Source: a virus. From it: DNA of 29,848 nt. How positions within the stretch are numbered: the stretch's first letter is position 1; each line of letters begins with the position of its first letter. Both the position numbers and the translations under genes were made by a program. Shown here in pieces: positions 1-29,848 of the stretch. Under the pieces are notes generated by a model. That model searched no databases. It worked only from the letters and a program-made list of their open reading frames with translations, and was not told where the DNA came from. The stretch spans positions 1 through 29,848 of the IMG/VR virus record IMGVR_UViG_3300020281_000096; one strand, 5' to 3'.

Positions 1-4
1 ATTC

Positions 5-76
5 GGGAATGTCGCCTAAAGGTAAAGGCCCTCTGCTTATAACGGAGTGATTTGGGTTCAAGTCCCAACATTCCTA
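5..76 (+). tRNA. tRNA-Ile (anticodon UAU)
   Basis: A full cloverleaf can be drawn. The 7-bp acceptor stem is GGGAATG with CATTCCT (first pair G-U). The D stem is GCC/GGC, the anticodon stem CTCTG/CGGAG with one wobble, and the T arm TTGGG-TTCAAGT-CCCAA. The seven-base anticodon loop CTTATAA gives anticodon UAU, which would read AUA. No CCA is encoded. It is the first of three closely spaced tRNA genes. Confidence 0.85.
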
Positions 77-79
77 TTT

Positions 80-152
80 GCTTCCTTAGCAATCTGGTGA
101 ATGCAGCAAACTCATAATTTGCCTAAGGAGAGTTCGATCCTCTCAGGAAGCA
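80..152 (+). tRNA. tRNA-Met (anticodon CAU)
   Basis: The acceptor stem GCTTCCT pairs with AGGAAGC. The anticodon stem GCAAA/TTTGC closes a CTCATAA loop (anticodon CAU), and the T arm is GAGAG-TTCGATC-CTCTC. It lies three nucleotides after the preceding tRNA. CAU could mean elongator Met, or an Ile tRNA whose wobble C is changed to lysidine; the sequence alone does not decide. Confidence 0.85.
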
Positions 153-157
153 CCTAA

Positions 158-241
158 GGGACGGTGGCGGAATCGGTAGACGCACCAGACTTAAAATCTG
201 TTGAGATTTTTCTCGTGAGGGTTCAAGTCCCTCTCGTCCTA
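158..241 (+). tRNA. tRNA-Leu (anticodon UAA)
   Basis: This is a class II tRNA with a long variable arm. The D region has the usual cyanobacterial-type Leu sequence (GGCGGAATCGGTAGACGC), the anticodon loop is CTTAAAA (UAA), and the T arm is GAGGG-TTCAAGT-CCCTC. The acceptor stem GGGACGG pairs with TCGTCCT using wobbles at the ends. The first anticodon-stem pair looks like C-U, otherwise the fold is regular. It reads UUA, a codon favoured by AT-rich phage genes. Confidence 0.9.
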
Positions 242-244
242 TAC

Positions 245-252
245 AATAAATA
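245..252 (+). promoter_or_regulatory. Late-type promoter octamer (AATAAATA)
   Basis: AATAAATA matches the T4 late -10 element TATAAATA at seven of eight positions. It lies between the tRNA cluster and the ATG at 271, ending 18 nt before it. The same element precedes other structural genes in this window. Confidence 0.55.
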
Positions 253-270
253 ACGGAAAGCAAGAACAAT

Positions 271-585
271 ATGACGATTGATGCTTACACCGTTGACGCA
301 AGGTATGTTTGGTATAATGATGGTAAGATAATCGTTAAGATGTACTTTTTAAATGATATTCCATTTACCTTTGATGATTTGGAAGATGGAATGCTTTATG
401 ACCTGCCGATCATTCAAGAAGCAAATAGAAATTTTGAATTTAATATTGAAGATGTGTACAAAGGATCTAGTTATCTAACGATGGAAGAGTGCCATCCTTG
501 TTTTGATAATATTAAAATTTTAAACCCAGAAGTTCTGCCAGAAGATTTAATATCTTATTTTGACGAGGAAGATTTAAGGGGATAA
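271..585 (+). CDS. Hypothetical protein, 104 aa
   Basis: An acidic soluble protein with no family I recognise. It has no signal peptide or membrane segment. The N-terminal half looks like beta strands (residues 8-30, with several aromatic residues) and the C-terminus is very acidic (ending DEEDLRG). It sits between the tRNA genes and the giant fibre gene, behind a late-promoter octamer, with a purine-rich stretch (CGGAAAG) upstream of the ATG. Its stop codon lies inside the next late-promoter octamer, which suggests it belongs to the late structural region. A role in fibre or baseplate assembly is a guess from position only. Confidence 0.75.
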   Translation: MTIDAYTVDARYVWYNDGKIIVKMYFLNDIPFTFDDLEDGMLYDLPIIQEANRNFEFNIEDVYKGSSYLTMEECHPCFDNIKILNPEVLPEDLISYFDEEDLRG

Positions 586-588
586 ATA
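581..588 (+). promoter_or_regulatory. Late-type promoter octamer (GATAAATA)
   Basis: GATAAATA overlaps the TAA stop of the 104-aa gene and lies 32 nt before the ATG of the fibre gene at 621. It matches the T4 late consensus TATAAATA at seven of eight positions. Confidence 0.6.
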
Positions 589-620
589 AAACATAGAAAT
601 CTAATGGTTGTCATAATCCG

Positions 621-3600
621 ATGCCTCTTAATAAGTTAGAGAATTTTATCAAGAATACAGAAGGACGTATTCTTTATGTAAATCCAAATGACCTTGATGC
701 TACGGACGGTATCGAGAATCAAGGTAACTCCTTAACAAAACCCTTTAAAACCATTCAAAGGGCACTTATTGAGTCCGCCAGATTTTCGTATTTGAGAGGA
801 AGCGATAACGATATTACAGAGAAGACAACGATTCTTCTGTTCCCTGGCGAACACTTGATTGATAACAGACCTGGTTATGCGATTAAGAGCGTAAATAATG
901 TCGCTACGACAGTTTCTCCAAGTGGTGCTGAGTCATTTGCTGGTAATGAACTGACGCTGACACTTAACAGCAACTTTGACTTAACACAACCAGAAAACAT
1001 CCTTTACAAGTTCAATAGTATCAAGGGTGGTATTATTGTTCCTCGTGGTACCTCTATCGTTGGTCTTGACCTGAGAAAGACTAAGATTAGACCAAAATAT
1101 GTTCCAAACCCAACTGATTCTAACGTAGATTCTAGTGCTATTTTCAGAATCACTGGTGCTTGTTACTTCTGGCAGTTCTCTATCTTTGATGGTAACGATA
1201 CAGGATTAGTTTACACTGACCCTGTTGATTTCTCGGAACTTAATCAGTCTAAACCAACATTCTCTCACCATAAACTTACTTGTTTTGAGTATGCTGATGG
1301 TGTTAACCTTCCTGCTGGTTATGACTTGACTGACCTTGATATGTATTACAGCAAGGTTGGTAATGCATTCAATAGAGCATCTGGAAGAGAAGTTGATCAG
1401 AAGTATCCTGCACAGGCAGGTGCTTTTGCTAAACAGAGACCTGAATGGGAAATCGTTGGTGCATTTGCATCTGACCCTGTTACGATCACTTCTATCATCT
1501 CTGGTGATGGAGCAACTCCTGGTTCTGTCATTACAGTAACAACAGAGAAAGCACACGGTCTGACAGCAGGCACACCAATTAAGATTCGTGGAATCAACGT
1601 TGCAGACTATAACATCTCAACCAAAGTTGTTCAAGTCGTTAGTGATAACGTATTTACATATTCACTCGCATCAGTAAGAGCAAACCTACCTGCTGGTCCT
1701 GCTGCTGGTCTTGCTCCTGGTTCTACTGCTAGTGTAACTATTGAGACTGATACTGTCTCTGGTGCATCTCCATACATCTTTAACATCTCTCTGCGTTCTG
1801 TCTTCGGTATGCAGGGTATGCACGCCGATGGATCTAAGGCAGATGGTTTCCGTTCGATGGTTGTTGCACAGTTTACTGCTGTGTCTCTTCAGAAGGATGA
1901 CCGTGCGTTTGTTAAGTATAATCCAACAAATAGAACTTATGATAGTATCTCGGTAACAAGAGTTGCTGGTGAAGCACTTTCCTCTGGTTCTTCATCAACT
2001 AACGAAGCATTTGTTTACCACCTTGATTCCGATGCCGTTTACAGAAACGGTTGGAAGACGACTCACATCAAGATGTCGAATGATGCGGTCATTCAGATCG
2101 TTTCAGTCTTCGCTATTGGTTTCCATAAGCACTTTGAAGCACAAAGTGGTGGTGACGCATCGATCACCAACTCTAACTCCAACTTCGGTCAGTTCTCACT
2201 GGCAGCAGATGGATTTAAGAAAGATGCATTTGATAAGGATAATAAAGGTTTTGTAACCTCTATTGTTACTCCTAGATCTATTTCTGGTGAAGAGACTCCT
2301 ATTGAATGGGTCCAGTTTGATGTAGATAAAACTAAGGCAGTTAATAAAAACACTCATCTGTATCTCTTAGGATATACCAATGAAGATATTCCACCCCCAG
2401 TAATCTCTCAGGGTTATAGAATTGGTGCAAGAGTTGCAGAAAGAATTTATCTTGATGATGATTCTTATTTTGGTGAAGTCTTAATGACCAATGGTCCTAT
2501 TACCAGTGGTAACCCAACTATACAAGGATTTGAGACTTCTGTAAAGCAGTATAAGGATGTAGTTCTTTTCAATGATCCCAACAAGGGAACCATTTATGTT
2601 CTTGGAGCAAACCACACATTAAAGAATGGTGAGTCTATTAGAATATTCAGTGAGACTGGTGATCTTCCCGAAGGTCTTGAAGAAAATACGGTATATTATG
2701 CAATCACTAATGAGAAGAAATCCACTCTTGCAGTAAATGAAATTCAGATTGCATCATCGAGAACTAATGCTGAAGCACAGATTCCTATCTTCATCACTAG
2801 TTTTGGTGGAGTAGAACTTAGAGTAGAGAGTAGAGTTTCTGATAAAGAAGCAGGCGAATTAGGTTCACCAATTCAGTGGGACCCCAATCAGAATCAGTGG
2901 ATGATTCACATCAAGGGTTCTGGTAATCCAAGTTCTCTTTGGACATACATTAACACTCTCACTACACCAGAGAGTGAAATTTCATACTTCAAGAGAAAAG
3001 AAGATGAAAGAAGTTTGGATGAAAAACTGTACAAACTTCGTTATGTTGTACCCAAGGAACTCATTAATGGTAGAGATCCTGTCTCTGGTTTCATTCTTCA
3101 AGATTCTAGTTCTACAAATGTCAGAGCAGTTTCTGACTTTACGCTGAATACATTAACGACTGATGATTATGACTTTGATCGTAATCCTAGATTTATTAGT
3201 TCCTGTACCTTTGACTCTGGAAGTTCTACAATTACAATCAGAGCAGAGAAGAATCACGACTTGAAAGTTGGTGATAAGATCATTGTTGAGAATGTAAGAA
3301 GTACCACCAATCCTTTTGCAGATGAAAAGGTTGGATATAATGGAACATTCCTTGTCGAATCTATTACCGATGACAAGACATTCGCATTAGATTCTACTGA
3401 TGTATTTGGTACTACTCACGCACCAGGAAACATCACAAATAATCTCAATGTAAGAGATATTGAACTTCCTAGATTTACTAGAAGTGATGTCAATGTAAAC
3501 TACTACATCTATCGTGTAGAAACGATTACTAATTATGTTAAAGATGTACAGGATGGTGTCTATTATCTCTATGTTTTAAACTCTGATAACGCAATTCCTG

Positions 3601-6383
3601 TTGAATTTACTGGTGACAAGTACACTCAGAAAGTTGTTGATCTTTATCCACAGTTAGATAGAGATAACTTTGATGATAACCCACCAGCAGCAAGAACCTT
3701 TGCTAAGAGATTCCCACTTGGTGATGTTGTAACTAACGACTTGAAGAGAAGTATCACCAGAGAAACTGTTGATAAGTTTGTTGAGACATTCTCTATTGGT
3801 AAAAAGATTGTTGGTGTTTCAAATGCATCAACTTCCGCAAACTTGACATTAGAAGAAGAGCATCAACTGAATGGTCTTAATACATATAGTACCTTAAACG
3901 GTGGTTCTGGTCACTCTGATGGTACTTATTTTGGTGTCAGACTGTTTAATGATGCGTCTGCTCCTGCTTCTGCCGTTTGGGATGGTGCAACTGCCAATGT
4001 TACTGTTAGTGGTGGTGCTGTTACCGCTGCTGATATTGTAGAGGGTGGTTCTGGATACACTAACGGTGAGCAACTTTACTTTGATAGTAGTATCATTGGT
4101 GGAACACCTCAGGCAAATATTCAGATTACAAGTGCTGGTATTTCTACCGCAGAGGGTAATTACGTTCAGGTAACTGGTATTGGTACAACTGCTGGTGGAT
4201 ATTTCAGACTTACTGATACATCCAACAAGAAAGTAGTTTCGATTGCTAGAACTACTGGTGATCCAGTTGTTGTCGAGAATCAATACCTCATCAATCTTGG
4301 ACCTGCTGTAACAATAAGTCAAACAGCACACGATACTATCAGTGGTATTTCAACATTTACTGCCCAAAGTGGACCACACGGATTACTGGCAGGTAACTCC
4401 TTTGATATTCTTGATAGTAGTAATAATAATCTAGGTCACTTCGTTGTTAATAGTGCTACAAGTCCAACAATGTTCACCGCAAAGACTGGTTCAAGTCTTG
4501 GTGGAGCACGTTTCGTATTAAAGCACGGTCTTTCCGCTAACAATGCATCTGCTGGCGAAACTGGTGAGAATCTTGGTGTAAGAGGTCTTGCACCATTTGC
4601 AAATGATACTTTACTTCTGAACGAAGTTCTTACTACTCAGGATCAATTTAAGGTCACACTTCCTGGCGGTGCAACTGCTGGAATCACTGATAGATTCCCA
4701 CTTGGATCTTACATCCAAATTGGTAATGAGATTATGAGAGTCAGGAATTCTGCTCTGACTGGAACAAACTCTGACGAGATTCAAGTCATTCGTGGTTCTA
4801 TGGGAACCATTACAGAATCTCACGCTAATGGTTCTCTGATCAAGAAGATTGAACTGAAACCAATCGAACTTCGTAGACCTTCGATTCTCCGTGCATCTGG
4901 TCATACGTTTGAATACCTTGGATATGGTCCTGGTAACTACTCTACTGGTCTTCCACAGGTTCAGGTTAAAACCCTTACCGAAGAAGAAGAGTTCCTCTCA
5001 CAGGCGCAGGAAACTGCTTGTGGTACTGTTCTCTACACTGGTATGGATAGTGACGGTGACTTCTATATTGGAAACACCAAGTATTCATCACAGTCTGGTG
5101 AGCAGACTACATTTGATGTTCCAACACCAACAATCACTGGCGAGAATCCAAACAGATTGAGTGTTGTCTTTGACGAGATTATTGTTAAGGAAAGAATCTT
5201 GGTTGAGGGTGGTAACTCTGGTCAGATTCTGTCACAGTTTGATGGTCCTGTTACCTTCAACGCTGATGTTAGAATGAACCAACAACTGGTTCTGAACAAT
5301 AATCTGAGAGTTACTGGTAACGTTGATTTCAGAAATCTTACAGATGCACAGGATTGTGGAGATGCTAATGCTTCCCTGAGAGTTCTTGGTGGTGTTGCAA
5401 TCGGAAAGAGACTCTTTACTTGTGACACTATTAGAAGTGGTGGCGGTCTGATTGTTGCTGGTATTTCTACTTTCAATACTGGTATTGTTCCTGATACTGA
5501 TGCAGGTGCTTATATTGGATCAGCATCTAGACCTTGGTCTGAAGCACATATTGGAGAAACTAGAATTGATGTTGCAGGAGATGCAAACATTGATACCGCT
5601 ACAGGAAACTTACATTTAAGTGCTGCTGGTGGAACAATTGACATCAATGACCAATTAACAGTTTCTGGAATTAGCACATTTGAAAGCACTCAACAGAATA
5701 CACTTGGTAATGTAAACACTGGTGCTGTTCAAGTTGACGGTGGTGTAGGTATTGCCAAGAACTTGACAGTTGGTGGTGACTTTGATGTTGATGGCAACAC
5801 GACACTTGATGCGACAACCATTGATGGTACTTTAACCTTAAATGGAGCTCTAAATGCTGGTTCAAATACTATCACTGCTGCAACATTCTCTGGTCAGGCA
5901 ACAAATTCTAATAAAGTCAAGACTGTAAGAAGAAGCACTAATGCTAATCACTTCCTTACTTTTGTAGATTCTAACAACAGTACTGCCGCTAATGAGTCAG
6001 TCTATACTGACGCTGGTATTAAATACAATCCAAATACCAATAACCTCTTTGTTTCAAATGACATTTATGCATTCGTTTCTGACGATAGATTAAAGACAAA
6101 CAAAGTTGGTATTACAAATGCACTCGATAAAGTTAATTCATTGACTGGATTTACATATACTCTCAATGATACTGCTGCTGGGTATGGATATGATACTTCT
6201 GTCAGACACGCTGGTGTTTCTGCACAAGAAGTTGAGAAAGTTCTTCCAGAAGTAATCGGAGAATCTGCTATTGGTGATGGTTACATAACCGTCAAGTATG
6301 AGAAACTTGTTCCACTCTTAATCGAAGCAATCAAAGAACTTTCTGCTAAGGTCTCAGATCTTGAAGATCGTCTCAATGGATAA
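621..6383 (+). CDS. Giant tail fibre/virion structural protein with C-terminal S74 intramolecular chaperone, 1920 aa
   Basis: Large virion fibre protein, probably trimeric. Residues 1-100 (LYVNPND near 19, then KPFKTIQRAL and FPGEHLIDN) resemble the beta-helix/pectin-lyase-like start of cyanophage structural proteins. Ig-like modules with an 'H(G/D)L..G..I' signature recur near residues 305-350, 870-925 and 1246-1290. A segment near 1366-1407 (IGNEIMRVR ... VIRGSMGT) is a repeat type common in cyanophage fibres. The C-terminus is an S74 chaperone: SDDRLK begins at S1820, matching the SDxRLK autocleavage motif, so cleavage before S1820 would release a 101-residue trimerisation domain ending in a predicted coiled coil (IKELSAKVSDLEDRL). 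The start at 621 follows a late-promoter octamer. Host-receptor binding is inferred from the family. Confidence 0.92.
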   Translation: MPLNKLENFIKNTEGRILYVNPNDLDATDGIENQGNSLTKPFKTIQRALIESARFSYLRGSDNDITEKTTILLFPGEHLIDNRPGYAIKSVNNVATTVSPSGAESFAGNELTLTLNSNFDLTQPENILYKFNSIKGGIIVPRGTSIVGLDLRKTKIRPKYVPNPTDSNVDSSAIFRITGACYFWQFSIFDGNDTGLVYTDPVDFSELNQSKPTFSHHKLTCFEYADGVNLPAGYDLTDLDMYYSKVGNAFNRASGREVDQKYPAQAGAFAKQRPEWEIVGAFASDPVTITSIISGDGATPGSVITVTTEKAHGLTAGTPIKIRGINVADYNISTKVVQVVSDNVFTYSLASVRANLPAGPAAGLAPGSTASVTIETDTVSGASPYIFNISLRSVFGMQGMHADGSKADGFRSMVVAQFTAVSLQKDDRAFVKYNPTNRTYDSISVTRVAGEALSSGSSSTNEAFVYHLDSDAVYRNGWKTTHIKMSNDAVIQIVSVFAIGFHKHFEAQSGGDASITNSNSNFGQFSLAADGFKKDAFDKDNKGFVTSIVTPRSISGEETPIEWVQFDVDKTKAVNKNTHLYLLGYTNEDIPPPVISQGYRIGARVAERIYLDDDSYFGEVLMTNGPITSGNPTIQGFETSVKQYKDVVLFNDPNKGTIYVLGANHTLKNGESIRIFSETGDLPEGLEENTVYYAITNEKKSTLAVNEIQIASSRTNAEAQIPIFITSFGGVELRVESRVSDKEAGELGSPIQWDPNQNQWMIHIKGSGNPSSLWTYINTLTTPESEISYFKRKEDERSLDEKLYKLRYVVPKELINGRDPVSGFILQDSSSTNVRAVSDFTLNTLTTDDYDFDRNPRFISSCTFDSGSSTITIRAEKNHDLKVGDKIIVENVRSTTNPFADEKVGYNGTFLVESITDDKTFALDSTDVFGTTHAPGNITNNLNVRDIELPRFTRSDVNVNYYIYRVETITNYVKDVQDGVYYLYVLNSDNAIPVEFTGDKYTQKVVDLYPQLDRDNFDDNPPAARTFAKRFPLGDVVTNDLKRSITRETVDKFVETFSIGKKIVGVSNASTSANLTLEEEHQLNGLNTYSTLNGGSGHSDGTYFGVRLFNDASAPASAVWDGATANVTVSGGAVTAADIVEGGSGYTNGEQLYFDSSIIGGTPQANIQITSAGISTAEGNYVQVTGIGTTAGGYFRLTDTSNKKVVSIARTTGDPVVVENQYLINLGPAVTISQTAHDTISGISTFTAQSGPHGLLAGNSFDILDSSNNNLGHFVVNSATSPTMFTAKTGSSLGGARFVLKHGLSANNASAGETGENLGVRGLAPFANDTLLLNEVLTTQDQFKVTLPGGATAGITDRFPLGSYIQIGNEIMRVRNSALTGTNSDEIQVIRGSMGTITESHANGSLIKKIELKPIELRRPSILRASGHTFEYLGYGPGNYSTGLPQVQVKTLTEEEEFLSQAQETACGTVLYTGMDSDGDFYIGNTKYSSQSGEQTTFDVPTPTITGENPNRLSVVFDEIIVKERILVEGGNSGQILSQFDGPVTFNADVRMNQQLVLNNNLRVTGNVDFRNLTDAQDCGDANASLRVLGGVAIGKRLFTCDTIRSGGGLIVAGISTFNTGIVPDTDAGAYIGSASRPWSEAHIGETRIDVAGDANIDTATGNLHLSAAGGTIDINDQLTVSGISTFESTQQNTLGNVNTGAVQVDGGVGIAKNLTVGGDFDVDGNTTLDATTIDGTLTLNGALNAGSNTITAATFSGQATNSNKVKTVRRSTNANHFLTFVDSNNSTAANESVYTDAGIKYNPNTNNLFVSNDIYAFVSDDRLKTNKVGITNALDKVNSLTGFTYTLNDTAAGYGYDTSVRHAGVSAQEVEKVLPEVIGESAIGDGYITVKYEKLVPLLIEAIKELSAKVSDLEDRLNG

Positions 6384-6386
6384 ATA
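6379..6386 (+). promoter_or_regulatory. Late-type promoter octamer (GATAAATA)
   Basis: GATAAATA overlaps the stop codon of the giant fibre gene and lies 14 nt before the next ATG (6401). It has the same placement on a stop codon as the octamer at 581. Confidence 0.55.
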
Positions 6387-6400
6387 ACTAAAAAACAACG

Positions 6401-8365
6401 ATGGCGAATATTAGAAAGCAGTTCAACTTTCGCAATGGCGTTCAAGTTGACGATGACAAACTTATTGTAAGTCCTACTGGTCTGGTTGGAATCGGTACTT
6501 CGGTTCCAACCGAAGCTTTGGATGTTCGTGGAAACGCAAAAATCGTTGGATTCGCCACTTTTAGTTCTGCATCTACGTCAAGTTTAACTGCTGTTGATTC
6601 TACTTTAACAACTGTTAATTTAGTAGATTCTATCATTGGTTCTGGTATTAGTATTCGTTCTGGTGTCATCACCGACACTGGTTCTGGTATTGTAACTTAT
6701 TATGGTGACGCAAGATACCTTCAAGGTATGCCTGGTTCGCAGTGGATTGATATTGATGTTGGTTTAGGATATACAAGCATTTATGCTCAAGGTAATGTTG
6801 GTGTGGGCACAGTCGATCCACGCTTTACCTTCCAAGTTGGTGGTAATAATATTGCAACACCAGCAGGTTTCTTCAGAGGTGTTGGCATCGGTTCAGAAGG
6901 TGATGTCTTCATCACAGGTATTACAACATCTGGAACATTTGTTGGTGTTGGATCGGATATAACTGGTCTTACGGGAGATAACATTGCATATGGAACTATC
7001 AGTCTTGATAGATTCCCATTGATTCCTGATAGTAAGTTAGAAGACGGTCAATCACTTGGTATCGTAACAACAACTGTACTTGACGCAACTGGTGCAGAAG
7101 TTGGTGTTGCAACTATCACTGACTTAACAGTTGAAGGGACACTTGTTGGTACTGCATCAACAGCACAAGGATTGACTGGTGTACCTGATATTATTGTTGG
7201 TGTTCTTACTGCAACCAATGTAGCAGCATCTAATTTTGTTGGTGGTATTACTGGTGATGTTGCTGGTACCGCATCAACGGCAAGAAGTCTGACACAAGAT
7301 GCTGTTGTAGATATTGATAATCTTCAAGTAGGACTTGCTACTGTAACTGGTACATTGATCTCAAATGGATCGGTTGGTATTGGAACGGATGCTCCATCTG
7401 TTGATCTAGAAATAAGAAATGCTGGAAATCTAGAAGTTAGACTTCTTGGTGATGGATCTTCAACTATTGGTCTTGGTAAGTCTGATAATATTCTTGGTGC
7501 TAATGCTGCTATAACATTTGGAAATGATTCAGGATTATATGATTACAGTAAGGATAATGCCCTAGACATTCTTAATAATGCTGGTGGCAACTTTAATTAT
7601 TACTTACAGGCAGGAAACTTTGTTGGTGTAAACACTGGTAGTTTCCACTGGCATAAGGGGATCAATAATAGATTGATGTCTCTTACCTATGAAGGAAAGT
7701 TGGGAATTGGTGTTACTGAACCAATCCACGAAATGCACGTTGTAGGTACATCAACTGTCACCAATGATCTCTTTGTTGGTAATGGTTTAGATGTATTTGG
7801 TGATTCTGTATTCCAGCAAGATTTGACAGTTAATGGTGCATTCACTGCTGGTACTGTCAATCTTGATGAAATTGTTGGAAATCTGACAGGAGATGTCAAT
7901 TCAACAGGAATCAATACAGTTGCTACTCTTGCTGCTAATAATTTTGTTGGTGTTGGTACTGATCGTTCTCCTAACTATCAAATCGTCCCTGAAAGATTTG
8001 GAGTCAACACACCAGGTCCTGCTCACGTATTTGTTGACGCAACTGGCAATATTGGAATTAAGACAACAAATATCTATAACCAAGGTATTACTGCACCAAC
8101 GACTGACGTTACAATCGCTAGCGTCGGTATAGGAACAACTACACCAAGGTGTGCAGTTGACTTCTCTAGTGCAAATAATAATGCTATGCTTGGTCCGAAT
8201 AGAGATACTGTTGCATACATTCTTCCTCCTAGATTGACAACATCAGAAAGAAATAATTTGACCAATACATTTAATACTGGTCTTGAAGAAGGTGCAATGA
8301 TTTATAATATGTCAACCCATAAACTACAAGTCTTCGACGGAACTACCTGGCAGGATTGCTTCTAA
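6401..8365 (+). CDS. Tail fibre-like virion protein with GIGT-x-P repeats, 654 aa
   Basis: Phage fibre protein built from repeated beta modules. The signature 'G-x-(V/L/I)-G-(I/V)-G-T-x-x-P' followed by a hydrophobic strand appears near residues 27, 130, 325, 435 and 572, with a weaker copy near 548. These repeats are typical of trimeric fibre shafts in cyanophages and other tailed phages. Between them lie strands with 'GTAST' and 'F.G..V' patterns. The last 45 residues (RLTTSERNNL through IYNMSTHKLQVFDGTTWQ) match a common fibre-tip ending. It has no S74 domain, unlike the upstream gene. The start at 6401 follows the octamer at 6379. Specific function (long fibre, short fibre or collar) cannot be assigned. 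Confidence 0.88.
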   Translation: MANIRKQFNFRNGVQVDDDKLIVSPTGLVGIGTSVPTEALDVRGNAKIVGFATFSSASTSSLTAVDSTLTTVNLVDSIIGSGISIRSGVITDTGSGIVTYYGDARYLQGMPGSQWIDIDVGLGYTSIYAQGNVGVGTVDPRFTFQVGGNNIATPAGFFRGVGIGSEGDVFITGITTSGTFVGVGSDITGLTGDNIAYGTISLDRFPLIPDSKLEDGQSLGIVTTTVLDATGAEVGVATITDLTVEGTLVGTASTAQGLTGVPDIIVGVLTATNVAASNFVGGITGDVAGTASTARSLTQDAVVDIDNLQVGLATVTGTLISNGSVGIGTDAPSVDLEIRNAGNLEVRLLGDGSSTIGLGKSDNILGANAAITFGNDSGLYDYSKDNALDILNNAGGNFNYYLQAGNFVGVNTGSFHWHKGINNRLMSLTYEGKLGIGVTEPIHEMHVVGTSTVTNDLFVGNGLDVFGDSVFQQDLTVNGAFTAGTVNLDEIVGNLTGDVNSTGINTVATLAANNFVGVGTDRSPNYQIVPERFGVNTPGPAHVFVDATGNIGIKTTNIYNQGITAPTTDVTIASVGIGTTTPRCAVDFSSANNNAMLGPNRDTVAYILPPRLTTSERNNLTNTFNTGLEEGAMIYNMSTHKLQVFDGTTWQDCF

Positions 8366-8370
8366 GAACT

Positions 8371-9405
8371 ATGGCAGTTAAATCTTCTGGAACCCTCAGT
8401 TTCACTAATATTAAAAATGAGTTTGGTTTACCACCAAATAAAAACTTTGGTGCATATAGAGTTAGTCAATCGGTAGGTGATCTATCAGGTCTTGCACTTG
8501 ACAATGATGATAATTTCAATGCTCTGATTCCAAAATCGGGGCAAATTAAATTTAGTGATTTTTATGGTAAAAGACTAAACGTTGTTGTTAATTTTTATAC
8601 TGGTGGTGATGAAATCAGACCAGCGACTGGAAAATCAAAATATGATGGGAAAAAAGTAACAGTTATTGGTGGATTTAAAAGTAGACCAAATAGCACAGCA
8701 GGACTCAGAATTTATTTGCACGTTAATAAAGATCTTGGTTCAAGTAAAGCGTCAAAGACACGTTGTGCATTGAGAACTGGTTCTTTTAGTAGCAGTGCGA
8801 TTGTATATGTTGATGTTGGTGATAATGGCGGAATTTATGGTGCAGGTGGAAATGGTGGTAATGGATATACTTGTGATGGAGGAAGTAGTGGCGGTGATGG
8901 AACTTCTGCACTTGGTGTTCAAACATCAGGAGTTAAGATTCGTGTGAAGAGTGGTGGTCGCATCCAAGCAGGATACGGCGGCGGTGGTGGTGCTGGTGGT
9001 GGTCATAATGACCCAGATAAGAATACCCAAGACCACGCCTCTGGTGGTGGTGGCGGCGGTGGCGGCGCTGGTTTCCCTAAGGGAGATGGTGGTAAAGGTG
9101 GAGACAATTCCTTTGGTAAAGGAGATGATGGTGGAAATGGATCTAGTGGATCTAGAACTGGCGGCGGTGGCGGCGGCAGTGGCGGTGATGGTGGCGGTTC
9201 CGAGGGTGGAACTGGTGGTGATGGTGGCGCTCCTGGCGATAATGCTGGTAAAGGTGGCAAAGGTAGTGGAAATGTTTGTAAGGGTGGTGGTAAAAGTGGT
9301 GGTTCCAATGGTGCTGCTATCAGAAAAGCGGGTTCTGGAAGTTTCTCTATAATATCTGGTGGTAGTCGCATTTATGGTTCTACAAGTGGAAGTGGAGTTT
9401 CATAA
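8371..9405 (+). CDS. Glycine-rich fibre-tip adhesin-like protein, 344 aa
   Basis: Residues 5-67 (SSGTLSFTNIKNEFG ... IKFSDFYGK) match the 'S.SDI..EFGG...SL..YY' N-terminal module of many phage fibre proteins. A beta-rich middle (68-150) follows. Residues about 153-315 are extremely glycine-rich (GGNGGNG, long G runs with scattered D, N, S, K). This resembles the polyglycine-II sandwich of T-even gp38-type adhesins, in which short variable segments between Gly runs bind the host receptor. I chose the ATG at 8371 rather than one 15 nt upstream because the product then begins MAVKSSGTLSF, as in the family. The stop is followed by a late-promoter octamer. The Gly-rich stretch is a likely site of recombination and slippage. 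Confidence 0.85.
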   Translation: MAVKSSGTLSFTNIKNEFGLPPNKNFGAYRVSQSVGDLSGLALDNDDNFNALIPKSGQIKFSDFYGKRLNVVVNFYTGGDEIRPATGKSKYDGKKVTVIGGFKSRPNSTAGLRIYLHVNKDLGSSKASKTRCALRTGSFSSSAIVYVDVGDNGGIYGAGGNGGNGYTCDGGSSGGDGTSALGVQTSGVKIRVKSGGRIQAGYGGGGGAGGGHNDPDKNTQDHASGGGGGGGGAGFPKGDGGKGGDNSFGKGDDGGNGSSGSRTGGGGGGSGGDGGGSEGGTGGDGGAPGDNAGKGGKGSGNVCKGGGKSGGSNGAAIRKAGSGSFSIISGGSRIYGSTSGSGVS

Positions 9406-9412
9406 CTAAATA
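9405..9412 (+). promoter_or_regulatory. Late-type promoter octamer (ACTAAATA) ahead of the oxygenase cluster
   Basis: ACTAAATA begins at the last base of the adhesin stop codon and ends 19 nt before the ATG at 9432. It is weaker than the other octamers (six of eight to TATAAATA) but has the same stop-overlapping placement. If active, it would give the oxygenase cluster late expression with the fibres. Confidence 0.5.
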
Positions 9413-9431
9413 ATTTTTTATTAGTTTTATT

Positions 9432-9992
9432 ATGAAAGATTGTATTGATGTCTATGAAGAGGCATTTAGTGCCGAAGATTGTGAATGGTTCATTGAACAA
9501 TTTCATGAACTAGAAAAGCAATCTATAATGGTGAATAGTTCGTTAGATAATCATAGAGTAGATCACGTAGAAGCAAATTTACATCACTTTTACGATCTCC
9601 CTGCCTGGTCTTCCATAGGCACTAAATTTTTTAATGGACTAGATCCATTGTTAAAAGATTATGCTGAAACATACTCAATTTTGGGTAATGTTCCGTTATT
9701 GTATTATGATGTTAAGGTGAAAAAAATACCACCTGGTGGTGGTTATCACGCATGGCACTTCGAGAATTCAGCACTTGTGTCAGCGTCTAGAATGACTGTG
9801 GTTCAACTATATCTCAACACCATTGATGAAGGTGGAGAGACAGAATTTTTGTATATGAATAAAAGAATCCCTGCTGTTGAGGGTCGTGTTGTTATTTTCC
9901 CATCAGCATATCCATATACACACCGAGGAAATCCTCCCATCGGTCAGACCAAATATATTCTTACAACTTGGGGGATAATGCAATCAGAATGA
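9432..9992 (+). CDS. Fe(II)/2OG oxygenase, prolyl-4-hydroxylase-like, 186 aa
   Basis: A double-stranded beta-helix dioxygenase. The iron triad appears to be H109-x-E111 (in GYHAWHFEN) and distal H164 (YTHRGNP), with K174 (QTKYILTTW) as the likely 2-oxoglutarate anchor. The family usually has HxD; the acidic ligand here seems to be Glu. The 'LYLN-x6-GGETEF' strand (residues 127-139) and 'GRVVIFPS' (151-158) are typical of P4H-like enzymes. It is the first gene of the run that ends at 16605. Its stop overlaps the next start (ATGA), so the two are likely translationally coupled. The substrate is unknown; hydroxylation of a protein side chain is the usual chemistry. Confidence 0.85.
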   Translation: MKDCIDVYEEAFSAEDCEWFIEQFHELEKQSIMVNSSLDNHRVDHVEANLHHFYDLPAWSSIGTKFFNGLDPLLKDYAETYSILGNVPLLYYDVKVKKIPPGGGYHAWHFENSALVSASRMTVVQLYLNTIDEGGETEFLYMNKRIPAVEGRVVIFPSAYPYTHRGNPPIGQTKYILTTWGIMQSE

Positions 9993-10684
9993 GTGAACTA
10001 AATTGTGAAATCTTTAACATTTTTCCAACAACAATTTATGTTGGAGAAGTCGAAAATTGTGATAAACATAAGGAAAGTTTCTATAAAGTTTATCCAAAAT
10101 ATGACTACGAAGAGGATGATAAAAATAATACAGTAAGTGAAAATGTTGGCAATCCACTACTTCACTTAGATGAAGAACTAGATGAGTTGTTCTCCGATAT
10201 TATTTCTCACGTAAAAGCATATACTTGTGATGTTCTTGGATACAAAGATATATTCAATTACATTATAACCAAGAGTTGGTTATCTAGACATAGAAGTCAG
10301 AAATCAATTCCTTGGCACATACACGCAACAAGTCATATAGCGTTTGTATATTATGTCAATGCGCCTACAAATTGTCATAAATTAAAATTTAATAATCCAC
10401 ACAGCAAGAATAGTCTTTGGTTTGGAAATAAAGAGGGAAAGCACGATCATCTAAAAATGGTCGAGAATTACAATGAGATAAATGCAGAGACATTCTTTAT
10501 TCATCCACCAGAGGGAAGTGTTGCTTTGTTTCCTAGCACGTTGCAACACTCCACAGAATTTGTAAATGATTTTGATGGTGAAAGAATAGGAATAGTTGGT
10601 GATGTAACTTTGACTTTGAAAGAAGAATATCTTCAATTCTCAACTGGTTATATTGACCCTAAATATTGGAAGATCTATAACTGA
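9989..10684 (+). CDS. Fe(II)/2OG oxygenase, 2OG-FeII_Oxy_5-like, 231 aa
   Basis: The N-terminus (EIFNIFPTTIYVGEV) is the usual start of this family of small phage and marine bacterial oxygenases. The metal site is probably H110 and H112 (SIPWHIHATSHIAFVYYVN) with distal H187 (LFPSTLQHSTE); R199 (GERIGIVGDVTL) is positioned to bind 2-oxoglutarate. The ATG at 9989 is preferred to a TTG 21 nt upstream because it forms an ATGA overlap with the preceding stop and starts at the conserved region. The substrate is unknown. A second member of the same family is at 15477. Confidence 0.8.
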   Translation: MSELNCEIFNIFPTTIYVGEVENCDKHKESFYKVYPKYDYEEDDKNNTVSENVGNPLLHLDEELDELFSDIISHVKAYTCDVLGYKDIFNYIITKSWLSRHRSQKSIPWHIHATSHIAFVYYVNAPTNCHKLKFNNPHSKNSLWFGNKEGKHDHLKMVENYNEINAETFFIHPPEGSVALFPSTLQHSTEFVNDFDGERIGIVGDVTLTLKEEYLQFSTGYIDPKYWKIYN

Positions 10685-10685
10685 A

Positions 10686-11036
10686 ATGAAAGTCGTATTC
10701 AAGATTTTAGAATATCTACCTGAAGATGATCAGATTGTAGTGAACTTCTGCCGACAAAATGCACCCAAACCAGTAGACGAGCATAAACCTCTTGTCATTG
10801 ACTGTAAGCATATTGATATGACAGACAAAGTAAATCTTATAGAGTCTCTGACGCAGTTACTGACTCCACATATTTACAGAAGAGAATCTGAGGAACCCAC
10901 TCTTCCAGAAAATGTTGGAGGGGAAATGTTTTTTCCTGAAACTATCGAAGATTACATTGGTAGAGTAGTCTGCATTGATCTTAACGATCTTGTCAGAATA
11001 AAATCAAAACGTATGAGGAGAGTTGACATAGAATGA
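10686..11036 (+). CDS. Hypothetical protein in oxygenase cluster, 116 aa
   Basis: I recognise no domain. The protein starts with a probable strand (MKVVFKILEYL), has alternating strand/helix character, and ends basic (KSKRMRRVDIE). No oxygenase motif, signal peptide or membrane segment is visible. The ATG at 10686 lies one nucleotide after the upstream stop, and its own stop overlaps the next ATG (ATGA), so it is embedded in the operon. A role as substrate or accessory factor of the surrounding enzymes is possible but unsupported. Confidence 0.75.
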   Translation: MKVVFKILEYLPEDDQIVVNFCRQNAPKPVDEHKPLVIDCKHIDMTDKVNLIESLTQLLTPHIYRRESEEPTLPENVGGEMFFPETIEDYIGRVVCIDLNDLVRIKSKRMRRVDIE

Positions 11037-11524
11037 CTACATTCAATAGAACATATAGATCACCTAAATTCTTTCTCTGTATTCATCACACAGAGGAAGC
11101 AGAAGTTGGTTTTGAACCAGCAGAAGAAAGATTCTCACACTTCTCATTCATTTGTAGAGGTGGTGGGAGGTTTCACGCTCTGGAAAATGGTCGGTTTATT
11201 AGTCACGATAGTATGGAAACAAAGAAACTGTTTCCTGTTGGAAGATACATCAACTGCAATGTAGTTGGTGAGTCTGATGAAAACACAAGAGCAATTTCTT
11301 TTAACTCTTGGAAGAAGACTGATAAGTGGGAAGGAAAACTCCTTGAAAGTGGTTTAGTCAGTTCTGATAAACCATACTCATGTGTTGTATGCCTTGAAGG
11401 ATCTTGTACTGTCAATGGTAAAGAAATACAGGAATTAGATTATGCAGATCTAGTACAAGGAAAGGAGTATCCGATAGAAATACATGAAAACTCATACGTT
11501 GGACTATTTGAATTATGTCAATAG
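11033..11524 (+). CDS. Cupin-like beta-barrel protein, 163 aa
   Basis: The C-terminal 55 residues (CVVCLEGSCTVNGKEI followed by DYADLVQGKEYPIEIHENS) read as one half of a cupin barrel: a turn-rich 'LEGSCTVNG' strand pair, then a strand carrying H. A clear two-His-one-acid metal set is not visible, so it may be non-catalytic or bind a sugar or other ligand. It overlaps its neighbours by four nt upstream (ATGA) and ten nt downstream. In a cluster of other beta-barrel oxygenases it may be a divergent relative, but I cannot show this. Confidence 0.7.
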   Translation: MTTFNRTYRSPKFFLCIHHTEEAEVGFEPAEERFSHFSFICRGGGRFHALENGRFISHDSMETKKLFPVGRYINCNVVGESDENTRAISFNSWKKTDKWEGKLLESGLVSSDKPYSCVVCLEGSCTVNGKEIQELDYADLVQGKEYPIEIHENSYVGLFELCQ

Positions 11525-12144
11525 CAGATAAACTTGTAGAGAACAAAGACAAAATACAATCATTTCTCGATAATCTCAACTGCGACTCAGAAAAGTGGTT
11601 TGTATTCAATACTTCTGACGGTAGAAATCCTACACTAAGAAAGTTTTCGCATCGAATGAGTTACCGTATTATGGAAAATAATACGGAAATGTTCAAGTGT
11701 AGATTCATGTATCTCAAAGTGAAAAAAGATATGGAAGTATCTTATGAGCAATATGTTGGGGTACCTGCAATTACGGTTCCAGATATGGACATACCTTTCA
11801 ACAAATACGATGAAAGAGAAGAGTCTTATCTACGCACTGATATTTTTGGTGAACTTAGTGAATTATTCTCTGATGAAAGAATCTATACAGTTCACTACAT
11901 AGAAGCACTTGGACCTGTTGACCCACATCAGGATCCTTGGAGATATGATAAACAATATAGAAACATCATATTCTATGACAATATCCCCGATGATGTTCAG
12001 TTAAAGATAAAGGGAGAAGAAATACAGGTTCAGTCTCCTCAACTAACTAACTTTGGTAACGAGGTTCATACTTACCAATTCCAGACCAGACCATTCCCAC
12101 TTAAAATTTTACACATAGATTACGAAGACGATGGCATTTCTTAA
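11515..12144 (+). CDS. Putative Fe(II)/2OG oxygenase (HxD type), 209 aa
   Basis: The central motif GPVDPHQDPWRYDKQYRN carries H138-x-D140 and R149, the pattern of Asp/Asn-hydroxylase-like dioxygenases. A candidate distal ligand is H185 (GNEVHTYQF), and R192 or K197 may bind the co-substrate. The N-terminal 120 residues are not recognisable. The gene overlaps the upstream cupin-like gene by ten nt and the next gene by fourteen. The assignment is less certain than for its neighbours because the strand spacing is unusual. Confidence 0.65.
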   Translation: MSIADKLVENKDKIQSFLDNLNCDSEKWFVFNTSDGRNPTLRKFSHRMSYRIMENNTEMFKCRFMYLKVKKDMEVSYEQYVGVPAITVPDMDIPFNKYDEREESYLRTDIFGELSELFSDERIYTVHYIEALGPVDPHQDPWRYDKQYRNIIFYDNIPDDVQLKIKGEEIQVQSPQLTNFGNEVHTYQFQTRPFPLKILHIDYEDDGIS

Positions 12145-12799
12145 CACAGCAGATATTGGGGTTTGCAGTTTACTGGAAAGTAATTATGCAACAATAAGAG
12201 ATGAGTATTCGACATTCAAAACAGAATATCTTTACAATGAAAGTAGAGAGGATTTTGATGTTGATGATAGCGCCATCTGGGAATTGTGGCAAGAGGGGCA
12301 CAGATCTTCTTTAGATAGTGCAAAAAAGAATGAGGTTTATAGCGATCTTAATTGGGATGAGCACACAATCGTTCCAGTCAAAAAATCTCCCAACTGGTAT
12401 GGATTGTCTATTGATGATATGGGAATTTGGGAAGGTATTACGTTGGCAACGAGAGTTACAACACCATTTACATTAACATCAACACCAGTCTGTGATAGAT
12501 GGTTTCCACAAACTCTAAGTATTCTTAAAGGTCACACTGGTAGTGTGATAACCTCAGCAACTATTGCTGTTTTTCCAGCAAATAAAATTATTCCAAGGCA
12601 TAATGGATACGAAACTATTACTAGAATTCACTTACCATTATACGTTCCAACGGGTGATATTGGATTCTGTGTTGGGGAAGAGACAAGATCTTGGAGGACA
12701 GGAACGTGTCTAGCATTTAATGACATTATTGAACATAATGCCTGGAATAATACAAACAAGGATAGAATAGCACTTATCGTAGATATAATGAAAAGATGA
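12131..12799 (+). CDS. Aspartyl/asparaginyl beta-hydroxylase-like oxygenase, 222 aa
   Basis: Residues about 125-220 follow the Asp/Asn beta-hydroxylase pattern: FPQTLSILKG, then IPRHNG (H157), R165 before 'IHLPLYVP', W188 in 'RSWRTGTCLAF', H202 (EHNAWNN) and R212 near 'IALIVDI'. In this family iron is held by two histidines, here H157 and H202, without the usual carboxylate. The arginines fit 2-oxoglutarate or substrate binding. The N-terminal 120 residues are phage-specific. The ATGA overlap with the methyltransferase downstream points to coupled translation. The family hydroxylates Asp or Asn in proteins; the target here is unknown. Confidence 0.82.
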   Translation: MAFLNTADIGVCSLLESNYATIRDEYSTFKTEYLYNESREDFDVDDSAIWELWQEGHRSSLDSAKKNEVYSDLNWDEHTIVPVKKSPNWYGLSIDDMGIWEGITLATRVTTPFTLTSTPVCDRWFPQTLSILKGHTGSVITSATIAVFPANKIIPRHNGYETITRIHLPLYVPTGDIGFCVGEETRSWRTGTCLAFNDIIEHNAWNNTNKDRIALIVDIMKR

Positions 12800-13527
12800 A
12801 CGTACACGAATTATATGATGATACTTCTCCAGAAGTTTGGAAGAAAGTAATTGGTGAAGATCTTCACTATCACGTTGGTTGGGGTGAAGGTGATATTTTA
12901 CACAATGCAGTTGAGTATCTTTATCAGTTTATTGATAAAGAGTCTACGGTATTAGATTGTGGATGTGGATGGGGTGGTCCTGCTAAGGCAATCAAACGAG
13001 ATTTGCATTGTGACATTACTGCCATAACAAATTCACCAGTACAATATGATTACATAAAAGAGAATGTGCCCATAGATGTTACTCTGTGTGACTTACAGGA
13101 TTATAGTCCAACTAGAAAATATGACTGTGGCATTTTTATCGAATCATTCTGCCATCTGAAAAATCCAGAAGACGTTATAAAAAATATAAAAGATTCGTGC
13201 GATAAAATTATCGTTCGTGATTATGTCTTGAAAGAACTGAATTATCCAAGAAAGTATCTTGATAATTGGTTGATGACAATTTATTATAAAGAAGAGTTTG
13301 CGTCTATATTTGAAAAACACGGATATAAAATGACATATGATGAAGATCATTATCAATATGCATTAGAACCAACTGTGAATTATTGGTTAGAAAATATCAG
13401 TAAAATAGAAAAAGAAGAGAAAACACCACATATATTACTGTTAGAAAAAAGTGCTAGATACTTGAAGAAGCACTTACAAGACGTACTTAATTCTATTGAA
13501 TTATCAACAATGGTATTTGAAAAATGA
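12796..13527 (+). CDS. SAM-dependent class I methyltransferase, 243 aa
   Basis: The SAM-binding glycine-rich motif is near residues 51-65 (STVLDCGCGWGGPAKAI), followed by 'ITAITNSPVQ' and an acidic motif (VTLCDLQDY). The 'E-S-F-C-H-L-K-N-P' segment resembles post-motif regions of small-molecule/lipid methyltransferases such as the cyclopropane-synthase/sterol group. No DNA-methyltransferase catalytic motif (NPPY, DPPY or PC) is present, so a DNA target is unlikely. It overlaps both neighbours by ATGA, in the middle of the oxygenase run. O- or N-methylation of a product made by the oxygenases is a reasonable inference, not shown by sequence. Confidence 0.85.
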   Translation: MNVHELYDDTSPEVWKKVIGEDLHYHVGWGEGDILHNAVEYLYQFIDKESTVLDCGCGWGGPAKAIKRDLHCDITAITNSPVQYDYIKENVPIDVTLCDLQDYSPTRKYDCGIFIESFCHLKNPEDVIKNIKDSCDKIIVRDYVLKELNYPRKYLDNWLMTIYYKEEFASIFEKHGYKMTYDEDHYQYALEPTVNYWLENISKIEKEEKTPHILLLEKSARYLKKHLQDVLNSIELSTMVFEK

Positions 13528-14231
13528 TGTTAAATTACTTGAAAATAGCGCAGCACAAAGAAACTATTCTTGATGAGGTTGCGGAAGGAAAATTTAAGAT
13601 TGATATGTCTGATCATATCATTCATCTAAAATCATTCATTGATAAAGATACTTGTAAGAAGATTGTAGATGAACTTAAAGAACTAAAAGGAGCAGATAAG
13701 TCATCACAATATACTGATGGACTTGGCAATGATGAAGCAGATTCATTTTTTGATCCACAATCAGAGTCTCTTGAATTAGTTAAGGAGCGTATATTTGATC
13801 AAGGTATCAGACAGTATGCTGATCAAGTAAGATCTTTTAATTGGGCATATCATTATCATAAAAGATTTAGATACTCTGAGATGATTGTCAGAAGGTATCA
13901 TCCAAATTCAGAGTTAAGTTATCATCACGATGATATTATTCTAGAAGTATTTCCAAAGTGGTTCCCTAGAAGGCAGAACATATTAACGGCAAATATTTAC
14001 TTTAATGACACAAATGAGTATGAAGGAGGAGATTTATATTTTCCAAGTATAGATAAGTCGTTCAAACCCTCTGTTGGAGATGTAATTCTTTTCCCATCAA
14101 ATTGGATGTTTTATCATAGGGTTACGAAGATAACATCTGGCAATAGATATGCAGGAACTTTATGGTTCTTCTATGGTTCCGATAAGATTATGAAAAAACA
14201 ATCTGACCACGATAAGTATTTCAAAAAATGA
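13524..14231 (+). CDS. Fe(II)/2OG oxygenase, prolyl-4-hydroxylase-like, 235 aa
   Basis: A well-formed P4H-type domain: YHPNSELSYHHDDI with H134-x-D136, 'NIYFNDTNEYEGGDLYF' (157-173), 'PSVGDVILFPS' (182-192), distal H198 (FYHRVTKIT) and R208 (GNRYAGTLWFF) as 2-oxoglutarate anchor. The N-terminal part (DHIIHLKSFIDKDTCKKIV) matches the lead-in of prolyl hydroxylases. Two ATGs are adjacent (13524 and 13527); either may be used, and the first overlaps the upstream stop. It is the clearest oxygenase of the cluster. The substrate is unknown. Confidence 0.88.
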   Translation: MMLNYLKIAQHKETILDEVAEGKFKIDMSDHIIHLKSFIDKDTCKKIVDELKELKGADKSSQYTDGLGNDEADSFFDPQSESLELVKERIFDQGIRQYADQVRSFNWAYHYHKRFRYSEMIVRRYHPNSELSYHHDDIILEVFPKWFPRRQNILTANIYFNDTNEYEGGDLYFPSIDKSFKPSVGDVILFPSNWMFYHRVTKITSGNRYAGTLWFFYGSDKIMKKQSDHDKYFKK

Positions 14232-14953
14232 TTAGATATAAGATGTTTGAGAAGGAGATTACCTCAGGTAATCACGTCTCTTACCATTTCTGTGTTGATA
14301 AATTTGCAGACAACTTTCATCCTAAGTCAAGACAACACGATATTGAAAAACAACTGAGATATGTTGATATTGATTTGTCTCCATATGAACTAGGAATTAC
14401 TTCATCAAATACAACGTCAGATGGTGATTATATTCACGTCTCATATTTGAGAAGATTGAACAATGGTTTTATGAAACAAGAAGTATTAGATTACTTCAAT
14501 ATCAACGTAGATTTTCCAGTATTATACCTCACCAGAAAAGTTCCATTTGAATCTGGATACAAATGTGGATTCTATCTTGGAGCGTTCAAGAAATTTAATT
14601 CTGTATTTTTTGATGAAACTGTTTCTGTAATACAGAAATTCAAAGATAAATTTAAGGATGTCTTTCTTGCTGGCGATTTTACAAAAGATGGAGAGTTCAT
14701 TGATGATTCTATTAATATAGAAATTTTTCCATTCCAATCAAATTTTAATTATCTTGATATTAAAGAGATATTGATCAATGAATTTGGTGTGGTAGAAGAA
14801 AAGATAAGTTTGTATGACAATATGATGAAGTCATTCAACCCAAGTCTTTTTCACTTTCATATCAAAATTAAACTCTACAAGGACAGAGATCCTGTTGTTA
14901 AATTCTATCGTACTTACCCAAATAATCCATTTCAACTTAGGTACTTGCCATGA
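14228..14953 (+). CDS. Hypothetical protein in oxygenase cluster, 241 aa
   Basis: I do not recognise this protein. It is rich in aromatic residues and Lys, with alternating strands, and has no signal peptide or membrane segment. Several histidines occur (YHFCVDK near 19; FHFHIKIKL near 213) but there is no HxD...H...R oxygenase order. The last 30 residues (VVKFYRTYPNNPFQLRYLP) look like a conserved core. It is coupled on both sides by ATGA overlaps, which argues that it works with its neighbours. At 241 aa it is large enough to be a separate enzyme or a substrate-binding partner. Confidence 0.75.
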   Translation: MIRYKMFEKEITSGNHVSYHFCVDKFADNFHPKSRQHDIEKQLRYVDIDLSPYELGITSSNTTSDGDYIHVSYLRRLNNGFMKQEVLDYFNINVDFPVLYLTRKVPFESGYKCGFYLGAFKKFNSVFFDETVSVIQKFKDKFKDVFLAGDFTKDGEFIDDSINIEIFPFQSNFNYLDIKEILINEFGVVEEKISLYDNMMKSFNPSLFHFHIKIKLYKDRDPVVKFYRTYPNNPFQLRYLP

Positions 14954-15438
14954 TCTCCGCACAAGATCTTCATACATTATATGAATGGGCAAAGAAAACT
15001 AAATTTCCAACTAACAAGAAAGCACCAGTAACAGAAGGTTACTGTGATGTTTTTGTGCCACATTACTGGTTAAAGAGTACCGCTAAGTCAATTCTTCTTA
15101 GGAAGAAACTGATGACAGAAGAAGTAAAAAATATCTATCAGAACAGCGACATATTGTACTCTGGATACTCTCTATTTGAACCAGGAACAGTGATAAACCC
15201 CCATAAAGATCCAAACATATACAGAGAACCTTACAAGCGTATTCAGGTGCCTCTGAGCATCCCTGAGAGGGAGAAATGTTATATGACCTGGGGTGGTAAC
15301 AGGATACATTGGGAGGAAGGTGTTTGTCAAGTCTACAATGTTATGCATAATGTTCACGATGGTGCGAACTTATCAGACAGACCAATGGAGTTTCTGTTCG
15401 TGGATGTAAAACTTGACACAATCGTGGAATGTCAGTAG
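14950..15438 (+). CDS. Aspartyl/asparaginyl beta-hydroxylase-like oxygenase, 162 aa
   Basis: A compact domain with the family order: YSLFEPGTVINPHKDPN (H85-x-D87), R97 in 'YKRIQVPLSIP', 'MTWGGNRIHWEEGVCQVYN' with W121, H136 (MHNVHDGAN), R144, and a final strand 'MEFLFVDVK'. H85 and H136 are the likely iron ligands. It is shorter than the other hydroxylases here and is almost all catalytic domain. It overlaps the upstream unknown gene by ATGA. A 38-nt gap follows it, the only sizeable break in the cluster. Confidence 0.82.
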   Translation: MISAQDLHTLYEWAKKTKFPTNKKAPVTEGYCDVFVPHYWLKSTAKSILLRKKLMTEEVKNIYQNSDILYSGYSLFEPGTVINPHKDPNIYREPYKRIQVPLSIPEREKCYMTWGGNRIHWEEGVCQVYNVMHNVHDGANLSDRPMEFLFVDVKLDTIVECQ

Positions 15439-15476
15439 AATATGCTTTGTGAGCGTTCAAGGGTGTACTTTAGATC

Positions 15477-16103
15477 ATGTATGGAGTCGATCATTTACAA
15501 GTATTCCCAATCAGTATATTCAGAACACAGATTTACAACAATAACAAAATAAAAAAATATCTTCAACAAGATATTCTAGATAGCGTCGATGATCTATCGA
15601 TACCTAAGGATTGGTCAACAGATCGAATACTTACTTCTTTTGGTACTGATAGTGAGATTATCGATAGAAATAAAACACTACTAGAAACAGAGTATAGAAA
15701 TTGTATTCTTGATATTTTCGATAGAGAAGTTGACTTTAACTTCTTGGATATGTGGTATAATGTATATCAAGACGGTGAATATCAAGAAGAACATGATCAT
15801 CTAGGTAATCCTTTTTATCATTCTCATTTTTCTTTTATACACTTTTTATCATTTGATAATACTATTCACCGTCCACCAGAGTTCAAAGATCCACTAGCAC
15901 AGATTCGTAATCTATGTTTTGAATTAGAATCTACTGGATGTAAAGAACTTTATATTCCAAAGATTTCTGAGGGTGATGTGCTAATGTTTCCTTCGTATCT
16001 TTTGCACTGTGTTCGTCCTAGTAAACCTTCAAACTATCCTAGGATTACAATATCATTTAATATATCAGTAACTAGATATGGAGAAGACATTAGAGATAAT
16101 TGA
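15477..16103 (+). CDS. Fe(II)/2OG oxygenase, 2OG-FeII_Oxy_5-like, 208 aa
   Basis: Same family as the gene at 9989. The N-terminus LQVFPISIFRTQI is family-typical. H106-x-H108 (EYQEEHDHLGN) lies before a strand pair, followed by 'SEGDVLMFPSYLLHCVRP' with distal H177 and R189 in 'YPRITISFNIS', the standard closing motif. The start at 15477 follows a 38-nt spacer with only a weak ribosome-binding sequence. Its end overlaps the next gene by 26 nt. It shares little sequence with its 9989 paralogue outside the motifs, so a recent duplication is unlikely. Confidence 0.82.
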   Translation: MYGVDHLQVFPISIFRTQIYNNNKIKKYLQQDILDSVDDLSIPKDWSTDRILTSFGTDSEIIDRNKTLLETEYRNCILDIFDREVDFNFLDMWYNVYQDGEYQEEHDHLGNPFYHSHFSFIHFLSFDNTIHRPPEFKDPLAQIRNLCFELESTGCKELYIPKISEGDVLMFPSYLLHCVRPSKPSNYPRITISFNISVTRYGEDIRDN

Positions 16104-16605
16104 TGATTTCTTACCTGATCACGACTATCTAAACGTCGTTGATTATTGTCTTCGTGCTGATTATTACTGGGGTGAAAGAGATGATACGAGTTTCACTCCA
16201 ACAGGGATGGTCCACGATATTTACGATTGTGAAGATACACCAGTAAAAGAGAGCAATCGGTGGATTTATGACCTATTCTGGGACAATACAAAACATTTGT
16301 GTCCGAACTTAAAACTGTATCGGATGTATGTCAACTCATTTGCACCAGGAGAAAATCCATATTTTCACACTGATAGCACAAATGGTGAAGACATTACGTT
16401 TTTGTATTATGTTCCTACTGCAAATTGGGACATTGATGATGGTGGAGAAACACAATTCTTTCACAATGATGAAATGATTGGTGTGATGCCTTTTCCGAAT
16501 AGAATGGTATATTTTGATGCTACTATTCTACACAAGGCAACATCGTTTCGTGATAGGTGGAGATGGACAGTAGCAGTCAAGTACAGTAAGACAGACGGTT
16601 GGTGA
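16078..16605 (+). CDS. Fe(II)/2OG oxygenase, prolyl-4-hydroxylase-like, 175 aa
   Basis: The start MEKTLEIIDDFLP is the usual entry to small P4H-like enzymes. Motifs follow: 'GENPYFHTDS' with H97-x-D99, 'DDGGETQFF' (120-128), 'FPNRMVYFDATILHKATSF' with H152, and R162 in 'RWRWTVAVKY'. No Shine-Dalgarno precedes the ATG, which lies inside the previous gene, so coupling to that gene is likely. It is the last gene of the cluster; a hairpin terminator follows its stop at once. Confidence 0.87.
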   Translation: MEKTLEIIDDFLPDHDYLNVVDYCLRADYYWGERDDTSFTPTGMVHDIYDCEDTPVKESNRWIYDLFWDNTKHLCPNLKLYRMYVNSFAPGENPYFHTDSTNGEDITFLYYVPTANWDIDDGGETQFFHNDEMIGVMPFPNRMVYFDATILHKATSFRDRWRWTVAVKYSKTDGW

Positions 16606-16606
16606 T

Positions 16607-16633
16607 CCGTCCACTGGGTTTCCTGGTGGGCGG
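16607..16633 (+). terminator. Hairpin terminator closing the oxygenase cluster
   Basis: CCGTCCAC (16607-16614) pairs with GTGGGCGG (16626-16633), eight pairs including one G-U, followed by a short weak T stretch (TTTCG). It lies directly after the last oxygenase stop and before the promoter at 16639. The poor T tract makes termination efficiency uncertain. Confidence 0.6.
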
Positions 16634-16638
16634 TTTCG

Positions 16639-16647
16639 TGCTATAAT
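16639..16647 (+). promoter_or_regulatory. Extended -10 promoter for helicase/methyltransferase pair
   Basis: TGCTATAAT is a perfect extended -10 element (TGn plus TATAAT). No convincing -35 box lies 17 nt upstream, which is usual for extended -10 promoters. It ends 24 nt before the GTG start at 16672, and the leader has no clear Shine-Dalgarno. Confidence 0.65.
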
Positions 16648-16671
16648 ATATCCATACCAAACAGGACAGAC

Positions 16672-17829
16672 GTGATCACCCTTCGCCCCCACCAGCAAGA
16701 TGCTCTGGCAGCGATGATGAAGCACAGCAAAGGACAGGTTATCATCCCCACGGGTGGTGGCAAGACCATTTGTATGATCAAAGATGCAAAGCGTCAGTTT
16801 GATGCTGATGGTCCTACCACTATTGTTGTGGTTGCTCCTCGTATTCTGCTTGCAGAACAACTCTGCAAAGAGTTTCTGGAATTGATTGATGATGTTGCTG
16901 TCTATCACGTTCACAGTGGTGAGACTGAACATTTCAGCAGCACTAAACCTGCGCTGATTGCCAACTGGCATCGTCAAGCATATCGCAATCAACTTATCTT
17001 TACCACATATCACTCTCTGCACAAAGTTCAAGAGGCAGGTATTAACGTAGACACCATTTATTTTGATGAAGCGCACAATTCTGTCCAGCGTAATTTCTTC
17101 CCTGCCACTGAACATTTTTCTGCTGACGCTGATCGCTGCTATTTTTTCACTGCTACTCCTAAACACTCTGTTACCATCTTCAAACCTGGGATGAATGATG
17201 GTGCTGTTTATGGTCAAGTGATCTGCAACGTTCCTGCTCCTAAGTTGGTTGAAGAAGGTTACATTCTTCCTCCTAAGGTTGTTGTGAAGCAACTCCCTCA
17301 GGGTGAATATCAGCAGTCTGATGAGCAGAACTTGATTGAGACTATTGATGACAATTCTCTCAACAAAATCCTGATTGCTGCACGTTCTACCAAACAGATT
17401 GTGCGTCTTGTTTCTCAGACTGATTTCTGTATTCAGTTGCGTGAGCGTGGTTACAACTGGATGTATATCACTTCCAAGACTGGTGCTATCATCAACGGTA
17501 TCAAAGTTTCCCGTGAAGAGTTCTTCAAGACTCTGAATCAGTGGGGACAAGATGACACCCGTTTCGTGATTATGCACCACTCCATCCTCTCTGAGGGTAT
17601 CAATGTCAAGGGTCTTGAAGCAGTCCTGTTTATGCGTAATATGGACTATATTGGTATCAGTCAGTCAATCGGTCGTGTGATCCGTTTGGGTGGCGCTGAG
17701 AAGACTTTTGGACTGGTATGTGTACCTGTCTTCGATAAAGTTGGTATCGGTACTGCTAAGAGCGTTCAGGCGGTTGTTGATACTGTCTTCCAACAAGGTG
17801 AACCTGCTATTTCTGTTGTCCGTCGATGA
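16672..17829 (+). CDS. DEAH-box superfamily 2 helicase, 385 aa
   Basis: ATP-dependent helicase/translocase of the ResIII-like type. Motifs in order: LRPHQQDAL at the start (Q-motif-like), Walker A PTGGGKT (26-32), VAPRILLAEQL (motif Ia, 54-64), DEAH (132-135), TAT (160-162), ILSEGINVKG (motif V, 305-314) and QSIGRVIRLG (motif VI, 331-340). The start is GTG at 16672, just before the conserved region. It overlaps the DNA methyltransferase downstream by ATGA, so the pair is made together. Such pairing suggests processing or protection of modified DNA; a role in recombination or repair is an alternative. Confidence 0.9.
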   Translation: MITLRPHQQDALAAMMKHSKGQVIIPTGGGKTICMIKDAKRQFDADGPTTIVVVAPRILLAEQLCKEFLELIDDVAVYHVHSGETEHFSSTKPALIANWHRQAYRNQLIFTTYHSLHKVQEAGINVDTIYFDEAHNSVQRNFFPATEHFSADADRCYFFTATPKHSVTIFKPGMNDGAVYGQVICNVPAPKLVEEGYILPPKVVVKQLPQGEYQQSDEQNLIETIDDNSLNKILIAARSTKQIVRLVSQTDFCIQLRERGYNWMYITSKTGAIINGIKVSREEFFKTLNQWGQDDTRFVIMHHSILSEGINVKGLEAVLFMRNMDYIGISQSIGRVIRLGGAEKTFGLVCVPVFDKVGIGTAKSVQAVVDTVFQQGEPAISVVRR

Positions 17830-18644
17830 ATAAACTTTACTGGGGCGATTGTCTTGATGTAATGTCCAAACTGCCTGATGGTTGTGTGGATATGGTGTTT
17901 TGTGATCTTCCTTATGGAACGACACAAAATGATTGGGATTGTTTGATCCCTTTTGAAGATCTATGGAAACAATACAATCGTGTTGTGAAAGAAAATGGTG
18001 CTGTTGTTCTTACTGCACAACCACCGTTTGATAAGATCCTTGCCTGTTCTAACTTGAAATACTTCAAGTATGAATGGATTTGGGAAAAGAATAAAGCAAC
18101 TGGTCATCTTAATGCAAAGAAGATGCCAATGAAGGCACACGAAAATGTGTTGGTGTTCTATCGTAAGTTGCCAACATACAATCCCCAGATGACACAAGGG
18201 CACAAACCGATGAACGCTGTGCTGCCACGGGACAATATGCCTGCGCCAGATAAAAAACGCAATTATAACCACGTTGATAAGCGACTGGGCAATCCTGGTG
18301 GTGGAACTACACGTTATCCCCGTGATGTTTTGAAGTTTCCTGTCATCAACAATGATGATCCTTTGAAGTTTCATCCAACACAGAAACCTGTGCAAATGAT
18401 TGAATACTTCATCAAAACATATAGCAATGAGGGTGATGTTGTGATGGATAATTGTATGGGTTCAGGTTCTACTATCATTGCCTGTATGAATACTAATCGT
18501 CAATACATTGGTATTGAGAGTAGTGGAGAATACTATGAAAAAGCAACCGAATGGATCAACAGTTACAACAAAGTCGAACCATTCGTGACAGATGAAGAAG
18601 TGTCACATACGACACCGAATCCTCTGATGGATGCGTTATACTAA
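17826..18644 (+). CDS. DNA methyltransferase, N6-adenine/N4-cytosine, beta class, 272 aa
   Basis: Catalytic motif IV comes first (DLPYGTTQNDWD, residues 27-38), then HPTQKP (183-188, motif X region) and the SAM-binding motif I (MDNCMGSGST, about 207-216). This order defines the beta class. DLPY and the GTT-x3-WD context are typical of phage N6-adenine enzymes; N4-cytosine activity cannot be excluded. No target-recognition domain of known specificity is visible. It is coupled to the helicase by ATGA. Likely roles are protection of phage DNA from host restriction or epigenetic marking. Confidence 0.9.
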   Translation: MNKLYWGDCLDVMSKLPDGCVDMVFCDLPYGTTQNDWDCLIPFEDLWKQYNRVVKENGAVVLTAQPPFDKILACSNLKYFKYEWIWEKNKATGHLNAKKMPMKAHENVLVFYRKLPTYNPQMTQGHKPMNAVLPRDNMPAPDKKRNYNHVDKRLGNPGGGTTRYPRDVLKFPVINNDDPLKFHPTQKPVQMIEYFIKTYSNEGDVVMDNCMGSGSTIIACMNTNRQYIGIESSGEYYEKATEWINSYNKVEPFVTDEEVSHTTPNPLMDALY

Positions 18645-18664
18645 GATCATTCAGGAAACAACCC

Positions 18665-18805
18665 ATGAAGTGCAAAGTTCAACTTTTCGTTGCTGGTAAA
18701 GTTTTTGATGAAATTGTTCACGCTCGTGACTATCAAGAAGCAAAACAGGTTGCACTTGCTCGCAACCCTAATGCACAAGTGATTGGTGTTACTGCTGTTT
18801 TCTGA
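18665..18805 (+). CDS. Small conserved-looking hypothetical protein, 46 aa
   Basis: The product begins MKCKVQLFVAGKVFDEI and contains 'ARDYQEAKQVALARNPNA', a strand followed by a helix. It resembles small cyanophage proteins of unknown function. A good ribosome-binding sequence (CAGGAAA) precedes the ATG, and its stop shares one base with the next ATG. No function can be proposed. Confidence 0.8.
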   Translation: MKCKVQLFVAGKVFDEIVHARDYQEAKQVALARNPNAQVIGVTAVF

Positions 18806-19041
18806 TGGGATTCCTTAAACCACACGTTGATCGCCCTGGGATTCTTGATCCAAAACCAGGAAATCCGCAAGGTTTCGTTACAAACGACGGTATGTGGGCG
18901 GCAGTTCCTTTCTCTGGTAAAAAGAAAGGGTTCGTTATTATACATAATGGGTGTCAAGTAAAGGTACTCAGCACTTATAAACAATCCGTTGATTTTATCA
19001 ACAACCAAAAGAAAACCATCAAAAAGAAGTCAAAAAAATGA
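18805..19041 (+). CDS. Hypothetical protein, 78 aa, basic C-terminus
   Basis: Gly/Pro-rich N-terminal half (HVDRPGILDPKPGNPQ) and a Lys-rich tail (KKTIKKKSKK). No domain recognised. The tail could contact nucleic acid. It is coupled to the genes on both sides (TGATG and ATGA overlaps). Confidence 0.75.
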   Translation: MGFLKPHVDRPGILDPKPGNPQGFVTNDGMWAAVPFSGKKKGFVIIHNGCQVKVLSTYKQSVDFINNQKKTIKKKSKK

Positions 19042-19217
19042 CCGATAAACACGAAAAGCGACGCGATGCTCTGGGATTATTCTATGAGAGTGTTCTCAAA
19101 CCAGACCATCAACTTCGGCAATGCGCTCACAATCAAAAGTGTTTTAATGAGTTGATGGAATGGAGAGATGAAATCATTCGTTATCTTGATAGTCGCAGAA
19201 ATCAGGAGTTTAACTAA
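19038..19217 (+). CDS. Hypothetical helical protein, 59 aa
   Basis: An ATG at 19038 overlaps the preceding stop, and the TAA at 19215-19217 shares its last base with the next ATG. The product (MTDKHEKRRDALGLFYESVL, then a CAHNQKCF segment) appears wholly alpha-helical with two cysteines six residues apart. Function unknown. Calling it rests on exact fit between its neighbours and normal codon use. Confidence 0.7.
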   Translation: MTDKHEKRRDALGLFYESVLKPDHQLRQCAHNQKCFNELMEWRDEIIRYLDSRRNQEFN

Positions 19218-19462
19218 TGGATTCTCCCCACATAATCCTTTCGGGGATGTTCGCGGTAGTAGCATATGTCATCGTAACTGATGAGCGTGCTGCTGCCGCT
19301 TTTTTGTATGTTTCTAAGTTAGTATCTCACAACATTAGACGCCACTGGTGGTGGTTGACTAACAATCCAAAGAATCCTGTGGTAAAATATCTTATCTACC
19401 GTCGATCTCTTCGTATTGCAGAGGAATTGATGGCAGAAATAAATAATGAGAAAGAAACATAA
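19217..19462 (+). CDS. Hypothetical membrane-anchored protein, 81 aa
   Basis: Residues 6-21 (IILSGMFAVVAYVIVT) form a likely membrane helix at the N-terminus, followed by a basic, Trp-rich segment (RRHWWWLTNNPKNP) and a charged helix. It is probably inserted in the host inner or thylakoid membrane with the C-terminus in the cytoplasm. Function unknown. Confidence 0.75.
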   Translation: MDSPHIILSGMFAVVAYVIVTDERAAAAFLYVSKLVSHNIRRHWWWLTNNPKNPVVKYLIYRRSLRIAEELMAEINNEKET

Positions 19463-19467
19463 TTTCT

Positions 19468-19782
19468 ATGTTATCTACACAATATCGTCTTCGACTTGAA
19501 TCTATCTGCACTTGTATTGCTAACAAGGAAGAAGTTCCTCTTGAAGATATGATCTGGGCAGAAAAACTTGCCAAAGCACATACTCTTGCAAGAGATTGGT
19601 TGCAGAAAGCAAGACGCCAAGCATCACAAGACATTCAAGAGGGTAGTATTGATGATTTTATGAATAGGATGGGATTAGGTGACCCCGACCCATCCAATCA
19701 TAAAACGGGGTTTGATGGTGCTGATGAAATTGTTGATTGGTTTCAACGTGATAAACCTGATGATTGGAGACAACGTGACTGA
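19468..19782 (+). CDS. Hypothetical protein, 104 aa
   Basis: Helical N-terminal 60 residues (ESICTCIANKEEVPLEDMIWAEKLAKAHTL in two parts) and an acidic C-terminus rich in D, G and W (GLGDPDPSN, IVDWFQRDKPDDW). It has the look of a conserved cyanophage protein but I cannot name a family. The last eight bases overlap the next gene. Confidence 0.75.
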   Translation: MLSTQYRLRLESICTCIANKEEVPLEDMIWAEKLAKAHTLARDWLQKARRQASQDIQEGSIDDFMNRMGLGDPDPSNHKTGFDGADEIVDWFQRDKPDDWRQRD

Positions 19783-19912
19783 AAAAATTACTCCTGAAAC
19801 ATATGAAAAGATGAACGAAGAGTTCATCGAAGATGGTCTTGCTTTTAGCATCATAGTTCCTACTCAAGAACAAATTGACGACTGGATTGAAAGGAGTAAA
19901 AATGTTGACTAA
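19775..19912 (+). CDS. Hypothetical protein with GTG start, 45 aa
   Basis: The GTG at 19775 is chosen because GGAG lies at ideal distance upstream and the product then starts MTEKITPETYEKMNEEF. A longer frame starting at 19679 would run through the preceding gene and is unlikely. Acidic and helical; function unknown. It overlaps the next gene by 11 nt. Confidence 0.65.
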   Translation: MTEKITPETYEKMNEEFIEDGLAFSIIVPTQEQIDDWIERSKNVD

Positions 19913-20132
19913 TTGCACTATCACTGATAAAGACGGAAAAGTTACCGATTATGTCTGGGACGACCAGAAGAAAGCAATGGTAGAAGGTAAACCAGAAAGG
20001 GAAATTCCCTGGTGGCAACTGCATCAAATAGCGGAAGGATTGGGCGGTGAACTTAAAAGGTTTGTCGAACAAGATAGTCGTGGCAATGTTAAGTACAAAA
20101 TTGTGATTGAATACAAGGAGGACAAAGAATAA
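19902..20132 (+). CDS. Hypothetical protein, 76 aa
   Basis: ATG at 19902 with a strong ribosome-binding site (AAGGAG). The product begins MLTNCTITDKDGKVTDYVW and has a conserved-looking core PWWQLHQIAEGLGGEL. Mixed alpha/beta, soluble. No family recognised. Its stop shares a base with the glutaredoxin start. Confidence 0.75.
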   Translation: MLTNCTITDKDGKVTDYVWDDQKKAMVEGKPEREIPWWQLHQIAEGLGGELKRFVEQDSRGNVKYKIVIEYKEDKE

Positions 20133-20368
20133 TGGAAGCAGTAATCTATTCCAATGGCAATCAGGAATGTGAACGTGCCAAAGTTCTGTTAGAAAAACTC
20201 AACTTCCAGATTCATGTGTATAAACTAAATCAACACTTTTCTGAAAGAGGTTTTGTTGCTGAATTTGGTGAAGAGGCAGAATATCCACAGGTTAATGTTG
20301 GTTTTAGACACATTGGTGGGTTGAAAGAAACTCTCAACTTTATGAAAGAGCACGGAATGTTCGAATGA
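20132..20368 (+). CDS. Glutaredoxin-like protein, 78 aa
   Basis: A small thioredoxin-fold protein of the cyanophage glutaredoxin type. The usual CPYC site is replaced by NQEC (C13 only), giving a monothiol-like site at the start of the first helix. EYPQV (around residue 50) supplies the cis-proline and 'HIGGLKETLNF' the glutathione-binding GG motif. It may supply reductant to the phage ribonucleotide reductase, as NrdC does in T4; loss of the first cysteine makes full disulphide exchange less certain. It lies among tightly packed small genes. Confidence 0.85.
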   Translation: MEAVIYSNGNQECERAKVLLEKLNFQIHVYKLNQHFSERGFVAEFGEEAEYPQVNVGFRHIGGLKETLNFMKEHGMFE

Positions 20369-20565
20369 CATACGAAGAATTTGTGGCAAAGGGTACTAAA
20401 TTCTATATGAAGATGGTAACCCTGATTGCCATAAAACATGAGTATCGTATGAAGTTCACAGATGATGAAAAAGAAATAAATGGTTATATTTTAGAGTTTC
20501 AGGAAAAAGTTAAACTAAATGAATTAAGGGATAAGTTTCAAAAATGCTGGGAGATTAAAGAATGA
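20365..20565 (+). CDS. Hypothetical helical protein, 66 aa
   Basis: ATGA overlap with the glutaredoxin gene. Charged and mostly helical (YEEFVAKGTKFYMKM, EFQEKVKLNELRDKF). No domain recognised. Confidence 0.7.
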   Translation: MTYEEFVAKGTKFYMKMVTLIAIKHEYRMKFTDDEKEINGYILEFQEKVKLNELRDKFQKCWEIKE

Positions 20566-20771
20566 AATCCATAATCTTAATCGGTTGCTTCACACCATTA
20601 GCATTGATTTGGATTATTATGAAAATAAGTGTGTGGATTGCCGCTGTCAACGAAGAGCAGAATTATGTCAATGCAGAATCCAAAAAACCACACGGACCAT
20701 ATGTGGCAAACGCATATGAAGATGTTGATGCAGAGGAAGAGGAGTATGGAGATCGCACAGACTATCGATAA
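20562..20771 (+). CDS. Hypothetical single-pass membrane protein, 69 aa
   Basis: Residues 3-28 (SIILIGCFTPLALIWIIMKI) form a strong N-terminal membrane helix. The rest is acidic (DVDAEEEEYGD). C9 sits in a weak lipobox-like context (LIGC), but without the charged region usual for lipoproteins. Function unknown. Confidence 0.75.
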   Translation: MKSIILIGCFTPLALIWIIMKISVWIAAVNEEQNYVNAESKKPHGPYVANAYEDVDAEEEEYGDRTDYR

Positions 20772-20892
20772 TGCACTCTATGAGTGGTATTCTGAACGTG
20801 ATTTAGATGTTCCTGAGTGGAAACAAAAACGTGATCCTGACTGGTGGACAGAATACCTAATTAGATTAGGAATTGATCCACAAAATCCATGA
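20746..20892 (+). CDS. Hypothetical protein, 48 aa
   Basis: ATG at 20746 with a strong AGGAAGAGGAG ribosome-binding stretch inside the preceding gene. The product MEIAQTIDNALYEWYSERDL, followed by PDWWTEYLIRLG, is Trp/acid-rich and looks like a conserved cyanophage small protein. An in-frame start at 20629 would lie within the upstream gene and is not preferred. Confidence 0.7.
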   Translation: MEIAQTIDNALYEWYSERDLDVPEWKQKRDPDWWTEYLIRLGIDPQNP

Positions 20893-21227
20893 AAGTTGAA
20901 AGACCTTGGGGATGGTATGAAGTTATTGATGAAGGTGACAGATATAAAACCAAGAATATAGAAGTTAATCCTGGGGAAAGGTTATCGTTACAGTATCATT
21001 ATCATCGCTCAGAACATTGGGTGGTGGTAACTGGTACTGCTTTTGTTCGTGTTGGTGATACTGAGAAACTATTATACCAAAATGAAAGCATCTACGTTCC
21101 TCCAACAGTAAAGCATAGATTATCCAATCCTGGACGTGTGCCACTTCGTATAGTGGAAGTTCAGTGTGGGACATACCTAGAAGAAGATGATATAATTAGA
21201 CTTGACGACGAGTACAATAGGTGCTAG
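20889..21227 (+). CDS. Mannose-6-phosphate isomerase type II-like cupin, 112 aa
   Basis: A complete single cupin of the ManC C-terminal/PMI type: 'ERPWGWYEVIDEGDRYKTK' start, then LSLQYHYHRSEHW (metal ligands H37, H39 and E42 or H43), 'VVTGTAFVRVGD', YVPPTVKHRLSNPG with H76, and 'RIVEVQCGTYLEEDDIIR'. The family interconverts fructose-6-phosphate and mannose-6-phosphate, feeding GDP-mannose for surface sugars. The nucleotidyltransferase half found in ManC is absent. In a phage it may affect host polysaccharide or sugar supply. Linked by ATGA to the gene upstream. Confidence 0.88.
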   Translation: MKVERPWGWYEVIDEGDRYKTKNIEVNPGERLSLQYHYHRSEHWVVVTGTAFVRVGDTEKLLYQNESIYVPPTVKHRLSNPGRVPLRIVEVQCGTYLEEDDIIRLDDEYNRC

Positions 21228-21230
21228 GAT
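21202..21230 (+). promoter_or_regulatory. Sigma-70-type promoter
   Basis: TTGACG (21202-21207), a 17-nt spacer, and TAGGAT (21225-21230) preceded by TGC (extended -10). It lies across the end of the PMI-like gene and ends 21 nt before the ATG at 21252, the same spacing seen at the other promoters in the right part of the window. Confidence 0.7.
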
Positions 21231-21251
21231 TCCCCTATCACAAATCTAATC

Positions 21252-21443
21252 ATGGACTACAAACCCTATTCACCAGAATGGCACCGAAAGAGGTACCTAA
21301 AAGAGGCGTTGGATAAGTATTTTGATGATTATGTGGACGTGGAAACTATCCGCGAAGACATTTACGATATTCTTCACGCTCGTGCAAGTGATGCTTTTGA
21401 AGAATACAATCGTGTAAATAAGTTAGCAGAATCTCTTTCATGA
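21252..21443 (+). CDS. Hypothetical protein, 63 aa
   Basis: Acidic, helical, Tyr-rich start (MDYKPYSPEWHRKRYLKEAL). No recognisable domain. It is the first gene behind the promoter at 21202, and its leader lacks a Shine-Dalgarno. Confidence 0.75.
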   Translation: MDYKPYSPEWHRKRYLKEALDKYFDDYVDVETIREDIYDILHARASDAFEEYNRVNKLAESLS

Positions 21444-21715
21444 GTGCTTTCCTAAGTTTTCTCTTTGCAGCAACTTTTTGGGTTCAAGTTCCACAATGGT
21501 CAGATGATTGGAGTAATTGTGCTGTTGATGTCCCTGACACATCTTGCCATTGGTATATTGTCAATGCAGACAATACCTTCGGGGAGGGATTTGACTGGGA
21601 AACAGCACCTTGGTATTCAGTAGAAGGTCTTCAAGATATTGCAAACCTTCACGATGATGTGTTAGAATCAGGGCATCAATACACTATGGAAGCACTCCAA
21701 GATGGAACTAATTAA
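21440..21715 (+). CDS. Hypothetical protein with possible signal sequence, 91 aa
   Basis: The N-terminus (MSAFLSFLFAATFWVQVP) is hydrophobic and may be an export signal or anchor, although a basic n-region is missing. The rest is Trp-rich and acidic, with two cysteines (27 and 36) that could form a disulphide in an oxidising compartment. Function unknown. ATGA overlap upstream. Confidence 0.7.
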   Translation: MSAFLSFLFAATFWVQVPQWSDDWSNCAVDVPDTSCHWYIVNADNTFGEGFDWETAPWYSVEGLQDIANLHDDVLESGHQYTMEALQDGTN

Positions 21716-21914
21716 ATCTGATGATCCTCAATACTTTGAGGTAACTTCTGATGGTTTATATGACCGCCATCAATATAAAATTGTAAGTAAAGGTGGTGAT
21801 GCGATTGTTGTGGATGATTGGGAATCTGCAAGGTCGGTGTGGTTTAGCAGAGCACCATTTCTTTCACACGTTGAAGTCTTAGATAGAAAAAAAGAGAGTA
21901 AGGGTTTCAAATGA
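21702..21914 (+). CDS. Hypothetical protein, 70 aa
   Basis: Starts inside the end of the previous gene. Beta-rich (YFEVTSDGLYDRHQYKIVSK) with a short basic C-terminus. No family recognised. Confidence 0.7.
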   Translation: MELIKSDDPQYFEVTSDGLYDRHQYKIVSKGGDAIVVDDWESARSVWFSRAPFLSHVEVLDRKKESKGFK

Positions 21915-22381
21915 GTGTTCAGTTTCGTAAGCATAGGGTATTTCGTGAGACACCCGCAGTTGTATTCTATGATATTTCAGTAGATGATTCAAACGCATCT
22001 GATCTTGTGGTACACGAAGGACCAGCAGTTTCACCACCAGACGATGCAATCGGTGCAAAACAGTTCTACATCCACCATCATCAAGTGGACCATAATCGTG
22101 TCCTCTCAGGTGAAAGAACGTTTGAACTTGTGAACTTTGATTGGAAGTTTCCTTACCACATTGTTCATATGAATCGTAAGAGTGGAGCGTTGGTAGTTCC
22201 TGTCGGAACTTATCATCGTAGCATCTCAGGTTCTGATGGTTCGATTGTAATCAATCAGGCAGTTCGTGACGATGAGTTTAACCCAGACACAGAATTTATT
22301 CCTGTTAGTGCTGGTAACAATCCAGAACTTTATCGGGTTCTGATTCATGAACAACCTGTAATCCACGATATAGGAGAGTAA
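21911..22381 (+). CDS. Cupin-fold (RmlC-like) protein, 156 aa
   Basis: A cupin-like pattern is visible: FYIHHHQVDHNRVLSG (H55-H57, D60), several strands, then 'GALVVPVGTYHRSISGSDG' with H102. These could supply three His and one acidic metal ligand. The length fits one domain. The substrate is unknown; sugar epimerases and dioxygenases share this fold. The ATGA overlap links it to the gene upstream. It is distinct from the PMI-like cupin at 20889. Confidence 0.75.
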   Translation: MSVQFRKHRVFRETPAVVFYDISVDDSNASDLVVHEGPAVSPPDDAIGAKQFYIHHHQVDHNRVLSGERTFELVNFDWKFPYHIVHMNRKSGALVVPVGTYHRSISGSDGSIVINQAVRDDEFNPDTEFIPVSAGNNPELYRVLIHEQPVIHDIGE

Positions 22382-22383
22382 CT

Positions 22384-22614
22384 ATGCACGACTTTCTAGA
22401 CAATCTAGGTGCTCAACAGTATGAAAAATTGATGGAGAAAAATGCCACCAAGGAAGAAATCACCAACACCTGCGAAGAAACCTTCGGCAAAGAAAAGTGC
22501 CACGAGGAAACCTACTACAATTCCGAAAGCGAAGGAAAAGACTTCAAAGACAACTTCTACGCGCCAGAAGAGTACGGCACCTGGCAAACCCAAAGCAAAG
22601 AAAACAACAACTAG
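22384..22614 (+). CDS. Hypothetical protein overlapping a Lys-rich gene, 76 aa
   Basis: It has a good ribosome-binding sequence (GGAGAG) and 19 normal-looking codons (MHDFLDNLGAQQYEKLMEK). From 22442 on it shares DNA with the 126-aa gene in another frame. In that overlap its third codon positions are almost all C, A or G, unlike the T/A-rich habit of the phage, so that part may be shaped by the other frame. It may be a real overlapping gene or a short gene that lost its stop. Confidence 0.5.
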   Translation: MHDFLDNLGAQQYEKLMEKNATKEEITNTCEETFGKEKCHEETYYNSESEGKDFKDNFYAPEEYGTWQTQSKENNN

Positions 22615-22822
22615 GAAAAAACCTGAACCCAAACCTACATTCAAGAGAAAGAAACTTTCGATTGAAGAACTACATCCATTCTCAGAATTTCCTTTTAGAT
22701 TAGAATATCAAGATGGAAAAGACCAACGAATCTGTCACTTCCAATGCGAAGATCACAGAGACAAACACATCGCCAGATACAAACTTAGAAAAGGAAGTTA
22801 CATCATCGACAACTTTACCTAA
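22442..22822 (+). CDS. Lys/Pro/Thr-rich histone H1-like tail fused to a small C-terminal domain, 126 aa
   Basis: Residues 1-73 are low complexity, made of K, P, S, T and A (e.g. PTPAKKPSAKKSATRK), as in histone-H1/Alba-like DNA-condensing tails. Residues 74-126 form a compact domain (HPFSEFPFRLEYQDGKD, QCEDHRDKHIARYKL) that looks like a conserved cyanophage module. A GGAG site lies just before the ATG. DNA or RNA binding is inferred from the tail. The gene overlaps other reading frames at both ends. Confidence 0.75.
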   Translation: MPPRKKSPTPAKKPSAKKSATRKPTTIPKAKEKTSKTTSTRQKSTAPGKPKAKKTTTRKKPEPKPTFKRKKLSIEELHPFSEFPFRLEYQDGKDQRICHFQCEDHRDKHIARYKLRKGSYIIDNFT

Positions 22823-22955
22823 GGATCCTATCATTCCATCTCTTATGTTTCTTGGGGTTATACTTGCCACATTGAGTGTTATTGTGCTAGGATACTTCAA
22901 AGGTAACATGCATTTGCTTACCACACTTAAAAACGCTAGGGAGTTTTATTCATGA
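22713..22955 (+). CDS. Hypothetical membrane protein, up to 80 aa, start uncertain
   Basis: The C-terminal half has one clear membrane helix (PSLMFLGVILATLSVIVLGY) and a short tail. From the ATG at 22713 there would be a Ser/Thr/Asn/Glu-rich N-terminus encoded inside the end of the 126-aa gene; no strong ribosome-binding site precedes it. A start at 22842 would give only the helix and tail (37 codons). The membrane part is the secure part. Confidence 0.6.
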   Translation: MEKTNESVTSNAKITETNTSPDTNLEKEVTSSTTLPKDPIIPSLMFLGVILATLSVIVLGYFKGNMHLLTTLKNAREFYS

Positions 22956-23122
22956 CTACCAGACAATTTGTATCTACCAAGGGTGATACTTGGGAGTGGG
23001 AAGAAACCCCAGAAGTTGCTGCTGCTATTGCACAACTTCATAAGACAACTAAAGACACTGAACGTCGAATTGCAAACCTTAATCTGAAACGACCTCATGA
23101 AAGACAAGTCAATAACGGTTGA
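22952..23122 (+). CDS. Hypothetical protein, 56 aa
   Basis: ATGA overlap with the membrane gene upstream. The product starts MTTRQFVSTKGDTWEWEETP and continues in a helix (AAAIAQLHKTTKDTERRIAN). The TGA is at 23120-23122, inside the next gene. No family known to me. Confidence 0.7.
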   Translation: MTTRQFVSTKGDTWEWEETPEVAAAIAQLHKTTKDTERRIANLNLKRPHERQVNNG

Positions 23123-23405
23123 AGACTACGAAAAGTATAGTGGAGAGTTTTTCGACAAATACTTTTACGTTGCAAAACAACTAGGTGAAGGTGCAAAAGC
23201 AGAGGACATTCTAAAAATTATGGAATCTCTTGGTGCCGTTGTTATGAAGAAAAGATCAGAAGAAGAGGGTAAGGTTGGACCTTTCGGTTTCATTCGTGAC
23301 CAACTTAATGAAGATGGAGCACCCGTAATTGATGCTCCTGAAAATGCACCACCAGGAACAGTCGCAATCAAAACTAATGGACAATGGGCAGCATATGAAC
23401 TCTGA
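23097..23405 (+). CDS. Hypothetical protein, 102 aa
   Basis: Helical N-terminal 60 residues (VEDYEKYSGEFFDKYFYVAK ...) and a Pro-rich linker (DAPENAPPGT) before a short strand end (VAIKTNGQWAAYEL). It overlaps neighbours by 26 and 11 nt. Probably a conserved cyanophage accessory protein; function unknown. Confidence 0.75.
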   Translation: MKDKSITVEDYEKYSGEFFDKYFYVAKQLGEGAKAEDILKIMESLGAVVMKKRSEEEGKVGPFGFIRDQLNEDGAPVIDAPENAPPGTVAIKTNGQWAAYEL

Positions 23406-23652
23406 AACTAATCAATCCAAAGAACATCCAGAAATCGCAGAAGTTGATTGGATTGATGATGCCTTCTATGTTGAACAAACTAGGTTTATGTGGAAGAGTG
23501 TTCGCAAAGACACAGGTAAAGACTTTCTTTTTGGTATGACAAAAGAGATTGTTATTGATATGTCACGTTGGCATCTTAAATGTGAACAAGAGGGAACACT
23601 AGAACAATACACCCGTGTTGTTAATAATGGCGTAGTTGGTGGTAAGTTGTGA
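23395..23652 (+). CDS. Hypothetical protein, 85 aa
   Basis: ATG at 23395 (product MNSETNQSKEHPEIAEVDW) is preferred over one 66 nt upstream that lies within the previous gene. Acidic start, then a helical region with W and R (YVEQTRFMWKSVRKDTGKD). No domain recognised. Confidence 0.7.
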   Translation: MNSETNQSKEHPEIAEVDWIDDAFYVEQTRFMWKSVRKDTGKDFLFGMTKEIVIDMSRWHLKCEQEGTLEQYTRVVNNGVVGGKL

Positions 23653-23918
23653 TTCGTAATTTTCACATATGGTTGTGGGGGATGGTGATGGAACTCGAGG
23701 ATATGTTGTATCCCTGGAAGACATCAACGCCCCCATCTTGGGCAATCGAGAGACACAATCTTCCCGATCATCATGATGATGAGTTAGATGAAATCATTTA
23801 CAAAGAGTGGATTAGAGCACACGATGACAAGATCGGTCGCTTACAAAGTGAGATGATTTTAGTTCAACGTGAGATACATAAACTTCGAGAAGAGTTAAAC
23901 CAATGTACGAAGAACTAA
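23649..23918 (+). CDS. Hypothetical coiled-coil protein, 89 aa
   Basis: A GTG at 23649 overlaps the previous stop (GTGA); an ATG at 23682 is the alternative. Residues 55-85 (DDKIGRLQSEMILVQREIH and following) form a good coiled coil with heptad hydrophobics, suggesting oligomerisation. Function unknown. Confidence 0.65.
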   Translation: MIRNFHIWLWGMVMELEDMLYPWKTSTPPSWAIERHNLPDHHDDELDEIIYKEWIRAHDDKIGRLQSEMILVQREIHKLREELNQCTKN

Positions 23919-24082
23919 ATTGTTTTGAGGAAGCATTGAAACACTTTGGCACCAGAGTGGAAGTAATCACTGCTATGGAAATGTCTAGGAGAATATCTCC
24001 TGAGGACGCATATCAGATGATCAAAGATGAACTCAAAGAAGTAAAAAAATGTCGTAAACAATTCAACAAAAATGGATGCTGA
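23903..24082 (+). CDS. Hypothetical protein, 59 aa
   Basis: Starts in the end of the coiled-coil gene and stops at 24080-24082. The product (MYEELNCFEEALKHFGTRVE, ISPEDAYQMIKDELKEVKK) is helical and charged. It fits exactly between neighbours and uses normal codons. Confidence 0.65.
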   Translation: MYEELNCFEEALKHFGTRVEVITAMEMSRRISPEDAYQMIKDELKEVKKCRKQFNKNGC

Positions 24083-24248
24083 TGATGGTTTGAAAATCAC
24101 TCAAAATGAGGATAATACTTTCACTCTCGAATGGGATAAAGAAGATCCTAAATGGAGTTTTCTTAATGGATTGACAAGTAAAGAAATCACTGCTATTATT
24201 GAACAAGCAGTCCTAATGGATAAAAATGAATCTCTATCAGAAGGTTGA
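24072..24248 (+). CDS. Hypothetical protein, 58 aa
   Basis: The product begins MDADDGLKITQNEDNTFTLE and contains WDKEDPKWSFLNGLTSKEI, resembling a small conserved cyanophage protein of unknown function. It overlaps the gene before it by 11 nt and the one after by 23 nt. Confidence 0.75.
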   Translation: MDADDGLKITQNEDNTFTLEWDKEDPKWSFLNGLTSKEITAIIEQAVLMDKNESLSEG

Positions 24249-24498
24249 AAGAGTAATTCAGGAACACATCAACGAGCATCAATCAGAAGTTCGTAAAGGT
24301 AAAGAACTGATGACTAAACTAGATGTTGCTCGATGCAATAGTCCAGCAGAAGATTATTCTTACGATCTTACAGCAACTGGTGAAAAAATGCCAGTAAATA
24401 ATGGACTAGAAAGAAAATCTATTTACTATTACGATTATACTCGTAACGATCCAACTAGAACAAATCCATTTGAAATACCAGATTATACAGAACTTTAA
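24226..24498 (+). CDS. Hypothetical protein, 90 aa
   Basis: Helical first half with charged residues; Tyr-rich second half (YYYDYTRNDP). No recognised family. Its stop shares a base with the next ATG. Confidence 0.7.
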   Translation: MNLYQKVERVIQEHINEHQSEVRKGKELMTKLDVARCNSPAEDYSYDLTATGEKMPVNNGLERKSIYYYDYTRNDPTRTNPFEIPDYTEL

Positions 24499-24725
24499 TG
24501 GCACTATCAAGACAAACACTAGATCATATTGAGGAAGCAGAATCACACATTCGTGCTGCAATTAAGTCTGCTGCGATGAATGAAACTCCAATGGTTGTTA
24601 AACAACTTGCTGGGTTACTTATGGATATGGAACAAACTAAAAAGTTCGACGAGATTATGGATCTTCTAGAAAATCGTGAGGATGGAAGTAGTGGTAAATT
24701 CGGTCCATTTTTCACTGATGATTGA
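24498..24725 (+). CDS. Hypothetical helical protein, 75 aa
   Basis: Long amphipathic helices (LDHIEEAESHIRAAIKSAAM, QLAGLLMDMEQTKKFDEIM). It is the last gene of a long overlapping block; a hairpin follows directly. Function unknown. Confidence 0.75.
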   Translation: MALSRQTLDHIEEAESHIRAAIKSAAMNETPMVVKQLAGLLMDMEQTKKFDEIMDLLENREDGSSGKFGPFFTDD

Positions 24726-24728
24726 GTT

Positions 24729-24773
24729 TTATGAACTAATCCCAAAGAAAAGATTAAGTTCATAACTAATTTT
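24729..24773 (+). terminator. Hairpin with weak T tract
   Basis: TTATGAACT (24729-24737) pairs with AGTTCATAA (24757-24765). The stem continues inward with AATC/GATT after a one-base bulge, giving 13 pairs. TTTT follows at 24770-24773. It separates the long accessory block from the promoter-driven genes. It may terminate transcription or stabilise the 3' end. Confidence 0.55.
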
Positions 24774-24785
24774 ATGCGGAAACGC

Positions 24786-24791
24786 TAAAAT
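24786..24791 (+). promoter_or_regulatory. -10 box (TAAAAT) for the 61-aa gene
   Basis: TAAAAT ends 22 nt before the ATG at 24814, matching the 21-22 nt spacing of the other -10 boxes to the right. No clear -35. It follows the hairpin at 24729. Confidence 0.45.
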
Positions 24792-24813
24792 ACTACAAAA
24801 CAAGGTAATTCCT

Positions 24814-24999
24814 ATGACTCTTCCATCTGACGGCAGAAAACTTGATGAAAATGAGGTTTCTAGCATTGAAAATGCTGTAAAAGAAGCAGGTATTCAACAA
24901 ATTCACCCCGATAAAATGGAAGCGTTCGCTGATGAGTTGGTTTCAAGACTTAAGGGTGCTGGTAAACATTGGAGAACTTGCAATCCTATGGATGACTGA
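24814..24999 (+). CDS. Hypothetical protein, 61 aa
   Basis: Acidic helical protein (DENEVSSIENAVKEAGIQQI, MEAFADELVSRLKGAGKHW). It stands alone between two intergenic regions, with its own putative promoter. No function known. Confidence 0.75.
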   Translation: MTLPSDGRKLDENEVSSIENAVKEAGIQQIHPDKMEAFADELVSRLKGAGKHWRTCNPMDD

Positions 25000-25003
25000 C
25001 TAA

Positions 25004-25011
25004 AATAAATA
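25004..25011 (+). promoter_or_regulatory. Late-type octamer (AATAAATA) ahead of cp12
   Basis: AATAAATA matches the T4 late element at seven of eight positions and ends 25 nt before the cp12 start. Its spacing is longer than at the fibre genes, so use as a promoter is plausible but unproven. Confidence 0.45.
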
Positions 25012-25036
25012 AGTTCATCATACTACAAACAACCCA

Positions 25037-25264
25037 ATGGAAAGCGTAGAAAAGCATATTGAGGTTGATAAGAAGATTTTAGAAGATCCTACTACCAACC
25101 CTCAACAACGTCGCCACATTGAAAGCGAACTTCACGATTTAGAAGACTGGGTAGAACATCACAAAGAAGAAATTGAAGCGGGTGATCATCATGATCCATC
25201 TCCACTTGAATTATATTGTGATCAAGAACCTGGCGCACCTGAGTGTAAGATTCACGACAACTGA
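25037..25264 (+). CDS. cp12: CP12-like Calvin-cycle inhibitor, 75 aa
   Basis: The C-terminal motif SPLELYCDQEPGAPECKIHDN holds C61 and C70 in the CP12 arrangement (C-x8-C). The redox-active pair and acidic tail of CP12 bind GAPDH and then phosphoribulokinase, shutting down carbon fixation in the dark. The N-terminal part (VEKHIEVDKKILEDP, QQRRHIESEL) is a helix typical of cyanophage versions, which keep mainly the GAPDH-binding end. Cyanophages carry cp12 to divert host carbon from the Calvin cycle to the pentose-phosphate pathway. It is monocistronic, with a putative late octamer upstream and a strong terminator downstream. Confidence 0.88.
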   Translation: MESVEKHIEVDKKILEDPTTNPQQRRHIESELHDLEDWVEHHKEEIEAGDHHDPSPLELYCDQEPGAPECKIHDN

Positions 25265-25280
25265 TGTGACAGTCAGATAA

Positions 25281-25288
25281 GTGGCACA
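25281..25288 (+). repeat. Intergenic octamer GTGGCACA, copy 1
   Basis: GTGGCACA shortly after the cp12 stop. The same octamer, or its reverse complement, occurs near the stop codon in five further intergenic gaps downstream (25852, 28568, 28874, 29066 inverted, 29725). Confidence 0.6.
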
Positions 25289-25313
25289 GACCCCTTGACA
25301 GGGGTCTTTTTTT
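25288..25313 (+). terminator. Strong rho-independent terminator after cp12
   Basis: AGACCCC (25288-25294) and GGGGTCT (25301-25307) form a perfect seven-pair stem with a six-base loop, followed by six further T residues (25308-25313). This is the best terminator in the window. Confidence 0.9.
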
Positions 25314-25323
25314 GTGCGATATT
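25295..25323 (+). promoter_or_regulatory. Promoter overlapping the cp12 terminator
   Basis: TTGACA (25295-25300) is exactly the terminator loop. A 17-nt spacer follows, then GATATT (25318-25323) preceded by TGC as an extended -10. It would start transcription near 25330, ahead of the structured leader of the next gene. The perfect -35 and spacing support it; the -10 is only four of six. Confidence 0.6.
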
Positions 25324-25334
25324 AAGAGAGTCAA

Positions 25335-25400
25335 GGGGAGACCCAAGACAACACATCGAGAGGTAAATCAAATGTGTCTCCTTCCGCGAGACCGCCTCTC
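25335..25400 (+). other. Structured 5' leader, possible pseudoknot or switch
   Basis: Two six-base complementary pairs interlock: GGAGAC (25337-25342) with GTCTCC (25376-25381), and GAGAGG (25358-25363) with CCTCTC (25395-25400). The order a-b-a'-b' allows an H-type pseudoknot, or two mutually exclusive stems. The AGAGG in element b is also the ribosome-binding site for an ATG at 25372. The leader could control translation of the gene that follows. Confidence 0.45.
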
Positions 25401-25851
25401 TAACACTTCTTTCTTAATCATGGGAACTCGTTCACTGATCGGCAAGCAACTCAACGATGGTAGCATCCTTGCCGTCTATTGCCATTATGATGGTTATCCT
25501 GAGTACAATGGTCGGATGCTTCGTGATCACTTTGATACCGATGAAAAGGTCAACAAACTGATCGACGGCGGTGATATGTCTTGCACCTGGACAAATGCAG
25601 GATGGAACAATGAAACCCTCCCTGAATCTGGTCCTCTTCATTATACCGCTCGCGGTGAATCTTTGGAGAGTAATGCACCACAACTCTACAAAGATTTGAA
25701 TGAGTTTCTGTGTGCTGCTGACGACAATTATGGTGCAGAATATACCTATCACTACACAAGTGCAGGATGGGTCTGTCACGATGTTCGCCCGAATCCTTAC
25801 ACTAAGAACAACGTGATGGAAGTTCCCATCCCCGCTGGGACAGTTGGATAA
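25372..25851 (+). CDS. Conserved phage hypothetical protein (MGTRS type), 159 aa from this start or 143 aa from 25420
   Basis: The core begins MGTRSLIGKQLNDG and continues 'YCHYDGYPEYNGRML', the signature of a widespread phage protein of unknown function that normally starts at MGTRS (ATG 25420). That ATG has no Shine-Dalgarno. An in-frame ATG at 25372 has AGAGG at good distance and would add 16 residues (MCLLPRDRLSNTSFLI). Which start is used may depend on the leader fold. The protein is soluble and rich in Tyr, Cys and Asp, with no known catalytic motif. Confidence 0.75.
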   Translation: MCLLPRDRLSNTSFLIMGTRSLIGKQLNDGSILAVYCHYDGYPEYNGRMLRDHFDTDEKVNKLIDGGDMSCTWTNAGWNNETLPESGPLHYTARGESLESNAPQLYKDLNEFLCAADDNYGAEYTYHYTSAGWVCHDVRPNPYTKNNVMEVPIPAGTVG

Positions 25852-25859
25852 GTGGCACA
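25852..25859 (+). repeat. Intergenic octamer GTGGCACA, copy 2
   Basis: GTGGCACA begins at the first base after the TAA of the MGTRS gene. Confidence 0.6.
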
Positions 25860-25861
25860 CG

Positions 25862-25880
25862 GGGACGCTCAGGCGTCCCT
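25862..25880 (+). terminator. GC-rich hairpin in intergenic module
   Basis: GGGACGC (25862-25868) pairs with GCGTCCC (25873-25879) around a TCAG tetraloop. The following T stretch is poor (TTCTTG). Probable terminator or 3'-end stabiliser. Confidence 0.65.
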
Positions 25881-25889
25881 TCTTGCCCT

Positions 25890-25895
25890 TACAAT
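25890..25895 (+). promoter_or_regulatory. -10 box (TACAAT)
   Basis: TACAAT ends 21 nt before the ATG at 25917. It is preceded by TTGCCCT, similar to the TGATCCC(T) before the -10 boxes at 28912, 29119 and 29763. The leader ends in ACAAACCA without Shine-Dalgarno. Confidence 0.55.
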
Positions 25896-25916
25896 ACGTT
25901 CATACGCAACAAACCA

Positions 25917-26282
25917 ATGCGCTCCACCTTCTCTGACTACTGCGCCACTCAGGACGCTCGCAACACCATTCAACTCAACGTTCGCAAATATACGTTGATG
26001 CTGTGTGATGCTCTCCTGATGGATTTTCAGCGCAGGGGACACACTCTCGACTACAAGTTCTACATTGAAAGTGGTAGGAAGTACCACAAAGTTATCATGG
26101 AATGTGAGGATGGTGCTCGCAGTGTTCACGCTTTCGTTGATAAGAAGACGGGTGAAGTTTACAAACCCGCATCATTCAAAGCACCTGCAAAGATTGTTCG
26201 CTACAATCTTCTCGAGATCAATTCCCGTGAAGAGTGTTTCGCTCGCGCAGATTGGGCAGGTTCTTATCTCTACATTCGCTGA
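25917..26282 (+). CDS. Conserved-looking hypothetical protein, 121 aa
   Basis: The core (SGRKYHKVIM, then SVHAFVDKKTGEVYKPASFK and APAKIVRYNL) resembles a small protein common in cyanophages and other large phages. Mixed alpha/beta and basic. Function unknown. It is the first gene behind the -10 box at 25890. Confidence 0.8.
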   Translation: MRSTFSDYCATQDARNTIQLNVRKYTLMLCDALLMDFQRRGHTLDYKFYIESGRKYHKVIMECEDGARSVHAFVDKKTGEVYKPASFKAPAKIVRYNLLEINSREECFARADWAGSYLYIR

Positions 26283-26287
26283 TTATT

Positions 26288-26464
26288 ATGACTTTTTCAA
26301 AACGCCAACTGAAAAAAGCAGCAACTTATTCCGTAGTTGTTGCTTTGATTCTTCCTCTTATTTCAGGAGTATTGTTTCTTGCATCACTTGCACCCGCACC
26401 TTTTGGTTTCGGATTGTTGATGGGATTGCTTAGTTTTCCATTTTTTACATATGCTTTCCGATGA
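26288..26464 (+). CDS. Hypothetical two-helix membrane protein, 58 aa
   Basis: ATG at 26288 gives MTFSKRQLKKAATYSVVVAL and two membrane helices (about 14-34 and 39-56). The basic N-terminus should face the cytoplasm. A longer in-frame start at 26234 would lie in the upstream gene. Function unknown; holin-like topology alone is not enough for that call. Confidence 0.75.
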   Translation: MTFSKRQLKKAATYSVVVALILPLISGVLFLASLAPAPFGFGLLMGLLSFPFFTYAFR

Positions 26465-26556
26465 CAATTTCTGATCTTCAAATGCTGGTATTACTTTTGA
26501 TGCCAGCAATGTTGATGTCTGTTCTCATTCTTTGGACATTTGCGGCAGGTGGATGA
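26461..26556 (+). CDS. Tiny membrane protein, 31 aa
   Basis: The ATG overlaps the preceding stop (ATGA) and the TGA overlaps the next ATG. The product (MTISDLQMLVLLLMPAMLMS, VLILWTFAAGG) is one membrane helix. The exact coupling on both sides supports a real gene despite its size. Confidence 0.6.
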   Translation: MTISDLQMLVLLLMPAMLMSVLILWTFAAGG

Positions 26557-26738
26557 TTAAAAAACCGTCGATATATTTGGTTAGGTTGAAACCTGATGCC
26601 AAGATGACACCTAACCATTATGGTCATCGCTATTTTCATAGTAAGGCAGAATTGAAAACTTGGATGAAAGATAATGAGAGTAAAGTTCATGACATCTCTC
26701 TTGCAAAATGGGAGGAAGTAGATGACTTCAACTCATAA
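26553..26738 (+). CDS. Hypothetical protein, 61 aa
   Basis: ATG at 26553 overlaps the TGA of the small membrane gene. Basic start with a probable strand (MIKKPSIYLVRLKPDAK), then 'YGHRYFHSKAELKTWMKDN'. Looks like a small alpha/beta protein; no family known. Confidence 0.7.
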   Translation: MIKKPSIYLVRLKPDAKMTPNHYGHRYFHSKAELKTWMKDNESKVHDISLAKWEEVDDFNS

Positions 26739-26856
26739 ACTTATCTTCGTTGGTTCATTCATTTGGTTTCTACATTGGGGTCAATGTCTTACATCACTCA
26801 TTCTGGATACGGTTATTCTGAAGAACTCTGTGAGAATGTTACCTCTTGGTTTTTGA
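26722..26856 (+). CDS. Possible small membrane protein overlapping the metallopeptidase gene, 44 aa
   Basis: It has a strong ribosome-binding site (GGGAGGA) before ATG 26722, and codes for one membrane helix (KLIFVGSFIWFLHWG...). The last 73 nt are shared with the metallopeptidase gene in another frame. It may be real, or only a coupling ORF that brings ribosomes to 26784. Confidence 0.5.
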   Translation: MTSTHKLIFVGSFIWFLHWGQCLTSLILDTVILKNSVRMLPLGF

Positions 26857-27266
26857 ATAACTTCTTTCCACGTCACATAATTGATGTGGAGATTGTTCAT
26901 CGTGACTTAAAAGAGGAACATGTTCGTGGTTATTGTGATGTTTCATCATATGCGAATACTTATCGCCCCCGTGACTTTCTCATTGAACTTGATACTTACA
27001 TGACTAAGGAGTTGTATATAAAAACTCTTTTTCATGAACTGACCCACCTGGCGCAGTGGATCCGTGGTTCACTGCGTCATCGTTATGGAAAATTGTGTTA
27101 TTGTAAAACACCAGTAGAAAATTGGGACTATTGGCATCAACCACACGAAATTGAAGCACGAGAGGAAGAAGAAAGATTATATAATTGGTGGTTAAATGAT
27201 ACTTTGAGTGTGCCAGATCAGGAAGTGGCACAAGGGTTCGCCAACCGCCTCTGTCGTGCTTTATGA
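26784..27266 (+). CDS. HExxH zinc metallopeptidase-like protein, 160 aa
   Basis: Residues 84-88 are H-E-L-T-H (TLFHELTHLAQW), the zinc-binding HExxH motif, with the third ligand probably a Glu in 'WHQPHEIEAREEEE' (about residues 125-140). The layout, a beta-rich half (DFLIELDTYM) followed by the HExxH helix, resembles SprT-like and other small phage metallopeptidases. The ATG at 26784 (MSYITHSGYGYSEEL) is preferred to one 21 nt upstream. The substrate is unknown; processing of virion or host proteins is possible. Confidence 0.82.
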   Translation: MSYITHSGYGYSEELCENVTSWFLNNFFPRHIIDVEIVHRDLKEEHVRGYCDVSSYANTYRPRDFLIELDTYMTKELYIKTLFHELTHLAQWIRGSLRHRYGKLCYCKTPVENWDYWHQPHEIEAREEEERLYNWWLNDTLSVPDQEVAQGFANRLCRAL

Positions 27267-27296
27267 TTACAAAGTAATCGACAGACACCGATGACC
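27263..27296 (+). repeat. 34-nt direct repeat, left copy, with GATTAC-AAA-GTAATC palindrome
   Basis: It starts one base before the metallopeptidase stop codon (27264-27266), contains the perfect palindrome GATTACAAAGTAATC (27265-27279), and runs into the ATG at 27291. The right copy at 28361-28394 matches at 30 of 34 positions. Together they bracket the nuclease-like and methylase-like genes. Confidence 0.85.
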
Positions 27297-27794
27297 ACTC
27301 CCGAAGCACGCTACCAGGCACTCTACGAGGAGATGTATGCCCTCTGCGAGAACAATGGATGGGGTGATCCCTTCTCCTACGCTCGCTCCCGTGAGATCCA
27401 TATGGCGGGGATTCTGGGTCACCGTATCGCGGATGATTATAGTGGTGCAGATGCTTTCGATGAAGATGGTGGATGTGAGTATAAATCTACCATTGCAAAT
27501 TCTATCAATGCAACGTATAATGGTATTAGTGTTCAAGATACTTGGGAAGAACAAGAACGCTATTTGATTGAAGATAAGATTGGTAAGTATAAGAATCACT
27601 ATTATGCACGTTATGATGGTGGTGTGATTGCAGAAGTGTGGAAACTTGATTGTGATGATGTTCTTGCAATTCTTCTTCCTAAGTGTAAGAAACAGTATCC
27701 CCAGAAAAAGAACGGTAACGCAAAAGATCCCCGCATCGGTGTTACTATCTCTAAGAAAGAAATCTATGCAGTTGGTAAGTGTATCATTGGTTGA
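27291..27794 (+). CDS. Putative PD-(D/E)xK nuclease, restriction-endonuclease-like, 167 aa
   Basis: The segment SREIHMAGILGHRI (E36) followed by SGADAFDEDGGCEYKSTI fits a restriction-enzyme-like core: D54 as first acid and E63-x-K65 as the E-x-K pair. 'HYYARYDGGVIAEVWKL' then gives strands as in several type II endonucleases. It is followed three nt later by an adenine-methylase-like gene, the usual gene pairing of a restriction-modification system. The recognition site is unknown and no homology search was possible, so the call is tentative. A related role such as host DNA degradation is the main alternative. Confidence 0.55.
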   Translation: MTTPEARYQALYEEMYALCENNGWGDPFSYARSREIHMAGILGHRIADDYSGADAFDEDGGCEYKSTIANSINATYNGISVQDTWEEQERYLIEDKIGKYKNHYYARYDGGVIAEVWKLDCDDVLAILLPKCKKQYPQKKNGNAKDPRIGVTISKKEIYAVGKCIIG

Positions 27795-27797
27795 ATT

Positions 27798-28364
27798 ATG
27801 ATTGATAGTAAAGAACTGATGTATTCTGGAGGTAACAATGATGAGTGTTATACTCCAGATTATGGTGTCACTCCCATCCTGAAATATATCCCTCAGGATG
27901 CAAAAGTTTGGTGTCCATTTGATAAGGCAGAGAGTGAATTTGTAAAGCAAATCTCACAGACTCATAGTGTTGAATACTCTCACATTGATGATGGAAAAGA
28001 TTTTTTCACCTATGAACCTTTTCATTGGGATGTAATCGTATCGAATCCACCATTCACAAATAAGCGTAAGTTTTTCGAGCGGGCGTTATCATTTAACAAA
28101 CCATTTGCGTTGATTATGACTAACACTTGGTTGAATGATTCTGCTCCTAAACAGTTATTCAAGGAGAAAGATCTGCAACTGTTGATGTTTGACAAGCGGA
28201 TGAAGTTTCACTCTCCTGATGGTAGACCAAACGATAAAATCACATTCAGTAGTAGTTACTATTGCTGGAACTTTCTACCAAAACAAATCATTATGGAGGA
28301 GTTGAGTGTGCCACCTCGTAAAGTGTCACAGCGCACCGAATCTAAGGCACGTTTGCCTGTATGA
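27798..28364 (+). CDS. Putative DNA N6-adenine methyltransferase, 188 aa
   Basis: NPPF (residues 83-86 in WDVIVSNPPFTNKRKFFERAL) is the catalytic motif IV of N6-adenine methylases. The upstream 'ECYTPDYGVTPILKYI' and 'VWCPFDKAES' (37-46) replace the usual SAM-binding FxGxG, a variant I associate with small phage methylases. 'HIDDGKDFF' fits the acidic motif. No target-recognition domain is evident and the protein is short. The ATG is three nt after the nuclease-like stop. Its TGA lies at the left edge of the second 34-nt repeat. Confidence 0.7.
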   Translation: MIDSKELMYSGGNNDECYTPDYGVTPILKYIPQDAKVWCPFDKAESEFVKQISQTHSVEYSHIDDGKDFFTYEPFHWDVIVSNPPFTNKRKFFERALSFNKPFALIMTNTWLNDSAPKQLFKEKDLQLLMFDKRMKFHSPDGRPNDKITFSSSYYCWNFLPKQIIMEELSVPPRKVSQRTESKARLPV

Positions 28365-28394
28365 TTACAAAGTAATCAACAGAGACCAATGATC
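28361..28394 (+). repeat. 34-nt direct repeat, right copy, with TGATTAC-AAA-GTAATCA palindrome
   Basis: Same structure as the left copy at 27263: it spans the TGA of the methylase (28362-28364), the palindrome (28362-28378, here seven pairs), and the start of the next gene (ATG 28389). The four differences are single substitutions, so spacing to stop and start codons is preserved. Confidence 0.85.
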
Positions 28395-28556
28395 ACCAAC
28401 AAAGCATACATGATCAACATCATGAAAAATTGCGATGGTGCTGACACTCTCACCCGTGAAGAAAAGTTTCAAGTCTTCTGCAATGTTTGCGACAATATGC
28501 TAAAGGAAGGCAGGGTAAGCAAGGAGACCCACAAGCGGTGGACAGAGATCTGGTGA
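28389..28556 (+). CDS. Hypothetical protein, 55 aa
   Basis: The product MITNKAYMINIMKNCDGADT continues with a helical segment (LTREEKFQVFCNVCDNMLKE) holding a CNVC pair. No Shine-Dalgarno; the ATG lies at the end of the 34-nt repeat. Function unknown. Confidence 0.7.
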   Translation: MITNKAYMINIMKNCDGADTLTREEKFQVFCNVCDNMLKEGRVSKETHKRWTEIW

Positions 28557-28562
28557 CAGTTC

Positions 28563-28600
28563 GGGAAGTGGCACAACACCACTTCCCTTGATCCCTTTTT
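28563..28600 (+). terminator. Hairpin terminator in intergenic module
   Basis: GGGAAGTGG (28563-28571) and CCACTTCCC (28579-28587) form nine perfect pairs with a seven-base loop; a T run follows at 28596-28600. The octamer GTGGCACA (28568-28575) lies within it. Confidence 0.75.
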
Positions 28601-28604
28601 GCCC

Positions 28605-28610
28605 TATTAT
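28605..28610 (+). promoter_or_regulatory. -10 box (TATTAT)
   Basis: TATTAT ends 22 nt before the ATG at 28633 and is preceded by TTGCCC. The downstream leader TTCAGTTCAAACAAA is shared with the units at 28912 and 29763. No recognisable -35. Confidence 0.55.
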
Positions 28611-28632
28611 TAGTTCAGTTCAAACAAAGGCA

Positions 28633-28860
28633 ATGCAAGTCACCAGCAAGCGTCACTCCATGGTTGTTGAGTTCCGTCCTCACTCCATCCTGACTGATAA
28701 ATTTGTCTACACCTTGAAATTCAAGGGTGAGACACAATCCATGCGCCTTATGAACCGTAAGGAGATGGTGGAGACCGTCAACGCCCGTCTGGATCTGCAT
28801 GGTTACACTGTGACCGACTTCCTGACAGAACCTCAGCAGTATATGCCTGCTGCCTGCTGA
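28633..28860 (+). CDS. Hypothetical protein, 75 aa
   Basis: ATG at 28633 gives MQVTSKRHSMVVEFRPHSIL. The first 50 residues look like beta strands (FVYTLKFKGETQSMRLM), then a helix. A longer frame from 28588 would cross the promoter and is rejected. Single-gene unit with its own hairpin and promoter. Function unknown. Confidence 0.75.
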   Translation: MQVTSKRHSMVVEFRPHSILTDKFVYTLKFKGETQSMRLMNRKEMVETVNARLDLHGYTVTDFLTEPQQYMPAAC

Positions 28861-28871
28861 ACCAGTTCAAA

Positions 28872-28890
28872 GGGTGGCACACCGCCACCC
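28872..28890 (+). terminator. Hairpin in intergenic module
   Basis: GGGTGGC (28872-28878) pairs with GCCACCC (28884-28890), with a five-base loop. No T run follows, so it may act as a stabiliser or a protein site as well as a terminator. GTGGCACA is at 28874-28881. Confidence 0.6.
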
Positions 28891-28911
28891 ACAGAACCCT
28901 TCCTGATCCCC

Positions 28912-28917
28912 TATACT
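28912..28917 (+). promoter_or_regulatory. -10 box (TATACT) in repeated promoter unit
   Basis: TATACT is preceded by TGATCCC and followed by the repeated leader AACTTCAGTTCAAACAAACC; it ends 21 nt before the ATG at 28939. The unit at 29763 is almost identical from TGATCCC to the start codon. Confidence 0.65.
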
Positions 28918-28938
28918 AACTTCAGTTCAAACAAACCG

Positions 28939-29061
28939 ATGGACACCGAACTTTTCCAAGAGATCAACGACATGCCTGCTGAGATCTTTGACATCCCTGA
29001 GATGCAGCAGGATGACCGTTTCGATGTGGAAGCATACCTGAACGGAGACACAGACTACTGA
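28939..29061 (+). CDS. Small acidic hypothetical protein, 40 aa
   Basis: The product MDTELFQEINDMPAEIFDIP ends in a run of D, E and Y (YLNGDTDY). It is very acidic and short and has its own promoter unit. It could mimic DNA or bind a basic partner, as some phage inhibitors do, but nothing in the sequence proves that. Confidence 0.65.
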   Translation: MDTELFQEINDMPAEIFDIPEMQQDDRFDVEAYLNGDTDY

Positions 29062-29104
29062 GCAGTGTGCCACTTAGGGAACTGACCACGGTTCCCTCCA
29101 CTGC
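29062..29104 (+). terminator. Two-tier hairpin in intergenic module
   Basis: The inner stem is AGGGAAC (29076-29082) with GTTCCCT (29091-29097). An outer stem GCAGTG (29062-29067) pairs with CACTGC (29099-29104). The octamer appears here in reverse complement (TGTGCCAC, 29066-29073). Confidence 0.6.
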
Positions 29105-29118
29105 CCTCCCTGATCCCT

Positions 29119-29124
29119 TATACT
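29119..29124 (+). promoter_or_regulatory. -10 box (TATACT) in repeated promoter unit
   Basis: TATACT preceded by TGATCCCT, followed by a diverged leader (CAGTTCAGACAACC) and ATG 22 nt downstream at 29147. Confidence 0.65.
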
Positions 29125-29146
29125 GAACACAGTTCAGACAACCGCA

Positions 29147-29713
29147 ATGGAAACCTTCCTCGAAACCTCTTTCCAGAACGTTCGTTCCTCCAAGCGCACT
29201 GATGAGTTCCACAATGAACTTCTGAATGAAGTTCTGAACGCTAATCATGATTGGGCGGAGTACGATTGGAAGTTTGAGTATCAACTTCCCGTGGATGGAT
29301 TCGGTGGCACTTTTGACATCGACATTGCAGGATTTGATTCTGAGGGTAACTTGAAAGTTGCTATTCTGGGTAAGGCAATCAACTCCAACGTGAACAAAAA
29401 TATCAAGAACTACGCTAATACTTCGATTGGTGAAGCAGCACGGATCATGTTTGCTCCTGGTGTAGAAATGGAGAAAGTTCTGTTTGTTACTGTTCTCCCT
29501 CGTATTGCACCACGTTTCAACAACAAAAAGCAGGTTGTTGGATTCGATGATGTTATCAGTGCTAAGAATCGCACCAAGATCAATGAGATCCTGGATGCAC
29601 AATATGATGGAGTTGTTGAAGCAATCGATCTGTTTTTCGACATCGAAGATGTAAAGAACCTCACCAACTTTGATGTTATTGAAGTTGCTAACCTGGACAC
29701 CATCACCCTGTGA
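29147..29713 (+). CDS. Hypothetical protein with possible degenerate PD-(D/E)xK-like core, 188 aa
   Basis: No secure family. The stretch GTFDIDIAGFDSEGNLKVAI (D57, D59) followed by LGKAI (K76) has the strand order of a nuclease core, but the expected Glu before K is missing (I-L-G-K). The following 'NKNIKNYANTSIGEAARIM' is a helix seen in some nuclease-fold proteins. It may be an inactive relative or a different fold. It is monocistronic behind the promoter at 29119. Confidence 0.75.
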   Translation: METFLETSFQNVRSSKRTDEFHNELLNEVLNANHDWAEYDWKFEYQLPVDGFGGTFDIDIAGFDSEGNLKVAILGKAINSNVNKNIKNYANTSIGEAARIMFAPGVEMEKVLFVTVLPRIAPRFNNKKQVVGFDDVISAKNRTKINEILDAQYDGVVEAIDLFFDIEDVKNLTNFDVIEVANLDTITL

Positions 29714-29721
29714 CACCTGGA

Positions 29722-29742
29722 TGGGTGGCACACTGCCACCCA
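29722..29742 (+). terminator. Hairpin in intergenic module
   Basis: TGGGTGGCA (29722-29730) and TGCCACCCA (29734-29742) form nine perfect pairs with a three-base loop. The octamer GTGGCACA (29725-29732) crosses the loop. Confidence 0.65.
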
Positions 29743-29762
29743 CAGCACCCGCCCTGATCCCT

Positions 29763-29768
29763 TATACT
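29763..29768 (+). promoter_or_regulatory. -10 box (TATACT) in repeated promoter unit
   Basis: TATACT preceded by TGATCCCT and followed by the same leader as at 28912 (AACTTCAGTTCAAACAAACC); it ends 21 nt before the ATG at 29790. Confidence 0.65.
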
Positions 29769-29789
29769 AACTTCAGTTCAAACAAACCA

Positions 29790-29848
29790 ATGACCAACCT
29801 TTACTACGTTGCCTGCCCTGCTCTCGGTGAGAGTGAGGAGATGACCGA
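29790..29848 (+). CDS. Partial gene at window edge
   Basis: An ATG at 29790 follows the promoter unit at 29763. Nineteen codons are visible (MTNLYYVACPALGESEEMT) before the window ends. Too little to assign. Confidence 0.6.
   Translation, partial: MTNLYYVACPALGESEEMT

Follow-up and report, generated by a model that had tools for sequence, protein, structure and literature searches.

Organization of the locus

The window (29,848 nucleotides of DNA from an ocean cyanophage; record IMGVR_UViG_3300020281_000096, positions 1 to 29,848) contains a run of 12 open reading frames, here designated A to L and all on the plus strand, between positions 9432 and 16605. As in the fibre-adjacent clusters of cyanophages, several of these genes encode 2-oxoglutarate (2OG) oxygenases and the run lies between tail fibre and uvsW: the fibre genes on the 5' side, starting at 621 and 6401, belong to the tail-protein families phrog_529 and phrog_3269, and the uvsW helicase gene (16672..17829, plus strand; phrog_16, 2e-70) forms the right border of the slot. 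The 12-gene, mostly overlapping run described in the original prediction was borne out, with overlaps at 9 of the 11 junctions and gaps at 10684/10686 and 15438/15477. There are no internal stops in the 12 genes, and all are under purifying selection (pairwise dN/dS of 0.03-0.24).

Directly 5' of the run is a gene for a glycine-rich adhesin (8371..9405, plus strand; 28% Gly), the proposed substrate discussed below, which consists of an N-terminal anchor and a Gly-rich domain. A homologue of this adhesin lies 5' of the operon in 13 of 13 module-bearing contigs with a visible flank, and one proline of the GxPxGxGG type (P241, in a 349-residue frame counted from 8356) is present in all 26 aligned homologues. 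A Pfam search with the adhesin gave no match at an E value of 1 or less, collagen included, and a collagen-type hydroxylation system was rejected because the protein, while Gly-rich, lacks a collagen Gly-X-Y match. Between the adhesin gene and the operon is a late-promoter-like CTAAATA (9406..9412, plus strand). In 9 of 13 loci, NTAAATA lies in a 56-base stretch spanning the stop codon of the adhesin gene, against a VTAAATA background in those loci of about 0.02 per 50 bases. Across the whole window the late-promoter-like motif is not enriched (2 found versus 4.8 expected), and sigma-70 promoter-like sites are no commoner than in shuffled sequences. Terminator-like sites numbered 12, with 6.1 expected.

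Oxygenases and accessory genes

Eight 2OG oxygenases had been claimed for the run, and seven of these score above the curated Pfam cut-offs; the eighth, E, has the motif and a weak profile match only. Inside each family the iron ligands vary little or not at all; they include H109 in A, H134 in H and H85 in J. P4H-like oxygenases lie at both ends: A (9432..9992; PF13640, 1.2e-8) has HxE...H ligands, invariant in 11 of 11 sequences, and L (16078..16605; PF13640, 6.2e-8) has HxD...H. The 2OG-FeII_Oxy_5 oxygenases B (9989..10684; PF13759, 1.2e-14) and K (15477..16103; PF13759, 9.9e-12) have HxH...H; K and L form a variable flank. H (13524..14231; PF13640, 1e-12), a core gene with HxD...H ligands, also matches PhyH and, weakly, WelO5. 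That weak match prompted consideration of a hapalindole-type pathway, which was rejected as no isonitrile synthase was recognised among the 12 genes. The optional gene F (12131..12799) combines a PF05118 match (4.7e-26) with HxG...H ligands and an Arg at +10, and is thus of the Asp/Asn beta-hydroxylase type. The core gene J (14950..15438; phrog_25655, 1e-41) also matches PF05118 (3.4e-10), yet has HxD...H rather than HxG and no conserved Arg at +10, so that this type is represented by F only. E (11515..12144), another optional gene, is a probable divergent 2OG oxygenase, as suggested by an invariant HxD...H (H138, D140 and H185); it had no Pfam match, and its profile matches were weak, both to the J family (hhalign E of 0.002-0.005, with a probability of just 7-13%) and to phrog_25655 (E of 0.07).

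The SAM methyltransferase reported at 12796 was confirmed (G, 12796..13527, optional; Methyltransf_25, 9.6e-9). Among solved structures it comes closest to small-molecule N-methyltransferases and cyclopropane synthases (E of 5e-13), its bacterial relatives are weak, several being cyanobacterial, and tblastn against 50,697 phage records gave no match. Structure prediction, proposed originally for all 12 proteins, covered D and I. D (11033..11524), first described as cupin-like, can be sharpened to a predicted bicupin (AF2 pLDDT of 91; HutD 1yll, Z of 13.7 across 155 residues) without conserved metal ligands; it has no Pfam match and no invariant His. Of the two genes listed as unknowns, I now has a predicted fold while C (10686..11036), a small conserved protein kept in 15 sequences, still has no family match in Pfam or PHROG. 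A relationship of C to GC742, the small protein preceding GC743 in S-PM2-type phages, was ruled out by the lack of a profile match.

A predicted prenyltransferase fold in the core of the run

The product of I (14228..14953), a core gene, is confidently predicted to adopt the fold of a PT-barrel (ABBA) prenyltransferase, in which ten paired strands make up five beta-beta-alpha units (AF2 pLDDT of 92.2). Foldseek matched the model to NphB (E of 6.7e-5), and VIA gave Z scores of 11.3 for TleC, 10.6 for PatF and about 11 for NphB, with 126 chains at a Z of 8 or more and matches spanning residues 1-239. Conserved residues on the barrel strands of the model are E8, H20, R103, K213 and K215 (HxKxK), and K225 and Y227 (KxY). 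No relative of I was found by tblastn against the 50,697 phage records, and a bacterial origin was discarded after a scan of genome contigs gave none either. The openly accessible literature yielded nothing relevant on a phage ABBA or cyanophage prenyltransferase.

A PT-barrel fold does not by itself prove prenyl transfer. I may instead be a PT-barrel protein without prenyltransferase activity, serving as a binding protein or in other chemistry, with the rest of the run performing ordinary hydroxylation; we regard this as possible, if less than probable. Sequence identity to PT structures is just 4-11%, none of the 22 members of the I family matches a prenyltransferase family in Pfam or NCBIfam, and PDB sequences gave no prenyltransferase match, but the conserved basic, tyrosine and acidic barrel residues would be consistent with a diphosphate pocket. 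This alternative concerns one step and is compatible with the tailoring of the adhesin proposed below.

Distribution of the block and association with the adhesin

A block D-(E-F-G)-H-I-J is conserved in some 20 uncultured viral contigs. Within it, H-I-J is an invariant trio to which the methyltransferase G does not belong. The original proposal of hydroxylation followed by methylation hence leaves out the most distinctive part of the run, the prenyltransferase fold of I. G001, a phage of 188 kb, carries the D-J block at a distance of about 20 kb, with the adhesin gene and A, B and C in their usual slot. It is conceivable, but in our view rather unlikely, that D-J is a small biosynthetic pathway yielding a prenylated, hydroxylated and methylated small molecule, or one acting on a host lipid or glycan, placed near the fibres as co-exchanged host-interaction cargo. 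The separation from the fibres in G001 would fit such a pathway, as would the resemblance of G to small-molecule enzymes, the PhyH and weak WelO5 matches of H and the fact that most PT-barrel enzymes in the match list of I act on small aromatics. However, no scaffold-making enzyme was recognised among the 12 genes, G001 has both the adhesin and the block despite their separation, and the simplest units consist of adhesin and oxygenases only, the minimal unit being fibre, adhesin, A, one further oxygenase and uvsW.

Comparison of the locus across cyanophages, suggested at the outset as a check, showed that the presence of oxygenases goes with that of a Gly-rich adhesin. When 44 fibre-uvsW intervals were scored for both, oxygenases were present in 20 of 24 intervals with a Gly-rich gene versus 1 of 20 without (p of 1e-7). 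IMG/VR as a whole contains at least 599 matches to UvsW. The exceptions were four Gly-rich genes of other families without an oxygenase and one interval with oxygenases and no Gly-rich gene. After collapsing by UvsW identity, p was 6e-5 at 90%, 3e-4 at 85%, 0.013 at 80% and 0.15 at 75%; this fading with stronger collapsing indicates that shared ancestry accounts for part of the association. The loci L128 and L130, whose UvsW proteins are 98% identical, are distinguished by precisely the minimal adhesin-oxygenase unit, which is present in L128 and absent from L130. Oxygenases and the Gly-rich adhesin are thus gained and lost together in the fibre-uvsW slot.

The density of oxygenases, which had been taken to suggest a dedicated pathway, is by itself no sign of one, since similar runs occupy this slot in cyanophage isolates such as S-SM1. 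S-SCSM1 is reported to have 24 2OG oxygenase genes, and many such genes lie elsewhere in cyanophage genomes (PMC9602691). Published proposals assign these enzymes to 2OG/NtcA nitrogen signalling or DNA repair (PMC3037559, PMC9146016), and the fibre-uvsW hot spot might similarly gather oxygenases that each act independently in host metabolism or repair. The numbers elsewhere and the adjoining uvsW agree with this explanation, which we nevertheless consider distinctly unlikely: D, H, I and J keep the same order in all of about 20 contigs, adhesin-free slots are nearly without oxygenases, and a prenyltransferase fold and a bicupin match neither proposal.

Discussion

Our results suggest that the run may be a late-expressed tailoring operon for the adhesin encoded directly 5' of it, a reading to which we assign about even chances. 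It is supported by the tracking of oxygenases with the adhesin, the minimal units, the arrangement in G001 and the 5' position of the adhesin in all 13 informative contigs, together with the late-promoter-like motif at the boundary, the PT-barrel fold and purifying selection. Other tailoring enzymes in the same slot also favour it: isolates have a Trp halogenase and a PLOD glycosyltransferase, a flavin halogenase lying in the slot of S-WAM1, and module loci have a sulfotransferase and TauD. The reading is weakened by the likeness of G to small-molecule enzymes, by the rise of p to 0.15 on 75% collapsing and by the exceptions among the intervals. Fibre decoration, as first proposed, is supported in part, in that the oxygenases track the adhesin across the 44 intervals, between near-identical backbones and in G001, while the substrate itself is inferred.

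In such an operon, the oxygenases A, B, K and L and the core enzymes H and J would hydroxylate adhesin residues, the invariant Pro of GxPxGxGG being a candidate site. With host DMAPP or GPP as donor, I could attach an isoprenyl group to a side chain or to a hydroxyl that H or J had introduced. Where F and G are present, they may contribute additional hydroxylation and methylation. Trp was dismissed as the prenyl acceptor since the window adhesin has none; Tyr190, kept in 12 of 13 module-linked adhesins, is a poor candidate because it is not conserved in the window adhesin. The outcome would be an altered meeting of the adhesin with the host surface. More tentatively, and with greater doubt than for the operon itself, phages may use a dedicated, exchangeable operon of natural-product tailoring chemistry to diversify the virion tip, prenylating, hydroxylating and methylating the adhesin with which they bind their receptor, with other phages possibly using a halogenase, glycosyltransferase or sulfotransferase. 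We found no report of fibre tailoring in the openly accessible literature.

Cyanophages encode as many as two dozen 2OG oxygenases and, in scattered cases, halogenases, without a known substrate and so far ascribed to nitrogen signalling or DNA repair. If the adhesin is tailored, such 'auxiliary metabolic genes' belong to host recognition, and a phage prenyltransferase fold would be a new enzyme source. What is new here is this predicted fold in a phage and the linked gain and loss of oxygenases and adhesin; oxygenase density in the cyanophage fibre-uvsW slot is already ordinary.

The T4-like cyanophages S-SM1, S-PM2 and S-CAM1 have the same slot, fibre neighbours and oxygenases like A, H, K and L, but in no isolate slot that was examined do C, D, I and J occur as a block. 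Directly 5' of uvsW, in the slot that I occupies too, is the T4-GC743 family (S-PM2p230, S-RIM44, Syn1, S-CAM1 and S-CAM3; the S-CAM1 and S-CAM3 members join at an E of 3e-15), which matches I in fold; this match, from BFVD models, is a weaker one, and a single sequence family is unsupported (hhalign E of 0.22). The cyanobactin prenyltransferases PatF, PagF and KgpF and other ABBA enzymes resemble I in their five beta-beta-alpha units, whole-length match and conserved polar barrel residues, whereas I is shorter (241 aa), phage-encoded and without detectable sequence similarity to them. Family searches of the 12 genes recognised no precursor peptide or protease gene beside I, and found neither the subtilisin-like proteases nor the YcaO of a cyanobactin-type RiPP cluster. 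Cyanophage flavin halogenases, such as prnA and VirX1 of Syn10, similarly represent natural-product-type tailoring whose natural substrate is not established, but their chemistry differs and none is present in the window. T-even gp38-type adhesins are separate small Gly-rich proteins encoded after the long fibre. The window adhesin differs from them in lacking a Pfam match at an E value of 1 or less, and shares with them its small size, its glycine richness and its position after a long fibre.

Results

The window is a 29.8-kb piece of a T4-like cyanophage (virus record), and its positions 9432-16605, between a glycine-rich adhesin gene (gly, 8371..9405) and uvsW (16672..17829), are filled by twelve plus-strand ORFs, here A to L (starting at 9432, 9989, 10686, 11033, 11515, 12131, 12796, 13524, 14228, 14950, 15477 and 16078), with overlaps at 9 of 11 junctions. 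Against relatives, all twelve have dN/dS values of 0.03-0.24 and are free of internal stops. Eight had been read from the sequence as 2OG oxygenases. Seven score above Pfam cut-offs, three with PF13640 (A, H, L), two with PF13759 (B, K) and two with PF05118 (F, J), whereas E has no Pfam match and is a candidate through an HxD...H invariant among its homologues and a weak profile match to J. Iron ligands are conserved in all eight (HxE...H in A, HxH...H in B and K, HxG...H in F, HxD...H in the others); the HxG...H of F is the variant of Asp/Asn beta-hydroxylases. The predicted SAM methyltransferase (G) was borne out by Pfam, and the cupin-like reading of D agrees with its predicted structure (pLDDT 91), which matches bicupins (best HutD, Z 13.7 over 155 residues); D lacks conserved metal ligands.

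A, H and L, clear PF13640 members, match phrog_274 and phrog_2297, whose name is 'DNA endonuclease V', and phrog_3531, whose name is 'ferrochelatase'. It appears that cyanophage genes with these names are in fact 2OG oxygenases (window 16078-16605; S-SM1 locus L047, 7969-8457 and 11354-12470). The window also carries tRNA-Ile(tat), tRNA-Met and tRNA-Leu genes at its left edge (5-241) and an N6/N4 DNA methyltransferase gene overlapping the end of uvsW (17826-18644).

I, left as an unknown in the original prediction, was modelled from 22 sequences (pLDDT 92) as ten strands with helices between, making five beta-beta-alpha units. The best Foldseek matches in the PDB are the aromatic prenyltransferases NphB (E 6.7e-5), CloQ and EpzP, with PagF lower in the list; VIA-align found 126 chains at Z >= 8, among them TleC (11.3), NphB (10.8), PatF (10.6) and DciF, an arginine prenyltransferase (10.4). 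Near-invariant polar residues, among them E8, H20, R103, H211-x-K213-x-K215 and K225-x-Y227, lie on the strands. None of the 22 members matched a prenyltransferase family in Pfam or NCBIfam, and tblastn found no match to I in 50,697 phage records. We regard the prenyltransferase fold as a firm prediction and infer from it a putative prenyltransferase activity.

Protein searches of IMG/VR found I in 20 contigs besides the window. The genes usually run fibres, gly, A, B, C, D, [E, F, G], H, I, J, [K, L], uvsW; in some loci A and B are displaced. E-F-G is absent from three loci (L020, L022, L023); in two others (L018, L019) a predicted sulfotransferase (PF03567, 2e-10) replaces E and G is absent. 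H-I-J is contiguous in every locus that covers it, and one (L029) has I twice. The module therefore combines a core of five genes (C, D, H, I, J) with parts that are optional or vary between loci, and is not a single fixed pathway. A lone J homologue (41-45% identity) lies away from the fibre region in the Prochlorococcus phages P-HM2 (L049 11992-12480), P-HM1 and MED4-213.

Glycine makes up 28% of the adhesin, which has an anchor domain and a second, Gly-rich one whose P241 (GxPxGxGG-type) is present in 26/26 aligned homologues; the adhesin gene lies before the module wherever that flank is visible (13 loci). A comparison of 44 intervals running from the long fibre to uvsW, drawn from isolates, contigs with the module and another 80 UvsW loci, revealed co-occurrence: at least one oxygenase was present in 20/24 intervals with a Gly-rich gene versus 1/20 without (Fisher p 1e-7), and in 14/14 with the strict gly family. 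Six loci (L089, L094, L099, L118, L128, L140) have the minimal form of fibre, gly, A, one more oxygenase and uvsW; in about fifteen, uvsW directly follows the fibre, with neither gly nor oxygenase. After collapsing by UvsW identity, p was 6e-5 at 90%, 3e-4 at 85%, 0.013 at 80% and 0.15 at 75%; relatedness therefore explains part of the association. Yet L128 and L130, with UvsW 98% identical, differ solely by the adhesin-oxygenase unit. In a 188-kb contig (G001) the D-J block lies apart from the fibres, about 20 kb from a cluster of fib1, fib2, B, gly, A, C and uvsW, and another gly-family adhesin, which carries a long insertion, is encoded 5' of the main long fibre (G001:C1 179668-180903); thus, in this single case, block and adhesin share a genome even when unlinked.

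NTAAATA, resembling the T4-type late promoter NATAAATA, stands at the adhesin-operon boundary in 9/13 loci (CTAAATA at 9406 in the window), which weakly supports the late-type signal predicted there.

Discussion

The analysis shows which families the genes belong to, how they are ordered, which folds are predicted for them, that they are under selection and that they co-occur with the adhesin. We propose that the adhesin would be the substrate of the operon enzymes, with H, I and J acting in sequence to hydroxylate, prenylate and hydroxylate again, and F and G perhaps adding optional marks. The chief alternative is a pathway that acts on a small molecule or on the host surface, which the relatives of methyltransferase G favour; adhesin tailoring is the reading we prefer. 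In other phages, too, G-type methyltransferases lie directly 5' of a very long fibre gene (L032 2349-3544, L034 243-1465, L036 10001-10717), in L032 and L034 adjoining an L-type oxygenase.

The fibre-uvsW slot holds other enzymes too and may be a hot spot for tailoring: in S-WAM1 a Trp halogenase (PF04820, 2.5e-93; L051 6816-8399) directly 3' of Gly-rich fibre genes, in S-PRM1 a PLOD-type glycosyltransferase (PF25342, 9e-46), in isolates also a JmjC_2 protein, and in module contigs TauD and sulfotransferase genes. The S-PRM1 protein (L056 12497-14341) joins a PLOD GT domain to GT25, and its neighbours include large fibre genes and 2OG oxygenases; the arrangement looks like fibre hydroxylation plus glycosylation. 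Among the BFVD fold matches to I are proteins from S-CAM3, S-RIM44 and S-CAM1 that belong, by length and place directly 5' of uvsW, to the T4-GC743 family, also found in S-PM2 and Syn1. I and T4-GC743 have no profile match and are linked by fold only. This conserved, unannotated family (L058 12001-12888, S-PM2p230; L062; L063 29473-30450; L064 27040-28029) lies just 5' of uvsW in many isolates and is a candidate for a second family of PT-barrel, prenyltransferase-like proteins.

The density of oxygenases, originally taken as a sign of a dedicated pathway, is not unusual. The corresponding S-SM1 interval, where the annotation names 2OG oxygenases, leprecan, 'denV' and 'ferrochelatase', holds seven oxygenases by profile search, and genome reports give 24 for S-SCSM1 and nine for S-SZBM1 (PMC9602691, PMC9146016). 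Published explanations of cyanophage oxygenases invoke 2OG/NtcA nitrogen signalling and DNA repair (PMC3037559, PMC2984593, PMC9146016). Oxygenase clusters beside cyanophage fibres are thus already known; the searchable open-licence literature describes neither the prenyltransferase-fold core nor the adhesin-linked behaviour of the oxygenases, and these two features are what is new here.
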